From contig NZ_AUMH01000008.1 in the NCBI RefSeq assembly GCF_000430585.1, forward strand, positions 1-64,000: a stretch of 64,000 bases of DNA, in the 5' to 3' direction. This document shows, in pieces, positions 1 through 64,000 of this stretch. The notes under the pieces are model-generated. The model worked only from the letters and a program-made list of their open reading frames with translations, had not been told where the DNA came from and did no database searches. Positions within the stretch are counted from its first letter, which is position 1, and each line of letters starts with the position of its first letter. Origin of the DNA: Alicyclobacillus herbarius DSM 13609 (GTDB lineage Bacteria > Bacillota > Bacilli > Alicyclobacillales > Alicyclobacillaceae). A program made the position numbers and the translations under genes.

Positions 1-5
1 CGGGG

Positions 6-116
6 CTATTCGGCAGGCTCAATCTCGAAGCCGAAATCCTCAATCATCCTCCAATCGGCCTCGGCCGCCTGTCCTGGTGTGGTGAGGTAATCCCCATCGT
101 CAAAACAAACATACAA
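6..116 (-). CDS. possible small acidic protein (36 codons), unrecognised
   Basis: A short minus-strand frame opens at a TTG and ends at a TAG at positions 8-6. The product is acidic, with FDDGDYLTTPGQAAEADWRM in the middle and a Glu/Asp-rich end. Residue choice looks more like real coding sequence than chance, but there is no clear ribosome site: only a G-rich stretch, itself part of the terminator hairpin of the upstream gene. It could also be the tail of a decayed longer gene. No function can be assigned. Confidence 0.22.
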   Translation of the reverse strand: MYVCFDDGDYLTTPGQAAEADWRMIEDFGFEIEPAE

Positions 117-125
117 ACACGACAA

Positions 126-162
126 GGGCTGCCCCCGTCTAGCGACGGGGTTGGGGCAGCCC
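126..162 (-). terminator. hairpin terminator of the repeat-protein gene
   Basis: GGGCTGCCCC (126-135) pairs perfectly with GGGGCAGCCC (153-162), and inside it CCGTC pairs with GACGG, giving a long GC stem with a small bulge. Read on the minus strand it begins 20 bases after the stop of the repeat-protein gene and is followed by a moderately T-rich stretch. Confidence 0.7.
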
Positions 163-181
163 GTTCTTGCCGTGCAAGCTG

Positions 182-1156
182 TTACTGATATGAACGGCTG
201 TTATAGTTCGTCTGGCTTGGACCCCGGCGGTCGGTTGCCTGGTGGTCCGCCTGCAGAACCTGCTGTACACCCGCGTTAGACCCAAACGACTGCCCATACT
301 GGGCGTTCGACGCCGGGGTGTGGTAGTTTCCAGCCACCTGCGTGTTGTAGTTGGTGTAGCTGGGGCCCTCCCGCCGGTCGGTGGCCGCGGTGCGGTCCGC
401 CTGCATGACCTGGCTAATTCCTGCACTGTTCACCTGCTGTCCATACTGACCCGCCTGTGCGCCGTAGGCGTTGCTGTGCCCGGTCGATTGGGTGTTGTAG
501 TTGGTGTAGCTGGGCCCTTCCCGCCGGTCGGTGGCCGCGGTGCGGTCCGCCTGCATGACCTGGCTAATTCCTGCACTGTTCACCTGCTGTCCATACTGAC
601 CCGCCTGTGCGCCGTAGGCGTTGCTGTGCCCGGCCGATTGGGTGTTGTAGTTCGTGTAGCTGGGACCCTCCCGCCGGTCGGTGGCCGCGGTGCGATCCGC
701 CTGCATCACCTGGCTAATTCCTGCACTGTTCACCTGCTGTCCATACTGACCCGCCTGTGCGCCGTAGGCATTGCTGTACCCGGCCGATTGAGTGTTGTAG
801 TTCGTGTAGCTGGGTCCCTCGCGCCGGTCGGTGGCCGCGGTGCGATCCGCCTGCATGACCTGTTGAATGGTGGACGACGAAAAACCGGGCGGCTGATACG
901 CCTGCCCCGCATACGTCGCTGACGCGTATCCACCAAACTGGCTGCTTGCTTGTGCACCCGATTGTTGAATCGCCTGTGCCACGCGGTCGCACAGCTGCAC
1001 GCACTGTTGCAGCTGCTGAGCCGCCTGGGACTCGCGGGACGCCATCGTGGCGCCAGTGGGCGACTGATGCAGCATTTGCGCATTCTGCTGCTCATTAGCC
1101 GCCAATTGCTGACAAATTGCGCGAATCTGCTGTAGTTCTTGCAGAGCCTGATGCAT
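182..1156 (-). CDS. Gln/Ala-rich protein with tandem 50-residue repeats, function unknown
   Basis: 324 residues. The ATG follows AGGGGAGGA at good spacing. Residues about 1-75 form a Gln/Ala-rich helical stretch with a CVQLC pair of cysteines. From about residue 98 the protein consists of a 50-residue unit repeated three times plus a diverged copy, each containing QVMQADRTAATDRR and SYTNYNTQS. There is no signal peptide or membrane segment. The composition (Q, A, Y, S, N, little hydrophobic) resembles spore-coat or gamma-type small acid-soluble spore proteins, which also repeat Q/N-rich units, but I recognise no family and the resemblance is only in style. It stands alone with its own terminator. 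Confidence 0.75.
   Translation of the reverse strand: MHQALQELQQIRAICQQLAANEQQNAQMLHQSPTGATMASRESQAAQQLQQCVQLCDRVAQAIQQSGAQASSQFGGYASATYAGQAYQPPGFSSSTIQQVMQADRTAATDRREGPSYTNYNTQSAGYSNAYGAQAGQYGQQVNSAGISQVMQADRTAATDRREGPSYTNYNTQSAGHSNAYGAQAGQYGQQVNSAGISQVMQADRTAATDRREGPSYTNYNTQSTGHSNAYGAQAGQYGQQVNSAGISQVMQADRTAATDRREGPSYTNYNTQVAGNYHTPASNAQYGQSFGSNAGVQQVLQADHQATDRRGPSQTNYNSRSYQ
361..865. repeat. tandem 150-bp coding repeat (three units plus part of a fourth)
   Basis: Units start at 361, 511, 661 and (partial) 811, with an exact 150-base period and only a few substitutions between copies. Because the period is 50 codons, copy-number change keeps the frame of the minus-strand gene. Confidence 0.92.
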
Positions 1157-1332
1157 TCCTAGTCCTCCCCTTGTAGAATGCGAGATCCATTAGACCTCTT
1201 CCCTAATCTGCGCGTGACCTGGAATCTTATGCAGGACACGGCACCACCTCGTATTCCAGTTCCATCCATGTAGACTTCCGTAGAAAGCCCACATGTTTCC
1301 GCAACAAGAGGTACACCTTATTGAGGGAATTT

Positions 1333-2493
1333 ATGGCGTGCAAAGAGGGGATGAATTTGAAGGCCGTCACGTTTCAGGCACCTAAACAGGTGCAGGTCAA
1401 AGATATGCCCGATCCAGGTATCGAGAAACCGGACGATATTATCGTACGGATCACGAAGACTGCTATTTGTGGGTCCGACTTACACCTTTTACACGGGATG
1501 ATTCCCAATCTTCATCCCGATACGGTGATTGGGCATGAGCCGATGGGCATCGTCGAGGAAGTAGGGCCAGAGGTCGAGCGGGTCAAGAAGGGAGACCGGG
1601 TGGTCATTCCGTTTAACATCGCCTGTGGGCATTGCTTTTATTGTCGGCGTGGGCTCGAAAGCCAGTGTGACCATGCCAATCCGCATGGGGATAGTGGCGC
1701 GTATTTCGGGTACTCCGAAACGTTTGGCGGTTATGAAGGCGGACAGGCTGAGTATCTACGCGTCCCGTTTGCGAACTTTGTCCCGTTCGTTGTTCCACCA
1801 GACTGTGAACTGCCGGATGAATACTTGCTGTTTCTCTCGGACGTTTTGCCCACGGCCCTTTGGAGTGTCGAGAACGCCGGCGTGAAACATCACGATACGG
1901 TGGTCATCCTGGGCTGTGGTCCGATCGGCCTAATGGCGCAAAAGTTTGCCTGGTGGGCAGGGGCGAAACGCGTGATTGCACTCGATTACCTTCCGTACCG
2001 GCTTGAACATGCCCATCGCATCAACCAGGTGGAGACGTTGAACATTGAGGAGGAAGAAAACATCGGCACCTACGTGAAGGAAATGACGCATGGTGGGGCC
2101 GACGTGGTGATTGACTGCGTCGGCATGGACGGCAAAATGACAGTCGTCGAGAAGGTCGAATCCCTGCTCAAATTGCAGGGTGGAACCTTGGGAGCGATTC
2201 AAATAGCCGCCCAGGCGGTGCGCAAGGGCGGCACGATTCAGCTCACGGGTGTCTACGGGATGCGGTATAACGCGTTTCCGCTCGGCGATTTATTCGCCCG
2301 CAACATCACGCTCAAGATGGGGCAAGCCCCCGTAATCCGAAGAATGGAACGACTGTACAAGATGGTGGCCGACGGTCGGATTGACCCTACCGACATCATC
2401 ACCCACCGACTTCCCCTGGCCGAAGCCGAAGAAGCATACCGTTTGTTTGATGGCAAAGAGGATGGGTGCATCAAAGTGGTCCTTAGCCCTTAA
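1333..2493 (+). CDS. zinc-dependent alcohol dehydrogenase (FdhA/threonine-dehydrogenase-like MDR family)
   Basis: Medium-chain NAD(P)-dependent dehydrogenase of 386 residues from ATG 1333. TTG 1321 and ATG 1351 are alternative starts; GAGGG just upstream favours 1333. Catalytic zinc site: CGSDLH and GHE near the N-terminus. Structural zinc: CGHCFYCRRGLESQC. Rossmann motif VILGCGPIG. The loop after the structural zinc is long, as in glutathione-independent formaldehyde dehydrogenase-like proteins. The substrate cannot be told from sequence. It precedes the mannitol operon on the same strand, but a separate promoter lies between, so it is probably its own unit. Confidence 0.85.
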   Translation: MACKEGMNLKAVTFQAPKQVQVKDMPDPGIEKPDDIIVRITKTAICGSDLHLLHGMIPNLHPDTVIGHEPMGIVEEVGPEVERVKKGDRVVIPFNIACGHCFYCRRGLESQCDHANPHGDSGAYFGYSETFGGYEGGQAEYLRVPFANFVPFVVPPDCELPDEYLLFLSDVLPTALWSVENAGVKHHDTVVILGCGPIGLMAQKFAWWAGAKRVIALDYLPYRLEHAHRINQVETLNIEEEENIGTYVKEMTHGGADVVIDCVGMDGKMTVVEKVESLLKLQGGTLGAIQIAAQAVRKGGTIQLTGVYGMRYNAFPLGDLFARNITLKMGQAPVIRRMERLYKMVADGRIDPTDIITHRLPLAEAEEAYRLFDGKEDGCIKVVLSP

Positions 2494-2546
2494 CCAGTTC
2501 TTCAGTTTTGTCGCAATAGCCCGCGTCAGACCTGAATTTGTTTGTA

Positions 2547-2575
2547 TTGACCCCTCTTCCGACCCCTCGTAGAGT
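2547..2575 (+). promoter_or_regulatory. probable sigma-A promoter of the mtl operon
   Basis: TTGACC (2547-2552), 17-base spacer, TAGAGT (2570-2575), 50 bases before the mtlA start. The weak -10 box fits an activator-dependent promoter such as those controlled by MtlR; I could not identify an MtlR site with confidence. Confidence 0.5.
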
Positions 2576-2624
2576 AGACATGTGGCGGATTTGTGTCACA
2601 GGTTCAACCATGAAGGGGGTTTCA

Positions 2625-4133
2625 ATGATGGCGGTTCCAGCGACAGCAATGCCAGGGTCAGACGCCGGGGCCCGTACCGCTTTACAGCGATTTGGTGGTT
2701 TTCTGGCCGGCATGGTGATGCCGAATATCGGCGCATTTATCGCCTGGGGACTCATTACGGCATTCTTTATTCCAACCGGTTGGCTGCCCAATCCAAAACT
2801 GGCGCAGTTGGTGACACCGTTTGTCAACTTCTTGATTCCGTTACTCATCGGGTATACGGGCGGTAAGCTGGTGCACGGAGAGCGCGGCGGCGTGGTAGGC
2901 GCTATCGCCACGGCTGGGGTGGCCGTCGGATCGGCCGTGCCGATGTTCATAGGCGCGATGATCATGGGGCCTTTGGCTGGGTATCTAATGAAAACGTTTG
3001 ATAGCGCGGTTAAAGATCGCATTCCGGCCGGCTTCGAGATGTTGGTCAACACGTTCTCCGCGGGCATTCTCGGTGGTATATTGGCGATTTTGGCGTTTTT
3101 GGTCGTAGAGCCTGTCATGACGGCCTTATCGGTTGCTCTGGGGGCTGCGGCCCAGTGGGTGACCTCGATTCATCTGTTGCCGTTGATAGCGATTTTCATT
3201 GAGCCGGGAAAGATTCTATTTCTGAACAACGCTATCAATCACGGCATTCTCGATCCGCTCGGGCTTCAGCAGGCGAAGCAGACAGGGAAGTCTATCTTCT
3301 TCTTACTGGAGACGGATCCGGGTCCGGGGTTGGGCATCTTGCTCTCCTATTGGCTGTTTGGCAAAGGAAACGCTAAGCTGTCTGCTCCAGGTGCAATTTT
3401 GATTGAGTTTTTCGGCGGGATTCACGAAATTTACTTTCCCTACGTTTTGATGAAGCCGATTCTTGTCTTGGCGGTAATTGGCGGCGGCATTGCGGCGGAC
3501 GCCACTTTCATGTGGACAGGAGCAGGGCTGGTGGCCACTGCCTCGCCAGGAAGCATCATCGCAGAAATTATGATGTCCCCGCGCGGCGGACTGCTGCCGG
3601 TCTTGTTTGGCATCTTTGTCGGCGCGGCGGTCTCGTTCCTCATCGCAAGCCTGCTCCTGCGTACAGTCAAAGGTGAGGAAGGAAATCTGGATGAAGCGAA
3701 GCAGCGGGTACGCGGGATGAAGCTGCAGAGTAAGGGCATGGTGGTGCCGGCTCGCGCGGAAGGTGTCAGGTCGGTTTCTGAGGCTGCTGTGGACTCGCCG
3801 ACGATGAAACGCACCGTGACCGAGACGGGGACTCGTACCCTCGACCGTATACCCGACAAGGTGGTGTTTGCTTGTGAGGCGGGCATGGGTTCCAGTGCGA
3901 TGGGGGCCTCAATTCTCAAAAAGCGCCTGCAGGCTGCTGGCTTCAAGATGGACGTGAGCCACGTTCCGGTCAATCAAATTCCATCGGATGCCACGGTCGT
4001 CTTTACGCAGCAGAGTCTGGCCGGGCGTGCCCGCCAGGTGGTTCCACAGGCGAAGATTTATGTCATCGACAATTTTTTGGACAAGGCCACATATGATTCG
4101 TTCGTCGAAGATTTGAAACGCATTTCGGAGTGA
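2625..4133 (+). CDS. mtlA: PTS mannitol transporter subunit EIICB
   Basis: Membrane permease that imports and phosphorylates mannitol to mannitol-1-phosphate. 502 residues from ATG 2625, chosen because AAGGGGG sits five bases upstream. The EIIC part (about 15-350) has many membrane segments and the family signature MVMPNIGAFIAWG. A linker leads to the EIIB domain, whose phosphocysteine is Cys417 in VVFACEAGMGSSAMGA. There is no EIIA domain; that is supplied by mtlF two genes downstream. It overlaps the region just before mtlR, so the two are translationally coupled. Confidence 0.96.
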   Translation: MMAVPATAMPGSDAGARTALQRFGGFLAGMVMPNIGAFIAWGLITAFFIPTGWLPNPKLAQLVTPFVNFLIPLLIGYTGGKLVHGERGGVVGAIATAGVAVGSAVPMFIGAMIMGPLAGYLMKTFDSAVKDRIPAGFEMLVNTFSAGILGGILAILAFLVVEPVMTALSVALGAAAQWVTSIHLLPLIAIFIEPGKILFLNNAINHGILDPLGLQQAKQTGKSIFFLLETDPGPGLGILLSYWLFGKGNAKLSAPGAILIEFFGGIHEIYFPYVLMKPILVLAVIGGGIAADATFMWTGAGLVATASPGSIIAEIMMSPRGGLLPVLFGIFVGAAVSFLIASLLLRTVKGEEGNLDEAKQRVRGMKLQSKGMVVPARAEGVRSVSEAAVDSPTMKRTVTETGTRTLDRIPDKVVFACEAGMGSSAMGASILKKRLQAAGFKMDVSHVPVNQIPSDATVVFTQQSLAGRARQVVPQAKIYVIDNFLDKATYDSFVEDLKRISE

Positions 4134-4138
4134 TGCCC

Positions 4139-6268
4139 ATGAATCGGCACCTGTCGGCCCGGCAGTCGTTCGTCCTGCGAGCCGCGGCGGAGCCGCGGGG
4201 AGTCGATGTGGAGTCAGTGGCGCAGCAGCTGGGCGTCAGTCGCAGGACCTTGCAGCGTGACCTAAGAGCAGTACAGGCGTACTTAGAGCCGTTTGGAGTC
4301 AAGCTGGTGAGCGACGAGGTTGGGGTTTGGCGCCTGGCCGGTTCCCGGCAGGCCGTGGTGGATGCGGTCTCGGGAATCCCGCGCAAGGCACAGCCCGTAC
4401 CCTTAAATCCTTCGGATCGGACCTGGCTGGCTGCGGTCGAACTTTTGACGGCTGATGGACCTGTTAAGTTGGCCTATCTCAGCCGTCGAATGAACCTGGC
4501 GCCGGCAAGCATCAGCCACCTGCTCGACGGGCTGGAAGATTGGTTTGCCCAGTATGGCCTCCATTTGATTCGGCGCCGCGGGTACGGCGTTGAGGTGACC
4601 GGGGACGAGCGCCAGCGACGGATGGCCCTCGTCGAGCTGATTCACACCGGTACTCAGACGCGTTTTTTGCTCACGTTGGCGCATCGTGAAGCGGCACAAG
4701 CGTCCTCAACGCCCGCCGAGGAAGGAACCAAGGCGTCCGGCGACGCCCAGTGGCAGTTTTTAATCCGTTACTTAGGAATCAATGAGGTCACACGCGCCTA
4801 TGAGGTTGTCAAGTGCGAGCTTTCTTCGTTCGATCCGCCCTTGGACGAGGCGGGCTTTTCTGCGTTCCTGCTGCACGTCCTGATTGTCCTCGCCCGACTG
4901 CGGGACGGTCAGGTCCTGCCGGAACGGTACGACATCGGACAAGCCCGTGACGCGGCGGCCGGCCGCGACCGGAAGGTCGTCGCTCGTATTCTAAAGCGCT
5001 TGGCGCCGGAAGCCAGTGGCCTTGACGCAGAAATTGACGACCTCGCGATGCATTTGCGCGGGGCAAAGGTACAGTTGACGGAACAGAATCTCCTCCTACC
5101 GGCCAACGTGACGGAACTCCAGTTTGCGCACCGGCTGGCTGAATCCATCGGCAAGCGGCTGAATTTCCCGCTGGAGGCGGACAAGCAATTTACGGTGGGG
5201 CTGGCCCAACACCTGGAGCCGGCCATGCACAGGATGGCGACCGGTCTGTCTATCCGTAATCCGCTGCTGGATGAGGTTCGTCACCGCTACCCGGACGTAT
5301 ACGCCGCTGCCTTTGCGGCCTGCCGCGAAGTGTTTGTCGATGCCGGTTTTGTTGTGCCCGAGGCGGAGGTGGGCTACATTGCGATGCACGCCGGTGCTGC
5401 TCTGGAACGCTGGCGTGTTCACCAGCGCCCGCGTGTACGCATTGTCTGTCCCAATGGAATCAGCTCTGCTGAACTGTTGGCCAGCCGTATCCGCGCCGAG
5501 TTGCCGCAGCTAGAAATTGTCGGCATTGGGGCCCTGTGCGGTGGCAATGAGGTGGATTGTGACTTCATCCTGAGCACGGTGCCGTGGAGTTCTGAACAGG
5601 GGGTGCCGATTGTCGTGGTCTCGCCGTTTCTCCCGCCGGAGGATGTCGACCGCGTCCGGGAGGAGGCAGCTGTTATATCCGCAGAACGGTCAGAGGAAAC
5701 CGCGTTCCACAGAGGGACATCCGTAATACGAGCGGATCGCCCGCGGGTACGTGCATTCCGGACCGTCTCCGCTCCGTCGGCCCACGCCGTGCAGGAACGG
5801 TGGGGTGTTCACGATTGTCCGACCGTCCGGGTGGACGTTTGGGAAAGCCATTCCCCTGGGATTCAAGCATTGGTGCAAGAGATTGCCGGACGGGTGGAGG
5901 AATCGGCTGACAGTGTGGCCGAGGTGCAAGAGGCACTCTGGCAGCGAGAAAGGCAAGGAAGCGTCATCCTTCCCGGAGCTGGGCTGGCCTTGTTGCACGC
6001 CCGTGTCGGTAGCCTCCACCGTCCGTATGTGGGTGTGGTCCGCCTATCGAGTCCCCTCTTGATGGCAGGGGTCGGCGGACAAGCAGAACCGGTACGCACC
6101 GTACTTGTGCTACTGGCGCGGGCGGATGAACCCCCAGAGGTGTTGTTGCAGCTCGGACAGCTCAGCCGTGCCCTGGTGGAGGACCCCAAATGGGTCATGG
6201 CCTTGCATACAGCGGATGCTGCAACCCTGACCGTCGAAGCAAATCGAATGATGAAGAAGCGGGAGTGA
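4139..6268 (+). CDS. mtlR: mannitol operon transcriptional activator MtlR (HTH-PRD-EIIB-EIIA)
   Basis: 709 residues. ATG 4139 is preferred because GGAG lies eight bases before it; GTG 4130 and ATG 4133 are in frame. Order: DeoR-like HTH (about 5-60, SRRTLQRDL), second HTH (about 85-145), two PRD modules (about 190-410), a GatB-like EIIB domain with Cys437 in IVCPNGISSAEL, and an EIIA-Mtl-like domain with His620 in LLHARVG. In the family, phosphorylation of the PRDs by HPr and of the EIIB/EIIA-like domains by the mannitol PTS sets activity. All the expected phosphoacceptor regions are present, so regulation is probably intact. Confidence 0.93.
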   Translation: MNRHLSARQSFVLRAAAEPRGVDVESVAQQLGVSRRTLQRDLRAVQAYLEPFGVKLVSDEVGVWRLAGSRQAVVDAVSGIPRKAQPVPLNPSDRTWLAAVELLTADGPVKLAYLSRRMNLAPASISHLLDGLEDWFAQYGLHLIRRRGYGVEVTGDERQRRMALVELIHTGTQTRFLLTLAHREAAQASSTPAEEGTKASGDAQWQFLIRYLGINEVTRAYEVVKCELSSFDPPLDEAGFSAFLLHVLIVLARLRDGQVLPERYDIGQARDAAAGRDRKVVARILKRLAPEASGLDAEIDDLAMHLRGAKVQLTEQNLLLPANVTELQFAHRLAESIGKRLNFPLEADKQFTVGLAQHLEPAMHRMATGLSIRNPLLDEVRHRYPDVYAAAFAACREVFVDAGFVVPEAEVGYIAMHAGAALERWRVHQRPRVRIVCPNGISSAELLASRIRAELPQLEIVGIGALCGGNEVDCDFILSTVPWSSEQGVPIVVVSPFLPPEDVDRVREEAAVISAERSEETAFHRGTSVIRADRPRVRAFRTVSAPSAHAVQERWGVHDCPTVRVDVWESHSPGIQALVQEIAGRVEESADSVAEVQEALWQRERQGSVILPGAGLALLHARVGSLHRPYVGVVRLSSPLLMAGVGGQAEPVRTVLVLLARADEPPEVLLQLGQLSRALVEDPKWVMALHTADAATLTVEANRMMKKRE

Positions 6269-6276
6269 GAGGTATG

Positions 6277-6708
6277 ATGGAACTTTCGGAAAAAGACATT
6301 CTTGTAGGCCTTGCTCGGGAAGGGAAGTATGAAGCCATTCGCCGGGTGGGACAGCAGCTGGTTGACAACGGGTATGTGGAGGCCGGCTATATTGACGGCA
6401 TGATTGCCCGTGAAGACAGCCTGACCACATATATCGGCAATGGCGTCGCTATTCCACACGGTCTGCCTGAATCGATGCCCTTCATTCGTGAATCTGGAAT
6501 CGTGCTTGCCCAATATCCGGAGGGTGTGGATTTCGGCAGCGGTAATGTAGCCCGTCTGGTCATAGGCATCGCGGGGCGCGGTGACGAACATGTAGAGGTC
6601 CTCGGCAAGATTGCGAATGTGTGCCTGGAGAACGAGAATGTGAAGGCCATGGCCACGGCAACCGATGCCCGGCAAATCCTCGACATTCTCCGGAGGGAGG
6701 GCCTCTGA
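6277..6708 (+). CDS. mtlF: PTS mannitol EIIA component
   Basis: Cytosolic phosphocarrier of 143 residues that takes phosphate from HPr and passes it to the EIIB domain of MtlA. Starts at ATG 6277 (ATG 6274 adjoins it) after GAGAGG. Active-site His61 is in GVAIPHG. It begins eight bases after mtlR stops and its stop overlaps the mtlD start (ATGA), so the four genes form one tight operon. Confidence 0.95.
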   Translation: MELSEKDILVGLAREGKYEAIRRVGQQLVDNGYVEAGYIDGMIAREDSLTTYIGNGVAIPHGLPESMPFIRESGIVLAQYPEGVDFGSGNVARLVIGIAGRGDEHVEVLGKIANVCLENENVKAMATATDARQILDILRREGL

Positions 6709-7868
6709 TGAAGGCGGTCCACTTTGGCGCCGGCAATATCGGGCGTGGGTTCATTGGACAACTCCTTCATCAATCCGGCTACGACCTGGTGTTCGCCGAT
6801 GTGGCGGAAGGGTTGGTTGAGGAGATCAACCGCCGCGGTCGCTACCGTGTCTGCATCGTCGGCGACACTCTGCAAACGGAATGGGTGGACGGGGTTCGTG
6901 CGGTCCGGCTGAACTCGGGCGAGTGTGTGGATGACGTCGTTATGGCCGATATAATTACCACCGCGGTCGGTGTTGGAAACTTGTCCGCAGTGGCGGATGT
7001 GTTGGCGGAAGCTATTCGCCGCCGCGCGGCCGCCGGCCACGTAAACGTGCAAAACGTACTGGCCTGTGAGAATGCGTTGTATGCGACACAGCAGCTGAAA
7101 GAGGCTGTCTTCGCCAAGCTGAATGACTCGTTGCGCCAGTTTGCAGAGACATACATCGGTTTTGCCAACGTTGCGGTTGACCGGATTGCGCCCAATCACC
7201 GTCCCGATACGAATACGGAGCCGCTGGATGCGTACGTGGAGCCGTTCTTTGAGTGGGACATAGAACGTTCTGCCCTCAGAGGCAACCTCCGGATTCAGGG
7301 GGCGCACCTGGTTGACGAGTTAGGCCCGTATTTGGAACGCAAACTGTTTTTACTCAACGGGGCCCATGCGATTCTGGCTTACGTTGGTTATTTATACGGC
7401 TGTCGGACGATTGACGAAGCGGCTGCTCACCCAGCCGCCGCAGCGGTTGCCCAGGGTGCCCAGGCTGAAGTTATAGCGGCGATGGCGCGGAAACACGCGG
7501 CTACCTTCTCGGCCAATGACCTGATCACGTACGCGGACAAGGCATTCGTACGTTTTCGCAATCCGTACCTCGGTGACGAAACCGTACGCGTCGGGCGCGA
7601 TCCCATCCGTAAGCTGGGCCCCAATGACCGTCTCGTCGCACCTTTGCAGCTCTGCCAGCGCTACGACCTACCGTTTGACCATATGGTAACCGGTATTGCA
7701 GCTGGCTATCGCTTCGACTACCCGGGCGATCCGGAAGCTGAGCAACTGCAGAAGATGATTCGTGAGCAAGGGCTGGCTGCGACGATTCGGGTCGTGAGTG
7801 GTATCGAGGACAGTAGGGTTTCAAGTCGTATCGCAAGCGCATATGAGGTCTTTTCTTCCGCCGAATAA
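6708..7868 (+). CDS. mtlD: mannitol-1-phosphate 5-dehydrogenase
   Basis: Oxidises mannitol-1-phosphate to fructose-6-phosphate with NAD+. 386 residues, the usual length. The N-terminal nucleotide-binding motif is HFGAGNIGRGFIG; the C-terminal catalytic region carries the family pattern KLFLLNGAHAILAYVG. The ATG lies within the mtlF stop (ATGA) and follows GGAGGGAGG. It completes the mannitol route begun by MtlA. Confidence 0.96.
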   Translation: MKAVHFGAGNIGRGFIGQLLHQSGYDLVFADVAEGLVEEINRRGRYRVCIVGDTLQTEWVDGVRAVRLNSGECVDDVVMADIITTAVGVGNLSAVADVLAEAIRRRAAAGHVNVQNVLACENALYATQQLKEAVFAKLNDSLRQFAETYIGFANVAVDRIAPNHRPDTNTEPLDAYVEPFFEWDIERSALRGNLRIQGAHLVDELGPYLERKLFLLNGAHAILAYVGYLYGCRTIDEAAAHPAAAAVAQGAQAEVIAAMARKHAATFSANDLITYADKAFVRFRNPYLGDETVRVGRDPIRKLGPNDRLVAPLQLCQRYDLPFDHMVTGIAAGYRFDYPGDPEAEQLQKMIREQGLAATIRVVSGIEDSRVSSRIASAYEVFSSAE

Positions 7869-7884
7869 ATCTTCATAAAACGGT

Positions 7885-7926
7885 GGCCAACACTGGACTG
7901 ACATATTCGTAGTTGCAGTGTTGGCC
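7885..7926 (+). terminator. inverted repeat after mtlD, possible terminator
   Basis: GGCCAACACTG (7885-7895) and its exact complement CAGTGTTGGCC (7916-7926) lie 16 bases after the mtlD stop, with a 20-base loop. There is no U-tract, so it may end the mtl transcript inefficiently or protect its 3' end. Confidence 0.45.
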
Positions 7927-7994
7927 GCTAACAAGGATTTGCCTCTAGCGTGCCTCTTCGACAATCATCCATTTGCAAAAAACAAAAAATTTAC

Positions 7995-8024
7995 TTGACG
8001 TGAAATTAAAATTAGCGATAAAAT
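7995..8024 (+). promoter_or_regulatory. sigma-A promoter of the lacI-type regulator/alpha-galactoside unit
   Basis: TTGACG (7995-8000), 18-base spacer, TAAAAT (8019-8024) in an AT-rich stretch, 52 bases before the regulator start. No CG-centred LacI-type palindrome was seen around it. Confidence 0.6.
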
Positions 8025-8075
8025 GTATTCGTAATTTAGTAATCTCAATAAAGCCTTCGTGGAGTGTATCCAGGT

Positions 8076-9074
8076 ATGACTACGATGCGGGATGTAGCGG
8101 AACTTGCGAATGTGTCGACAGCAGTGGTTTCCCGCGTGCTGAATGGCGACCGTACTTTGGCGGTATCGGATAATACCCGTCAGCGCGTTTTGGAAGCGGC
8201 AAAAAAGTTGAATTATCGAGTAAAAACAAGACGTCGTTTAAGTAAAAATAAGGACTCGCAATCTCTCGATCGCATTGCTATCATCCGGTTTCAATCGGAA
8301 GAGATGGAAAAGGAAGATCCATATTTTTCATATATTCAAAGGGGCATTGAGCTAGAGGCGCTGAGACTCGGGACCGTTGTCCACACCTACCATTGGAACG
8401 ACGAAGAACTTGGACTTAAGCAAAAAGCTTCCGATTACGACGGAATTATTGTCGTGAATGGCGATAATTTCAATCCCGAATGCCTAGGCGCGAAACGACT
8501 CACGTTTGTCGATTATTGCCCAGATGTGAACCGTTATACCTCGGTCGTGGTGGACTTTAACCAGGCCACAAGAACTGTTTTACAACACCTCGTCCAATTA
8601 GGACATGAGAAGATTGGATTCATAGGAGGAGGGAGGCCGTTCGGTAAGGATCCCAGACACTTGGCGTACGAATCCTTCATGAGAGAGATTTGTAGATTTT
8701 CCGAGGATGATATTTTTATCGGTGATTGGGCCATGGGTTCGGGCTATGAGTGTATGATGGAGGCTTTAAGCAAGAGTAATCGACCAACCGCATTTTTCGT
8801 CGCGAGTGATCCAATGGCGATTGGGGCACTTCGAGCCATTCACGAGTGTGGGCTAAAGGTGCCTACCGACATCGCGGTGGTCGGGTTTGACGACATCGAA
8901 ACCGCAGCGTACGTATCCCCCTCACTGACGACCATTCATGTGAACACAGAGTTGATGGGTAGGTTGGCAGTTCGCTTGTTGCAAAGACCCTTGGATGAGG
9001 ACGTCCCGGTTCAAGTCCATGTCCCTTTTCACTTAGTGATTCGAGAGACTTGCGGTGGAGCTGCCGATTGTTGA
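8076..9074 (+). CDS. LacI-family transcriptional regulator
   Basis: 332 residues from ATG 8076, with GGAG of GTGGAGTG upstream; GTG 8064 is an in-frame alternative. N-terminal HTH MRDVAELANVSTAVVSRVLN, hinge, then a periplasmic-binding-protein-like effector domain ending in the typical VGFDDIETAAYVSPSLTTI motif. It heads the alpha-galactoside transport and hydrolysis genes and probably represses them in the absence of melibiose or raffinose-type sugars (inference from position). It and its downstream genes are visibly AT-richer than the mtl genes. Confidence 0.9.
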   Translation: MTTMRDVAELANVSTAVVSRVLNGDRTLAVSDNTRQRVLEAAKKLNYRVKTRRRLSKNKDSQSLDRIAIIRFQSEEMEKEDPYFSYIQRGIELEALRLGTVVHTYHWNDEELGLKQKASDYDGIIVVNGDNFNPECLGAKRLTFVDYCPDVNRYTSVVVDFNQATRTVLQHLVQLGHEKIGFIGGGRPFGKDPRHLAYESFMREICRFSEDDIFIGDWAMGSGYECMMEALSKSNRPTAFFVASDPMAIGALRAIHECGLKVPTDIAVVGFDDIETAAYVSPSLTTIHVNTELMGRLAVRLLQRPLDEDVPVQVHVPFHLVIRETCGGAADC

Positions 9075-9125
9075 GGTATCAACGGGTGAATCCGATGAAT
9101 CCGCTTCCAGAATGAGGTGTTGACG

Positions 9126-9953
9126 ATGGCTATAAGGCGTGGATTGAAAATGGCCCTGATTTACGCGGTACTCATCATCGGTGCCTGCATCTCTGTCTTT
9201 CCCTATGTATGGGCGGTATTAACCTCGCTCAAGCCAGCCAATGACGTGTTCGGCGCAGGGTTCTTAGGTTTACCAAGCCATTTCGAGTGGTCGAACTACA
9301 CGCATGTTTTCACTTCGGTACCGTTGCTCCGTTATTTACTAAACACCTTCCTCGTCGCGATTTGCAGTGTACTCGGTCAGCTAATCTTCGGATCATTAGC
9401 TGCGTACGCTTTTGCAAGAATGCGCTTTCGGGGTAAAAACATCATCTTTTTAGGGTATCTTAGTACCTTGATGATCCCAAATATCGTGACTTTAATCCCG
9501 CTGTTTATTCTCATAAAGCAACTCGGATGGATTAACACATACTACGGATTGATTGCCCCGACTGCGCTCGGTACACCGGTAGGCATCTTCCTACTGAGAC
9601 AATTCTTCTTAACAATTCCGGTTGAGCTCGAAGAAGCCATGCGGATTGACGGTGCGGGTGTCATGCGGATCTTCGCCCAGCTTATCTTACCGCTCAGTAA
9701 ACCGATTTTAGCCACATTGGCCATTATTACGTTCGTGGCATCATGGAATAACTTCTTATGGCCCTTGATTGTAACCAATTCGGACAACATGAAGCTTATC
9801 AGCGTTGGTATCGCGTCCTTTCAGCTGCAATACGGAGCCCAATGGAACTATATGATGGCTGCGGCGACGATTGCGCTGTTACCCCTCATCATTCTATTTA
9901 TTGTATTTCAAAGAAGGATTATCGAGTCCATTCAAATCACTGGACTGAAGTAG
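9126..9953 (+). CDS. ABC sugar transporter permease, MalG/MsmG type
   Basis: 275-residue membrane protein with about six segments, from ATG 9126 after GAGGTG. The cytoplasmic EAA loop, which docks the ATPase, reads EEAMRIDGAGVMRIFAQLILPLSKP. It pairs with the permease at 11469 and the binding protein at 10033. The MalG-type gene comes before the binding protein, unlike the usual binding protein-F-G order. Likely substrate alpha-galactosides, from the adjacent GH4 gene. Confidence 0.9.
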   Translation: MAIRRGLKMALIYAVLIIGACISVFPYVWAVLTSLKPANDVFGAGFLGLPSHFEWSNYTHVFTSVPLLRYLLNTFLVAICSVLGQLIFGSLAAYAFARMRFRGKNIIFLGYLSTLMIPNIVTLIPLFILIKQLGWINTYYGLIAPTALGTPVGIFLLRQFFLTIPVELEEAMRIDGAGVMRIFAQLILPLSKPILATLAIITFVASWNNFLWPLIVTNSDNMKLISVGIASFQLQYGAQWNYMMAAATIALLPLIILFIVFQRRIIESIQITGLK

Positions 9954-10032
9954 AGGAGGGATAAATCCAATCTACGGTACCAGCTATAGGTAGTCGTGGC
10001 AACAGCAATCTTAAACGAAATGGGGGATTCGT

Positions 10033-11391
10033 GTGAAGAGGATTGCAAAGATTGGGATTTTAGCAGGCGTATCTGCAATTTTAATGGGTGGCGTTGCGGC
10101 TTGTGGGTCTTCAACGAGTAACAGTGGTTCATCCAGCGGCAACGGTAAGGTGACGTTGACGTACATGTTATGGGATCCGAATGAGGAAGTTGGATACAAG
10201 AAATCCATTGCCGAGTTCGAGAAAAAGCACCCCAATATTCAAGTGAATATTGAGCAGTATCCATGGGCCCAGTATTGGCAAAAACTCCAAACCGAAATGG
10301 CGGCGGGAACAGCTCCGGATGTATTTTGGGACCATGTCACGTATTTCCCTACGTTCGTGAAGAACGGACAGTTACTTGATTTATCACCGTATATCAAACA
10401 AGACCACGTGGATACATCGATTTATTACCCGCAACTATTGAAACAGTACCAATATAACGGAGGCACGTACGGCCTTCCGAAGGATTGGGATACCATCGCC
10501 ATTTTCTACAACAAAGATATGTTCAAAAAGGAGGGCGTGCCCGCTCCCACAAACCTCACCTGGAATCCAACGGACGGAGGTAGTTTAGTAAAAGTAGCTG
10601 AAAAAATGACTATAGACAACAACGGAAAACATCCTGGAGACCCAGGGTTCGATCCGAACCACGTCAAACAATACGGATTTATGGCGTATAACTCGAATCA
10701 GTCGTTCTATTATAACTTCATGGCCGAGAATGGGGCAAAGATCATTAACAAACAGTTTGGCAATAAGCTGTTGTTTGACAGTCCGCAAGGCATTCAAGCC
10801 ATGCAGGGCATTATGGACATGATAAATAAGTACCACATAAGCCCACCTGGCGCTGAGGGAACCAATGCCAATGGGAATGCGAATGCACAAAAACTATTTG
10901 AGCAGGGCAAGTTGGCAATGTATATGGATGGGGACTGGAATTTGACACCGGTTGTATCGTCGTGCAAATTTCACGTGGGTGTAGCCCTCTTACCCATAGG
11001 CCCGCAGGGCAGGGTGTCGGTGATGAATGGACTCTCGGATGCAATTTATGCCCACACGAAACACCCAAAGGAAGCGTGGGAACTGGAAAAGTGGTTGGCC
11101 AGCCCACAATCTGAAAGGATTTTGGCAAGCGGCGGTTATGTATGGCCGGGCATTCAAAAGCTGGCACCTTTGTTTGCGGATTCGTGGCAGAAGAGAGGAG
11201 TGGATGTAACTCCGTTTCTTGAAGAATCCAAGGGCAAAACCATCAGTTTCCCAATCACGTTCAACTGGGGCCAGGCAGATACAGCCATTAACAAGGAGTT
11301 TGACCTAATGTGGTTGGGTAAGGTCTCGCCGTCCGAGGCCGTGAAAACTGCCGTTCAGCAAGCAAACGCTGCGCTGCAAGGCAATCAATAA
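10033..11391 (+). CDS. sugar-binding lipoprotein of an ABC transporter (MsmE-like)
   Basis: Extracellular solute-binding protein family 1, 452 residues, starting at GTG 10033 after TGGGGG. A signal peptide with lipobox GVAAC places the lipid-anchored cysteine at residue 24, followed by a Ser/Asn-rich linker. The mature part has the type 1 pattern DVFWDH and YGLPKDWDTIAIFYNKDMF. Probable ligand: an alpha-galactoside such as melibiose or raffinose, inferred from GH4 in the same operon. Confidence 0.92.
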   Translation: MKRIAKIGILAGVSAILMGGVAACGSSTSNSGSSSGNGKVTLTYMLWDPNEEVGYKKSIAEFEKKHPNIQVNIEQYPWAQYWQKLQTEMAAGTAPDVFWDHVTYFPTFVKNGQLLDLSPYIKQDHVDTSIYYPQLLKQYQYNGGTYGLPKDWDTIAIFYNKDMFKKEGVPAPTNLTWNPTDGGSLVKVAEKMTIDNNGKHPGDPGFDPNHVKQYGFMAYNSNQSFYYNFMAENGAKIINKQFGNKLLFDSPQGIQAMQGIMDMINKYHISPPGAEGTNANGNANAQKLFEQGKLAMYMDGDWNLTPVVSSCKFHVGVALLPIGPQGRVSVMNGLSDAIYAHTKHPKEAWELEKWLASPQSERILASGGYVWPGIQKLAPLFADSWQKRGVDVTPFLEESKGKTISFPITFNWGQADTAINKEFDLMWLGKVSPSEAVKTAVQQANAALQGNQ

Positions 11392-11410
11392 GTCCAAGGT
11401 ACCTGTGGAA

Positions 11411-11450
11411 GGTCCGGATTTCCTCAATCGTCATCCGGGGAGTCCGGACC
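11411..11450 (+). other. intercistronic stem-loop after the binding-protein gene
   Basis: GGTCCGG (11411-11417) pairs with CCGGACC (11444-11450), and the stem extends inwards with mismatches. Such hairpins usually protect the binding-protein part of the message and lower expression of the permease that follows. Confidence 0.55.
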
Positions 11451-11468
11451 ATGAAAGGGGTTGCCACA

Positions 11469-12395
11469 ATGAAGTCTCTTACAGTGCAGAGTGTTCCTGT
11501 TTCCGCAGCCGCTAAGGACCGCTCGCGTTGGCACTTTGCCGTACCCTACCTCTTTATCGGTCCGAGCTTCATCGGTTTGCTCGCGTTTCTCCTATTACCG
11601 GCCTTAGCGGCAATCGTAATCAGCTTCTTTGATTGGAACATGCTGACCAGACCGAAGTTCATCGGGCTACAAAACTATGTAAGCATCTTCCATAATAAGG
11701 CCGCGCTGCAGGCCATGTTGATTACCGTTTACTACGTCGTTCTGAACATCCCCATACAGACGGTGTTGGCCATTCTCCTGGCTCTCCTATTAAATCGCCG
11801 TATCCGCGGAATGGCCTTCTTTCGCGCCGTGTACGTGTTACCATGGCTTGCCGCTCCAGTGGCGATTTCCGTTGTGTGGCAATGGATTTTTGATCCAACT
11901 TCAGGTGTGTTAAACTCGTTTCTTCAGGTATTCGGAGTCTCGAAACAAGGTTGGCTATCGTCGCCTGCGGAAGCGCTACCTTGTGTGGCGGCAGTGAACA
12001 TATGGCAGTGGACCGGGTACAATATGCTGTTTTTCTTAGCCGGTCTACAAGGAATTCCGAAATATTTATATGAAGCGGCAGAACTGGACGGTTCAGGGCC
12101 CGTACGGACATTTTTTTCGATTACACTCCCCCTTTTGCGTCCAACCACCTTGTTCGTACTTGTAACGAGTGTTATCGGATCGTTCCAAGTGTTCGACACG
12201 GTATATGTGATGACGCAGGGCGGGCCAGGTACCGCCACGAATGTGTATAACTTCTATATCTTTCAACAAGGGTTTCAGTTTTTCCACATGGGATATGCAT
12301 CCGCACTTTCTGTAATTCTGTTTCTTGTCATCTTAATCGTGACGCTTGTGCAAATGAAATACGTGGGAAATCGAACAACGTACGATTTGAGTTGA
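11469..12395 (+). CDS. ABC sugar transporter permease, MalF/MsmF type
   Basis: 308-residue membrane protein from ATG 11469, favoured over ATG 11451 because AAAGGGG lies nine bases upstream. Six or so membrane segments. EAA loop YEAAELDGSGPVRTFFSITL. The near-C-terminal VMTQGGPGTATNV stretch is typical of MalF-type subunits. It forms the transport channel with the MalG-type protein at 9126. No ATPase gene accompanies them. Confidence 0.92.
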   Translation: MKSLTVQSVPVSAAAKDRSRWHFAVPYLFIGPSFIGLLAFLLLPALAAIVISFFDWNMLTRPKFIGLQNYVSIFHNKAALQAMLITVYYVVLNIPIQTVLAILLALLLNRRIRGMAFFRAVYVLPWLAAPVAISVVWQWIFDPTSGVLNSFLQVFGVSKQGWLSSPAEALPCVAAVNIWQWTGYNMLFFLAGLQGIPKYLYEAAELDGSGPVRTFFSITLPLLRPTTLFVLVTSVIGSFQVFDTVYVMTQGGPGTATNVYNFYIFQQGFQFFHMGYASALSVILFLVILIVTLVQMKYVGNRTTYDLS

Positions 12396-12436
12396 ATCCT
12401 ACCGTCGATGTGTACAGATGACCAGGAGGGACAACC

Positions 12437-13735
12437 ATGAATAAGATTACATTTCTAGGTGCCGGGAGCACAGTTTTTGCGAAAAATGTGCTGGGTGACT
12501 GCATGCTCAGCCCAGCGCTGCAGGACTTCGAGTTCGCGTTGTTCGATATCGACCTAGAGCGTTTGCGCGATAGCGAAATGATGCTGTTGAACCTAAAAGA
12601 GAACCTAGGCAGTCGTGTTTCCGTTCGTGCTTATACGGATCGTAAAGAGGCTTTACGGGGTGCGAAATACGTCATCAACGCGATTCAGGTCGGTGGCTAC
12701 GATCCGTGCACAATCACGGACTTCGAAGTACCGAAGAAATACGGCCTACGGCAAACCATTGCGGACACGGTGGGGATAGGCGGTATTTTTCGTAACTTGA
12801 GGACGATACCGGTCATGCTTGAGTTCGCAGAAGACATACACGAGGTTTGTCCAGACGCGTTGTTTCTCAACTATACGAACCCGATGGCTGTATTAACCAA
12901 CGTCATGAATACCTACGGTCAGGTGAAAACCGTTGGGTTGTGTCATAGTGTGCAGGTATGTGTTCCACATTTGTTCAAAAAGCTCGGTATGGATGCAACG
13001 GGTGTAGACTATAAAATCGCGGGTATCAACCATATGGCTTGGTTGTTAGAGGTAAAACGCGACGGTGTCGATCTTTATCCGGAGATCAAAGCGCGTGCGC
13101 GGGAGCTGCAAAAAACAAAGCATGACGATATGGTTCGGTTCGAACTCATGTTCCGATTCGGATATTATGTGACCGAATCGTCGGAACATAACGCTGAATA
13201 TCACCCATACTTTATTAAGCGTAACTACCCAGAGTTGATAGACCGCTTCAACATTCCTTTGGACGAATACCCACGCCGCTGTCTTGATCAAATCGAGCGG
13301 TGGAAATCAATGCGTGATGAACTGGTTCAGAATCGCAACCTGACTCATGAACGTACACATGAATATGCCTCGTATATCCTTGAAGCCATCGAAACCAATC
13401 AACCCTATAAGATTGGCGGCAATGTCATGAACACTGGACTCATTACCAATCTGCCGAAGGAGGCCTGCGTAGAAGTTCCTTGTTTGGTCGATGGAAGTGG
13501 TATTACGCCGACGTACGTAGGGGATTTACCGCCTCAGTGTGCTGCACTCAACCGCACGAATATCAACACGCAACTTCTTACCATTGAGGCGGCGATAACG
13601 CGCAAAAAGGAGTACATTTATCAGGCAGCTCTCTTAGACCCGCACACGGCCGCAGAGTTGTCGATTGACGATATCGTCTCACTATGTGACGACCTGATTG
13701 AGGCACACGGAGATTGGCTACCGAAATTCCATTGA
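12437..13735 (+). CDS. melA: alpha-galactosidase, glycoside hydrolase family 4
   Basis: NAD+- and Mn2+-dependent GH4 enzyme, 432 residues, after a strong AGGAGGG. N-terminal dinucleotide fold KITFLGAGSTVFAKN. The specificity-determining motif is CHSVQ with Cys169 and His170; within GH4 the CHS form marks alpha-galactosidases, whereas CHG is seen in alpha-glucosidases and CDxP in phospho-alpha-glucosidases. Also NYTNPM. It would split imported unphosphorylated melibiose-type sugars in the cytosol. A second, unrelated alpha-galactosidase (GH36) lies 2 kb away. Confidence 0.93.
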   Translation: MNKITFLGAGSTVFAKNVLGDCMLSPALQDFEFALFDIDLERLRDSEMMLLNLKENLGSRVSVRAYTDRKEALRGAKYVINAIQVGGYDPCTITDFEVPKKYGLRQTIADTVGIGGIFRNLRTIPVMLEFAEDIHEVCPDALFLNYTNPMAVLTNVMNTYGQVKTVGLCHSVQVCVPHLFKKLGMDATGVDYKIAGINHMAWLLEVKRDGVDLYPEIKARARELQKTKHDDMVRFELMFRFGYYVTESSEHNAEYHPYFIKRNYPELIDRFNIPLDEYPRRCLDQIERWKSMRDELVQNRNLTHERTHEYASYILEAIETNQPYKIGGNVMNTGLITNLPKEACVEVPCLVDGSGITPTYVGDLPPQCAALNRTNINTQLLTIEAAITRKKEYIYQAALLDPHTAAELSIDDIVSLCDDLIEAHGDWLPKFH

Positions 13736-13791
13736 ACGATGCGAGGGATATAGCCTAAACCATGTAAATACAAATTCAGACAACTTCTCTG

Positions 13792-13831
13792 ACCCACATT
13801 TCGCGTGCCGAGTCGGGCGTGCAATGTGGGT
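13792..13831 (+). terminator. inverted repeat, possible terminator of the alpha-galactoside operon
   Basis: ACCCACATT (13792-13800) and AATGTGGGT (13823-13831) are perfect complements with a GC-rich 22-base loop, 57 bases after the melA stop. No U-tract follows, so termination is uncertain. Confidence 0.4.
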
Positions 13832-13968
13832 TGGAGCCCGGGCCAGCAGGAGCGGCCGTCTGAGGCTATGCATGGTCTCGTGCCGAGACTCGACCCGGTC
13901 GTACTGTGTTTGTCGTAAGTATCTCTAGCACTATTCGGTAGCTCTTGCAGCCTGTTGTGTAACCGCCC

Positions 13969-14368
13969 CTACATATACCGATTGCGGCCGAGGAGGAAAA
14001 CTTTCATCGCACGGCGGACAGGCTGTACCTCGCGCAGCCTACCGTGACCATGCAAATCAAAAACTCGAACAGGAATGGGGTGTCCGCCTGTTCGAACGCC
14101 GCGGCCGCCTGGTTCACCTCAGTGCAGCCGGCCATCGCCGACTCCGCCGGGTCAGGCCGCTTCTTGCCGCCTATGAGGAGAGTCTGGAGGATCTGGCGCG
14201 TTGGCAGTAGGGCTACAAGGAGCGCATCACTCTCGCTGTGTCGCTGCTCCGGACGATTGGCTTCGCGACTACACCGTACTGACACACAGTCATCCCGAGT
14301 ACTGGGATGACCTGCTGCTCGCCTTACGGCGTCTATATCCGGCCATCCGCACCGTGATGTGGCAGTGA
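13969..14368 (+). pseudogene. remnant of a LysR-type transcriptional regulator
   Basis: From about 13981 one frame reads IAAEEENFHRTADRLYLAQP and then TVTMQIKN, the classical LysR winged HTH. At about 14062-14068 the frame must shift by one base to continue LEQEWGVRLFERRGRLVHLS and RPLLAAYEESLEDLARWQ, which ends in TAG at 14208. After the stop, GYKERITLAVS continues, and after another shift WDDLLLALRRLYPAI, resembling the start of the effector domain. The N-terminal ten or so residues and the rest of the effector domain are missing or unrecognisable. Several disruptions show that the gene is dead. Confidence 0.85.
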
Positions 14369-14467
14369 TGCAAGGAGCGGTAAACTCCAAGCGATCCGTT
14401 CGAACGGCTGTTAGGCCGCTTGTTTTCAGCGGAGTTTCCCAACACGTCGTCGCACACCCGTGCCCAC

Positions 14468-15640
14468 TCACGCAGCCGCCTGTGGCCCCGCGAAGTATTC
14501 GTGCAGCACTAACGAGGCGGCCCCGACTGCACAGGCGTTCCGACCTAAGGAGGAAGCCTGGATGCGCAGTTGGGTATATGGCATGGTAAAACAACGGTTC
14601 TGTACGGTCTGTTCAATCGGGCGCAGCAACCATTCACCAGCACTGGCCAGTCGATTGCCAACCAGGATGAGGGAAGGGTTCAGTCCCCCGGCCAGGTTGG
14701 CGACCCCGATGCCGAGGTATTGCCCGACCGTTTGTATCGCCTGCAGGGCGTCGGCATCTCCGGTCTTTAGCCGCGCGAGAATGTCTTCCGTTGGTAAGGT
14801 CAATCCGGTCAGGTGACGGTACTTCTGTACGAGTGCCCGTTCGGAAGCGTACATTTCCAAGCAGCCATGATTGCCGCACGAGCACTTGAGTCCCTGTGCC
14901 TCAATCGTCATATGGCCAAACTCGCCGGCGATGCCCTGGCTGCCTCGGACTAACTCATTGTTGACGATGATGCCGGTACCGATGCCTGTCCCGACGCTGA
15001 TATAGATGAGATTGGAGGCCTCTTTGCCGACACCAAACAATTTCTCGCCCAAGGCGCCGGTATTGGCTTCGTTGTCTACGTACACAGGCAGACTGAGGTA
15101 GTTTTCCAGCAGAGCCCCCAGATGCACGTCACGCCACGCCAGGTTGGGGGCGTTAAGGACAATGCCGTGGGAAAAGTCGACCAGGCCGGGTACCCCCACG
15201 CCAACCCCGATAATGCCATGGGGGGACCTAGGAAGCTCCGCCTTCAACTCGTGAACGCCACGAACAATCGATTCCACCACATGTTGTGGAGTGCGGTTGT
15301 CTGTCAGTCGAAATTCACGCGCTCCGGCGATTTCACCGGCTAGGTCTGTCGCCAGGACCCGGACGTAATCCACGCCCAAGTCCACCCCAATCACATATCC
15401 GGCGCGGGCATTGAACAGGAGTAAAACCGGTCTGCGACCGACTCGGGTGTGGCCCCTGCCTACCTCGAGTACTAGGTCTTCCTGAATCAGTTCTTCCACA
15501 ATGCTCGATACGGTGGCCTTGTTGAGGCCAGTCTGAACGGAAATCTGCGTTCGTGAAATTGGGCTTTGAAAGCGCAGGAGGTTGAGAACAATGGACTTGT
15601 TCAACTCCTTGATGAAAGCCTGATCACCCGTACGTTTCAT
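14468..15640 (-). CDS. ROK-family transcriptional regulator, XylR/NagC-like
   Basis: 390 residues from ATG 15640, with GAGGAA upstream. N-terminal MarR-like winged HTH (about 20-75, ISRTQISVQTGLNKATVSSI), then a sugar-kinase-like ROK domain with GVDLG, SVGTGIGTGI and the zinc motif CSCGNHGCLE. The first-domain architecture is that of xylose repressors. It lies downstream of GH36 on the same strand. A XylR-like operator is visible in the xylB promoter at 48.1 kb, so it may act there in trans (inference). A different effector such as galactose or glucose cannot be excluded. Confidence 0.88.
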   Translation of the reverse strand: MKRTGDQAFIKELNKSIVLNLLRFQSPISRTQISVQTGLNKATVSSIVEELIQEDLVLEVGRGHTRVGRRPVLLLFNARAGYVIGVDLGVDYVRVLATDLAGEIAGAREFRLTDNRTPQHVVESIVRGVHELKAELPRSPHGIIGVGVGVPGLVDFSHGIVLNAPNLAWRDVHLGALLENYLSLPVYVDNEANTGALGEKLFGVGKEASNLIYISVGTGIGTGIIVNNELVRGSQGIAGEFGHMTIEAQGLKCSCGNHGCLEMYASERALVQKYRHLTGLTLPTEDILARLKTGDADALQAIQTVGQYLGIGVANLAGGLNPSLILVGNRLASAGEWLLRPIEQTVQNRCFTMPYTQLRIQASSLGRNACAVGAASLVLHEYFAGPQAAA

Positions 15641-15733
15641 GGTGTACTCGTTCCTCTATCTAGATTCGGTTTCCTGTTGCGCGTATGGCGGCACATTGGG
15701 CTTCAACCGCACGCGCGAGTGTAATTCGGGTCT

Positions 15734-15755
15734 TGGGGGCGTCTACCGGCCCCCA
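15734..15755 (-). other. GC hairpin between the GH36 and ROK genes
   Basis: TGGGGGC (15734-15740) pairs with GCCCCCA (15749-15755), 65 bases beyond the GH36 stop. A T-run is present only on the plus side (15761-15765), where no gene is present; on the minus strand it may reduce read-through into the ROK gene. Confidence 0.4.
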
Positions 15756-15819
15756 GTCCCTTTTTGCCAGGAAACCATAAATAGTTTGTTCGGTCAACCA
15801 TTGAATGCACGCTTCTCGG

Positions 15820-18096
15820 TTACGAACGGCTGTCGGTTGCAGGCACATCTGTCGGTTCTTCCACCGCGCGCAGGTGCCAGAAGGCGCTTTGGAAGTCCTG
15901 ATCGGGATATGGAACCGCGAGTCCAAAGGCCATCAGTTCATCTCCATTCACCCGTACCGGCTGCGGCCGTTCGGAATCCGTTTCCGGTTGACCTCTCAAG
16001 TCTGTCGCAGAAACGCTGTCGGAGACTTGGTACGTGAGGTCTTTGCGAAGTCCTGCAAGCCGCACACGACGCAGACGGCCATTGGGCTCGGCCAGACTGC
16101 CAAACCAGAACACGACCGCTTCGCGTTGATCCGCCGAGACGAACATCCACGCCGCCTGCGGTCCGTCAAACGGGCTCTGCAGCGGATAGTACACCCCAAA
16201 TTGCACCAATGAGCGAATGGCCTTGTAGGTTGCGATTTGCCGGCGGATCTCTTGTTTCTCCGTCTCGCCAAGTTTGCTCACATCCAGTTCATAGCCCAAA
16301 TTGGCGGACATCGCCACATCGCCTCGGGTTCTCAAGGGTGTGATACGCCCGACTTGGTGATTTGGCACGCTGGAGACGTGAGCGCCCATCGTGACCGGGG
16401 GGTAGACAAGGCTGGTGCCAAATTGGATATAGACGCGTTCCCAGGCATCCGTATCATCGCTGGTCCACGTCTGCGGCATGTAGTACAACATGCCGGGATC
16501 AAACCGCCCGCCTCCCCCAGAACAGCTCTCAAACAGGATGTGCGGGAACCGTGCTGTCAGTGTCTCGAGAATTCGGTACAAGCCCAGGATGTAGCGGTGA
16601 CCCACCTCCTTTTGTCTGTCGGCCGGCCAGGCTGCGGATGCGACTTCGGTCAGGTGTCGGTTCATGTCCCACTTGACGTAGTCAATCGGGGCGCTGGAAA
16701 ACACCTGGGTCATCGTCTCTATCACGTAATCACAGACCTCGTCCCGAGACAGGTCAAGCACCAGTTGGTTGCGCCCGAGGGACTTGTTCCGGCCCGGGAC
16801 GTGCAGGCACCAATCCGGATGCGCACGGAAAAGGTCACTGTCCGGTGAGACCATCTCCGGCTCCACCCACAGTCCGAAGGAGAGGCCGAGGTCGTGAATG
16901 CGCTGGGCGAGTCCATCCAGACCACAGGGAATCTTATCGCGGTTTACCACCCAGTCCCCCAGGGACGTTGTATCGTCGTTGCGTTTCCCAAACCACCCGT
17001 CATCGAGGACGAACAGTTCGATGCCGAGTTCTTTCGCCTCTTTGGCCAGCCGTTCCAACCCGGGCACGTCGAAGTCGAAGTACATTGCCTCCCAGCTGTT
17101 GATGAGAATCGGGCGCGGTTTATCTCGATGGGTGCCACGGCAGAGGCGGGATCGATAAAGCGCGTGGAACGTCTGGCTCATGCCCGTAAGCCCATGGTTG
17201 GAGAAGGTCATGACCACTTCCGGTGTCTGGAAGGTGTCTCCGGGATGGAGCCGCCACGCGAACTGGGACGGGTGGATGCCAAGGGACAAGCGCGCGGTCG
17301 CGAATTGATCCACCTCGACGCGAGCCAGAAAGTTTCCACTGTACACGAGATTCAACCCGTAGACCTCGCCGTGATGGAGGTCGGTGTCTTTGCGCAGGAG
17401 GGCGAGAAACGGGTTGTGCTGATGACTGCTGGTTCCGCGCCGGCTTTCCACCGATTGTGTACCTGGGCGCAGGGGTTGGCGGACCACGTGCCGCTCCCGT
17501 CCCCAAGCCCCGGAAAGGTGCAGAAGGTCGAAGGCATCGTCGGCAAAATCGACGTTGACGCTGTGCGCCTCGAGGAGTTGCAGCGGGTGCGTACCTTGGT
17601 TTTGGAAACGAACGGATCGGGCAATCGCGTCGAAATCCCGAAACACGCTGTAGACCAGCGTCACCGTAAGACCGCTGACATCATCCATCAAGTCGAGTTC
17701 CAGGGTTTCTGCTTCATCTGCAGATTCCACGTAGGTGGCCGGCAAACCAGCGAGTTTTGGTTTGCCCGGGAGGATGCGGTGGGTCTGGTATCGCAGGTCG
17801 CTCACGGTCGATCCGTCCGTCTGCCCGACGACAAACGCGGGCGCGCGAAAATCTGAACTTGCGCCCGGGTACTCCTGCGGCAGTGTATCCAGCGAAAGCT
17901 CCGGACGATTGGGGTCCGGATTGGGTGAAAACGCCCGTGGAACGAGGCGTACCGCATCCTGCAGCCGTGGGTTTCGCAAACGAGGTCCCCAGTATAGGTG
18001 GGTTACGTAACCCTCCTCTGTCACCTGAAGGACATAACTGGTATTTGGGGTTTGTAAGTGAAATTGACGGCACGAGGCGTCATACGAGATGGGCAC
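15820..18096 (-). CDS. alpha-galactosidase, glycoside hydrolase family 36
   Basis: 758 residues. GTG 18096 is chosen because AAGGAG lies eight bases upstream; GTG 18105, which begins the longer frame, overlaps that ribosome site. N-terminal beta-sandwich, then a TIM barrel. Nucleophile Asp477 in VKWDMNRHL; acid/base at Asp547/548 in TWTSDDTDAW; SCSGGGGRFDPGMLYYMPQ between them. Length and spacing match large tetrameric cytosolic GH36 enzymes. No signal peptide. It releases alpha-1,6-galactose from raffinose-type sugars or galactomannan fragments. Divergent from the ABC operon at 18359. Confidence 0.94.
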   Translation of the reverse strand: MPISYDASCRQFHLQTPNTSYVLQVTEEGYVTHLYWGPRLRNPRLQDAVRLVPRAFSPNPDPNRPELSLDTLPQEYPGASSDFRAPAFVVGQTDGSTVSDLRYQTHRILPGKPKLAGLPATYVESADEAETLELDLMDDVSGLTVTLVYSVFRDFDAIARSVRFQNQGTHPLQLLEAHSVNVDFADDAFDLLHLSGAWGRERHVVRQPLRPGTQSVESRRGTSSHQHNPFLALLRKDTDLHHGEVYGLNLVYSGNFLARVEVDQFATARLSLGIHPSQFAWRLHPGDTFQTPEVVMTFSNHGLTGMSQTFHALYRSRLCRGTHRDKPRPILINSWEAMYFDFDVPGLERLAKEAKELGIELFVLDDGWFGKRNDDTTSLGDWVVNRDKIPCGLDGLAQRIHDLGLSFGLWVEPEMVSPDSDLFRAHPDWCLHVPGRNKSLGRNQLVLDLSRDEVCDYVIETMTQVFSSAPIDYVKWDMNRHLTEVASAAWPADRQKEVGHRYILGLYRILETLTARFPHILFESCSGGGGRFDPGMLYYMPQTWTSDDTDAWERVYIQFGTSLVYPPVTMGAHVSSVPNHQVGRITPLRTRGDVAMSANLGYELDVSKLGETEKQEIRRQIATYKAIRSLVQFGVYYPLQSPFDGPQAAWMFVSADQREAVVFWFGSLAEPNGRLRRVRLAGLRKDLTYQVSDSVSATDLRGQPETDSERPQPVRVNGDELMAFGLAVPYPDQDFQSAFWHLRAVEEPTDVPATDSRS

Positions 18097-18118
18097 ATGG
18101 GTCACTCCTTCAAGAGGC

Positions 18119-18147
18119 TGTCCGGAAAGCCTAACCCTTTCCGGACA
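18119..18147 (-). promoter_or_regulatory. perfect inverted repeat in the leader of the GH36 gene
   Basis: TGTCCGGAAAG (18119-18129) and CTTTCCGGACA (18137-18147) are exact complements separated by seven bases. On the minus strand the structure ends nine bases before the AAGGAG ribosome site, so it could be an operator, an mRNA 5' stabiliser or a translation-control hairpin. The 11-base arm recurs once more at 28168-28178. Confidence 0.6.
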
Positions 18148-18319
18148 CGCATTTGCATTTAATGTAACTTGTAAACTTCACAACCGTCTGCTAGTTCGAC
18201 GTGAATCAGGCGAAAACCTTTTCACGGGGGGATGGAAACGATGCGAAATGAAAGAAAAACTTTTTTGCAACATGAAGCAGGAATCTGTCGAGTGCTCGCG
18301 AATAATCTCCTAATAGATT

Positions 18320-18342
18320 GTTTGTTGATTAATTAAACGAAC
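18320..18342 (+). promoter_or_regulatory. AT-rich imperfect palindrome before the second ABC operon, possible ROK/XylR-type operator
   Basis: GTTTGTTGATT (18320-18330) mirrors AATTAAACGAAC (18331-18342) with a few mismatches. It ends just before the GGGGG ribosome site of the binding-protein gene. The AAAC/GTTT arms resemble XylR-type operators. A weak cre-like match (15-base frame at 18232-18246, one mismatch to WTGNAANCGNWNNCW) lies 75 bases upstream. Confidence 0.35.
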
Positions 18343-18358
18343 ATCGGGGGTGCACACA

Positions 18359-19696
18359 TTGGCAAAGAGAAAGCGCTTTGGTATGGCTGCGGCGGTTTTG
18401 GCGCTCACGGCCCTCGCTGCTGGGTGCGGGACAGCAAATTCAGGCGCATCCAACACTTCTACTGGTTCTTCGGTGAGTGCAGCAGGGAAGACAAAGATAA
18501 CGCTCTGGGACATTCAAACGGGAGACTTACAGACCGTGGTCAAAGACATGGTTAGCGGTTTTGATCAAAAGCATCCCAAGATTGATGCAGAGGTTCAATT
18601 TTTCGAAAATGATCCGTACAAACAGAAGTTACAGGTTGCGATGGGCGCACACAATCCGCCGGATATCTTTTTCGGTTGGGGTGGAGGCACGCTCAAGTCC
18701 TATATTGATGCCGGTGACGTCTATGATTTGACCTCTGTCCTAAATCAAAATCCGTCGTGGAAAAACCGTTTTCTTCCATCCGTGATGAAGCCGGTTACAT
18801 TTGATGGAAAGATTTACGGTGTTCCGAACAACTACGTTCAGCCGGTGTTTCTTTTTTACAACAAGTCCTTGTTTAAACAATACAACCTGACGCCGCCGAA
18901 GACCTGGGATGACCTGCTGAAGGATGTAAAGGTATTCAAGCAGCATGGAGTTATCCCGATTACGTTGGGTGCCAAGGACAAGTGGCCGGATTTAATGTGG
19001 GAGGAATATTTGGTTGATCGAATCGGTGGACCCCAGGTCTTTAACGATATCGTGGCAGGAAAGCCAAACGCTTGGTCCAACCCGGCTGTCATCAAGGCCA
19101 ACCAAATGATCCAACAGCTCGTCGACGCGGGTGGATTTGAACCCGGATTCAACTCGGTTGGGCAAAACGATGGGTCTTCGACTGCGCTACTTTACACGGG
19201 TAAGGCTGCTATGGAACTGATGGGGAGCTGGGAGTTCTCCGGAATTCTCACGAACAACAAGTCCTTCGTTGAAAACGGAAACCTGGGTTGGATGCCGTTT
19301 CCGGCAGTTACCGGTGGAAAAGGTGACCCGGCAGACATTGCCGGAAACCCCTGTAACTATTACTCGATAGCTACGGATTCCAAGAATAAGGATGCGGCTG
19401 TGACCTTCTTGAAAGATGCGGTCCTCAATGATGAAACGGTGAAGAACTTCATCAAGCAAGGCCAGGTCCCGCCCGTCACCGGTATTGAAAGCGAACTGAA
19501 GAGTGCGGACAACGGGGATTACATGACGTTTGTGTACGACTTGGTAAGAAATGCACCAAACTTCCAAATGTCTTGGGACCAAGCGTTGCCGCCAACAGAG
19601 GCTCAACAGTTGTTGACGGATCTGGACAAGCTTTTCTTGAAACAGATGACTCCCCAACAGTTCTCGGCGGACATGAACAAGTATCTGCAAAAGTAA
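18359..19696 (+). CDS. sugar-binding lipoprotein of an ABC transporter
   Basis: Family 1 solute-binding protein, 445 residues. TTG 18359 fits best, with GGGGG eight bases upstream; GTG 18350 is in frame. Lipobox LAAGC gives Cys23, followed by a Ser/Thr/Gly linker. The mature region includes PPDIFFGWGGGTLKSYID and an aromatic-rich C-terminus. It heads an operon with two permeases, GH3, a polyol-type dehydrogenase, GH42 and GH10, which suggests xylo- or galacto-oligosaccharides as ligand. Confidence 0.9.
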   Translation: MAKRKRFGMAAAVLALTALAAGCGTANSGASNTSTGSSVSAAGKTKITLWDIQTGDLQTVVKDMVSGFDQKHPKIDAEVQFFENDPYKQKLQVAMGAHNPPDIFFGWGGGTLKSYIDAGDVYDLTSVLNQNPSWKNRFLPSVMKPVTFDGKIYGVPNNYVQPVFLFYNKSLFKQYNLTPPKTWDDLLKDVKVFKQHGVIPITLGAKDKWPDLMWEEYLVDRIGGPQVFNDIVAGKPNAWSNPAVIKANQMIQQLVDAGGFEPGFNSVGQNDGSSTALLYTGKAAMELMGSWEFSGILTNNKSFVENGNLGWMPFPAVTGGKGDPADIAGNPCNYYSIATDSKNKDAAVTFLKDAVLNDETVKNFIKQGQVPPVTGIESELKSADNGDYMTFVYDLVRNAPNFQMSWDQALPPTEAQQLLTDLDKLFLKQMTPQQFSADMNKYLQK

Positions 19697-19707
19697 TGTA
19701 GTGAACG

Positions 19708-19735
19708 GCCTGGCGCTGCAGCGGCAGCGCCAGGC
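19708..19735 (+). other. perfect intercistronic stem-loop after the binding-protein gene
   Basis: GCCTGGCGCTGC (19708-19719) pairs exactly with GCAGCGCCAGGC (19724-19735) around the loop AGCG, 12 bases after the stop and before AAGGGGGGG of the next gene. No T-run, so an mRNA stabiliser or attenuator is likelier than a terminator. Confidence 0.75.
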
Positions 19736-19750
19736 AAGGGGGGGACCACT

Positions 19751-20641
19751 ATGACTACACGTATGAACATGCAGCGTTGGCTGATGATTACGCCGGCTGT
19801 CGTGTTTTTCGCTGTTTTTGCCCTCGTTCCGATGGTCATGGCTGTATACTTCAGCGGGCTCGATTGGAATGGAATTGGTAAGGCAACATGGGTCGGCGGG
19901 GCAAATTGGGCGCAGGTGTTTCATGATACGGAAGCCTTGAAGGCGTTGCGCCTAACCATTTGGGTGATGATTTTGTCATGGTTGATACAAACGCCGTTCA
20001 GTCTATTGCTCGGTGTGTACCTGGCGAGTGGCCAGAGACATCGGGCTGTATTGGCCGTTTTTTACTTTACTCCCTTGCTGTTTTCTTCGACGGCAATCGG
20101 CATTACATGGTCCTACATTTTCAATCCAAACTTTGGCTTGGTAACTGCCCTCTTAAAAGCGTTGCACATTGGGAGTGGAATGCAGAACTGGATGGGTAAC
20201 CCGCACGTCGCCCTTTTCATTGTTGCGTTGGTGATTGCGTGGCAGTTTATCCCATTCCATACTTTGTTATATCAAGGCGGGGCTCGACAAATTCCAGATT
20301 CGTTGTATGAAGCTGCACGGATAGATGGAGCGCGGCCCCTTGAGATTTTCTTTCACATTACCCTGCCCCAGTTGAAGTACACGTTTGCAACGTCGAGCAT
20401 TTTGATCCTAACGGGGTCTCTGACTTACTTTGACTTAATCTATGTCCTAACGAGTGGCGGACCGGGTGATGCCACCAACGTCTTGGCCATGGATATGTAC
20501 AAGCAGGCGTTTGTCAATCAGCACATTGGCTACGGCAGTGTATTGGCGGTCATTCTTGCAATTGCGGGCGTCTTGCTCTCACTGATCATGCTTCGGGCCA
20601 CCGGCTTCAACCGCATGGAGAGCCAGATGGAAGGGATGTGA
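19751..20641 (+). CDS. ABC sugar transporter permease, MalF type
   Basis: 296 residues, about six membrane segments. ATG 19751 follows AAGGGGGGG. EAA loop YEAARIDGARPLEIFFHITL, and the MalF-type LTSGGPGDATNV near the C-terminus. It forms a channel with the next gene, whose start lies at its stop codon. Confidence 0.92.
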   Translation: MTTRMNMQRWLMITPAVVFFAVFALVPMVMAVYFSGLDWNGIGKATWVGGANWAQVFHDTEALKALRLTIWVMILSWLIQTPFSLLLGVYLASGQRHRAVLAVFYFTPLLFSSTAIGITWSYIFNPNFGLVTALLKALHIGSGMQNWMGNPHVALFIVALVIAWQFIPFHTLLYQGGARQIPDSLYEAARIDGARPLEIFFHITLPQLKYTFATSSILILTGSLTYFDLIYVLTSGGPGDATNVLAMDMYKQAFVNQHIGYGSVLAVILAIAGVLLSLIMLRATGFNRMESQMEGM

Positions 20642-20646
20642 ACGGT

Positions 20647-21522
20647 ATGATAGAGGCTATCCAAGTCCAACGTAAGCCTGCACGAGCATCTTCGGTTCGA
20701 CGGCCTCCCGTGTTTTGGCGAGTCGTGGGAGCTCTCTTTGGTATCGTCTGGTTGGTGGTTTCGTTTTATCCCATTCTATATATTTTGATGACCAGCTTGC
20801 GTTCGCAGCAAGGGTTTCTGGTTGGAAACCCGTGGCTACCAACGAGTAACACCACCTTCCAAAACTATGCAACCGTCCTCCAGGCGAATTTTGGACATTA
20901 CTTTTTTAACAGCCTGATTGTATCGGTAGCGAGCGTCATCTTCATTGTCTTGTTTGCTGTCCTGTTTGCGTTTGTCGTGGTGCGAACGGAGAACCGCGTC
21001 GTACGCCTCCTGTTTCAGGTCTTTCTCGTTGGCTTGGCCCTACCGATTCAAGCGGCCATCATTCCCATCTACATCATGGTGAGTCATTTAGGCCTCTATG
21101 ACACCCTGCTTGGGCTGATTCTTCCTTCAGTTGCCTTTGGCTTGCCACTGACCATCTTGATTCTTGTCAATTTTATCCGAGATGTGCCCAAAGAACTATA
21201 TGAAGCGATGCAGTTGGAGGGGGCGACAGACTTTCAAGTCCTCCGTCACTTGGTGATTCCGGTAACCCGTCCTGCGCTTGTCTCGGTCGGTATCTACGAT
21301 TTCGTGCAAGCTTGGAACAACTTCTTATTTCCACTGGTGCTCACGCAGAGTGACCAGTCGCGTGTGATGCCATTGGCCATCGTGAGTTTCCAAGGTCAAT
21401 ATACAATCAATGTACCAGTCATCATGGCGGCAGTCATTTTGTCCGCACTTCCGCTCATTCTGGCCTACATCTTTGGCCGGCGTTACCTACTCCAAGGGAT
21501 GTTGGCGGGATTTGGGAAATAG
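20647..21522 (+). CDS. ABC sugar transporter permease, MalG type
   Basis: 291 residues from ATG 20647; GTG 20638, which overlaps the previous stop, is an alternative three codons longer. Six membrane segments. EAA loop YEAMQLEGATDFQVLRHLVI, where the common Asp-Gly is Glu-Gly. Last membrane component of this transporter; no ATPase gene follows, so a shared ATPase encoded elsewhere is expected. Confidence 0.9.
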   Translation: MIEAIQVQRKPARASSVRRPPVFWRVVGALFGIVWLVVSFYPILYILMTSLRSQQGFLVGNPWLPTSNTTFQNYATVLQANFGHYFFNSLIVSVASVIFIVLFAVLFAFVVVRTENRVVRLLFQVFLVGLALPIQAAIIPIYIMVSHLGLYDTLLGLILPSVAFGLPLTILILVNFIRDVPKELYEAMQLEGATDFQVLRHLVIPVTRPALVSVGIYDFVQAWNNFLFPLVLTQSDQSRVMPLAIVSFQGQYTINVPVIMAAVILSALPLILAYIFGRRYLLQGMLAGFGK

Positions 21523-21616
21523 AAGGCTCGAAGTTGATTCGAAGTGCGATTGGCAGAGAGGAATACGTGGAACCAGGCCTGACCCTGAAAATACAACACT
21601 TGGAGGTCTGCTACCT

Positions 21617-23974
21617 ATGACCGCACCGTATCTTAATGCCACATTATCCATAGAGGAACGTGTGGACAATCTCATCGGGCAGATGACCCTTGAAGAAAAG
21701 GTGGCGCAGCTGACGTCCTTTTGGGCCTACGAGGTGCTGGACGGCCTCAGCTTTTCGGAAGAAAAGGCGGGCCGGCTAATGCAGCATGGTATCGGCCAGG
21801 TGACGCGCATCGGCGGCGCCACCAACCTGGGGCCTAAGGAGACTGCGCGCCTTGCCAATCAGATTCAGTCCTACCTGATTCACCGCACACGCTTGAAGAT
21901 TCCCGCCATGGTGCACGAGGAGTCGTGCAGCGGCTATATGGCCCAGGGGGCGACCTGCTTTCCGCAGACGATTGGCGTGGCCAGCACCTGGGATGTGGAT
22001 GTGGTTCGGCGCATTGGGGAAGTGATTCGCACCCAGATGCGGGCGGCAGGGGCGCATCAGGCATTGGCGCCGTTGCTCGATGTCACACGTGATCCCCGTT
22101 GGGGACGTGTGGAGGAGACGTTTGGGGAAGACCCGTATCTTGTGGCTCAAATGGGGATTGCCTACGTGAAGGGGCTACAAGGCGACAACCTGCGTGAAGG
22201 GGTGGTCGCCACTGGGAAACACTTTGTCGGTTACGGTGCCTCGGAGGGTGGCATGAACTGGGCGCCCGCGCACATCCCAGAGCGGGAGCTGCGGGAGGTG
22301 TTCTTGTATCCGTTTGAAGCAGCGGTGCGTGAGGCGGGACTGGCGTCCATCATGCCCGGTTACCACGAGCTGGACGGGGTGCCGTGTCACGACTCGCAGG
22401 AACTGTTAACGAATACCCTGCGCGGGCGTTGGGGGTTCGATGGCATCGTCGTCTCCGACTACTTCGCTATCAACCAGTTGTTTGAGTATCACCGGGTGGC
22501 ACGAGACAAGGTCAAAGCGGCTGAGCTGGCCGTCAAGGCTGGGGTCGACGTGGAACTGCCGAGCCGGGATGTGTATGCCGATCCACTCATCGACGCGGTG
22601 GCCGCGGGACGCCTAGACGTGAGCGAAGTGGATGCCCTGGTCCGTCGTGTGCTAACGATGAAGATGCGTCTTGGCTTGTTCGAGCACCCGTTTGTCGATG
22701 AAGGGCGAGCCCTCACCGTGTTTGACAACGCAGAACAGCGCCAATTGGCGCGGGAGGCGGCGGAAAAATCGATTGTGCTGCTCAAGAATGACGGATTGCT
22801 CCCCTTGCGTCCCGACGTGGCGAAGATTGCCCTCATTGGGCCGAACGCGGACAGTACACGCAACCTGGTCGGCGACTATGCGTATCCATGCCACATCGAA
22901 ACCCTGCTCGAGTGGGACGAAGACAACGTGTTCGATACGCCGATGCCAGAGAGCGTGACGACGGTCGACGAGTTTGTCCGCATGAACAGTATTTTGCAGG
23001 CGCTGCGGACCAAGGTCGGATCGGACACTGAGGTCGTGTACGCGAAAGGCTGCGACGTGCAGGAGACCGGAGCCGACTTGTCGCAAGCCGTGGCAGCGGC
23101 CAAGGAAGCAGACGTCGCGGTGGTCGTGGTCGGCGACAAGGCCGGGCTGACTGCGGAGTGCACCACCGGTGAGTCCCGCGACCGGGCAACCCTGGGGCTA
23201 CTTGGTGACCAGGAGCGGCTGGTGCAGGAGGTTGTGGCCACGGGTACCCCGACCGTCGTCGTGCTGGTCAGCGGGCGTCCGCTTGCGATTCCCTGGATTG
23301 CAGAGCATGTGCAGGCCGTCGTGGAAGCCTGGCTACCCGGGGAAGAAGGGGCCGAGGCGGTGGTCGATGTCCTGTTTGGCGATGTCAACCCGGCGGGACG
23401 CCTGCCCATCAGTGTGCCCCGATCTGTCGGGCAGCTACCCGTTTACTACGGACACAAGCTGTCGGGTGGACGTTCCCATTGGACAGGCAGCTACCTGGAC
23501 GAGAGCACCAAACCCTTGTTCCCGTTCGGCCATGGCCTAAGCTATACTCGATTCGAGTATCGCAATCTCCAGATTTCTGCCGCTGAGGTCGATGTGCACG
23601 GCCAGGTGGACATCACCTGCACCATTCAGAATGTCGGGGATCGCGATGGGGAGGAAGTGGTTCAACTCTATCTCCGTGACCCCGAAGCCGACGTAACCCG
23701 TCCGGTAAAAGAGCTGAAGGGCTTTGCTCGCGTTCACCTTAAGGCGGGCGAAGCGGCTCAGGTGGTGTTCACACTCTCCGCGCACCAGTTGGGATTCTAC
23801 AACCGCGCACTGGAGTATGTGGTGGAGCCGGGAGAGATAGAGGTCATGGTGGGTGCCTCCAGTGAGGACATCCGCCTGCAGGGCAGCTTCACCGTCATCG
23901 GGGAGACAGCCCAAGTGGAGGCAGAGAAGGTGTTCACGACGCGCGTGCAAGTTATGACCGGCGGTCAACTCTGA
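21617..23974 (+). CDS. beta-glucosidase/beta-xylosidase, glycoside hydrolase family 3
   Basis: 785 residues from ATG 21617, after GGAGGT at nine bases; the open frame upstream is not coding. GH3 N-terminal barrel (about 25-370) with KHFVGYGASEGGMNWAP and nucleophile Asp281 in GIVVSDYFAI; C-terminal alpha/beta domain (about 400-640); fibronectin-III-like tail (about 690-775). No signal peptide, so it acts on imported oligosaccharides. Specificity cannot be fixed by eye; the xylanase and xylitol-type dehydrogenase in the same operon favour beta-xylosidase. Confidence 0.92.
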   Translation: MTAPYLNATLSIEERVDNLIGQMTLEEKVAQLTSFWAYEVLDGLSFSEEKAGRLMQHGIGQVTRIGGATNLGPKETARLANQIQSYLIHRTRLKIPAMVHEESCSGYMAQGATCFPQTIGVASTWDVDVVRRIGEVIRTQMRAAGAHQALAPLLDVTRDPRWGRVEETFGEDPYLVAQMGIAYVKGLQGDNLREGVVATGKHFVGYGASEGGMNWAPAHIPERELREVFLYPFEAAVREAGLASIMPGYHELDGVPCHDSQELLTNTLRGRWGFDGIVVSDYFAINQLFEYHRVARDKVKAAELAVKAGVDVELPSRDVYADPLIDAVAAGRLDVSEVDALVRRVLTMKMRLGLFEHPFVDEGRALTVFDNAEQRQLAREAAEKSIVLLKNDGLLPLRPDVAKIALIGPNADSTRNLVGDYAYPCHIETLLEWDEDNVFDTPMPESVTTVDEFVRMNSILQALRTKVGSDTEVVYAKGCDVQETGADLSQAVAAAKEADVAVVVVGDKAGLTAECTTGESRDRATLGLLGDQERLVQEVVATGTPTVVVLVSGRPLAIPWIAEHVQAVVEAWLPGEEGAEAVVDVLFGDVNPAGRLPISVPRSVGQLPVYYGHKLSGGRSHWTGSYLDESTKPLFPFGHGLSYTRFEYRNLQISAAEVDVHGQVDITCTIQNVGDRDGEEVVQLYLRDPEADVTRPVKELKGFARVHLKAGEAAQVVFTLSAHQLGFYNRALEYVVEPGEIEVMVGASSEDIRLQGSFTVIGETAQVEAEKVFTTRVQVMTGGQL

Positions 23975-24047
23975 GTTTAACCTGTCGGGACTCTCGCCAA
24001 TCTACTTCGTTCAGGGTGCTGTCATGGCACCCCTGGACCCATTGAGG

Positions 24048-24061
24048 TGAAAGCGCTTGAA
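24048..24061 (+). promoter_or_regulatory. cre-like site overlapping a ribosome site and start codon
   Basis: TGAAAGCGCTTGAA matches the CcpA consensus TGAAAGCGCTWWCA except near the right end, and its first ten bases match exactly. It overlaps the end of GAGGTGA and the TTG start of the dehydrogenase, a place where CcpA could act as a roadblock. It may also be a chance match. Confidence 0.35.
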
Positions 24062-25043
24062 GGCAGCCGTGTTACGGACGGTAAAGGACCTGGTCATTGA
24101 CGACATCCCAACGCCTGGCGATCCCGCCCCTGGATGGGTGCAGGTCGCCGTCAAGGCCGTAGGCATCTGTGGATCGGACGTGCACTACTACCAGGAAGGA
24201 GCCATCGGATCGTTCGTATTGAAGGAGCCGATGATTCTCGGCCACGAGGTGGGCGGCGTGATTACGGCGGTCGGCCCGGGCGTCGATTTACCGGTGGGCG
24301 CGGTTGTGGCGCTGGAACCGGGGATTCCCTGCGGACAGTGCCCGGCGTGTCGAGAGGGGCGGTATAACCTGTGCCCGGACGTGAAATTTTTCGCGACCCC
24401 GCCGGTCGACGGGGCCATGACCGAGCTGGTCAATCACCCGGCCGCGTTCACCTATCGGGCGGACGGATTGACGCCGGCGGAAGCCAGTCTGGCGGAGCCG
24501 TTGTCGGTGGGGATTGCGGCCGTCCGCAAGGCGCAGCTGCACCTGGGGGCGCGGGTGTTGGTTCTTGGGGCCGGGCCGGTTGGCCTGTTGACCGCGCTGG
24601 CGGCCGATGCGGAAGGAGCCAGGGTGACGCTCTGTGACATACAGGAGAACCGCTTGCAGGTTGCTCAGCGTTTCGGTTTCACGACGCTGACCTTCGATGC
24701 CGAGCGGCAGGAGCAGTTTGACGTGGTCATCGATTGCAGCGGCAGTGGACCCGCGGTGGCCTGGGGGCAAAAGGCGGTGCGGCCCGGCGGGCGCATTGTC
24801 CTGGTGGGGATGGGCGCGCCGGGCGCAGTCCAGTTGGACGGGCTGGACCTCTGTTTGCGCGAGGTCTCCGTACAGGGCGTATTCCGGTATGCTAATACAT
24901 TCCCGGCGGCCATTGAGCTGCTACGCCGTCGCCAGGACGTGCTGGAGGTCTTTACCGAACACCGGATTCCCTTAGCGGATTTGCCGGAGTGCCTGAGGTC
25001 CGGCGCGCACCGGCAGTACGTCAAAACCTTGGTCACACTGTGA
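24057..25043 (+). CDS. zinc-dependent sorbitol/xylitol dehydrogenase-like protein
   Basis: Medium-chain dehydrogenase, 328 residues, TTG start with GAGGTGA six bases upstream. Catalytic zinc motifs CGSDVHYY and GHEVGG; structural zinc cysteines in CGQCPACREGRYNLC; NAD motif VLGAGPVGLLTALA. The HYYxxG pattern is typical of the sorbitol/xylitol/L-arabinitol group. It sits between GH3 and GH42 genes, so it probably oxidises a polyol or sugar released from hemicellulose. Confidence 0.88.
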   Translation: MKAAVLRTVKDLVIDDIPTPGDPAPGWVQVAVKAVGICGSDVHYYQEGAIGSFVLKEPMILGHEVGGVITAVGPGVDLPVGAVVALEPGIPCGQCPACREGRYNLCPDVKFFATPPVDGAMTELVNHPAAFTYRADGLTPAEASLAEPLSVGIAAVRKAQLHLGARVLVLGAGPVGLLTALAADAEGARVTLCDIQENRLQVAQRFGFTTLTFDAERQEQFDVVIDCSGSGPAVAWGQKAVRPGGRIVLVGMGAPGAVQLDGLDLCLREVSVQGVFRYANTFPAAIELLRRRQDVLEVFTEHRIPLADLPECLRSGAHRQYVKTLVTL

Positions 25044-25058
25044 CAGGGAGGGGGCCGC

Positions 25059-27134
25059 ATGACAGCCGAGAAAGCGGCGACGTATCCTGTTTTTCCTACC
25101 ATTTTATATGGCGGAGACTATAACCCAGACCAGTGGCCGGAAGAGGTTTGGGAGGAAGACATGCGCCTGTTCCGGCTGGCCCACCTAAACGTGGCCACGC
25201 TGCCGGTGTTCGGGTGGTCCCGCCTGCAGCCGGCGGAAGATGTGTATGACTTTGCCTGGCTGGATGCGCTCCTTGATAAGCTCTGGGATAACGGCATCCA
25301 TGTCTGTCTGGCGACGGCCACTGCCGCTCAGCCGCCGTGGATGTCGCACAAGTACCCGGAGATGCTCCCGGTGGACAAAAACGGGATGCGGCGGCGGCAC
25401 GGTGGTCGGGTGAACTTCTGTCCCAACAGTCCAGTGTATCGTCACTTCGCCGCCGAATTAGTGCGCCGTCTGGCGGATCGTTATGCCCATCATCCGGCCT
25501 TGATTGCCTGGCACGTGGGTAACGAATACGGAACGTATTGTTATTGCGACGTCTGTGCGGACGTCTGGAGGGACTGGCTGAAGGCGCGCTACAAGACGCT
25601 GGAGGCTTTGAACAAGGCCTGGAACACGGCCTTCTGGGGCCACCTGTATCGCGATTGGGAGGAAATCGTACCGCCCGACAACCGGTCCAATAACATTCCG
25701 CGATCCCGCCCGGCCGATTCTAGCGTTTTGCCTGGGATGTCCCTCGACTACATGCGGTTTATGTCGGAGAGCAGCCTGGCCTGTTATCGGGCCGAGTACG
25801 ACATCCTCAAGTTGTTCACTCCGGACATCCCGGTTACGACCAACCTGATGGGGACGTTCAAGCCGCTCGACTATTTTGCCTGGGCGCCCAATCTGGATAT
25901 CGTTTCCTGGGACAACTATCCGGTCAAAAACGCGGACATGGCGTCGATTGCGTTTCGCCACGACCTGATGCGCGGCTTAAAAAACGGCCAGCCATTCATG
26001 CTCATGGAACAGACACCCAACCAGCAGAACTGGCAGGCGTACAACGCTGTGAAGCGGCCGGGTGAGCTGCGTCGCCTTAGTTGGCAAGCCGTAGCGCACG
26101 GGGCGGACACAGTGATGTACTTCCAGCTGCGTCAGTCCGTCGCCGGATGCGAGAAGTTCCACGGGGCCGTGATTAGCCACGCCGGACATGAACACACCCG
26201 CGTGTTTCGCGACGTGGCGCAGCTGGGCGAGGAGTTGCAAAAGGTTTCGCCGCAGCAGTTGGGACCGGTGCGTCGGGCCGAGGCAGCCATCTTGTTCGAC
26301 TGGGAGAACTGGTGGGCGCTCGAGATGTCGAGTGGGCCAAGCCAGGATTTGCAATACGTCCCCTTCGTGGAGCAGGTGTATCGAGCGTTCTGGCAACAGC
26401 ACCTGCCGGTGGACATTCTTCACCCAGGGCAGGACTTTTCCTCGTACAAGGTCGTGGTGGCGCCCTTGATGTATTTGCTGCACCCCGGCTTCAGCGAGCG
26501 CATCAAGGCCCACGTGCGCGCGGGGGGCACCTTCGTCACCACCTTTTTCAGCGGCCTCGTGGACGAGCACGACCGCGTGTTCACGGGTGGATCGCCCGGG
26601 GAATGGTGGGACCTTTTGGGACTATGGGTCGAGGAAACGGACGCGTTGATGCCGGAGGAGTCCAACCATATGCGGTTTGTGCAGCCGCTGGGGCGATTGC
26701 AGGGTGCCTATCAGTGCGGCCTGTTGTGCGATCTCGTTCACCTTGAGGGGGCTACGGCCTTGGCTGTCTACGGGGAGGATTTTTACGCGGGGATGCCGTG
26801 CCTGACCGAGAACCGTTTCGGAGCGGGGCGCGCGTACTACCTGGCGACCTGCCCAGATGCGGTGGTGTTGACGGAACTGATTCAACACGTATGTGCTGAA
26901 CAAGGGATTCAACCGCTGCTTGACGCCCCGGCTGGGGTGGAGGTCGTGGACCGTCAAGCGGGTGAGCAGGTACACCGGTTTGTCGTCAACCATCGAACGG
27001 AACCGGTCACCCTGAATCTGACTGCGTCTGGAACAGATATCCTGTCCAGCCGTCGTCTGGCGGGAGAGGTTCAGCTGAATCCTGGAGAAGTCTGGGTCGT
27101 GCGCACAGATGCGCCGCCAGTGAGAGGAGAGTGA
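25059..27134 (+). CDS. beta-galactosidase, glycoside hydrolase family 42
   Basis: 691 residues, ATG after AGGAGGGGG. Acid/base Glu156 in HVGNEYG, nucleophile Glu317 in MLMEQTPNQQNW. The metal-binding cysteine cluster CYCDVC follows the acid/base residue, as in thermophilic GH42 enzymes. Domains: barrel (about 15-385), trimerisation domain with a Rossmann-like fold (about 390-605), small beta tail. No signal peptide. The substrate may be beta-galactosides or alpha-L-arabinopyranosides from hemicellulose. The stop overlaps the region before the xylanase start. Confidence 0.94.
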   Translation: MTAEKAATYPVFPTILYGGDYNPDQWPEEVWEEDMRLFRLAHLNVATLPVFGWSRLQPAEDVYDFAWLDALLDKLWDNGIHVCLATATAAQPPWMSHKYPEMLPVDKNGMRRRHGGRVNFCPNSPVYRHFAAELVRRLADRYAHHPALIAWHVGNEYGTYCYCDVCADVWRDWLKARYKTLEALNKAWNTAFWGHLYRDWEEIVPPDNRSNNIPRSRPADSSVLPGMSLDYMRFMSESSLACYRAEYDILKLFTPDIPVTTNLMGTFKPLDYFAWAPNLDIVSWDNYPVKNADMASIAFRHDLMRGLKNGQPFMLMEQTPNQQNWQAYNAVKRPGELRRLSWQAVAHGADTVMYFQLRQSVAGCEKFHGAVISHAGHEHTRVFRDVAQLGEELQKVSPQQLGPVRRAEAAILFDWENWWALEMSSGPSQDLQYVPFVEQVYRAFWQQHLPVDILHPGQDFSSYKVVVAPLMYLLHPGFSERIKAHVRAGGTFVTTFFSGLVDEHDRVFTGGSPGEWWDLLGLWVEETDALMPEESNHMRFVQPLGRLQGAYQCGLLCDLVHLEGATALAVYGEDFYAGMPCLTENRFGAGRAYYLATCPDAVVLTELIQHVCAEQGIQPLLDAPAGVEVVDRQAGEQVHRFVVNHRTEPVTLNLTASGTDILSSRRLAGEVQLNPGEVWVVRTDAPPVRGE

Positions 27135-27139
27135 CCACC

Positions 27140-28153
27140 ATGGCTGAGTCGAAGTACACACCTTTGGCGCCGTCGTTGGCGGAGGCGTTTGCGGCGGACT
27201 TTCGCATCGGCGCTGCGGTGAGCCCGGAGGCGCTGACCCGGCACGGGCAGCTGTTGGCTCACCATTTTAACAGTCTCACCCCGGAAAACCACATGAAATT
27301 CAGCGAGGTGCACCCAGAGCCCAATCGGTATCGGTTTGACGAGGCGGATCGACTGGTGGGGTTCGCGGTCGAACACGGCCTGGTGGTGCGCGGCCACACG
27401 TTGGTCTGGCACAACCAAACCCCGGACTGGGTGTTCGCGGGTGAAGACGGGCAGCCGGTGCGTCCGGATGAATTGCGCCGCAGACTGCGCGAGCACATGG
27501 AGCGGGTCATGGGGCGGTGGCCAAAAGAGGTGTACGCCTGGGACGTGGTCAACGAAGCCGTCGCGGACGGTGGCGGGGATTGGCTGCGGGAGTCTCCTTG
27601 GCGGTCCATCCTCGGCGACGGGTACATCGCCGAGGCGTTTACCATGGCGCACGAGGTCAACCCGGAGGCGCAGCTGTTTTACAACGACTACAACGAATGC
27701 CACCCGGACAAACGGGAGAAAATCTATCGCCTGGTGCGTGGCCTGAAAGAATCTGGGGTGCCGATTCACGGCATCGGGATGCAGGGGCACTGGGGACTGG
27801 ACAGCCCTTCTTTAGACGAGATTCGTCGGACCATCGAACGGTTTGCCAGCTTGAACCTGCGGCTGCAGGTGACGGAGTTGGATGTCTCGTTGTTTGCCTG
27901 GAATGACACAGAGCGCTGGGCCGAGCCGCCGGAGGAGCTCTTGGAGCGGCAGGCCGCTCGGTACGCGGACATCTTTCGGGTGTTTCGAGAATACCGGAAT
28001 GTCATCGATTCGGTGACCTTCTGGGGAACAACGGACGACCTGAGCTGGTTGAACGACTTTCCGGTGCGTGGCCGGGGGAACTGGCCACTGTTGTTTACCG
28101 GGGAGGGCGCACCGAAACCGGCGTTTTGGCGGGTCCTGTCGACGGTGGAGTAG
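27140..28153 (+). CDS. intracellular endo-1,4-beta-xylanase, glycoside hydrolase family 10
   Basis: 337 residues from ATG 27140, with GAGGAGA ten bases upstream. A single GH10 barrel with no signal peptide or carbohydrate-binding module, like the intracellular xylanases of Geobacillus. Acid/base Glu139 in DVVNEAVA, nucleophile Glu246 in VTELDVSLF; substrate-site motifs GHTLVWH and ENHMKFSE. It cuts imported xylo-oligosaccharides. Last gene of the operon before a 500-base gap. Confidence 0.95.
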   Translation: MAESKYTPLAPSLAEAFAADFRIGAAVSPEALTRHGQLLAHHFNSLTPENHMKFSEVHPEPNRYRFDEADRLVGFAVEHGLVVRGHTLVWHNQTPDWVFAGEDGQPVRPDELRRRLREHMERVMGRWPKEVYAWDVVNEAVADGGGDWLRESPWRSILGDGYIAEAFTMAHEVNPEAQLFYNDYNECHPDKREKIYRLVRGLKESGVPIHGIGMQGHWGLDSPSLDEIRRTIERFASLNLRLQVTELDVSLFAWNDTERWAEPPEELLERQAARYADIFRVFREYRNVIDSVTFWGTTDDLSWLNDFPVRGRGNWPLLFTGEGAPKPAFWRVLSTVE

Positions 28154-28193
28154 ACCGTTCAGGCCCCCTTTCCGGACAATCTTTAAAAACCGT

Positions 28194-28223
28194 TTGACAA
28201 CGAAACTTTGCGGGAAATATACT
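28194..28223 (+). promoter_or_regulatory. strong sigma-A promoter in the gap
   Basis: TTGACA (28194-28199), 18-base spacer, TATACT (28218-28223). It is the best promoter match seen in the window. Transcription would begin near 28230 and meet a perfect hairpin only about 40 bases later, so the expected product is a short RNA or an attenuated leader. Confidence 0.65.
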
Positions 28224-28267
28224 GAGGACAGGGAAACGTTATCGGGAGCGGCCTTACCTGAGCCGGA

Positions 28268-28298
28268 GGCCACCTGTGACCGCGAATCACAGGTGGCC
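28268..28298. terminator. perfect 12-bp hairpin, likely bidirectional terminator
   Basis: GGCCACCTGTGA (28268-28279) and TCACAGGTGGCC (28287-28298) around a 7-base loop. It lies 115 bases beyond the xylanase stop on the plus strand and 17 bases beyond the small ORF stop on the minus strand. T-tracts are weak on both sides. Confidence 0.65.
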
Positions 28299-28314
28299 TT
28301 GCCATTCCTCCGAC

Positions 28315-28410
28315 TTAGCTACGTCTCTTACACTCGATCCAGTCGAGGTACAGGCGGGCCAAGGCACCAGCCGCTTGTACAAGAGCACGTGCTGCTTGTA
28401 TCCATCCCAT
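28315..28410 (-). CDS. small amphipathic peptide, 31 residues, unrecognised
   Basis: ATG 28410 is preceded by AGGAGGTGAGG, a nine-base match to the anti-Shine-Dalgarno sequence at about ten bases, one of the best ribosome sites in the window. The peptide starts MGWIQAARALVQAAGALARL, continues with an aromatic-acidic stretch around LDWIE, and ends in a basic CKRRS. It forms one long helix with an Ala/Leu face, an Arg/Gln face and a charged tail, like small membrane-active or type I toxin peptides. No convincing minus-strand promoter was found (TAGAAT at 28488-28483 only). A terminator-like hairpin follows the stop. Confidence 0.6.
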   Translation of the reverse strand: MGWIQAARALVQAAGALARLYLDWIECKRRS

Positions 28411-28546
28411 GCGCACCTCACCTCCTCGCCGATGATCTCGGCTTCGGCAAGGCACGCGCACGATTCCCTGTCCTCGCCTTTCATTCTATCAAAATTCCCC
28501 TTCAAGCTAGTAGCTCAAAAAGTCTGTCAAGCCCCCTTTTTCCCAC

Positions 28547-28575
28547 TTGACTTGCATGCAAGTATACAATAGACT
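28547..28575 (+). promoter_or_regulatory. promoter with GntR-type operator for the uronate operon
   Basis: TTGACT (28547-28552), 17 bases, TAGACT (28570-28575), 75 bases before the first dehydrogenase. Between the boxes lies the perfect 14-base palindrome ACTTGCATGCAAGT (28550-28563), which has the CTTGnnnnCAAG form common for FCD-type GntR regulators. The GntR gene in this operon (30927) is the obvious candidate to bind it. Confidence 0.65.
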
Positions 28576-28649
28576 TGGCTGTGAAAGGATTCGCTCTCTT
28601 CGACGGTTTGTGAGAGGCTCGACTTTACATAGAACAGGGAGGCGTAGTC

Positions 28650-29813
28650 ATGACCAAGGTGGCCGTAATCGGCGCTGGCGCGATATCGAGCAGTCACATT
28701 GAGGCGTACCTAACGTTTCCAGATCGGGTACAGATTGTCGCCGTGGCGGATGTGTATCCAGAGAAGGCGGAACAGCAGATTTTCCGTTACCACCTGACGG
28801 CACGCGCGCTTAAAGACTACCAGGACCTTTTGGACGATCCGGAGATTCAACTGGTTTCTGTCTGCACCCCGCCGGGGACACACAAGGAGATCACCTGTGC
28901 GTGTTTGAAGGCGGGCAAGCATGTCCTGGTCGAAAAGCCCATGGCCGCGTCCCTGGCCGAGTGTGACGAGATGATTCGCGCTGCGGACGAATCGGGGAAG
29001 GTGTTGTCGGTGGTGGCGCAAAACCGCTTCCGCACGCCGATGATGAAGCTTAAGCAGGTGCTGGAGGCCGGTGTGGCTGGCAAGGTCCTACATGCCCAGG
29101 TGGACTCGCACTGGTGGCGGGGGCACAGCTACTACGATTTGTGGTGGCGCGGCACATGGGCCAGTGAAGGCGGCGGTTGCACCCTGAATCACGCGGTCCA
29201 CCACATCGACGCCCTGCAGTGGATGATGGGCATGCCGACGCAGGTCACCGCCGTCATGGCAAACCTCGCCCACGACAACGCGGAAGTCGAGGACATCTCG
29301 CTGGCACTCTTGCGTTTTGGAGACGGGGCGTTGGCTCAAATCACCAGCTCGGTCGTCCACCACGGTCAGGAGCAGCAGCTCGTGTTTCAGACCGAAAAGG
29401 CGATGGTGGCGATGCCCTGGCGGTTGTATGCCTCGGTTTCGCGTGAAAACGGATTCCCTGAGCGCGCGAGCGACGTCGAGGCGGAGATTCAATCGTTCTA
29501 CGATTCTCTGCCCGAGGTTCGCTACGAGGCGCACACGGGTCAGATTGACAACGTTCTGACCGCGATTGAAACCGGTCAGCCGGTCCTAATTGATGGTATG
29601 CAGGGACGGCGGACGCTGGAGTTGATTACCGCCATCTACAAATCGGCCATTACCAGCCAGCCGGTCAGTCTGCCCCTTACCCAAGACGATGAGTTCTATA
29701 CCCGCGACGGGCTGTTGGCGCGGGCGCCTCACTTCTACGAAAAGACCAGTTCGGTGGTTTCGTTTGCGGATAACGAGATTACGACCAGTGGGACCTACGG
29801 GCGCAACGCGTAA
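28650..29813 (+). CDS. Gfo/Idh/MocA-family oxidoreductase
   Basis: 387 residues; ATG after AGGGAGG. N-terminal Rossmann fold VAVIGAGAISSSH, catalytic Lys in VLVEKPMA, C-terminal substrate domain with NHAVHHIDALQWM, where His/Asp complete the site. Members oxidise or reduce sugars and cyclitols with NAD(P). First gene of an operon for a sugar acid; the second Gfo/Idh gene follows 34 bases on. The substrate is not predictable from sequence. Confidence 0.9.
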   Translation: MTKVAVIGAGAISSSHIEAYLTFPDRVQIVAVADVYPEKAEQQIFRYHLTARALKDYQDLLDDPEIQLVSVCTPPGTHKEITCACLKAGKHVLVEKPMAASLAECDEMIRAADESGKVLSVVAQNRFRTPMMKLKQVLEAGVAGKVLHAQVDSHWWRGHSYYDLWWRGTWASEGGGCTLNHAVHHIDALQWMMGMPTQVTAVMANLAHDNAEVEDISLALLRFGDGALAQITSSVVHHGQEQQLVFQTEKAMVAMPWRLYASVSRENGFPERASDVEAEIQSFYDSLPEVRYEAHTGQIDNVLTAIETGQPVLIDGMQGRRTLELITAIYKSAITSQPVSLPLTQDDEFYTRDGLLARAPHFYEKTSSVVSFADNEITTSGTYGRNA

Positions 29814-29847
29814 GGTTTCGGGCATGCATCTCAAGGAGGCGTTAAGA

Positions 29848-30930
29848 GTGTCAAAAGCGGACGGCATGAACTATGCCCCCAAAGGCAAACCCAACCCGGT
29901 GTGCAACAAAGTTGAATTTGTGTTTGCCGCCGTGGGGCTCGATCACGGCCACATCTATGGGATGTGCAATGGCCTCATCGAGGCAGGCGGGGAACTGAAG
30001 TGGGTGTACGACGAGGATGAGAGCAAGGTTGAGGCGTTCCAGCGCAATTACCCATCAGCCCGAGCGGCCCGGTCTCTGCAAGAGGTTTTGCAGGATCCGG
30101 AGGTGCACCTGGTGGCGAGCGCCAAGGTCCCGGCTGACCGGGCCCCCTTGGGCATTCAGGTGATGAACCACGGCAAGGACTATTTCGTCGACAAACCGCC
30201 GTTAACCACCCTGGAACAGGTGCAGCGGGTGCGTGATACGGTGGCCAAGACCGGGCGCAAATACGCGGTGTATTACAGCGAGCGCCTGCACGTGGAGAGT
30301 GCGGTGTTTGCTGGGCAGTTGATTCAAGACGGCGCCATCGGCCGGGTGGTGCAGGTGATAGGCATGGGGCCTCATCGCATTGGGCTTAGCGGCCGGCCCG
30401 ATTGGTTCTTCAAACCCGAGAGATACGGTGGAATTCTGTGTGACATTGGGAGCCACCAGATTGAACAAATCCTGTTTTACACCGGCTGTGATGACGCCAC
30501 CATCACGCAAAGCCGCATTGCCAACTACCGGTACAAGGAGTATCCGGAGTTTCAAGACTTTGGCGACTGTCAGCTGAATCTGGCCAACGGGGCCGCCGGC
30601 TACTTCCGGGTTGATTGGTTTACGCCTGACGGCCTTCGTACCTGGGGCGATGGCCGGACATTCATTCTCGGTACCCACGGGTACATTGAGTTGCGCAAGT
30701 ACATCGACATCGGCCGCGACGAACAGGGTGATCACGTCTACTTGGTCAACGACGAAGGTGAATATCACATCCCGGTATCGGGACGGGTGGGATACCCGTT
30801 TTTCGGGGATTTGATTCTCGACTGTTTGGAGCGGACGGAAAGGGCTATGACCCAGGAACACGCCCTCAAGGCTGCGGAACTGGCGGTGCTCGCCCAACGC
30901 CAGGCAGTCCGGCTGGAGGGGGCACAGTGA
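29848..30930 (+). CDS. Gfo/Idh/MocA-family oxidoreductase, second copy
   Basis: 360 residues from GTG 29848, with AAGGAGG eight bases upstream; the longer open frame overlaps the previous gene and is not used. VFAAVGLDHGHIYGMCNGL replaces the usual glycine-rich loop, so the nucleotide site is atypical. The catalytic-lysine motif is VDKPPL rather than EKP, and CDIGSHQIEQILFY gives the usual His. Clearly not a duplicate of its neighbour: they differ along the whole length. Stop overlaps the GntR start (GTGA). Confidence 0.87.
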   Translation: MSKADGMNYAPKGKPNPVCNKVEFVFAAVGLDHGHIYGMCNGLIEAGGELKWVYDEDESKVEAFQRNYPSARAARSLQEVLQDPEVHLVASAKVPADRAPLGIQVMNHGKDYFVDKPPLTTLEQVQRVRDTVAKTGRKYAVYYSERLHVESAVFAGQLIQDGAIGRVVQVIGMGPHRIGLSGRPDWFFKPERYGGILCDIGSHQIEQILFYTGCDDATITQSRIANYRYKEYPEFQDFGDCQLNLANGAAGYFRVDWFTPDGLRTWGDGRTFILGTHGYIELRKYIDIGRDEQGDHVYLVNDEGEYHIPVSGRVGYPFFGDLILDCLERTERAMTQEHALKAAELAVLAQRQAVRLEGAQ

Positions 30931-31631
30931 CCAATCCGTTTGGACTTGAGACGGATCGGCGTTCGCTCAGCGAGCAGGCGTATGAGGCCATCCGTGACAT
31001 GATTCTGTCGCTGCGCCTAGAACCTGGGCGCACGGTGTACGAAAATGAGCTGGCCAACCTGCTGAGCATGAGCCGGACGCCCATCCGTGAGGCGGTGCGC
31101 ACCCTGCTGGTGGAAGAGCTGATGGAGGTTCTGCCCCAGCGCGGGATGAAGGTTGCGCTTATTTCCGAGAAAAAGGTGGAGGAGGCACGCTTCGTCCGCG
31201 AGAGTTTGGAGGTCAGTGCACTGCGCGCAGCGATGGCGCGCTGGCAGAGCGACGCCACCAGGCGTGCCCAATGGACCCACGAGGTGGAGGAGGCCATCAC
31301 CGCCCAACGCCAGGCGGCGGACGCGGGGGACGTACTCGCTTTTCTCGAAGCCGATGAGGCGTTCCACAGGGTGCTGATGGCTGCCGCCGACAACCGAACC
31401 CTCGTCTCCATCGTGACGCAGATGCGCGCGCACCTGAACCGGGTTCGCACCCTCTCCTTGCAGGAGTTGCAAAATGTGTCGACACTGATTGAGGAGCATG
31501 AACAGTTGGTGTCCGTGTTGGCGGCAGGAGATGAGGAGCAGGCGGTCAGCCTGTTGACGCGCCACCTGCGCCGGCTCAAACAGGACGTTGCGGTCGTGCG
31601 GAGTCAATATCCTCAATACTTTCGAGACTAA
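30927..31631 (+). CDS. GntR-family regulator, FCD (FadR) subfamily
   Basis: 234 residues; GTG overlaps the preceding stop and follows GGAGGGGG. Winged HTH (about 12-75, LANLLSMSRTPIREAVRTLL), then an all-helical FCD ligand domain with the metal/ligand histidines in EADEAFHRVLM and ADNRTL. FCD members often sense sugar acids such as uronates. Being inside the operon, with a palindrome in its promoter, it is probably an autoregulated repressor of these genes. Confidence 0.92.
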   Translation: MTNPFGLETDRRSLSEQAYEAIRDMILSLRLEPGRTVYENELANLLSMSRTPIREAVRTLLVEELMEVLPQRGMKVALISEKKVEEARFVRESLEVSALRAAMARWQSDATRRAQWTHEVEEAITAQRQAADAGDVLAFLEADEAFHRVLMAAADNRTLVSIVTQMRAHLNRVRTLSLQELQNVSTLIEEHEQLVSVLAAGDEEQAVSLLTRHLRRLKQDVAVVRSQYPQYFRD

Positions 31632-31678
31632 CGCGTACCTTCACACAAAAGAGATAGACCGCAGAGAGGTGGATTGCG

Positions 31679-32929
31679 ATGCGTATTTCGGACATCCGCG
31701 CGACGACCGTCAGTGTACCGTTGGAGGCGCCTCTGCGCCACAGCAACGGTGCGCACTGGGGGCGGTTTGTACGGACCATCGTCGAGGTGGAGACGGATGA
31801 CGGGCTTATTGGTTTAGGGGAAATGGGCGGCGGGGGTGAGAGCGCTGAGCAGGCGTTTGCGGGCTTAAAGCCGTATCTACTCGGGCATGACCCGTTCTCC
31901 CTCGAGGAACTGCGGTTCAAAATCGCCAACCCGACCGCCAGTCTCTACAACAATCGAACACAAATGCTGGCGGCCATCGAGTTCGCCTGCCTGGACATCG
32001 TGGGCAAGGCGCTCGGAGTGCCTGTGTACCAGCTGCTTGGCGGCAAACTGCGAGACCAAGTTCCGTTTGCCAGCTACCTGTTCTTTCGCTTACCGGATGA
32101 GGCCTCGGGGGAAGGAGAGGTGCGTACGGTCGACCAGTTGGTCGATCACGCCCGCGAACTCCGTGGGCGCTATGGCTTCCGTTCGCACAAGCTGAAAGGC
32201 GGTGTCTTTCCGCCCGACTATGAATTGGAGTGCTACCGGGCGCTGGCGGCCGCGTTTCCGGAAGACACCCTTCGGTATGATCCGAACGCAGCTCTGAGCG
32301 TGGAAGAGGCGGTTCGTTTCGGTCGGGCCATTCGTGACCTGAACAACGATTACCTGGAAGACCCGACCTGGGGGTTAAACGGAAACCGCCGCGTGCGCAA
32401 CTTGGTAGGGCTGCCCATAGCCACCAACACCGTGGTCGTCAACTTTGAGCAACTTGCTGAGAACATTCTCCATCCGGCCATCGATGTGGTGCTTTTGGAC
32501 ACCACGTTCTGGGGTGGGATTCGTCCCTGCATCAAGGCGGCCGGGGTGTGCGAGACGTTCCAGGTGTCCGTTGGGGTTCATTCTTCCGGAGAACTGGGCA
32601 TCCAGTTGGCCACCATGCTCCACCTGGGAGCCGTGATCCCTAACCTGACCTTTAGCGCGGATGCCCACTATCACCACCTGCGGGACGACATCCTTGCCGG
32701 CGGCAAATTCCAGTACATGGATGGCTGCATCCGGGTGCCCGAAGGCCCGGGGCTTGGAGTGACACTGGATGAAGATAAATTGGGCCACTACGCCGAGGAA
32801 TACAAGCGGCTCGGCGGCTACCCGTACGACCGAGACCCCGCCCGCCCGGGCTGGTTCCCGTTGATTCCGAACGACCGCTGGGCAGATCCGAATCAGGCGT
32901 ATGACAAAGTGGCCGTCAAGGAGGGATAA
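31679..32929 (+). CDS. enolase-superfamily sugar acid dehydratase, glucarate dehydratase-like
   Basis: 416 residues; ATG after AGAGAGG. Capping domain then barrel. Catalytic lysine motif SHKLKGG; metal ligands from LRYDPNAAL (Asp), YLEDPT (Glu) and IATNT (Asn, as in glucarate dehydratase); His in GVHSSGELG at the end of the seventh strand. These features place it in the GlucD-like subgroup rather than mannonate dehydratase (ManD), which uses a Glu as third ligand. It removes water from an aldonate or aldarate. Between a regulator and an SDR, it probably makes the 2-keto-3-deoxy acid of this pathway. Confidence 0.88.
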
Positions 32930-32932
32930 ACC

Positions 32933-33700
32933 GTGCGACTGGCAAATCGCGTGGCGCTCGTGACCGGCGGCGGGCGTGGCATCGGATCGGCCATTGCAAG
33001 GCGTATGGCGGAAGAGGGAGCTGACGTCTGTTTGGTCAGCCGGACACAGAGCGAGCTGCAAGAGCAAGCCGCCTGGATTGAGCAAAACACCGGACGCCGC
33101 GCCTTGGCCGTTACCGGCGACGTCAGCCGCCCCGAGGACGTGAAGCGGACCGTTCAAACCGCCCTTGAGACCTTCGGGAAGATTGACATCCTGGTCAACT
33201 GCGCTGGTATTTCGGTGGCGGGCGCGTCTGAGGCGCTGCCGTTTGACAAATGGAAGGAGTGCCTGAACATCAACCTGGACGGAACGTTTCTCTTCTGCCA
33301 GGAAGTGGGTCGGCACATGATTGAACGAGGACAAGGCGGGAAAATCATCAACATCACGTCGGTCGTGGCGCACGCCGCCATCCCCGCCCGAGCTGCGTAC
33401 GCGGCAAGCAAGGGCGGGGTAAAGCAGCTGACGCAAAACCTGGCCGTGGAGTGGGGAAAGCACAACATCCAAGTCAACGCCATCACTCCCGGTTACATCT
33501 ACACCGAGATCTTCCGGCGCTTTGTCGAACAGGGTGTGCATGACCCGGCCAAGCTGGAGGCTCGCATTCCGGCAGGCAGGATGGGACGGATTGAAGATAT
33601 CGCCGGTCCGGCTGTGTTCCTGGCGTCTTCTGACAGTGACTACGTGACCGGCACAACCCTGATTGTCGATGGGGGCGTTTTGGCAAACGGTTACATTTGA
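32933..33700 (+). CDS. short-chain dehydrogenase/reductase (SDR)
   Basis: 255 residues; GTG after AAGGAGG, four bases from the preceding stop. Classical SDR: GGGRGIGSAIA cofactor loop, NCAG, catalytic Ser in ITSVVAHAAIPARAAYAASK with Tyr and Lys, and a C-terminal DGG. Close in style to gluconate 5-dehydrogenase and 3-oxoacyl-ACP reductase. Given the uronate isomerase downstream, reduction of a ketouronate (tagaturonate or fructuronate) to an aldonate is a good guess but unproven. Confidence 0.9.
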   Translation: MRLANRVALVTGGGRGIGSAIARRMAEEGADVCLVSRTQSELQEQAAWIEQNTGRRALAVTGDVSRPEDVKRTVQTALETFGKIDILVNCAGISVAGASEALPFDKWKECLNINLDGTFLFCQEVGRHMIERGQGGKIINITSVVAHAAIPARAAYAASKGGVKQLTQNLAVEWGKHNIQVNAITPGYIYTEIFRRFVEQGVHDPAKLEARIPAGRMGRIEDIAGPAVFLASSDSDYVTGTTLIVDGGVLANGYI

Positions 33701-33732
33701 ATCCACTCTGCCCATGGAAAGGGGGATGGGGC

Positions 33733-34974
33733 GTGTCCCAAGACAAGTTGGCATCGATGGTTGCCCGTATCGTTCAGGAGACCCCGGCGTTCGACATGCA
33801 CACGCACCTGTACGCGCCGGAGATGGGCTCGCTCTTGTTGTGCGGCGCGGACGAGGCGCTCAATTTTCACTATCTGGTCTCCGAATCTTTTCGCGTTCAC
33901 CACATGCCCTATTCAGCGTTTTGGGGGTTGACCAAATCGGAGCGGGCCGAGGTTGTGTGGAACGCCTTGTTTCGCGATACCTCGCCGTTGAGCGAGGCGG
34001 CTTCCGGGGTGATTGAGATTGCCCAAGCGCTGGGCTGTGACACCAGCCGCTTGACCTTGCAGGATTTGCGTCAAGCCCTGTCAGACGTGCCCACGCCTGA
34101 GTACATCTCGCGCATTATGGAGTTGGCCAACGTCACCCAGATTGTGATGACGAACGATCCGTTCGACGACCAGGAAACGGCCTTCTGGCGTGACTTTGCC
34201 ACGATGGATAAACGGTTCCTCGCGTCCTTGCGACTGGACAAGCTGATGAATCAGTATGCCTCTGTCGTGCTCATCCTGCAGGCCAAAGGCTATGACGTGG
34301 ACCTGGAACTGTCGGGCCGTTCGACGGCCGAAGTGCGACGCTTTTTAGAGGACTGCGCGAATGCGGTGAACCCCGTCTATGTCGCCTTTTCGACTGCGGC
34401 CGACTTTGCTTACCCGGAGGAGACCGGGCCGCGCGGACGCATCCTGCGCGAGGCACTGCTGCCGTTCTGCCGGGCACGCGGGATTCCCTTGTCATTGATG
34501 ATTGGCGCGCGACGCCAGGTCAATCCGGATCTCCGGGATGCGGGCGACAGCGTCGTGTATGCACCCGTTCGACCCTTGGAGGCCCTTTGTGCCGATTATC
34601 CCGATAATCGGTTTTTGGTGAGCATGCTCTCAAGGGAGAACCAGCACGCCCTGGTGGTAGCCGCGCGCAAGTTCCACAACCTGATGCCGTTTGGCTGCTG
34701 GTGGTTCGTTAACACAGACACTCTCGTCGAGGAAATCATCCGCATGCGATTGGAACTGTTGGGACCCACCTTCATCCCGCAGCACTCCGACGCCCGCGTA
34801 CTCGAACACCTGATTTACAAGTGGCAGCGGGCAAGACGTGTTTTGACTCGCGTGTTGGTAGACAAGTATCAGGCGTTGGCCGCCTCCGGCTGGTCCATCT
34901 CGGAAGACCAGATCCGCCGTGACGTGGAGCGGCTGCTGTCCGGGAATTTCAAGCAGTTTGCGGGGGTGGAGTGA
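33733..34974 (+). CDS. uronate isomerase, short Bh0493-like form
   Basis: 413 residues from GTG 33733, after AAAGGGGGAT. Amidohydrolase-superfamily barrel with the metal motif DMHTHLY at the N-terminus, MTNDPFDD, LSRENQH, FGCWWFVN and FIPQHSDARVLEHLIYKW, all characteristic of uronate isomerases. It is about 55 residues shorter than standard UxaC and resembles what I recall of Bacillus halodurans Bh0493, reported to isomerise D-galacturonate to D-tagaturonate. It would feed the SDR and the dehydratase encoded just upstream. Confidence 0.85.
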   Translation: MSQDKLASMVARIVQETPAFDMHTHLYAPEMGSLLLCGADEALNFHYLVSESFRVHHMPYSAFWGLTKSERAEVVWNALFRDTSPLSEAASGVIEIAQALGCDTSRLTLQDLRQALSDVPTPEYISRIMELANVTQIVMTNDPFDDQETAFWRDFATMDKRFLASLRLDKLMNQYASVVLILQAKGYDVDLELSGRSTAEVRRFLEDCANAVNPVYVAFSTAADFAYPEETGPRGRILREALLPFCRARGIPLSLMIGARRQVNPDLRDAGDSVVYAPVRPLEALCADYPDNRFLVSMLSRENQHALVVAARKFHNLMPFGCWWFVNTDTLVEEIIRMRLELLGPTFIPQHSDARVLEHLIYKWQRARRVLTRVLVDKYQALAASGWSISEDQIRRDVERLLSGNFKQFAGVE

Positions 34975-35009
34975 CCCTGGGAGAAGAAACGACCGTTTAC
35001 TGAAAGTGG

Positions 35010-35021
35010 TTCGTATACAAG
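35010..35021 (+). promoter_or_regulatory. possible second GntR half-palindrome before the ABC genes
   Basis: TTCGTATACAAG has the same CAAG arm and a palindromic GTATAC core as FCD-type operators, but the left arm is imperfect. It lies 44 bases before the binding-protein start, upstream of a TATATT. No convincing -35 box. Confidence 0.3.
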
Positions 35022-35065
35022 AATCCTAGTATATTTCAACGTTCGAATCTGAAGGGGGATCTCAA

Positions 35066-36379
35066 ATGCAGAAATCCAAGTTTGGAAAGACATTTTGGAT
35101 TGTGGCCGGAATCGCCGCAACGCTTGCTGCTGCAGGGTGCGGTACTGGGACGGGTCAGAATGCTGGCGGCCAGTCGTCAGGGTCATCGGATAAACAGGAA
35201 AACATTACCTTTGCTTGGTGGACGAACCCCAATCGGACTGTTGTCACGAAAAAGGCCGTGCAGCTCTTTGAAAAGAAATATCCAAACATCCATGTGACCA
35301 TGGAATACTATCCATGGAGCGGGTATTGGACGAAGATGTCCACGGAGATAGCGGGTGGAAGTCAACCGGATGTTATGCAGATGGACGCAAGCTATCTAAA
35401 ACAATACGTGAACAATGGTCGGCTCATGGATCTGTCTAAGGTTCACATTGATACGTCACAAATCGGTAAGAACACAGTTGACCTAGGTAGGGTGAACGGA
35501 AAACTTTATGCCTTAACGACCGCCGTTAATACGTCGGCGTGGATTTATAACCCGGAAATTCTCAAGAAGGCCGGAATTACGTTCCCAACCGGGAACTACT
35601 CATGGGACGACTTTAAGAATATGGCCGAGGAAATTCACAAGAAATTGCCGGACGTTTATGGCTCACAGAATGACGTGTGGCAAACATTTGCACTGGACTA
35701 CTATACTCGTACGCGAGGTCAGAGCCTATACTCAGCCGACGGCAAATCCCTTGGACTCACCAAACAGACCATTGAAGATTGGTTTAACTACTGGCTCGAT
35801 ATGCAAAAGAACGGCGGATGTCCTCCCGCGCAGGAAGAGACATCGTACACGCACTCCGATCTTGAATCGAGCCCTTTTAACAAAGGAAAGGTTGCTTTTG
35901 ACTGGATGTGGATTGGCGAAGAACCGGAATTTGAGCAGGATCTCGGTAAGCCCATCGTGAGGGCTCTACTGCCCGAGTGGGGAAACACGAATAAACCGTA
36001 TATCTTGCATCCAGCGATGTACTGGACCATTTCGTCGACAACCAAGTATCCGGATGCTGCGGCAAAGCTGGTGAATTTTCTGGAGAACGATCCGCAGGTG
36101 TCCAAGTTGTTTCTAAATGACCGCGGAATCCCGGCCAACAATAAGAATTTACAGGCGGATGCCAAGGTCGGAGGAGAAGAGGTTAAAAAGCAAGACGAAT
36201 TCATGCAGCGAGTCGAAAAAATTGCGCAAGCTGCACCTTTATCACCTCCAGTCGACAGCAACATTCACGATGCCTTGAAAACGATTGCGGAGAAGGTGTT
36301 ATTTGGGCAAATCTCCGCGAAAGAGGGAGCAGACGAATTCTACACCCAGGCGAACCAAATTCTGTCCCAAGGTTCGTAA
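35066..36379 (+). CDS. sugar-binding lipoprotein of an ABC transporter
   Basis: 437 residues; ATG after AAGGGGGA. Lipobox LAAAGC gives Cys25, then a Gly/Ser linker. Family 1 binding protein with FAWWTNPNRTV at the start of the mature domain and PDVMQMDASYLKQYV. It follows the uronate isomerase on the same strand, so it may bind uronates or uronate-containing oligosaccharides. It is AT-richer than the enzyme genes before it. Confidence 0.9.
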   Translation: MQKSKFGKTFWIVAGIAATLAAAGCGTGTGQNAGGQSSGSSDKQENITFAWWTNPNRTVVTKKAVQLFEKKYPNIHVTMEYYPWSGYWTKMSTEIAGGSQPDVMQMDASYLKQYVNNGRLMDLSKVHIDTSQIGKNTVDLGRVNGKLYALTTAVNTSAWIYNPEILKKAGITFPTGNYSWDDFKNMAEEIHKKLPDVYGSQNDVWQTFALDYYTRTRGQSLYSADGKSLGLTKQTIEDWFNYWLDMQKNGGCPPAQEETSYTHSDLESSPFNKGKVAFDWMWIGEEPEFEQDLGKPIVRALLPEWGNTNKPYILHPAMYWTISSTTKYPDAAAKLVNFLENDPQVSKLFLNDRGIPANNKNLQADAKVGGEEVKKQDEFMQRVEKIAQAAPLSPPVDSNIHDALKTIAEKVLFGQISAKEGADEFYTQANQILSQGS

Positions 36380-36392
36380 CGGGGCTATCCCG

Positions 36393-36417
36393 GGAAGGGG
36401 TTCCCTATCCCCCTTCC
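36393..36417 (+). other. intercistronic stem-loop after the binding-protein gene
   Basis: GGAAGGGG (36393-36400) pairs with CCCCTTCC (36410-36417), 13 bases after the stop. Same position as the hairpins after the other two binding-protein genes. Confidence 0.55.
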
Positions 36418-36491
36418 GGACGCACTCAATGTGTGATTCGATTGGGCCGATGCCCGGACTCCGGGCCTCGGTCGAAAGGAGGGTTCCGCAA

Positions 36492-37415
36492 GTGGACACT
36501 CAGGTGGATATCATCGTAAGAGCGAGACCTCAAAAGGCGACCAGAAAACGCGTTGGAAATGGTGCGGCAGCTTATGGATTCATGACTCCTTGGCTCATCG
36601 GGATGATGTTTCTGACGATGGGCTCAATGTTGTTTACGTTTTACTTGGCGTTTACCAAATACAATCTAATCAGTGCCCCACAGTGGGTCGGAACACAAAA
36701 TTTCGCATCCATTGTGAAGGATGGGAATTTCTGGGCGGCGATTCGTGTTACGTTCATTTATGTCGTGCTCTCTGTTCCTGCTCGGCTGATTGCTTCGTTA
36801 CTCATCGCGACGCTATTGAGTAAAAATGTTCGCGGAATCGGCATCTACCGTGCCCTTATCTATTTACCTTCATTGATTGGAGGTAGCGTTGGAGTATCAA
36901 TTGGATGGAGGAAAATGTTCGACCAAACCGGTCCCATCAATGCACTACTTCAGGTCTTCGGGATTCATGGTCCGGTGTGGTTAGGAAGTCCAGTTTCCGC
37001 CATGGCTGTGTTGATTCTATTAAGTGTTTGGCAGTTTGGTTCTGAAATGGTCATCTTTTTGGCCGGAATTAAACAGATTCCCGCTTATCTGTACGAGGCG
37101 GCCACCATTGATGGAGCGGGTTCCATACAAAGATGGTTTAGGGTCACACTCCCCATGCTGTCGCCACTGATATTCTTCAATTTGCTGATGGGAACCATCT
37201 CTTCCTTCATGGTCTTTACTCAAGTGTACGTGATTACAAATGGGGGACCGATTAATTCCACGTTAGTATACGTTCTATACCTATACCGTGAAGCGTTTAC
37301 CTACCTGAACATGGGCTATGCTGCAGCCTTATCCTTGATTCTGCTTGTACTGATTGCACTCTGTTCAGGAATTCTCTTTTTGACGAGTCGACTCTGGGTA
37401 AATTACGACGTATAA
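36492..37415 (+). CDS. ABC sugar transporter permease, MalF type
   Basis: 307 residues from GTG 36492, with AAAGGAGGG about eight bases upstream; the longer open frame overlaps the preceding gene. A basic N-terminal tail precedes six membrane segments. EAA loop YEAATIDGAGSIQRWFRVTL and the C-terminal VITNGGPINST are typical MalF-type features. Partner of the next permease, 14 bases on. Confidence 0.9.
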   Translation: MDTQVDIIVRARPQKATRKRVGNGAAAYGFMTPWLIGMMFLTMGSMLFTFYLAFTKYNLISAPQWVGTQNFASIVKDGNFWAAIRVTFIYVVLSVPARLIASLLIATLLSKNVRGIGIYRALIYLPSLIGGSVGVSIGWRKMFDQTGPINALLQVFGIHGPVWLGSPVSAMAVLILLSVWQFGSEMVIFLAGIKQIPAYLYEAATIDGAGSIQRWFRVTLPMLSPLIFFNLLMGTISSFMVFTQVYVITNGGPINSTLVYVLYLYREAFTYLNMGYAAALSLILLVLIALCSGILFLTSRLWVNYDV

Positions 37416-37429
37416 GGTGGGGTCAATCC

Positions 37430-38272
37430 GTGTGGCGAAAAGCTCAGATCTCTACGTGTTCGCGACATGTAGTGCTGATTATTGTGACGTTTATCATGCT
37501 CTATCCCATACTCTGGATGTTCTTTTCATCGTTTAAGCCGGATAACATGATTTTCTCAACAACCCGACTCTTGCCTACGCATTGGACGTTGCAGCATTAT
37601 ATCAATGGGTTTACGGGCGCCTCGGGTATGAATTTTGGACCGATGTTCGTACACTCCTTCGAAATCTCCGCCGTGGTGGTTGTCGGTTCGCTCTTTAGCT
37701 CGTCGCTGACGGGGTTTGCATTTGCACGCCTGAAGTTTCGGGCACGAGGGTTTTTGTTCGGATTCATGTTGTCGACTATGATGCTTCCAGCCCAGGTGGT
37801 TATGATTCCACAGTACATTATCTTCCATAAATTAGGGTGGGTGAACACCTTTATCCCACTAATGTTACCCAGTTTTCTGGGAACCGTCCCGTTTTTTATC
37901 TATCTCATGGTTCAATTTATTCGAGGCATCCCGAAAGACCTGGATGAAGCCGCCGTGATTGACGGGTGTAGTACATTCAAGTTGTTTTATTCCGTGATTC
38001 TGCCTTTGGCGCGTCCCGCGCTCATTACAATTTCTATTTTTGCGTTTTATTGGACATGGAACGATTTCTTCGGTCAACTCATTTACCTCTCAAATCCGAA
38101 TTTGTTCACGGTTTCTCTCGGCTTGAGTATGTTTCTTTCAAACATGGGAATGACACAATGGGGAGATTTGTTTGCGATGTCCATCCTTTCCGTCATACCT
38201 TTGCTGATTATCTTTATGATCTTCCAGCGTTACTTGGTTGAGGGCATAGCGACACATGGACTTAAGGGTTAG
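37430..38272 (+). CDS. ABC sugar transporter permease, MalG type
   Basis: 280 residues; GTG with AAGGTGGGG upstream. Six membrane segments. The EAA loop reads LDEAAVIDGCSTFKLFYSVI, with Leu-Asp in place of Tyr/Leu-Glu. Last gene of the uronate unit; a terminator follows at 38299. No ATPase gene. Confidence 0.9.
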   Translation: MWRKAQISTCSRHVVLIIVTFIMLYPILWMFFSSFKPDNMIFSTTRLLPTHWTLQHYINGFTGASGMNFGPMFVHSFEISAVVVVGSLFSSSLTGFAFARLKFRARGFLFGFMLSTMMLPAQVVMIPQYIIFHKLGWVNTFIPLMLPSFLGTVPFFIYLMVQFIRGIPKDLDEAAVIDGCSTFKLFYSVILPLARPALITISIFAFYWTWNDFFGQLIYLSNPNLFTVSLGLSMFLSNMGMTQWGDLFAMSILSVIPLLIIFMIFQRYLVEGIATHGLKG

Positions 38273-38298
38273 AAGAAGAGAGCAGCTCATTGAATGAT

Positions 38299-38326
38299 AT
38301 CCCCCTTCCGTCTGGAGGGGGATTTT
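38299..38326 (+). terminator. rho-independent terminator of the uronate/ABC operon
   Basis: ATCCCCCT (38299-38306) pairs with AGGGGGAT (38316-38323), followed by TTT, 27 bases after the permease stop and just before the convergent YesL-type gene. Confidence 0.75.
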
Positions 38327-38349
38327 GCCAAGTTTCTGCGATGATTCCA

Positions 38350-39018
38350 TCACACCATGTCCTCTCCGGTGGCGGACGAGGTCTTCGCATCGGACGGGAT
38401 ATTCGCGTCTTCGGTCACCTGAATCAGCCGTACAAACTTCCGCTCCGCAAACCAGTATGTGACAAAGATGCACAAACTAACAAAGAAGAAAACCAGCAGA
38501 AAGGTGAACCGCAGCGACAGAACTAACAGCGCGGCGATGCTTAGTAGATTAAGAAAGGTGAGGTGGAACTTGTAGATGCCGAGCTTGACGCTGTTGATAA
38601 GGAGTGCTCGATTCGAGTAGTACCCGTTCACCATCAGCGGGAAGAGGCTTAACAAGGTGCTCCCATACAGGATGGTCAAAACGCCGAAGAACAGCTCGGC
38701 TACCAGGCTCAGGCCGGTGTGCAGGTGCAGGGCGATACGCAGGTCCACAAACAGGATGATCCCGATGCCAGTCAGGATGACACCGGTGACCAGGCTTTGC
38801 CGAAAGTTCTCGCGGTAATATTGGTAATAGGTGCGAAAGACGGCCGGATCGTTCCCTTTCATCCACTGGCGGGCAATGGCAAAACCAGCAGCAACCGCAG
38901 GATAGACCGTGATGATCGGAACACAGTTGACGAGCACGAGAAAGTTGAGAACGAGGAGATTGTAAATCCACTTGCACGCCCGGTATATAAATCCGTCCAA
39001 TTGAAACACAGCTTCCAC
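38350..39018 (-). CDS. YesL-like membrane protein (DUF624 family)
   Basis: 222 residues, GTG start; GTG 39009 is an in-frame alternative better spaced from AGGTGAGG. About five membrane segments with the family's N-terminal pattern YNLLVLNFLVLVNCVPIITV and a YYxxxxENF motif near residue 70. YesL-type genes are common beside carbohydrate ABC operons in Bacillus and Paenibacillus; their role is unknown. It converges on the uronate transporter operon. Confidence 0.85.
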   Translation of the reverse strand: MEAVFQLDGFIYRACKWIYNLLVLNFLVLVNCVPIITVYPAVAAGFAIARQWMKGNDPAVFRTYYQYYRENFRQSLVTGVILTGIGIILFVDLRIALHLHTGLSLVAELFFGVLTILYGSTLLSLFPLMVNGYYSNRALLINSVKLGIYKFHLTFLNLLSIAALLVLSLRFTFLLVFFFVSLCIFVTYWFAERKFVRLIQVTEDANIPSDAKTSSATGEDMV

Positions 39019-39178
39019 ACCTCACCTGCAAGTCGGAGTACTTGGTAGCTATGAAGGCCCTTTCATCTTTGTTCACGACAAAATTACTTTCCATATCAGT
39101 ATGCTTGAACCGAGGCCCATCCGACAAGTGCCAATCTTCGGGACGGGGCAGGCTTACAAAAGATCCTGCGAACGCGGG

Positions 39179-39194
39179 GCGGCCGAAAGGCCGC
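39179..39194 (-). terminator. hairpin after the deacetylase gene
   Basis: GCGGCC and GGCCGC around GAAA (plus-strand reading), 14 bases beyond the stop of the minus-strand deacetylase gene. A TTTT run comes only about 25 bases later, so its strength as a terminator is uncertain. Confidence 0.5.
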
Positions 39195-39207
39195 ACCGGG
39201 AGAATGC

Positions 39208-39834
39208 CTAGTCTTGATAGGGGGACTGGCCCAGCAACGCATCCAGGGTCGTGAACTCATAACCGAGACCTAAGGCAATCTCGATGACATAGGGAAGGGC
39301 TTCAACGGTCCCGGCGGCACTTTTCGAACAGTGCTGCAGAATGATGGCTCCCGGTTTGAGTTGACTGAGAATGTTGCGGGCGATTTGTGGGCCGGGGATC
39401 CCCGCCCAGTCGCGCGAGTCAATGTCCCAGAGGATGATCTCATAGCCCAGTTCCTGCAGCTGTGCCTTGACGTTTTCATTTATTGCGCCGTACGGCGGAC
39501 GCATCCAGCGGGGTCTGCTGCCCAGCTCGTTGGCAATCCGCTCGTCCGTTTCGGTCATTTGTTTCAGCACTTCACCTGACGTGATTTCGGTCAGGTTGGG
39601 ATGACTGTAGCTATGATTCCCTACCGTGTGGCCGGCTGCGGCGATTTGTTTCAGAATGTGCGGGCATTGGTCAATCTGCTGGCCCAGGCAGAAGAAGGTG
39701 GCCGAAACCGAGTAGTGATGCAAGATGGCTAGAATCTGAGGGGTATAGTCAGCATCGGGGCCGTCATCGAAGGTCAGCGTGAGAGTGGGCCGGTCTATTC
39801 TTCTCACGACTCTGCTCTGGGCGTCGGTTTGCAT
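39208..39834 (-). CDS. polysaccharide deacetylase (carbohydrate esterase family 4)
   Basis: 208 residues; ATG after CAGGAGGAA. NodB-type catalytic motifs in order: TLTFDDGPD (catalytic base and metal Asp), HSYSHP (metal His pair), RPPYG, DSRDW and IILQHC. No signal peptide or membrane anchor is visible, which is unusual for a peptidoglycan deacetylase and suggests action on a cytosolic oligosaccharide such as acetylated xylo-oligosaccharide, or export by another route. Divergent from the Opp operon. Confidence 0.9.
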   Translation of the reverse strand: MQTDAQSRVVRRIDRPTLTLTFDDGPDADYTPQILAILHHYSVSATFFCLGQQIDQCPHILKQIAAAGHTVGNHSYSHPNLTEITSGEVLKQMTETDERIANELGSRPRWMRPPYGAINENVKAQLQELGYEIILWDIDSRDWAGIPGPQIARNILSQLKPGAIILQHCSKSAAGTVEALPYVIEIALGLGYEFTTLDALLGQSPYQD

Positions 39835-40209
39835 ACGTATTCCTCCTGTGTCTACTGAAAGTTCGATTGTTGCTTAAACTTATAGCACGTTTCGCCTTGT
39901 GGGGAAACCTCGGTCCGGTTTCGAAACCCATTGATTTTGTTATGCAAAAAATAACGAATTTTGACCACAAACATCTATTCCCGTACATGGTCTAAATATG
40001 AAGTAACCGCTATCATTGGTGTTACAAAGTTGTTACAACACATAGAGGGGGTATAAGTAGCCGGGATCTGAGGGTCGCCATAGGTGGGTCTCTGCAGGCA
40101 TTCTGCGTTCCACCATTAGTTGATTGCCCATCAAAACAAATTCGGTCTGTTACGAAGTCGTTCCGTTTCGCAGTGGATGTCGATGTGTGGATTTCAGGGA
40201 GGGGAAACC
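39835..40209. other. divergent control region between the deacetylase and oppA-like genes
   Basis: No ORF worth calling. It contains GTTAT/ATAAC arms around a seven-base AT spacer near 39935-39955, TTGACC at about 39960, and two direct copies of GTTACAA at 40021-40027 and 40032-40038, one helical turn apart. The remaining 150 bases before the ribosome site show no riboswitch or terminator that I can recognise. Confidence 0.6.
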
Positions 40210-42264
40210 ATGTCCAAGAAGCTGAACAAGCGCAAGTACACCGCGTTTTCCGGCGCGGCGACCGTGGCTATCGCGATGACCGCTAGCCTGACGTTGGCCG
40301 GCTGTTCATCGAACGGATCGCAAAAACACGATTCGGTCACGGTGGGACTGCCGCCGATTCCATCCCTCGACCCCACGGCTTGGCAGGCGCAGATTTTGAT
40401 TGACCAGGGCACCGTTCTCGAGGGGCTGACCGGGTATGACAAGAACCTGAAAATCGTCCCGAAGGTGGCAGACCACTGGACGACTTCCGAGGACGGCCTG
40501 ACCTGGACGTTCTATTTGCGCAAAGACGCCAAGTGGAGCAATGGCGATCCGGTCACCGCTCACGATTTCTACTACGCATGGATGCGCATGCTCGATCCGA
40601 AAAATACGAGCGCACAGTTGTGGGCCAGTTTCCTGCCGACCGTGAAAAACGCGACCAACTACCACACCGGCAGCGCGAAGAAGTCTGACGTAGGCATAAA
40701 GGTCATCAACGACTACGAGATCCAGATTCAGCTGCAGAACCCGAACTACGGCCTGCCGAACGAGTTGGCGCTGGCGTCGGCCATGCCTTTGGACCCAAAG
40801 GTGGTCGATAAGCACCCGACCAACTGGTATCTCCCGCAGTACTTTGTCGGCAACGGACCTTATGTGGTGTCTTCGTTCAAACCGAACGGCAAGATTGTAC
40901 TCACGCGTAACAAGCATTATGTCGGCAACAAGAACGAAGTCAACGTCGGCAATGTGCAGACCATCAACATTGTGCCCACCCCGACATCACCGTTGCAGGC
41001 GTATAAGGCCAACCAGCTGGACGTGGTGCAAATCAACAATCCGTCCGACTTCCAGTACGCAGAGCGAAGCCTGAAGAACGAGCTTCATGAGGTGCCAAAT
41101 TATGATGTCTACACGTTTGCCTTTGACAAGTCCATCGAAAAATCGCCACTGGATAATCCGTTGGTGCGCAAGGCAATTGCCGAGGCAATAGACCGTAACA
41201 AGGTTGTCAAGGCCCTGAGCGGGATGGCCAATCCCACAGAGGTGTTTGGTCCTTCTTCCTGGCCGGCGACCAAGTACCAACATGGTATCAAGGCGAATGT
41301 GGCGGACGCGAAGAAACTGTTGGCAAAGGCGGGTTACCCGAACGGCAAGGGTCTCCCGACGTTTGAATTGTACACGTGGACCGAGACGGACAACCGTCCA
41401 GCCTTGTTAGCCGCCGAATCCATTCAGCAGCAACTGAAACAGAACCTGAACATCAATTTCAAGATTGAACCGACGCCCAGCTCCGTCTACGGCAGTTATG
41501 TCTGGGGCAACTACCAAAAAGGCGTCAAACCAGGCTACATGATGTTCAATCAGGCCCTCAACTGGCCGAGCCCGGCCAACGCCGACCTGGGTGCGGCCCA
41601 GGCGAGCTGGTACGATTTCCACTACGAGTGGCGAAATTACGTCGGCCAGGCCGCCATTGCGAACAACAATCCATATTCCGTCACGAAATACGGGAACCCG
41701 GATGACAAGAGCAAGGGTATCTCCTGGTCGGACTGGGTGCCGCTCGAGAAGGCGTACCAGAAGGATGCCAAGTTTCTCATGGCTTTCGCCAACAAACAGA
41801 CCGACCCAGACATCAAGAAATACCTGACGCCGATTATCCCGTACTCGCAAACCTGGAACGGTTTTGTACAGAGTTGGAAGGATGCGAAGACGGATGCCGA
41901 CAAGCACCAGGCCTGGGTGAATGCGTGGAACTGGATTGGGTCCGCGTCCAACAGTGGCGGTGCGACGGATGGGCTCGATATTACCGTCTGGAAGGACCAG
42001 CACCGCAACCAGACCGAGTACAACTGGTTTGTCTGGAATACCAAGCAGCAGTTCTATGACACGGATGCTCAGGCAGCTGCGGATGCGGGTAAGCTGGCCC
42101 AGTCCATCATCGACAACGCCTGGATGGTGCCGTTGTATGACAGCATGAACACGTACCTGACCAAGCCGTTTGTGCACAACGTCGTCGCCAACCGGTTTGC
42201 GTGGGGCAACGTCTTTCAGCTGCAATACATGACGGTGGATAACGGGAAGGATACCACCCAGTAA
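40210..42264 (+). CDS. oligopeptide/oligosaccharide-binding lipoprotein (family 5, OppA-like)
   Basis: 684 residues from ATG 40210, after GGAGGGGAAACC. Lipobox LAGC gives Cys32. Family 5 binding protein, longer than most OppA (about 540), with VTVGLPPIPSLDPTAWQAQ at the mature start and many Trp/Tyr residues in the second half. Family 5 proteins bind peptides but also cello- and xylo-oligosaccharides in thermophiles. The downstream GH9 glucanase makes an oligosaccharide the likelier ligand. Confidence 0.88.
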   Translation: MSKKLNKRKYTAFSGAATVAIAMTASLTLAGCSSNGSQKHDSVTVGLPPIPSLDPTAWQAQILIDQGTVLEGLTGYDKNLKIVPKVADHWTTSEDGLTWTFYLRKDAKWSNGDPVTAHDFYYAWMRMLDPKNTSAQLWASFLPTVKNATNYHTGSAKKSDVGIKVINDYEIQIQLQNPNYGLPNELALASAMPLDPKVVDKHPTNWYLPQYFVGNGPYVVSSFKPNGKIVLTRNKHYVGNKNEVNVGNVQTINIVPTPTSPLQAYKANQLDVVQINNPSDFQYAERSLKNELHEVPNYDVYTFAFDKSIEKSPLDNPLVRKAIAEAIDRNKVVKALSGMANPTEVFGPSSWPATKYQHGIKANVADAKKLLAKAGYPNGKGLPTFELYTWTETDNRPALLAAESIQQQLKQNLNINFKIEPTPSSVYGSYVWGNYQKGVKPGYMMFNQALNWPSPANADLGAAQASWYDFHYEWRNYVGQAAIANNNPYSVTKYGNPDDKSKGISWSDWVPLEKAYQKDAKFLMAFANKQTDPDIKKYLTPIIPYSQTWNGFVQSWKDAKTDADKHQAWVNAWNWIGSASNSGGATDGLDITVWKDQHRNQTEYNWFVWNTKQQFYDTDAQAAADAGKLAQSIIDNAWMVPLYDSMNTYLTKPFVHNVVANRFAWGNVFQLQYMTVDNGKDTTQ

Positions 42265-42297
42265 ACGCGTCAGCCCGCGCTAGGCCGGGTGCCATGC

Positions 42298-42325
42298 AGA
42301 CCCTCCGGAGGCATCCCGGGGGTCT
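42298..42325 (+). other. imperfect stem-loop between oppA- and oppB-like genes
   Basis: AGACCC (42298-42303) pairs with GGGTCT (42320-42325), with partial pairing inside. It lies in a 208-base GC-rich gap with no ORF. Confidence 0.4.
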
Positions 42326-42472
42326 TAGGTGAGCCAAAGGGGCCAATCGGGGCACTTCCGGCGGTACGCTGGCATCCGGCGCGGCGTATCGTCAGGGTTC
42401 GTCGGACGCCCTCAGGGACGGTGCCATATAGGCAACGTGTTGCGTAAATGATTCGTGGAAAGGGGATTCAGG

Positions 42473-43435
42473 ATGGCCATTTCCAAGTTTTTAGTCAAGC
42501 GCATCATCCTTATTCTCATTACGACGGCCGTCATCATCGCCCTGTCCTACATTCTCATGTACATCGCCCCAGGGAGTTTCTTCAACCAACAACAGGTGGG
42601 CCAACAGGCGCAAACGCTGGCTGCTGAAAACCCACAAGCGTACCAGGCGATGATGCAGGACTGGAAGGAACGCTACGGTCTGGATCAACCGTTGTATCTG
42701 CAGATCTTGCGTTATATTTACCATTGTTTCACGCTCAACTTCGGAACCTCGTTTGAAAACCCGACCACACCGATTATGGACTTACTCAAGTCGGGCTTTC
42801 CAATTAGCTTTATCCTGGCGCTCGGCTCCATCATCTTGTCGACCATCATTGGCATCCCGCTCGGCATCTTGGCGGCCATTCGTAAAAACACCTGGGTGGA
42901 CTACGTTATGACCACCCTGTCCTTGGGCGGACAGGCCATCCCGGCCTTTGTCATCGCGGTGCTGTTGATGTTGGTTTTCGGGGTGATCTTCCCCATCTTC
43001 CCAATCAGCGGTTGGGGCACCGTGCAACAGGCGATTCTCCCTATCATCGCCTTGGCGGTTGGCAATATCGGCAATGTGGCGCAATACATGCGTAGCAGCA
43101 TGATTGACACGATGGGGCTGGAATTCATCCGGACGGCCAAGGCGAAAGGGGTGCCGCAATGGGCGACCATCATGCGTCACGCCTTCCCGAACTCCTTGAT
43201 TGCATTAGTCACCGTCATTGGTCCCCAGTTTGCGTTTACCGTCGTCGGAACGGTGTGGATTGAGAATCTGTTTTCCATCCCCGGGCTCGGTTCGCTCCTG
43301 AACCAGGCGTTTGGCGCAGACGACCTGCCGCTCGCCATTACCTACATCTTTATCCTTTGTCTACTCGTCATGATTACGAACCTTTTGGTGGACATCTGTT
43401 ATACCCTGCTCGATCCACGTATCCGACTCAAGTAA
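42473..43435 (+). CDS. ABC transporter permease, OppB/DppB type
   Basis: 320 residues from ATG 42473, with GAAAGGGG eight bases upstream. First membrane segment, then a long external loop (about 35-100) typical of DppB/OppB. Binding-protein-dependent loop FIRTAKAKGVPQWATIMRHAFPN, and the final GSLLNQAF...D(L)PLAI family pattern. Works with the next three genes. Confidence 0.92.
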   Translation: MAISKFLVKRIILILITTAVIIALSYILMYIAPGSFFNQQQVGQQAQTLAAENPQAYQAMMQDWKERYGLDQPLYLQILRYIYHCFTLNFGTSFENPTTPIMDLLKSGFPISFILALGSIILSTIIGIPLGILAAIRKNTWVDYVMTTLSLGGQAIPAFVIAVLLMLVFGVIFPIFPISGWGTVQQAILPIIALAVGNIGNVAQYMRSSMIDTMGLEFIRTAKAKGVPQWATIMRHAFPNSLIALVTVIGPQFAFTVVGTVWIENLFSIPGLGSLLNQAFGADDLPLAITYIFILCLLVMITNLLVDICYTLLDPRIRLK

Positions 43436-43500
43436 TGGTGCAGATGCATCCATCGAAAGCTTTGCGCCCGACGAATAACGAGGAAAGGGGAAGATGGTCC

Positions 43501-44394
43501 ATGGCGGTTCTTGAAAGTGCTGTGCAAACCGGTCTCAATCCGAAACCGCCGGCTTCCAGGCGTAGGCTGGCTTGGCGCCGATTTGCGCGCAACCGTTTGG
43601 CCGTAATGGGTCTGGTATGGGTGGGCATCTTTATTTTGTTTGGGATCATCGGTCCGTGGATTGCTCCGTACACGTATACTGCCACGGATACTGTGAACGC
43701 CAACATGGGCCCAAGCGCCGCCCACTGGTTTGGCACCGACAGCCTCGGGCACGACATGTTCAGCGAGATCCTCTACAGCATCCGCTTTGCCTGTATCATC
43801 GGTTTCGGTGCGACCGCCGTCGCGTTTATCATCGGCGCCATCCTGGGTCTGTTGGCCGGTGTCATGGGCGGCGTCGTCGACAACATCATCATGCGTCTGG
43901 TGGACTTGATGTTTGCCTTTCCGGCCTATTTCTTGAACCTCATCTTGGTCATCGACCTGGGCCGCGGCCTCTTGCCCATCTTTATCTCAATTGGCATCAC
44001 CCAATGGTCTGGCTACGCCCGCCTGATTCGAGGGCTTGTCTTGTCCCTGCGAGGTGGAGAAATGGTCGAAGCGGCCATCTCCCTGGGCGCCACTAAGCGG
44101 CACATCGCCCTGCACTACCTGTTCCCGAACATCATCGGCAGCGTCATCGTGTCGTTGTCTTTCGGCATTCCGTACGCCTTGATTCAAGATGCCGGTTTGA
44201 GCGTGGTGGGCCTCGGGTTACGTCCGCCGATGCCGAGTTTTGGCAACTTGGTCACCACCGGGGCGGCCGACATGATGGGGTATCCCTGGCTGCTCGTGTT
44301 TCCGGCCGTCTTGTTCGGGATAACCTTGTTGGCCTTTCTGTTCGTCGGAAATGGGTTGCAGGAAGCGTTTAATACGAAGGGGGCCTCGAAATGA
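43501..44394 (+). CDS. ABC transporter permease, OppC/DppC type
   Basis: 297 residues from ATG 43501, after AGGAAAGGGG; the upstream open frame overlaps oppB and is not coding. WRRFARNRLAVMGLVWVG is the usual DppC N-terminus. External loop with HWFGTDSLGHDMFSEILY; cytoplasmic loop EAAISLGATKRHIALHYLFP. Its TGA overlaps the next start (ATGA). Confidence 0.93.
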   Translation: MAVLESAVQTGLNPKPPASRRRLAWRRFARNRLAVMGLVWVGIFILFGIIGPWIAPYTYTATDTVNANMGPSAAHWFGTDSLGHDMFSEILYSIRFACIIGFGATAVAFIIGAILGLLAGVMGGVVDNIIMRLVDLMFAFPAYFLNLILVIDLGRGLLPIFISIGITQWSGYARLIRGLVLSLRGGEMVEAAISLGATKRHIALHYLFPNIIGSVIVSLSFGIPYALIQDAGLSVVGLGLRPPMPSFGNLVTTGAADMMGYPWLLVFPAVLFGITLLAFLFVGNGLQEAFNTKGASK

Positions 44395-45380
44395 GTGACA
44401 TCCTGCTTGATGTGCGCGACTTGACCACCCAGTTTCGGCGGCCGGACGGGGTGGTGTACGCCGTCAACGGCGTGAGTTTTCAGGTGCGTCGGGGTGAGAC
44501 CCTGGGCATCGTTGGTGAGAGCGGATCGGGCAAATCGGTATCGGTCCTGTCGATTCTCGGACTGATTGGCGAAAATGGGAAGGTTGTAGCCGGGACGGCA
44601 GAGTTCGAGGGTGTCAACCTGCTAGAGTTGAACCAGCACGAGATGCGGGCGATACGCGGCCGTGAAATCGGCGTCGTGTTCCAAGACCCGATGACCAGCC
44701 TCAATCCCATCAAGCGGGTCGGTGAGCAGGTCATGGAGGCGATGTTGGTCCACCGCCTGTGCAGCAAGCAGGAAGCCCGTCAGCGGGCGGTGCGGCTGCT
44801 CGAGGAAGTTGGTATTTCCGATCCGGAACGACGGATGAAGAACTACCCGTTTGAGCTCTCGGGCGGTATGCGTCAGCGCGTGATGATTGCCATCGCCCTC
44901 GCCTGCCAGCCCCGGCTTCTGATTGCCGACGAGCCGACCACCGCGCTCGATGTCACCGTGCAGATGCAGGTGCTGTCAATCCTCCGGGAGGCGCAGGTCA
45001 ACCGGCAGATGAGCACCATCATGATTACCCACGACCTCGGTGTGGCCACGAACCTTTGCGACCGAATCATTGTCATGTACGGCGGGAAAGTGATGGAATC
45101 GGCACCGGTGGAGGAGTTTATCCGCCACTCGGCGCATCCGTACAGCCGCGCGCTCAAGTCGTCCATTTTAGAGATTGGCAGCCGCGGCCGCAAAATCGCG
45201 CCGATACCGGGTAACCCGCCGGTGATGATTGAGCCGCCTCGCGGCTGTCCGTTTGCCGATCGTTGCCCGCTCGCCATCGACCGTTGTCGAACCGAAGTCC
45301 CGGACTTGCGCGGTCTACAGGCCGAGCACTTCGTGGCCTGTCACCGCGCCGAGGAGGTGTTGGAATATGTCGCGCAATGA
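44391..45380 (+). CDS. ABC transporter ATPase, OppD/DppD type
   Basis: 329 residues. Walker A GESGSGKS, signature ELSGGMRQRVMIAIAL, Walker B LLIADEPTTALD, switch His in ITHDLG. The C-terminal oligopeptide-transporter extension carries the cysteine cluster GCPFADRCPLAIDRC, which binds an iron-sulphur cluster in some homologues. Couples ATP hydrolysis to uptake, together with the next gene. Confidence 0.95.
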   Translation: MSDILLDVRDLTTQFRRPDGVVYAVNGVSFQVRRGETLGIVGESGSGKSVSVLSILGLIGENGKVVAGTAEFEGVNLLELNQHEMRAIRGREIGVVFQDPMTSLNPIKRVGEQVMEAMLVHRLCSKQEARQRAVRLLEEVGISDPERRMKNYPFELSGGMRQRVMIAIALACQPRLLIADEPTTALDVTVQMQVLSILREAQVNRQMSTIMITHDLGVATNLCDRIIVMYGGKVMESAPVEEFIRHSAHPYSRALKSSILEIGSRGRKIAPIPGNPPVMIEPPRGCPFADRCPLAIDRCRTEVPDLRGLQAEHFVACHRAEEVLEYVAQ

Positions 45381-46341
45381 CCTGCTGGTGGTCGAAAACC
45401 TGAACAAGACCTTCAAGGTTCCGGGGGGCACGCTCCGGGCGGTACAGAACGCTTCCTTTCGCCTGGAGGCTGGCAGGACACTCGGCTTGGTAGGAGAGAG
45501 CGGATCGGGCAAATCGACGTTGGGAAGAACGGTCCTGCGTCTCATTGAGGCAGACAGTGGCAGCATCCAGTTTGACGGCGTCGATATTCGCAGCCTGTCT
45601 GCCAAGCAACTGCGTCAGAAGCGTAAAGACATGCAGATGATCTTTCAAAACCCACTCTCTTCGCTTAATCCACGCATGACTGTGGAACGGAATATTAAAG
45701 ATCCGCTCATCATTCACGATATCGGCGATGCGAAGGAGCGCAGCCGCCGCGTCCGCGAGCTGATGGAGCGGGTTGGGTTGTCGGACAACATGGCGCACGC
45801 CTATCCGACGGAACTGTCTGGTGGTCAGCAGCAGCGGGTGGCGATTGCTCGTGCCCTGGCTTTAAACCCGAAGCTCATCGTCTGTGACGAAGCGGTGTCC
45901 GCGTTGGACGTATCGATTCAGCTGCAGATTATCTCGCTCCTGCAGGACCTGCAGCGTGAGAACCACTTGTCCTATATTTTCATCTCGCACAACCTGGCTG
46001 TCGTCGAGTACATGAGCGACTACGTGGCTGTCATGTACCTGGGCGAGATTGTCGAGCAGGCCCCGGTCGACGAGCTGTTTGCCAACCCGCAGCATCCGTA
46101 TACCCGCGTCCTGATGCAGTCGGTCCTGAAGGTGCCCGCGTCGTTGGAGCAGAGGTCCACGTTCAAGACATTGCCCGGGGAAATTCCAAGCCCCATCCAT
46201 CCACCTTCCGGGTGTCCGTTCCATCCCCGCTGCCCGTTGGCGAGCGACGAATGCCGGAGCGTCAAACCAGAGGTAAGACCTGTCAACGAACAGCATCAGG
46301 TGGCTTGTCACAAAGCGGAGTTGGTCGCTCAGGTCGTGTGA
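45367..46341 (+). CDS. ABC transporter ATPase, OppF/DppF type
   Basis: 324 residues from ATG 45367, with GAGGAGGTG upstream; overlaps the end of the previous gene by 14 bases. Walker A GESGSGKST, signature ELSGGQQQRVAIARAL, Walker B LIVCDEAVSALD, switch His in ISHNLA, and the C-terminal GCPFHPRCPLASDEC cluster. Unlike the MalEFG-type systems in this window, this transporter brings its own ATPases. Confidence 0.95.
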   Translation: MSRNDLLVVENLNKTFKVPGGTLRAVQNASFRLEAGRTLGLVGESGSGKSTLGRTVLRLIEADSGSIQFDGVDIRSLSAKQLRQKRKDMQMIFQNPLSSLNPRMTVERNIKDPLIIHDIGDAKERSRRVRELMERVGLSDNMAHAYPTELSGGQQQRVAIARALALNPKLIVCDEAVSALDVSIQLQIISLLQDLQRENHLSYIFISHNLAVVEYMSDYVAVMYLGEIVEQAPVDELFANPQHPYTRVLMQSVLKVPASLEQRSTFKTLPGEIPSPIHPPSGCPFHPRCPLASDECRSVKPEVRPVNEQHQVACHKAELVAQVV

Positions 46342-46425
46342 GCGAGATACGTGAGCCGCCCATCTGGAAACTCAGACACGGGCGGCTGCTTGTTGCATCG
46401 GAGAATGTATGGGGAGAGGGTTCCA

Positions 46426-48066
46426 ATGCAAGGTTCCATTCGCATGAACCAACTCGGCTATCTGCCGGGAGCCAAGAAGGGGTTTGTGACCGATTGTTCG
46501 GCGGAGACGTTTGCCGTATACGATGCCCACGGTTGGTGTATCTATGAGGGGCGCCTCGAAGAGCCAACGCCGAGCGCCATCTCAGGTGAAGTGGTGCGCC
46601 GCGGGGACTTTAGTCCTGTGCGGGCGCCGGGTCAATATAAGCTGGTAATTCCGGGTGTCGCGGAACGTCCAGAATTTGTCGTTGCTCATAATGTGTACCA
46701 AGGTTTGCAGCAAGCGTTGCTGAAATTTTTCTATTATCAGCGCTGTGGAACTCAGCTTTCGGAAGAATATGCCGGGCCGTGGTCGCACGCGGCCTGTCAC
46801 TTAGGGGAGTGTATCGACTACGACCATCCTGAGGTGCGGCGTCCTTCCATCGGCGGCTGGCACGATGCGGGGGATTATGGTAAGTACACGGTGGCCGCAG
46901 CGGTGACAGTGGCCGATTTGCTGCTCGCGTACGAATGCTTCCCACACGCCTTTCGAGATTCACTTTCGATTCCTGAATCGGGAAACGGGATGCCCGACAT
47001 TCTCAACGAGGTGGCGTATGAACTACGCTGGTTGTGGACCATGCAGAGGCCGGACGGGGCGGTCTATCACAAGGTGACGACGAAGGAGTTTCCAGGACTG
47101 AACGTGATGCCGGAGGACGATAAGGACCAGCTATACTTCTCGCCAGTCTCGTCCTCCGCAACGGCGGCGTTTGCGGCAGTTATGGCATTGGCATCTCGCA
47201 TCTACCAGGCCTGGGACCCGAAATTGGCAGAACGCTGTCAACGTAACGCCGATCAGGCTTACCAGTGGGGGTGCAACCATCCGGACGCCGTTCGCCAAGG
47301 ATTTCGCAATCCGTTCGACATTCACACCGGCGAATACGGGGACAACATGGTCGCGGACGAATGGTACTGGGCCAGCGCGGAACTCTGGCGTCTTACCGGG
47401 AACCGAGCGTACCTGGACTCCGCCCGGCGCCTGTGGGACGAGGCGTTCAATCCGACGGAGCTGGGTTGGGCCGACGTTGGCGGATACGGAACCTGGGCTA
47501 TTCTAGACGGTTCTCGCGACGGCCGGCATGGCAATCCATCCACTCAAGCGTGGCTGAGAGAACTCCAGCGGGTCTGGTGCGAGGGGGCAGCGTCGTGGGC
47601 CGATTTATGCCAAGCCAACCCGTACGGCGTGTGCCTGAGTGAATCAGATTATATCTGGGGCAGCAACATGGTTCTGCTCAACCGCGCGATGCACATGATT
47701 CTGGTCGATAGGTTGCAGAATACGGCCGTCTATCGAGAACACGTGCTCCAGCAACTGCATTACATCCTCGGGTTCAACCCGCTTGCCCAAAGCTACGTCA
47801 GTGGATTCGGGACAAAGCCGATGCGCTATCCCCACCATCGCCCGTCGGTAGCAGATGGTCTACCGGAGCCTGTACCTGGTATGTTGGCCGGAGGACCCAA
47901 CTGTCACCGCCAGGATGAAGCGGCCCGGGCCAAGCTGCCGGATGGAATCCCGCCGGCCAAGTGCTACATCGACGATGAGGGCAGCTATTCGACGAACGAG
48001 GTGGCCATCTACTGGAACTCGCCGGCCGTCTTTGTATCGGCCTACGCGAACGCCTTGCGAATCTGA
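46426..48066 (+). CDS. endo-beta-1,4-glucanase, glycoside hydrolase family 9 (Cel9A-like, cytosolic)
   Basis: 546 residues from ATG 46426, after GGGGAGAGGG. N-terminal Ig-like domain (about 1-85, RMNQLGYLPGAKKGF), then the alpha6/alpha6 GH9 barrel. Catalytic base Asp147/Asp150 in GGWHDAGDYGKY, proton donor Glu525 in STNEVAIYWNSP, and PHHRPS substrate motif. No signal peptide or CBM, as described for Alicyclobacillus acidocaldarius Cel9A (about the same length). Following the Opp-like genes, it would cut imported cello-oligosaccharides or mixed-linkage glucan fragments. Confidence 0.94.
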   Translation: MQGSIRMNQLGYLPGAKKGFVTDCSAETFAVYDAHGWCIYEGRLEEPTPSAISGEVVRRGDFSPVRAPGQYKLVIPGVAERPEFVVAHNVYQGLQQALLKFFYYQRCGTQLSEEYAGPWSHAACHLGECIDYDHPEVRRPSIGGWHDAGDYGKYTVAAAVTVADLLLAYECFPHAFRDSLSIPESGNGMPDILNEVAYELRWLWTMQRPDGAVYHKVTTKEFPGLNVMPEDDKDQLYFSPVSSSATAAFAAVMALASRIYQAWDPKLAERCQRNADQAYQWGCNHPDAVRQGFRNPFDIHTGEYGDNMVADEWYWASAELWRLTGNRAYLDSARRLWDEAFNPTELGWADVGGYGTWAILDGSRDGRHGNPSTQAWLRELQRVWCEGAASWADLCQANPYGVCLSESDYIWGSNMVLLNRAMHMILVDRLQNTAVYREHVLQQLHYILGFNPLAQSYVSGFGTKPMRYPHHRPSVADGLPEPVPGMLAGGPNCHRQDEAARAKLPDGIPPAKCYIDDEGSYSTNEVAIYWNSPAVFVSAYANALRI

Positions 48067-48075
48067 AAATATTCA

Positions 48076-48106
48076 TTGACGTTCATTTGGTGATTCAATA
48101 AACTAA
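48076..48106 (+). promoter_or_regulatory. xyl promoter with a XylR-like operator
   Basis: TTGACG (48076-48081), 17 bases, TAAACT (48099-48104), 75 bases before xylB. A 25-base imperfect palindrome (48082-48106) fills the spacer and -10 box: left arm TTCATTTGGTGA, right arm ending CAATAAACTAA. The right arm differs by one base from CAACAAACTAA of the Bacillus subtilis xyl operator as I recall it. This placement would let a xylose repressor block RNA polymerase. Confidence 0.65.
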
Positions 48107-48178
48107 TAGAGAGTCGAGTAGAGAGTTAAATTACAGAGAACAAAGAGTTTGGATTTCGGAGAAAGCGAGGGAAGGCCT

Positions 48179-49723
48179 GTGACCGAGAAAGCGCCTTCCG
48201 TACTGCTGGGCATTGACGTTGGAACAAGCGGAGTCAAGGTGGTGGCTGTGTCTGCGTACGGCCGACTGTTGGCCGCGGCGGGCGCGACCTATGAATTGTA
48301 CGCCCCCAAATCCGGCTACGCGGAGCAGCACCCAGAGGATTGGTGGCAGGCCACAGTGACGGCCGTGCACGACCTGATGGATAAACTGCGGGCCAAAGAT
48401 GGTGACCCGGACATCGTCGCCATCGGGTTGTCCGGGCAGATGCATGGCCTCGTGCCACTGGATCAGGATGGGAAACCGGTCCGCCCGGCCATTATCTGGT
48501 GCGACCTGCGCACCGTGGCGGAGGCCGAGTGGATTGAACGGGAGATGGGCCGAGACACGGTCATTCGCCTGACCGAAAACCCACCTCTCGCCAACTTCAC
48601 CGCCACGCGCCTCTTGTGGATGCGCCAGCATGAACCGGAAGCATACGCACGCATCGCATCGTTCTTACTGCCAAAAGATTATGTCGGGTTCCGCATGACC
48701 GGGGTGCGGGCCACCGATGTCTGTGACGCGTCGGGCACTCTCCTGTTTAACGTGGCCGCGCGGAACTGGTCGGAGGAGATGTGCAAAGCGTTGGACATTC
48801 CCATGGCGTGGCTGCCACAGGTGTTTGAATCGGGCTCTGTGGCCGGGCGGGTGACGCCGGAGGCCGCGGGCGTCCTCGGCATCCCGCCGGGTGTTCCGGT
48901 CGTCGCCGGTGCGGGCGATCAGGGGGCTGGAGCCATTGGCCTTGGCATCGTGGACCCTGGTACCGTCTCGGTAGTCCTTGGCACCTCGGGCGTGGTGCTC
49001 AGCCCGTCCAATCATCCCATTCGCGATCCGCTCGGCCGTGTGCATACGTTCTGCCACGCGGTACCTGGGCAGTGGTTTACGATGGGCGTGACCCAGGCCG
49101 CGGGCGGATCGCTCCAGTGGTATCGGCGCCAGTTGGCCCAGGTGGAGGATGCGGCCGCCAGCTTATCGGGCCAAGACGTGTACGACCTGCTGACGCGAGA
49201 GGCGGCACAGGCGGAGGCGGGCGCCGGAGGTGTGCTCTTTCTGCCTTACCTCTTGGGCGAGCGGACGCCGCACTTGGACGCGGACGCGCGCGGCAGCTGG
49301 ATTGGCCTCGACTGGCGGCACGGTCGACCAGAGATGGTGCGAGCCGTGCTCGAAGGGGTCGCCTTCAGCCTGCGGGACTGCTGGGCGTGCCTGGCCGCGA
49401 GCGGCATGGCGGCCGACACCTGGCGGGTGTCCGGCGGCGGCGCCAAAGGACGGCTTTGGGTGGAAATCCTGGCTTCGGTCTTGGGACGTCCGATTCAAAT
49501 CGTCCACGGTATCGAGGGACCGGCCTACGGGGCAGCCATCCTCGCCGCGCTGGGCGCTGGCGTTATCGGGCTTGAGGACATCGCGGCCTGGATTGAAGTG
49601 GCCGATACGGTCGCACCCAATCTCACCTGGCAGTCTCGCTATGACCGCCAGTACCGGCTGTACCAGGAGGCGTACCAAGCGCTTAAGCCGGTGTTTTCGT
49701 CGCTGCGCGCGTTGGACGCGTAG
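48179..49723 (+). CDS. xylB: xylulokinase
   Basis: Phosphorylates D-xylulose with ATP. 514 residues; GTG 48179 with AGGGAAGG upstream. FGGY kinase family: phosphate motif LLGIDVGTSGVK, DWW, catalytic Asp region GAGDQGAGAIGLGIVDPG, adenosine motif VSGGGAKGRLWVEILAS, and SGQMHGLV typical of xylulokinase. First gene of the xylose unit, before xylA. Confidence 0.95.
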   Translation: MTEKAPSVLLGIDVGTSGVKVVAVSAYGRLLAAAGATYELYAPKSGYAEQHPEDWWQATVTAVHDLMDKLRAKDGDPDIVAIGLSGQMHGLVPLDQDGKPVRPAIIWCDLRTVAEAEWIEREMGRDTVIRLTENPPLANFTATRLLWMRQHEPEAYARIASFLLPKDYVGFRMTGVRATDVCDASGTLLFNVAARNWSEEMCKALDIPMAWLPQVFESGSVAGRVTPEAAGVLGIPPGVPVVAGAGDQGAGAIGLGIVDPGTVSVVLGTSGVVLSPSNHPIRDPLGRVHTFCHAVPGQWFTMGVTQAAGGSLQWYRRQLAQVEDAAASLSGQDVYDLLTREAAQAEAGAGGVLFLPYLLGERTPHLDADARGSWIGLDWRHGRPEMVRAVLEGVAFSLRDCWACLAASGMAADTWRVSGGGAKGRLWVEILASVLGRPIQIVHGIEGPAYGAAILAALGAGVIGLEDIAAWIEVADTVAPNLTWQSRYDRQYRLYQEAYQALKPVFSSLRALDA

Positions 49724-49817
49724 AACTCTCGTTGGCGGCCAGTACACGATGCACCGCTCGTCTAAGCGTCAAAGTGAATGGAGACAGCAACGTTGAGTAA
49801 AAGGAGTTGGCGAATCA

Positions 49818-50975
49818 ATGAGCAATTTCACCCCCCGTCCCGAAGATCACTTTACGTTTGGCTTGTGGACCACCGGCAACCGCGGGCGCGATCCGTTCGG
49901 CGTCGAGGTGCGTCCGGTACTCAATCCCTTGGACAACCTGGAACTGATGGCGGAAGTCGGGGCCTACGGGGTCACCCTGCACGATAACGACCTGATTCCA
50001 ATCGACGCGACTTTGGCCGAACGCGACCAGATTGTCAGCCAGTTCAAGGACAAGGCACAATCTCTCGGTCTCAAGGTGCCGATGATGACCGTCAATCTGT
50101 TTACTGATCCGGTGTTCCGCGACGGCGCGTTCACGTCAAATCGCAAGCCGGTGCGGGAATACGCGATTCGCAAGACCATCGACGCGATTGACGTGGCGCA
50201 CGAGCTGGGCGCGGAAGTGTTCGTGCTTTGGGGCGGCCGCGAGGGTGTAGAAGTGGATGCTTCCAAAGACCCGCGCGATGCGCTGAAACGGTATCAGGAA
50301 GCGATCAACTTTTTGTGTGAATACGTACTGGATCATAAGTACGGCCTGAAGTTTGCGCTCGAGGCAAAGCCCAACGAGCCGCGCGGGGATTTGTTCCTAC
50401 CGACGACCGGCGCGATGCTCGGATTCATCGCCACCCTTGACCATCCCGAGATGGTCGGCGTCAACCCGGAAGTGGCGCATGAACAGATGGCGGGTCTGGT
50501 GTTCCACCATCAGGTGGCACAGGCGTTGGCGGCCGGCAAGTTGTTCCACATCGACCTGAATGATCAGAAAATCGGGCGTTTTGACCAGGATTTGCGGTTT
50601 GGATCGGAAAACATCAAGGCCACCTTCTACCTGGTCAAGCTGCTGGAGGATGCCGGTTATCAAGGCATGCGGCACTTTGACGCACACGCGTACCGCAGTG
50701 AAGACCTCGAAGGGGTAAAGGACTTTGCCCGTGGCTGCATCCGCAACTACCTTATCCTCCGCGACAAGGTGGAGCGGTTCAACCAAGACGCGGAGATTCA
50801 GGGCTTGCTCAAGGAAATCCAGGCGGAAGACGATGGGCACTCGATTGTGTATTCGACGGACACGGTCAACCGTCTGCGCACACAGGCGTTTGACCGCGTG
50901 GCGTACGGACAGAAAGGGTACAAGTACGAGAAGCTCGACCAGTTGGTCGTCGAACTGCTGCTTGGCGTCCGTTGA
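49818..50975 (+). CDS. xylA: xylose isomerase, class I (short, actinobacterial/Thermus type)
   Basis: Converts D-xylose to D-xylulose. 385 residues; ATG after AAAGGAG. N-terminus FTPRPEDHFTFGLWTTGNRG lacks the about 50-residue insert of class II enzymes, which are usual in Bacillus and Clostridium. Catalytic His in VTLHDNDLIP, metal ligands in ALEAKPNEPRGD, EVAHEQMAG, HIDLNDQ and HFDAHAYR. Forms an operon with xylB and the GH31 gene. Confidence 0.95.
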   Translation: MSNFTPRPEDHFTFGLWTTGNRGRDPFGVEVRPVLNPLDNLELMAEVGAYGVTLHDNDLIPIDATLAERDQIVSQFKDKAQSLGLKVPMMTVNLFTDPVFRDGAFTSNRKPVREYAIRKTIDAIDVAHELGAEVFVLWGGREGVEVDASKDPRDALKRYQEAINFLCEYVLDHKYGLKFALEAKPNEPRGDLFLPTTGAMLGFIATLDHPEMVGVNPEVAHEQMAGLVFHHQVAQALAAGKLFHIDLNDQKIGRFDQDLRFGSENIKATFYLVKLLEDAGYQGMRHFDAHAYRSEDLEGVKDFARGCIRNYLILRDKVERFNQDAEIQGLLKEIQAEDDGHSIVYSTDTVNRLRTQAFDRVAYGQKGYKYEKLDQLVVELLLGVR

Positions 50976-51056
50976 CTCTGGACCGAGCATCCACGCACGT
51001 ACACTTCTGACCGGCGGCCAGGAGACTGCAGCACATTGTACACATCAGCTGAAAAA

Positions 51057-51084
51057 CGGACGGCTGGAGCACCCCGGCCGTCCG
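51057..51084 (+). other. intercistronic stem-loop between xylA and the GH31 gene
   Basis: CGGACGGC (51057-51064) pairs with GCCGTCCG (51077-51084) and extends inward by wobble pairs. No T-run, followed by the ribosome site of the GH31 gene, so it probably tunes expression rather than terminates. Confidence 0.55.
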
Positions 51085-51118
51085 TACGCGCATCATCGAC
51101 GGAAAAGGAGAGAAGCCT

Positions 51119-53440
51119 GTGAAGTTCAGCAACGGGAACTGGCTCAACCGCCCCGGGGTGGACATGCACCTGCCGGCAGAGGTGCATACAGTCGACCATC
51201 GCGAGCGGTCTCTGGTCTTATATGCACCCTGCCACCCCATCGTTCACCGCGGCGCGACCTTACAAGGACCCCTGCTGACGATACACCTGTCGTCCCCCTT
51301 GGAGAACGTAATCCGTGTGCGTGTGGAGCACTTTCGCGGCGGCAAGATGCGGGGCCCCGAGTTTGAATTGGCGGACCATCCGGTTCCTGTAGCCGTGGAG
51401 GAGACGGAGGACACGGTTCGTTTCACCTCTGGCAAGTTGTCTGTGCGGGTAAACAAGCGTCGGTTTCAAATGGACTTTTTCGGAGACGGGCGGCGCTTGA
51501 CCGGCAGCGGCAGCAAGGCGATGGCCTACATCCGGATGAACGAAGAGACACCCTACGTCAAGGAAGAGCTGGACTTGGGCGTGGGCGAATGCGTGTACGG
51601 CCTGGGCGAACGGTTTGGCCCGTTTGTCAAGAACGGACAGGTGGTTGACATCTGGAATGAAGATGGCGGCACCGGGTCCGAACAGGCGTATAAAAACATT
51701 CCTTTTTACATCACCAACCGCGGCTATGGGGTGTTTGTCAACCACCCGGAACACGTAGGGTTTGAGGTCGCATCGGAGAAGGTGTCCAGGGTACAGTTTT
51801 CTGTCACCGGGGAGGTGCTGGAATACTTTGTGATCTATGGCCCGACACCCAAAGACGTCATCCGTCGCTATACCGATTTAACCGGCAAACCCGCCCTGCC
51901 GCCGGCCTGGTCGTTCGGCCTCTGGTTGAGCACATCGTTTACCACCGATTACGACGAACAGACGGTCAACCACTTCGTCGATGGAATGGCCGAACGGGGG
52001 ATTCCGCTCGACGTCTTCCACTTCGACTGCTTCTGGATGAAGGAGTTTGAGTGGTGCAACTTTACCTGGGACGAGCGGGTCTTCCCTGACCCAGAAGGCA
52101 TGCTCCGGCGACTAAAGGAAAAGGGGCTGCACGTCTGCGTTTGGATTAACCCGTACATCGGGCAGAAGTCTCCCTTGTTTGATGAGGCGGCCGCCCAGGG
52201 CTTTCTGCTCAAACGGCCGAATGGGGACGTCTGGCAATGGGATTTGTGGCAACCAGGCATGGGCTTGGTCGACTTTACGAACCCAGCGGCCCGGACCTGG
52301 TTCCAGAGCAAGCTGGAGCCTCTCCTCGACATGGGGGTGGATTGCTTCAAAACCGACTTCGGCGAGCGCATTCCCACCGACGTGGCCTATCACGACGGGG
52401 CGGATCCGCAAAAGATGCATAACTACTACACCTACCTCTACAATCAGACGGTGTTTGAGCTCTTGCAGAGGAAGCGCGGCGAGCGTGAAGCGGTGGTGTT
52501 TGCCCGCTCTGCGACCGCAGGTGGACAAAAGTTCCCGGTCCACTGGGGTGGCGACTGTTATGCGCGCTATGAGTCGATGGCGGAAAGCCTGCGCGGCGGG
52601 CTGTCCTTGGGGGTGTGTGGGTTTGGCTACTGGAGCCACGACATCGGCGGCTTCGAGGAAACAGCCACCGCAGACGTCTACAAACGCTGGATTGCTTTTG
52701 GTCTCTTGTCCAGCCACAGCCGCCTGCACGGGAGCTCGTCCTACCGTGTGCCGTGGCTGTTTGACGAGGAGGCAGTCGATGTCCTGCGCCACTTCACTAC
52801 CGTCAAGTTGAAGCTGATGCCCTACCTCTACGGGCAGGCCGTCACAGCGCATACCGAAGGAATTCCGATGATGCGGGCGATGTTCCTTGAGTTCCCGGAC
52901 GATCCGGCCTGTGACACGTTGGACCGTCAGTACATGCTGGGGGACTCGTTGTTGGTGGCGCCGGTGTTCTCGCCCGATGGCCTGGTTGACTTTTACCTGC
53001 CGGAAGGGCTGTGGACTCACTACCTGACCGGTGAGCAGGTGGTCGGGGGCCGCTGGCTGCGCAGCCGTTACGACTATTTCAGCCTGCCCCTGTTCGTGCG
53101 CGGCAACACCATTTTGGCGACCGGATCGCGATCGGATAAGGCGGAATACGACTATACCGACGGTGTCTGCTATGAGGTGTTCGCGCTGGAGGACGAACAT
53201 AGGGCGGAAGCCACCGTGTACACTCCTGGCGCCTCCGGACGTGCCAAGGCGGTGGCCGAACGTCACGCAAATCGCATCGACTTCCGGGTGGACGGGGCGG
53301 TGAAGCCGTGGACCGTGCTCCTGAACGGAGTGCAGAACGTGGCCAGCGTCGAGGGAGGCGGCGTCGAGAGGACAGAGCGTGGGGTGCGCATTGTCCCCGA
53401 AGATGGCGCTTCCTCCTTGGCGATTCGGCTTTCCCACTGA
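51119..53440 (+). CDS. alpha-xylosidase, glycoside hydrolase family 31 (YicI-like)
   Basis: 773 residues; GTG after AAAAGGAGAG. N-terminal beta-sandwich, barrel (about 260-585), two C-terminal beta domains. Nucleophile Asp413 in CFKTDFGERIP and acid/base Asp479 in WGGDCYARYESM, spaced as in E. coli YicI (416 and 482). The FGERIP and DCFWMKEFEWCNF motifs favour alpha-xylosidase over alpha-glucosidase. No signal peptide. It trims alpha-1,6-xylose from xyloglucan oligosaccharides and feeds xylA/xylB. Confidence 0.94.
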   Translation: MKFSNGNWLNRPGVDMHLPAEVHTVDHRERSLVLYAPCHPIVHRGATLQGPLLTIHLSSPLENVIRVRVEHFRGGKMRGPEFELADHPVPVAVEETEDTVRFTSGKLSVRVNKRRFQMDFFGDGRRLTGSGSKAMAYIRMNEETPYVKEELDLGVGECVYGLGERFGPFVKNGQVVDIWNEDGGTGSEQAYKNIPFYITNRGYGVFVNHPEHVGFEVASEKVSRVQFSVTGEVLEYFVIYGPTPKDVIRRYTDLTGKPALPPAWSFGLWLSTSFTTDYDEQTVNHFVDGMAERGIPLDVFHFDCFWMKEFEWCNFTWDERVFPDPEGMLRRLKEKGLHVCVWINPYIGQKSPLFDEAAAQGFLLKRPNGDVWQWDLWQPGMGLVDFTNPAARTWFQSKLEPLLDMGVDCFKTDFGERIPTDVAYHDGADPQKMHNYYTYLYNQTVFELLQRKRGEREAVVFARSATAGGQKFPVHWGGDCYARYESMAESLRGGLSLGVCGFGYWSHDIGGFEETATADVYKRWIAFGLLSSHSRLHGSSSYRVPWLFDEEAVDVLRHFTTVKLKLMPYLYGQAVTAHTEGIPMMRAMFLEFPDDPACDTLDRQYMLGDSLLVAPVFSPDGLVDFYLPEGLWTHYLTGEQVVGGRWLRSRYDYFSLPLFVRGNTILATGSRSDKAEYDYTDGVCYEVFALEDEHRAEATVYTPGASGRAKAVAERHANRIDFRVDGAVKPWTVLLNGVQNVASVEGGGVERTERGVRIVPEDGASSLAIRLSH

Positions 53441-53458
53441 AGGCAACGGGAGTTTGAA

Positions 53459-53486
53459 AGAGGTCTGGGTATCCAGGCCTCTTTTC
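53459..53486 (+). terminator. rho-independent terminator after the xyl operon
   Basis: AGAGGTCTGG (53459-53468) pairs with CCAGGCCTCT (53473-53482) around GTAT, followed by TTTC, 18 bases after the GH31 stop. Confidence 0.88.
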
Positions 53487-53652
53487 TTAGTGCCCCTGGA
53501 GGAATCGACAACGTAAAACGACTCACGGTGTATTCGAATTTGACCTTGACATGACCCGCATTGACATTTTCTGGCGGAACAAAGCGGCAGCCCGGTGAAT
53601 AAGCTGGCACAGAAGGAGGAGTTTCTTGGTTCCAAAGATTGGAGGATGAGCG

Positions 53653-54663
53653 GTGAAGCTCGCCCATCAGAGTGTACTGGTCACCGGGGCGGACGGATTT
53701 ATTGGTTCGCACCTGGTTGAACAGCTTGTCCGCGTTGGGGCCGATGTGAGAGCGTTTGTGTTTTATAACTCATTGAACTCGTTTGGCTGGATTGAACACT
53801 TACCAAAGGATGTCATGTCGCAGATTGACATTGTTGCAGGGGATATTCGCGATTCTTGCATGGTTAAGGAGGCGTTGTCTGGTTGCGATACGGTTTTCCA
53901 TCTCGCCGCACTGGTTGGGGTTCCGTATTCGTACCACGCACCAGAAAGCTACGTGGAGACGAACGTGAAGGGTACGCTGAACGTGCTTCAAGCAGCTCGA
54001 GATTTGGAAATCCAAAAAGTTATCCATACCTCAACTAGCGAAGTTTACGGCACTGCCAGATGGGTGCCCATAACAGAGGAGCATCCTCTACAGGGCCAGT
54101 CCCCTTATGCGGCGACCAAGATTGGGGCCGACCAGTTGGCGCTGTCCTTTCACCACTCGTTTGGCATGCCAGTGGCCATCCTTCGTCCGTTCAACACGTA
54201 CGGTCCCAGGCAGTCGCTGCGGGCTGTCATTCCTACCATTGTTGCACAAATTGCGAGCGGGACAACGAGAATCAGATTGGGGGCGCTGCAGCCGACACGA
54301 GACTTTACGTACGTCAAAGACACGGTCCGTGGATTTGTGGCGATAGCGGAGTCGGATCAATCCGTGGGTCAAGTCATCCAGGTTGGCAGCAACCATGAGA
54401 TTTCCATCGGCGATCTTGTACACCTGATTGCGGACGTGATGGGAGTTGACGTCGAAGTGGAAGTGGAGCCGAATCGGCTTCGTCCACCAGGCAGTGAAGT
54501 GGAGCGCTTATGGGCGGATACTTCGAAAGCCCAACAATTGCTCGGGTGGGTTCCAACCTATGGCGGCCGGGAAGGGCTGATACGAGGACTGCAAGAGACG
54601 GTGGCGTGGTTTACGGATCCAACAAACCTACGTGGCTACAAGCCATACATGTACAACCTATGA
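53653..54663 (+). CDS. legB: NDP-GlcNAc 4,6-dehydratase, LegB-like
   Basis: 336 residues; GTG with GGAGGATGA upstream. Extended SDR: TGADGFIGSHL cofactor loop, catalytic Tyr152 and Lys156 in SPYAATKIGAD, TSTSEVYGTA, RPFNTYGPRQS. In the legionaminate pathway LegB converts GDP-GlcNAc to the 4-keto-6-deoxy sugar. The assignment rests on motif match plus the neighbouring legC, legG and legI genes. Its stop overlaps the legC start. Confidence 0.88.
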   Translation: MKLAHQSVLVTGADGFIGSHLVEQLVRVGADVRAFVFYNSLNSFGWIEHLPKDVMSQIDIVAGDIRDSCMVKEALSGCDTVFHLAALVGVPYSYHAPESYVETNVKGTLNVLQAARDLEIQKVIHTSTSEVYGTARWVPITEEHPLQGQSPYAATKIGADQLALSFHHSFGMPVAILRPFNTYGPRQSLRAVIPTIVAQIASGTTRIRLGALQPTRDFTYVKDTVRGFVAIAESDQSVGQVIQVGSNHEISIGDLVHLIADVMGVDVEVEVEPNRLRPPGSEVERLWADTSKAQQLLGWVPTYGGREGLIRGLQETVAWFTDPTNLRGYKPYMYNL

Positions 54664-55847
54664 CGAAGGATCAGTTGGTCGCCGACATCTTGTCCCGACT
54701 GCGGAATGTGGTTCGAGAGACGGAGAAACCCGTAGCCCTCCACGAGCCTGATTTTGACGGAAGCGAATGGGCGGTTGTGAAAGAGTGTCTCGATCAACGT
54801 TGGGTATCTTCTGCCGGTACACTGGTGGATGAGTTTGAGAGGGGGCTGGCGGAGTATACAGGGATTGCGTATGCCATGGCTACGGTGAATGGAACCGCTG
54901 CCCTGCACATTTGCCTGTTGCTCGCCGGGGTCGAACCGGGTGATGAGGTGTTGGTTCCCGCGCTGACATTCGTGGCGACAGCCAACGCGGTTTCGTATTG
55001 CGGCGGGATTCCGCACGTGGTCGATTGCTCCGAAGAAACACTGGGGATGGATCCAGGAAAACTAGCTGACCACCTCAAGGAGGTTGCCGAGATCCGTGCA
55101 GAAGGTTCGTGGAATCGGGTCACTGGCCGCAGGATCAAAGCGGTGGTCGCGATGCACACCTTTGGCCACCCAGTGGATATGGATCCGCTCGTCGAATTGT
55201 GCACTCGTTACAAACTGGAACTTATCGAGGACGCGGCGGAGTCCCTTGGCTCCTTTTACAAGGGCCGCCATACCGGGAGTTGGGGGAAGCTTTCAGCTCT
55301 CAGTTTCAATGGCAACAAGATCATCACGACCGGCGGCGGGGGAGCCATCCTCACCCACGACGAGAGCCTGGCGCGTATGGCGAAACACCTCACGACGGTG
55401 GCGAAACGACCACATCGGTGGAAGTTTGTGCACGACCGGATTGGGTACAATTACCGGATGCCGAATCTCAACGCTGCACTCGGGATTGCTCAATTAAGGC
55501 GCTTGCCAGACTTGGTGCGCCGAAAGAGAGAGCTGGCTCTGGCGTATCAAAAGGCTTTTGAAGGGGCGGTCGGGTATCGCTGGGTCAGCGAGCCGAAGTT
55601 TGCGCGCAGCAACTACTGGATGAATGCCCTGATTCTTGATGAACCGTTTGCTAATTACTTGGAAGACGTGCTTGAACAGACCCACCGCGCCGGCGTGATG
55701 ACGCGGCCGTTTTGGACGCCCTTACACCAGCTTGAGATGTACAAGGGATGTCCACGCATGGATCTGTCTGTGGCTGAAAGTTTGGCGCAAAGAACCGTGA
55801 ACATTCCAAGCAGTTCATTTCTGGGAGGGCATCATGGCGAAGGGTAG
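54660..55847 (+). CDS. legC: PLP-dependent sugar aminotransferase, LegC-like
   Basis: 395 residues; the ATG overlaps the legB stop (ATGA), with no own ribosome site, so translation is coupled. DegT/DnrJ/EryC1/StrS family with PLP-lysine Lys220 in FNGNKIITTGGGG. The long N-terminal arm (about 40 residues) and the RWVSSAGTLVDEFE start are typical of LegC. Adds the 4-amino group to the LegB product. Overlaps legG by 14 bases. Confidence 0.9.
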   Translation: MTKDQLVADILSRLRNVVRETEKPVALHEPDFDGSEWAVVKECLDQRWVSSAGTLVDEFERGLAEYTGIAYAMATVNGTAALHICLLLAGVEPGDEVLVPALTFVATANAVSYCGGIPHVVDCSEETLGMDPGKLADHLKEVAEIRAEGSWNRVTGRRIKAVVAMHTFGHPVDMDPLVELCTRYKLELIEDAAESLGSFYKGRHTGSWGKLSALSFNGNKIITTGGGGAILTHDESLARMAKHLTTVAKRPHRWKFVHDRIGYNYRMPNLNAALGIAQLRRLPDLVRRKRELALAYQKAFEGAVGYRWVSEPKFARSNYWMNALILDEPFANYLEDVLEQTHRAGVMTRPFWTPLHQLEMYKGCPRMDLSVAESLAQRTVNIPSSSFLGGHHGEG

Positions 55848-56991
55848 GATCTGTGTCATCACCGGCAGCCGTGCAGAATACGGACTTTTGTATGGTGTGA
55901 TGCGGAGGATTCGGGACGATCCTGAGCTTGAACTGCGAATTGTCGCAACCGGTATGCACCTTTCGCCGGAGTTCGGGTTGACGTACCAAGCCATTGAGCG
56001 AGATGGATTCGAGATTGACGAAAAGGTCGAAATATTGGTTTCCAGTGATACTCCGGTAGGTGTGGCCAAATCTATTGGCCTGGGCGTCATCGGGTTTGCC
56101 GATACCCTGCAAAGGCTGCAGCCGGACATGGTGGTTGTTTTGGGTGATCGGTTTGAGACGTTTGCGGGAGCTTTGGCCGCATTCATTGAGCGAATCCCGA
56201 TTGCCCACATCGGAGGTGGCGATGTCACAGAGGGGGCGTTTGACGAATCTATCCGTCACAGCATCACAAAAATGGCCTTTCTGCATTTCGTCACCAATGA
56301 AGGTTCACGCCGGCGCGTGTGCCAACTCGGTGAAGACCCAGCGCGTGTCTTCAACGTTGGGCACCCGGGTATCGATGCGATTCGGCGATTGAGGCTGTTG
56401 TCTCGGAAGGAGTTGGAGCGTGCGTTGGCGTTTCAGTTCCACCCGCGAAACCTTCTTGTGACGTTTCATCCGGTTACGATGGGCCGGCGGGATTCAGCGA
56501 CGGAGTTTGGCGAACTACTCAATGCGTTGAATCGTCTCGGCGAGGGGACAGGGATTTTGTTTACCAAACCGAACGCGGATCCGGAGGGCCGTGTGCTGGC
56601 AGATATGGTGGACGACTTCGTGGCTCATCATTCGAACGCCAAGGCCTTTATTTCGCTGGGCCAACAACACTACTTTAGTGCCGTCAGATGGGTTGACGTC
56701 GTGGTCGGGAACTCGTCCAGTGGAATTTGTGAAGTGCCTTCATTGGGCAGGCCGACGGTGGACATCGGGGATCGACAGAAGGGAAGGCTGAGAGGGAATT
56801 CCGTCATTCACTGTGAGGCCCAGACGGACGCAATTCTCCGGGCTATCGACTGTGCACTGCGATTCCATGGGAAGATCGAAAACCCCTACGGTGACGGAAC
56901 CAGCAGCCAGAAGATTGTACAGGAAATCAAACGACACCTGTATCGCGGAGTGAGGCAACAACTCAAGCCGTTTTTCGAGGTGGGAATTTAG
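55834..56991 (+). CDS. legG: UDP/GDP-sugar 2-epimerase (hydrolysing), LegG/NeuC-like
   Basis: 385 residues; ATG with GGGAGGG upstream. NeuC family: GSRAEYGLLYGVMRRI N-terminus, VLGDRFET, HIGGGDVTEGAFDESIRHSITKM split around the catalytic region, GNSSSGICEVPS nucleotide-binding loop. Removes the nucleotide and inverts C2 to give 2,4-diacetamido-2,4,6-trideoxymannose. The next gene begins directly after its stop. Confidence 0.9.
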   Translation: MAKGRICVITGSRAEYGLLYGVMRRIRDDPELELRIVATGMHLSPEFGLTYQAIERDGFEIDEKVEILVSSDTPVGVAKSIGLGVIGFADTLQRLQPDMVVVLGDRFETFAGALAAFIERIPIAHIGGGDVTEGAFDESIRHSITKMAFLHFVTNEGSRRRVCQLGEDPARVFNVGHPGIDAIRRLRLLSRKELERALAFQFHPRNLLVTFHPVTMGRRDSATEFGELLNALNRLGEGTGILFTKPNADPEGRVLADMVDDFVAHHSNAKAFISLGQQHYFSAVRWVDVVVGNSSSGICEVPSLGRPTVDIGDRQKGRLRGNSVIHCEAQTDAILRAIDCALRFHGKIENPYGDGTSSQKIVQEIKRHLYRGVRQQLKPFFEVGI

Positions 56992-58074
56992 ATGGATCTC
57001 TCTCGTACATTCGTGGTGGCTGAAATCGGCGTCAACCACAACGGCTCATTGGATTTGGCCAAACAGTTGGTCGACGCCGCGGCGTCGGCGGGGGCGGACG
57101 CTGTCAAGTTCCAAACGTTTCGGGCGGATCAGTTATTACGCACGGATGCGCCGAAGCCCGAGTATCAAAGGCATACTACAGACATCGACGAATCTCAATA
57201 TGATATGCTGCGCAGATTCCAACTGTCGGCCGAGGCACATCAGGAACTATACGACTATTGCAAAAAGAGACACCTCGAGTTTTTGTCGACCCCGTTTGAC
57301 CGCGACAGCGCAGACCTGTTGGTCAATGAACTCGGTGTTTCCATTGTAAAAATCTCTTCAGGGGACGTGACGAACGCTCCCCTACTGTTGCACATTGCCC
57401 AAACTCGCAGGCAGGTGATTTTGTCTACCGGGATGTGCACGTTGGGAGAGGTGGAACAGGCGTTGGCTGTACTCGCTTTTGGTTTCACAAAACCGTGCGG
57501 ATGCCGGCCCAGCCTGCATGACATGCGTCTTGCATACAGCTCCGAAGTGGGTCAGAAGGCGCTCGCAGACCATGTGATATTGTTGCACACCACGTCAGAG
57601 TACCCGGCGCCATACCAAGACGTGAACTTGCGAGCGATGGATACGCTTCGTCAGGCTTTTCAATTGCCCGTCGGACTTTCCGACCATACATCCGGCATCG
57701 CGGTCTCGATTGCGGCGGTTGCGCGAGGAGCGGCGGTGATTGAGAGGCATCTGACGTTGGACCGCGGCATGGAAGGGCCCGACCACCGCGCATCTCTGGA
57801 ACCGGATGAGTTGCAGAGCATGATCCAGGCTATTCGACAGGTTGAGCAGGCCTTGGGGTCTCCCGTCAAGCGGCCCACAGTCGTGGAGAGCGAAAACGCT
57901 CAGTGGGTTCGTCGGAGCATTGTGGCAGCGCGTCCCATCCAGATGGGTGAGGTTTTTCACGAAGACAATCTGGCCGTCAAACGACCTGGAACTGGGTTGT
58001 CTCCCGTATATTATTGGGATGTATTAGGAAAAAGAGCGGGAAGGGACTTTAAGAAGGACGAGATAATACAGTGA
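56992..58074 (+). CDS. legI: N,N'-diacetyllegionaminate synthase, LegI/NeuB-like
   Basis: 360 residues; ATG with GAGGTGG upstream. NeuB TIM barrel (about 1-270; EIGVNHNGSLDLAKQLVDAA, KFQTFRADQL, STPFDRDSADLL, SDHTSG) followed by an antifreeze-like SAF domain (about 295-355, RRSIVAARPIQMGEVF). Condenses the mannose-type sugar with phosphoenolpyruvate to form the nonulosonic acid. Confidence 0.93.
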   Translation: MDLSRTFVVAEIGVNHNGSLDLAKQLVDAAASAGADAVKFQTFRADQLLRTDAPKPEYQRHTTDIDESQYDMLRRFQLSAEAHQELYDYCKKRHLEFLSTPFDRDSADLLVNELGVSIVKISSGDVTNAPLLLHIAQTRRQVILSTGMCTLGEVEQALAVLAFGFTKPCGCRPSLHDMRLAYSSEVGQKALADHVILLHTTSEYPAPYQDVNLRAMDTLRQAFQLPVGLSDHTSGIAVSIAAVARGAAVIERHLTLDRGMEGPDHRASLEPDELQSMIQAIRQVEQALGSPVKRPTVVESENAQWVRRSIVAARPIQMGEVFHEDNLAVKRPGTGLSPVYYWDVLGKRAGRDFKKDEIIQ

Positions 58075-58697
58075 ACATTGGGATTTTCGGTGCTTCTGGG
58101 CTCGCGGTGGAAGTGGCGGACATCTGTCAGGAGCTCGGGTATCACAATGTCGTTTTGATTGACAAGGAAAAGACCGTGAAGGAACGTTCCGGATTCCCAA
58201 TCCGCTCCGAGGACGCGGTAGAGACATTGGCCGAAGCGGGATACCACTTTGTCATCGCGATTGGTAGTCCCGAGCTGCGTCGACAAGTCTATCGGAGATA
58301 TCCTGACCTCCAGTATGTGAATATCGTCCACCCAGCGGCCACGTTTGGTCGGCGTCAAGCGTTGGAACTTCACCGAAGGGTTGGGAACATCGTGCTTGCC
58401 GGCGCTCGTATGACCAGTGACATTCAGTGCGGGAATTTTGGCATTTATAATCAGAACTGCACGATTGCTCATGACTGCGTTGTGGAAGACTTTGTCACTA
58501 TTGGTCCAGGAGCAAACGTTTCTGGAAACGTCCACCTTCAGGAGTGCGCGTACATCGGAACGGGGTCGGTCATCTTGCAAGGGGCCTCTCGCGCGAGAAA
58601 AATGGTCATCGGCAGGCATGCCACCATTGGAGCAGGAGCCGTCGTCACCAGACATGTACCCGACCATCATGTGGTCAAGGGTGTGCCTGCCAAATGA
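58071..58697 (+). CDS. legH: sugar O/N-acyltransferase, NeuD/LegH-like
   Basis: 208 residues; GTG overlaps the legI stop (GTGA). N-terminal Rossmann-like PglD_N domain (IGIFGASGLAVEVADICQEL), then hexapeptide repeats forming a left-handed helix (about 105-205) with catalytic His in YNQNCTIAHDCVVEDFV. The family includes PglD and NeuD. In this cluster it is expected to acetylate the 4-amino sugar made by LegC. Ends 46 bases from the convergent ptmA gene. Confidence 0.88.
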   Translation: MNIGIFGASGLAVEVADICQELGYHNVVLIDKEKTVKERSGFPIRSEDAVETLAEAGYHFVIAIGSPELRRQVYRRYPDLQYVNIVHPAATFGRRQALELHRRVGNIVLAGARMTSDIQCGNFGIYNQNCTIAHDCVVEDFVTIGPGANVSGNVHLQECAYIGTGSVILQGASRARKMVIGRHATIGAGAVVTRHVPDHHVVKGVPAK

Positions 58698-58743
58698 TAC
58701 GAAGTCAGACCATCCCGTTCAGCGACACTTTGGCTAATGGCCA

Positions 58744-59571
58744 TCACCACGCATGCAAACCGCCGTCGACGATGAGGCTGTGACCGGTCATATAGCTGGA
58801 AGCTTCGGATGCCAAGAAAACAACCGCGCCGACGAGTTCATGGGGCTGTGCCATTCTCTGCATCGGAACTCGGTGAGCGTAATTGTTGATGAATGTATCA
58901 TTTTGCCCGCTCTCCACGCCTCCAGGTACCAAGGTGTTCACGCGAATTCCGTACTTGGCCCAATGTGTCGCCAAATACTTGGTCAACCCGACGACCGCCG
59001 CCTTGGTAGCTGCATAGACTGCCGGGGTGTTAATGGCGACTCCTAAATAGTTGGCACCTTCGTAAATTCTATCGTCCGGTCCCATAATCCCGTAGATGGA
59101 AGACGTCTGTATGATTGAACCGCCGGTTCCCTGTTTTATCAACTGGTTTCCGACCGCCTGCGCAACCAAAAACATGCCGTCGAGGTTTACGGACACCACG
59201 TTTCGCCACTGTTCCAGGGAATAGGTTTCAAATGGCGAAAAGAAAGCTTTCACATCCTCTGATTTGCTGGCCGCGTTGTTCAACAGAACATGGATGGGAC
59301 CGAGTTCTTCGATGGTTTTCTGCACCATGCCTTGGACCGATGCCGCGTTGGCGACGTCGCAGGCAATGCCAGTGCAGTGGGTTCCGTACTGCTCCTGAAG
59401 GGCTTGCGCGAAGCGGTTCACTTCGGTTTCGTCCAAGTCGACAACGGCCACATTGGCTCCGAAATCGGCTAATGCTGAGCAAAAGCGCCGCCCCAAAATC
59501 CCTAGTCCACCCGTAACGATGGCAGTCTTCCCGGACAGTTCAAAGAGGCTGCGATAGGTTGGTATGCGCAC
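58744..59571 (-). CDS. ptmA: short-chain dehydrogenase, PtmA-like
   Basis: 275 residues, GTG start; overlaps the end of legF by 32 bases. Classical SDR with TGGLGILGRRFCSAL cofactor loop, NNAASKSEDV, catalytic Ser in QTSSIYGIMGPD and Tyr/Lys in YAATKAAVVG, and DGG near the end. Matches PtmA of legionaminate loci by position: ptmE-ptmF-legF-ptmA is the order I recall for Campylobacter jejuni Cj1329-Cj1332. Thought to act early in amino-sugar supply; the exact reaction is uncertain. Confidence 0.82.
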   Translation of the reverse strand: MRIPTYRSLFELSGKTAIVTGGLGILGRRFCSALADFGANVAVVDLDETEVNRFAQALQEQYGTHCTGIACDVANAASVQGMVQKTIEELGPIHVLLNNAASKSEDVKAFFSPFETYSLEQWRNVVSVNLDGMFLVAQAVGNQLIKQGTGGSIIQTSSIYGIMGPDDRIYEGANYLGVAINTPAVYAATKAAVVGLTKYLATHWAKYGIRVNTLVPGGVESGQNDTFINNYAHRVPMQRMAQPHELVGAVVFLASEASSYMTGHSLIVDGGLHAW

Positions 59572-60271
59572 AGGATCCCCGCCTTTTCTGCATCAAGAAT
59601 TCCACCAACTCGAAGTCAAGGGGCGAATCGATATCTATGGACCTTTCCGGCGGCATGACGTATAGCAGCGTTCGTGGGTTGAACAACGTTTTGCAGGCCA
59701 AGAGACAATCGCGTTTCCATACATAAACCGACGCATTGAGGTCGTAGGTAACGGGGGTGTCCTGTCGCCGGGCAATGGGCTCGGCTGGAGGTTTAACCAA
59801 TGTTACGGTCCCATCTTTCGTCATCTCCACCAGGTTGAAATACGGGGAGCGGCGAGACGGAGCTGCCGACAACACATTTGGGGCGTCTGATTCTTCCAAG
59901 AGCAGGACCGCCCCGACAATGTCCTCGACGTTGCGCAGGGGGGAGGTCACATCCAGGTCAACAATCGTGTCGAACCGGTTATCAACCTGTTGTTCCACGA
60001 CTTTGACGCAGTGCACGATGGCTTGAAGTTTTGGCGTATCGTCGGCTGCTAGGGATGGTGGTCGAAGCACCAATTGTTGGATTCCGTACGACTTTGCGAC
60101 TTCTAAAATAGAAGGATCATCACTGCTCACCGCAATCTCGTCAAAGAGACCTGACGCCTGGGCCTGCAAAATCGAATGGGCGATGAGCGGTTTTCCCAGT
60201 AGGCTTCGGATGTTCTTATTGGGCACCCCTTTTGATCCGGATCGAGCGCAGATTGTACAAAGCCTTTTCAT
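59540..60271 (-). CDS. legF: CMP-legionaminate cytidylyltransferase, LegF (PtmB)-like
   Basis: 243 residues; ATG 60271 overlaps the ptmF stop (ATGA) and follows AAGGAAGGTGGG. CMP-sialate synthetase fold: ICARSGSKGVPNKNIR nucleotide motif, HSILQAQASGLFDEIAVSSD, DLDVTSPLRNVEDI metal motif. Activates the nonulosonic acid with CTP. GTG 60283 is an in-frame alternative. Confidence 0.9.
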   Translation of the reverse strand: MKRLCTICARSGSKGVPNKNIRSLLGKPLIAHSILQAQASGLFDEIAVSSDDPSILEVAKSYGIQQLVLRPPSLAADDTPKLQAIVHCVKVVEQQVDNRFDTIVDLDVTSPLRNVEDIVGAVLLLEESDAPNVLSAAPSRRSPYFNLVEMTKDGTVTLVKPPAEPIARRQDTPVTYDLNASVYVWKRDCLLACKTLFNPRTLLYVMPPERSIDIDSPLDFELVEFLMQKRRGSCAHTNLSQPL

Positions 60272-61176
60272 CGTGTCACCCACCTTCCTTGACTGGCGGT
60301 CTGCTCCGCTTTGACAATCAGCTCCATCGTTTCTTGGGCTTCATGGATGGAGCACAGCGTGGCGTGTTCCCCCGTGAGCACGGCTGTGTGCTGGGCCCGA
60401 TACGTGGTGTCGGAGTCGCAGGGGAGCATTTCGACAGAGTGGTCGACTTGAATCGTGTGGCGCACCAGATCTGCCCGGTACGTATGCGTGTCTGTGTTGA
60501 CCAGGACCTCTCGCCGACGGAATCGGTCAAGGTAGTTTATTTGTATGTTTACGATGGGGCATTGGTTCGTACTCATAAGGAGTGCAAAGGCATCATCGCT
60601 GTCAATTTCCAGGTGGCTGTAATGACCACCGATAGCGGTGATTCTTGTCCATGGACCGAACAGCCACTGCACATAATCCAGTTCGTGGCTGAGATCCCGC
60701 AGGACTCCTCCTCCTTCACTGCGCTTCGAAGAATAATGGTTCCGGTAGTCGTCCGGGCGCCACGTCGGCAGATATTGTCCCGCGTACACTTGTGCAGAGA
60801 GGATAGACTGTCCCTCAAGGTGCGACCTGAGTTGCTGCAGAACAGGGTGGAACCTGAGGTTGTAACCCACAAACACCTTCTTTGGTGGATGGAGTGGCAG
60901 TCTGTACGGGGTTGCAAACAACGGCTTTTCAATGAGCACAACCCCATCATATGCTTGCGCAGACAGTTCAGCGAACGTGCCGTAGTGTTCGGATGTCCGA
61001 TTGGCGATGACGACGTACCCCGGTTGGAACGTCTCCAGTGCATCTTTCACCGTCCGAAACACAGGAAAAGGACAACCATCACGGTGGCTCACCACGGCGA
61101 CCGGACACCCGAGTTCGGCGAGAATCCGACCGTGCCGTTGTCCAATCGATCCAAACCCGACGATGAGAGCGTTCAT
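60268..61176 (-). CDS. ptmF: Gfo/Idh/MocA-family oxidoreductase, PtmF-like
   Basis: 302 residues; ATG 61176 overlaps the ptmE stop (ATGA), with GAGGTG upstream. Rossmann motif IVGFGSIGQRHGRIL, catalytic Lys in VLIEKPLF, LRDLSHELDYVQWLFG. Sits between ptmE and legF, as in Campylobacter legionaminate loci. There PtmF was proposed to help provide glucosamine-phosphate; I recall the role only roughly. Confidence 0.83.
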   Translation of the reverse strand: MNALIVGFGSIGQRHGRILAELGCPVAVVSHRDGCPFPVFRTVKDALETFQPGYVVIANRTSEHYGTFAELSAQAYDGVVLIEKPLFATPYRLPLHPPKKVFVGYNLRFHPVLQQLRSHLEGQSILSAQVYAGQYLPTWRPDDYRNHYSSKRSEGGGVLRDLSHELDYVQWLFGPWTRITAIGGHYSHLEIDSDDAFALLMSTNQCPIVNIQINYLDRFRRREVLVNTDTHTYRADLVRHTIQVDHSVEMLPCDSDTTYRAQHTAVLTGEHATLCSIHEAQETMELIVKAEQTASQGRWVTR

Positions 61177-62222
61177 GAGAACACCTCACCATACTCTTGG
61201 TTGGCCCTCACATAATCGTCCATCTTCCCGATGTCTAGCCAGTATTCTCGAATCGGAAAGACACTCACCGGATGACCTTGTGAAAGGAGGAGGTGAAACA
61301 GATTGGTCATATCTGTGTACCTGTCTTTCGGGACCAGAGATATCGTTTGTGGTTCTAGAACATAGATACCGGCATTGATAAACATGCGCTGAACCGGCTT
61401 TTCTTCCACGCCGACAAAGCGGTGACCATCCACCTGCACAACTCCGTAGGGAATGGTGTGGGTATGTTGTCGGATGCACATGGTTGCCATGCTTCGATTT
61501 TGGGCATGAAACTCCAGCAGCTGACTGAAGTCGACGCTCGTCAACAGGTCCCCGTTCATCACAATAAACGGCAGGCGTGGTTCATCTGGAAGCAGGGACA
61601 GTGCACCGGCAGTGCCCAGGCGCTTCACTTCACGAAGGTACTCAATTTGCACTCCCCATTTACTGCCGTCGCCAAAATAACTCTCAATCATATCCGCTCT
61701 GTAGTTGACCGAGAAGAAGAATCGACAGAACGAGTGAGCGATGAGAGACTCCAAAATGATTTCCAGGATAGGTTTCGGGCCGACTTTGAGCAACGGTTTC
61801 GGGCATTCGTCGGTGAGCGGGGCGAGTCGTGTACCCAACCCTCCGGCCATGATCACGACCCAGTTTTCCCGTTTCGGGGATTGGACAAAATCTTCAAATA
61901 CCTCCAAACCGATAACTCGACCTAGCCCATCGAGTACGGGAATCCGTCGAATTCCTTGACGGATCATTATGGAAAATACCGTCTGTGACGACGTGCCCTG
62001 GGTCATCACGATGGGATTTTTGTTCATGACCAAGTGAACAGGTTCATGCAAGCCGATCCCGTGCAAGATGGCCCGCCGCACGTCGCCATCCGTCACGGTT
62101 CCCAGCAATCGTGCGTTTGTATCCACCACCAGGGCAATTTGTCTCGCATCCGCGTCGATAATCTGGATGGTCTCTTCCAACGAATCCGTAGGGGCCACCA
62201 AGATATGGTTGCACATTCTCAC
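61173..62222 (-). CDS. ptmE: glucosamine-1-phosphate guanylyltransferase-like protein with CBS domains, PtmE
   Basis: 349 residues. GTG 62222 is chosen because AAAGGTGA lies about six bases upstream; TTG 62228 is too close to it. Two CBS motifs (about 1-115, VTDGDVRRAIL, RRIPVLD) precede a nucleotidyltransferase domain (about 120-345) with MAGGLGTRLAPLTDECPKPL and VMNGDLL. The same fusion is found in PtmE, which makes GDP-sugar for LegB. First gene of the minus-strand block. Confidence 0.87.
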   Translation of the reverse strand: MRMCNHILVAPTDSLEETIQIIDADARQIALVVDTNARLLGTVTDGDVRRAILHGIGLHEPVHLVMNKNPIVMTQGTSSQTVFSIMIRQGIRRIPVLDGLGRVIGLEVFEDFVQSPKRENWVVIMAGGLGTRLAPLTDECPKPLLKVGPKPILEIILESLIAHSFCRFFFSVNYRADMIESYFGDGSKWGVQIEYLREVKRLGTAGALSLLPDEPRLPFIVMNGDLLTSVDFSQLLEFHAQNRSMATMCIRQHTHTIPYGVVQVDGHRFVGVEEKPVQRMFINAGIYVLEPQTISLVPKDRYTDMTNLFHLLLSQGHPVSVFPIREYWLDIGKMDDYVRANQEYGEVFS

Positions 62223-62310
62223 GGACAATCACCTTTCCTGGTAAATCAATTCCTAGGTACGTCGGCCCTGGAAGACGGAATCCAGGGCCAGACGCACAAC
62301 TACGAAGGAA

Positions 62311-62985
62311 TTACACATGGCCCTGCGCGAACGTCAGCAGGGTGCTGCCGGCCGCATCTGCCTTTTTCGACGCGATCCGTGCGTATTTGGTAAACCGCCC
62401 TGGTGTGAAGGTGAAGATTTTTCCTGCGGTCAGGGTTTGTACCGTCGAACCAGGATCGTCGTACCAATTTGTTGCATCGGCACTCAGCTGGATCTTCGCG
62501 TTGATGTTTCCCGTTGCGCCCGCATTTTGCACTGTAAATGTGAAGGCCGATAGTTGAAGTACGTTTTGGGTGAACCCAAACCCATAGGTTGCAGTGGAGG
62601 AGACTACGCGTGTCGAAGCGGTGCTCACCGTGGCACGGCCCCCAAGTTGCACATACGGTGCCGTGGATGCGATGGACTGAACGAACGTAACCCGCAGCAG
62701 AGAGGCCAACGACTGGAACACGCGCGCCCTCAGGTTGGACTGAGCCGACTGGAACACGCCAGCCTGCAAGAGCGAGTGGGCGGACTGGAACACGCGCGCC
62801 CTCAGGTTGGACTGAGCCGACTGGAACACGCCAGCCTGCAGGAGCGAGTGGGCGGACTGGAACACACGCGCCCTCAGGTTAGATTGAGCCGACTGGAATA
62901 CCTGTGTTCGCAAATTGGATGCGGTCGTCTGGAACACTTGCGTCAAGAACGACGAAGCCACTTCTGAAAAGACTTTGGTAGCCAA
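62311..62985 (-). CDS. repeat protein with a possible DUF6385 C-terminal domain
   Basis: 224 residues; TTG start with AAGGAG about ten bases upstream. Residues about 10-95 are a run of 12-residue units of the form VFQSAQSNLRAR and VFQSAHSLLQAG, predicted helical or coiled. Residues about 115-224 form a beta-rich domain (FTFTVQNAG, IQLSADATNWYDD, YARIASKKADAAG) resembling what I know as DUF6385. No signal peptide. It lies between the legionaminate genes and a glycosyltransferase, so a cell-surface or glycan-acceptor role is possible, but nothing proves it. Confidence 0.78.
   Translation of the reverse strand: MATKVFSEVASSFLTQVFQTTASNLRTQVFQSAQSNLRARVFQSAHSLLQAGVFQSAQSNLRARVFQSAHSLLQAGVFQSAQSNLRARVFQSLASLLRVTFVQSIASTAPYVQLGGRATVSTASTRVVSSTATYGFGFTQNVLQLSAFTFTVQNAGATGNINAKIQLSADATNWYDDPGSTVQTLTAGKIFTFTPGRFTKYARIASKKADAAGSTLLTFAQGHV
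62711..62926. repeat. tandem 72-bp coding repeat (three units)
   Basis: Units begin at 62711, 62783 and 62855 with GACTGGAACAC; the first two are almost identical and the third has drifted. 72 bases equal two 12-residue protein units, so copy-number change keeps the frame. Confidence 0.9.
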
Positions 62986-63211
62986 TACCTTTCATCTCCT
63001 TGTGTAGTTAGTCAACCAAAAAGCTGAAGATCAACGGCTTTGACACGAACAATATCAGCCTCACCGTAAATCATGTCCTTGTTCGGGGCGGCACTGACCC
63101 GATGGACTGTCTATTTACGTGCCTTTGACATATAATGCGGGGAGCTTTCGTGGAACAACGACATACGCCGCTAACCAAATGTTTAATTTTCGTTTTTGGG
63201 GGGATGAGGCG

Positions 63212-64000
63212 GTGCTTGTTTTCAACCCTTCGCTTTCGGTCTGTATTATCTGCCGGGATGAAGCAGAGAACCTTGCGCGCCTTCTTCCAACGGTGACTTC
63301 ATTCGCAGACGAAATCGTCGTGGTAGATACGGGTTCGTCGGATCAATCGGTGACGATAGCGAGGCGTTATGGGGCAAAAGTGATTGATTCCCCGTGGGCA
63401 GATGATTTCAGTGCTGCGCGTAATACGGCGCTTCGACACGCTACGCGGACGTGGGTTCTGTGTCTGGACTGTGACGATGAGATCCCTGCGGAATCCATGG
63501 AACGAATTCAATCATTCATTCGCACAACTTCTGCAGAGGGGGCGTATTTACGCTATGAAAGTCCTGTTGTGGCGCACGGTGAGCAAGCAACCGTTGTCGA
63601 TTACAAGTTGATGTTGTTTCGAAACCGGAGACACTATAAGTTCCGAGGGCGGATCCATGAGACGGTGGATGAATCCTTGGCTGAGAGGGTTCCTCTGTCG
63701 GAAATTCCAGTGTCCGACATTCTCATTCGGCACCACGGGTATGAGGACCCGTGTTCCATGAAGGCAAAATATGAACGGAATTTACGAATTATCCGGTCCA
63801 TGGCGGACGGAGAAAAGGACCACACTTTTCTTCGTTACTGCGAAGGGGTGTGTCATATCGAAGGGCTTCAATACGAAGCGGCGCTGGCGTCCCTTCGTCC
63901 CCTCAAATCTGCATGGTCCCCGGCAAATCCCTTGCATTCCGATGTTCTCTATAAGCTGGTCATCTGTTTGTACGAACTGGGCAAACTGGACGAGGCTCAG
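63212..64000 (+). CDS. family 2 glycosyltransferase with a helical (TPR-like) tail, partial
   Basis: 263 residues to the window edge; the C-terminus is missing. GTG 63212 has GGGGGGATGAGG upstream. SLSVCIICRDEAENLARLL start, VVDTGSSDQS (nucleotide binding), ARNTALRHATRTWVLCLDCD DE metal region and FRGRIHETVDESL near residue 155 match the GT2 group that includes SunS-like and WaaE-like enzymes. After about residue 200, helical repeats begin (YEAALASLRPLKS). Likely to transfer a sugar to a surface protein or glycan, perhaps connected with the legionaminate pathway. Confidence 0.88.
   Translation, partial: MLVFNPSLSVCIICRDEAENLARLLPTVTSFADEIVVVDTGSSDQSVTIARRYGAKVIDSPWADDFSAARNTALRHATRTWVLCLDCDDEIPAESMERIQSFIRTTSAEGAYLRYESPVVAHGEQATVVDYKLMLFRNRRHYKFRGRIHETVDESLAERVPLSEIPVSDILIRHHGYEDPCSMKAKYERNLRIIRSMADGEKDHTFLRYCEGVCHIEGLQYEAALASLRPLKSAWSPANPLHSDVLYKLVICLYELGKLDEAQ

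Follow-up and report, generated by a model that had tools for sequence, protein, structure and literature searches.

A probable type I toxin-antitoxin cassette from an unnamed family in Alicyclobacillus herbarius

In Alicyclobacillus herbarius, a cassette between a GH10 glycosidase gene and a Gfo/Idh/MocA oxidoreductase gene contains a short open reading frame on the minus strand, facing a near-consensus promoter on the plus strand. Do these form a toxin gene and its antisense antitoxin, or do they serve another purpose? The original prediction, made within the window (the whole stretch of 64,000 nucleotides that was analyzed), was of a candidate type I toxin-antitoxin or peptide/antisense RNA locus and, as far as can be read from the sequences, 19 complete cassettes keep all parts of this layout together. 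The sequences support the parts of the cassette, their conservation, the coevolving pairing and the selection on the reading frame. We consider it quite likely that this is a type I toxin-antitoxin cassette belonging to an as yet unnamed family; it would be transcribed and would encode a toxin. The near-consensus promoter, the 31-codon frame with its Shine-Dalgarno sequence and the perfect 12-bp hairpin are all present as first described, and the cassette extends beyond the span originally given, up to about 28491, adding the sense promoter and the leader:

28194-28199 (TTGACA) and 28218-28223 (TATACT), plus strand: antisense promoter TTGACA-18-TATACT, spacer of 18, 11 of 12 matches
28224..28239, minus strand: 3' arm of the terminal inverted repeat, to which the 5' end of the antisense RNA is complementary
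28230..28305, plus strand: putative antitoxin, an antisense RNA with a predicted length of about 75 nt, its ends placed from the promoter and terminator positions
28248..28266, minus strand: segment of the 3' tail that is complementary to the anti-Shine-Dalgarno segment in the leader (long-distance helix H2)
28268..28298, plus strand: perfect 12-bp hairpin, putative terminator of the antisense RNA
28410..28318, stop codon 28317..28315, minus strand: 31-codon ATG reading frame MGWIQAARALVQAAGALARLYLDWIECKRRS, putative toxin
28416..28425, minus strand: Shine-Dalgarno sequence GGAGGTGAGG, near-invariant columns in alignments A3 and A5
28446..28455, minus strand: anti-Shine-Dalgarno segment of the leader, GTGCCTTGCC
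28460..28475, minus strand: 5' arm of the terminal inverted repeat, GAGGACAGGGAATCGT; inferred mRNA 5' end near 28476
28483..28491, minus strand: extended −10 of the peptide mRNA promoter, TGATAGAAT, without a good −35

The order of the parts is constant in 19 of 19 complete cassettes: sense −10, repeat, anti-Shine-Dalgarno, Shine-Dalgarno, reading frame, antisense terminator, tail, repeat and antisense promoter. The original prediction had proposed a search for homologues, and the peptide proves to be conserved both in related genomes and in independent contexts. It is single-copy in its own genome, and its homologues (E 1e-7 to 1e-19) are from the same genus, from two further genera in its family and from the Thermoactinomycetaceae, where the cassette is multi-copy and Paludifilum halophilum and Kroppenstedtia guangzhouensis are among the carriers; several genomes have up to four copies. 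In G011, from another genus, the peptide is 71% identical, and the 300 nt of DNA around it are 80% identical. A profile search found the peptide in G002, G003 and G018, plus two further families in the class sample, and the window's own genome was the sole match in the 398-genome phylum sample, so the profile is specific. The cassette is present with preserved RNA structure in about 20 places, in two groups of bacilli. A covariance model limited to the leader (R1; match in the window at 28410-28475), which contains no peptide information, recovers the window copy (E 6e-12) and known cassettes, as well as new loci, of which L111 (MAWQDVAGLLTGVAVLAVLTQVIRLFLDWKQSGMK) and L116 encode family-type peptides absent from the model, and L108, L110, L123 and L124 have truncated or shifted reading frames. 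Searches of plasmids and phages with two peptides, and of plasmids with the cassette DNA, gave no match. Together with L120, these four are copies with dead or shifted frames; in L110, the frame is disrupted and the antisense promoter side is retained. L011 and L013 are divergent cassettes without a recognisable antisense promoter, and seem to require a CTG start. In L011 and especially L013, a T-run is located just past the 3' repeat arm, which suggests that their mRNA may end there.

On the plus strand, TTGACA-18-TATACT is the top-scoring sigma-70 site within 26000-31000. An antisense −10 (TATAAT, TATACT or TACAAT) is found at the same place in 19/19 complete cassettes, often with a TTGA −35. 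On the minus strand, an extended −10 (TGNTANNNT) lies 12-18 nt upstream of the repeat arm in 17 of these 19, and the transcription start is placed within or just upstream of this arm. By its sequence, the antisense promoter appears to be the stronger of the two, as one would expect if it drives an antitoxin. Across cassettes, the antisense RNA is predicted to be about 75-90 nt long and to span the 3' untranslated region of the mRNA; its promoter, its terminator and the 3' overlap of the predicted transcripts are conserved in the 19 complete cassettes. The hairpin had been described as a terminator shared by both transcripts. In most members, the antisense strand has a T-run after it (TTTT in most relatives), while the sense strand has 0-1 T there in nearly all members; this part of the description therefore falls, as the hairpin would end the antisense RNA only. 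The type I reading is weakened by the weak T-run after the antisense hairpin of the window copy (TTGCCATT), by the missing antisense promoters and apparent CTG starts of L011 and L013 and by the sense strand, for which no terminator was identified in the cassette and the position of the mRNA 3' end is assumed. Rfam gave no match at gathering score, either in the window or in nine relatives' cassettes, and the weak matches in the window are at chance level.

The Shine-Dalgarno sequence has a predicted unpaired probability of 0-0.13 in the eight real leaders listed, compared to 0.45 for shuffled leaders, and in fold models it is mostly paired under either of two leader pairings. The models predict a primary mRNA with an occluded Shine-Dalgarno sequence; a non-translatable, closed primary transcript of this kind is a hallmark of type I loci (PMC6733600). 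A leader reading frame coupled to the toxin, as in hok, was not seen in the cassette. The 16-nt terminal inverted repeat (28460-28475 and 28224-28239) is predicted to close the mRNA. Its arms pair with −24.0 kcal/mol on average with their own partner and −14.6 kcal/mol when swapped, and 0 of 100000 permutations, which assume independent members though the sequences are related, reached the observed sum; for the leader-tail duplex the values are −35.1 and −26.1 kcal/mol, with 0 of 50000 permutations as good, and the local anti-Shine-Dalgarno/Shine-Dalgarno helix gives a weaker signal (−22.5 versus −19.2, p = 0.0001). The outcome was unchanged when only 12 or 13 divergent representatives were used. 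The leader-tail helix also emerges independently in an RNAalifold consensus, as does the antisense terminator, and compensatory changes are seen there. Judged by this pairing, the repeat arms and the leader-tail helix coevolve.

By analogy, the mechanism is most likely similar to that of bsrG/SR4, with a duplex at the 3' end, decay by RNase III and lasting occlusion of the Shine-Dalgarno sequence. The mRNA from the minus strand would be structured and would encode an amphipathic helix of 31 residues with a basic tail, which probably acts on the membrane. This mRNA would be closed from birth, its leader hairpin masking the Shine-Dalgarno sequence and its 5' and 3' ends pairing via the terminal repeat. 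The stronger convergent promoter would produce a short antisense RNA, perfectly complementary to the 3' tail of the mRNA, and the resulting duplex would expose the mRNA to RNase III, with the Shine-Dalgarno sequence kept hidden. Transcription, toxicity, neutralisation and RNase III cleavage are the steps we infer. The type I reading is supported by its match to published hallmarks, namely the closed primary transcript with occluded Shine-Dalgarno sequence and the antisense pairing at the mRNA 3' end, the latter known from bsrG/SR4 and txpA/RatA of Bacillus subtilis (PMC6562991).

The locus forms a long imperfect inverted repeat, and the mRNA and the antisense RNA would therefore start nearly alike, via the terminal repeat. 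The antitoxin might then mimic the toxin mRNA's own leader, forming a bistable RNA switch of opposite sense to aapA and hok, a mechanism we consider doubtful. The two RNAs, with nearly the same 5' sequence, would compete for the mRNA 3' tail; pairing of the tail would free the Shine-Dalgarno sequence from its local hairpin, and the antisense RNA would release the leader to mask it. When the tail was blocked in fold models, a clear shift to the Shine-Dalgarno hairpin was obtained in 4 of the 19 mRNAs (L010, L068, L069 and L087), and the switch was not adopted as the main mechanism, as tail blocking clearly raises occlusion in only these.

A type I cassette should contain a gene for a small hydrophobic or amphipathic peptide, and such a gene is present. 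The family peptides are conserved, 28-38 amino acids long and helix-forming, with a net charge of +1 to +6. AlphaFold models the window peptide as one helix (residues 2-30, pLDDT 90), although for a 31-mer predicted from a single sequence this shows little beyond helicity. Substitutions favour the third codon position (422, versus 276 and 171 elsewhere) and pN/pS is 0.15-0.64 among the listed homologue pairs; by this pattern, the reading frame is under purifying selection. Searching 17 members with hmmscan against Pfam and NCBIfam, with a cutoff as permissive as E 1, revealed no catalogued type I toxin family (BsrG/TxpA, Fst/Ldr, Hok, TisB and others), and PHROG gave chance-level matches only. 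Membership of the type I class is assigned from layout and RNA logic, outside every catalogued toxin family searched. The toxin reading is weakened by the lower hydrophobicity of the window peptide compared to the Thermoactinomycetaceae peptides (Kyte-Doolittle value over 18 residues 0.98, versus 2.26 for L064). A peptide that is amphipathic and not strongly hydrophobic, together with evidence that all concerns control and conservation and none of it toxicity, could also suit a small non-toxic peptide under antisense control, with a membrane or signalling role, which tunes a membrane protein or a stress response. We regard this as unlikely, since sporadic presence, multiple copies, dead reading frames and diverse neighbours are more typical of an addiction-type or selfish cassette than of a housekeeping regulator, and the occlusion of the Shine-Dalgarno sequence is unusually tight.

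The G011 cassette is located between genes for a germination-type membrane protein and an AAA ATPase (identities read from the reading frames). Both genes are also present in its congeners G028 and G022, where the matching stretches lie only 54-63 nt apart, against about 450-490 in G011, and the empty site in a congener is 91% identical apart from the cassette. The cassette is therefore acquired or lost as a unit. The original prediction had made its case depend on conservation in close relatives that keep the flanking genes: beside the flanking genes of this one homologous site the cassette is absent, elsewhere it is conserved, and we do not take the absence in congeners as refuting, since it is explained by the acquisition or loss of a cassette that other sites preserve. 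Terminal inverted repeats, empty sites and multiple copies would also be expected of a MITE-like small mobile DNA element, with the repeats as transposon ends and the peptide incidental. This is very improbable, given that the repeats sit inside the promoters, at the transcription starts, that the reading frame is under selection and that no target-site duplication is evident at the empty site (G028 and G022 compared with G011). The transposon reading was rejected on the coevolution of the repeat arms, which diverge between copies yet stay mutually complementary, even in one genome (L065 and L082 in G381), the opposite of recognition by one transposase.

That a chance frame lies in a GC-rich intergenic region beside the promoter and terminator of a glycosidase operon, as the weak T-run and the position of the antisense promoter directly 3' of the GH10 gene might suggest, is the least probable reading of all and is already refuted by homologues in other genomes and contexts, with the coevolution and the fold z-score also against it. 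The recurrence of reading frame, leader, promoters and hairpin in independent genomic contexts and the folding of the 281-nt minus-strand RNA (z = −6.1 versus shuffles) argue that the cassette is not due to chance; as the plus strand also folds far better than shuffled sequences, folding by itself is not decisive.

The likeness to txpA/RatA and bsrG/SR4 that was originally proposed holds for layout and not for sequence. Shared are the convergent genes, the antisense pairing at the 3' end and a small membrane-type peptide with a charged tail, and with bsrG also the sequestering of the Shine-Dalgarno sequence in a hairpin; in contrast, no toxin homology is detectable in Pfam, NCBIfam or Rfam, and the antisense RNA of the cassette is only about 75-90 nt long. 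In aapA/IsoA of Helicobacter, the mRNA 3' end supplies an anti-Shine-Dalgarno sequence that traps the Shine-Dalgarno sequence in a long-distance fold (PMC6733600). The cassette resembles it in the local occluding hairpin, the 5'-3' long-distance closure and the presence of several copies per genome, but its 3' tail pairs with the leader anti-Shine-Dalgarno segment and is itself the antisense target. The hok mRNA folds back 5' to 3' as well; Sok covers its 5' region, whereas the antisense RNA of the cassette covers the 3' untranslated region. A literature search returned no type I system from either of the two bacillar families. The cassette would add a new toxin family with a conserved RNA architecture in both, and 19 natural variants for the study of toxin mRNA silencing. 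Small reading frames like these lie outside the coverage of the family libraries searched (Pfam, NCBIfam, PHROG and Rfam).

A second group of small reading frames (MQQAAAIATLISAIASL..., L088-L090; L071 and L076 are similar) lacks the repeat and was set aside. In several of its members (L088-L090), a sense terminator immediately follows the frame, and the group (MQQAAAIATLISAIASLIVAIVGAIRLYLEYKRN and similar) is possibly a distinct small membrane protein family. L058, a pattern match in a gammaproteobacterial MAG, sits in a longer frame that lacks the family signature, and we regarded it as a chance match.

Two stretches bordering the cassette also recur. Window positions 28157-28188, a stretch of 32 nt that follows the GH10 stop codon, have an 88% match in an unrelated place of G018, on the opposite strand. 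Upstream of the Gfo/Idh/MocA gene, TTGACTTGCATGCAAGTATACAATAG (28546-28571) is identical in G001 at 26 of 26 positions and is also found inside a conserved stretch of G002. The palindrome TTGCATGCAA overlaps a promoter there and looks like an operator, perhaps one bound by the GntR/FCD regulator encoded at 30927-31631.
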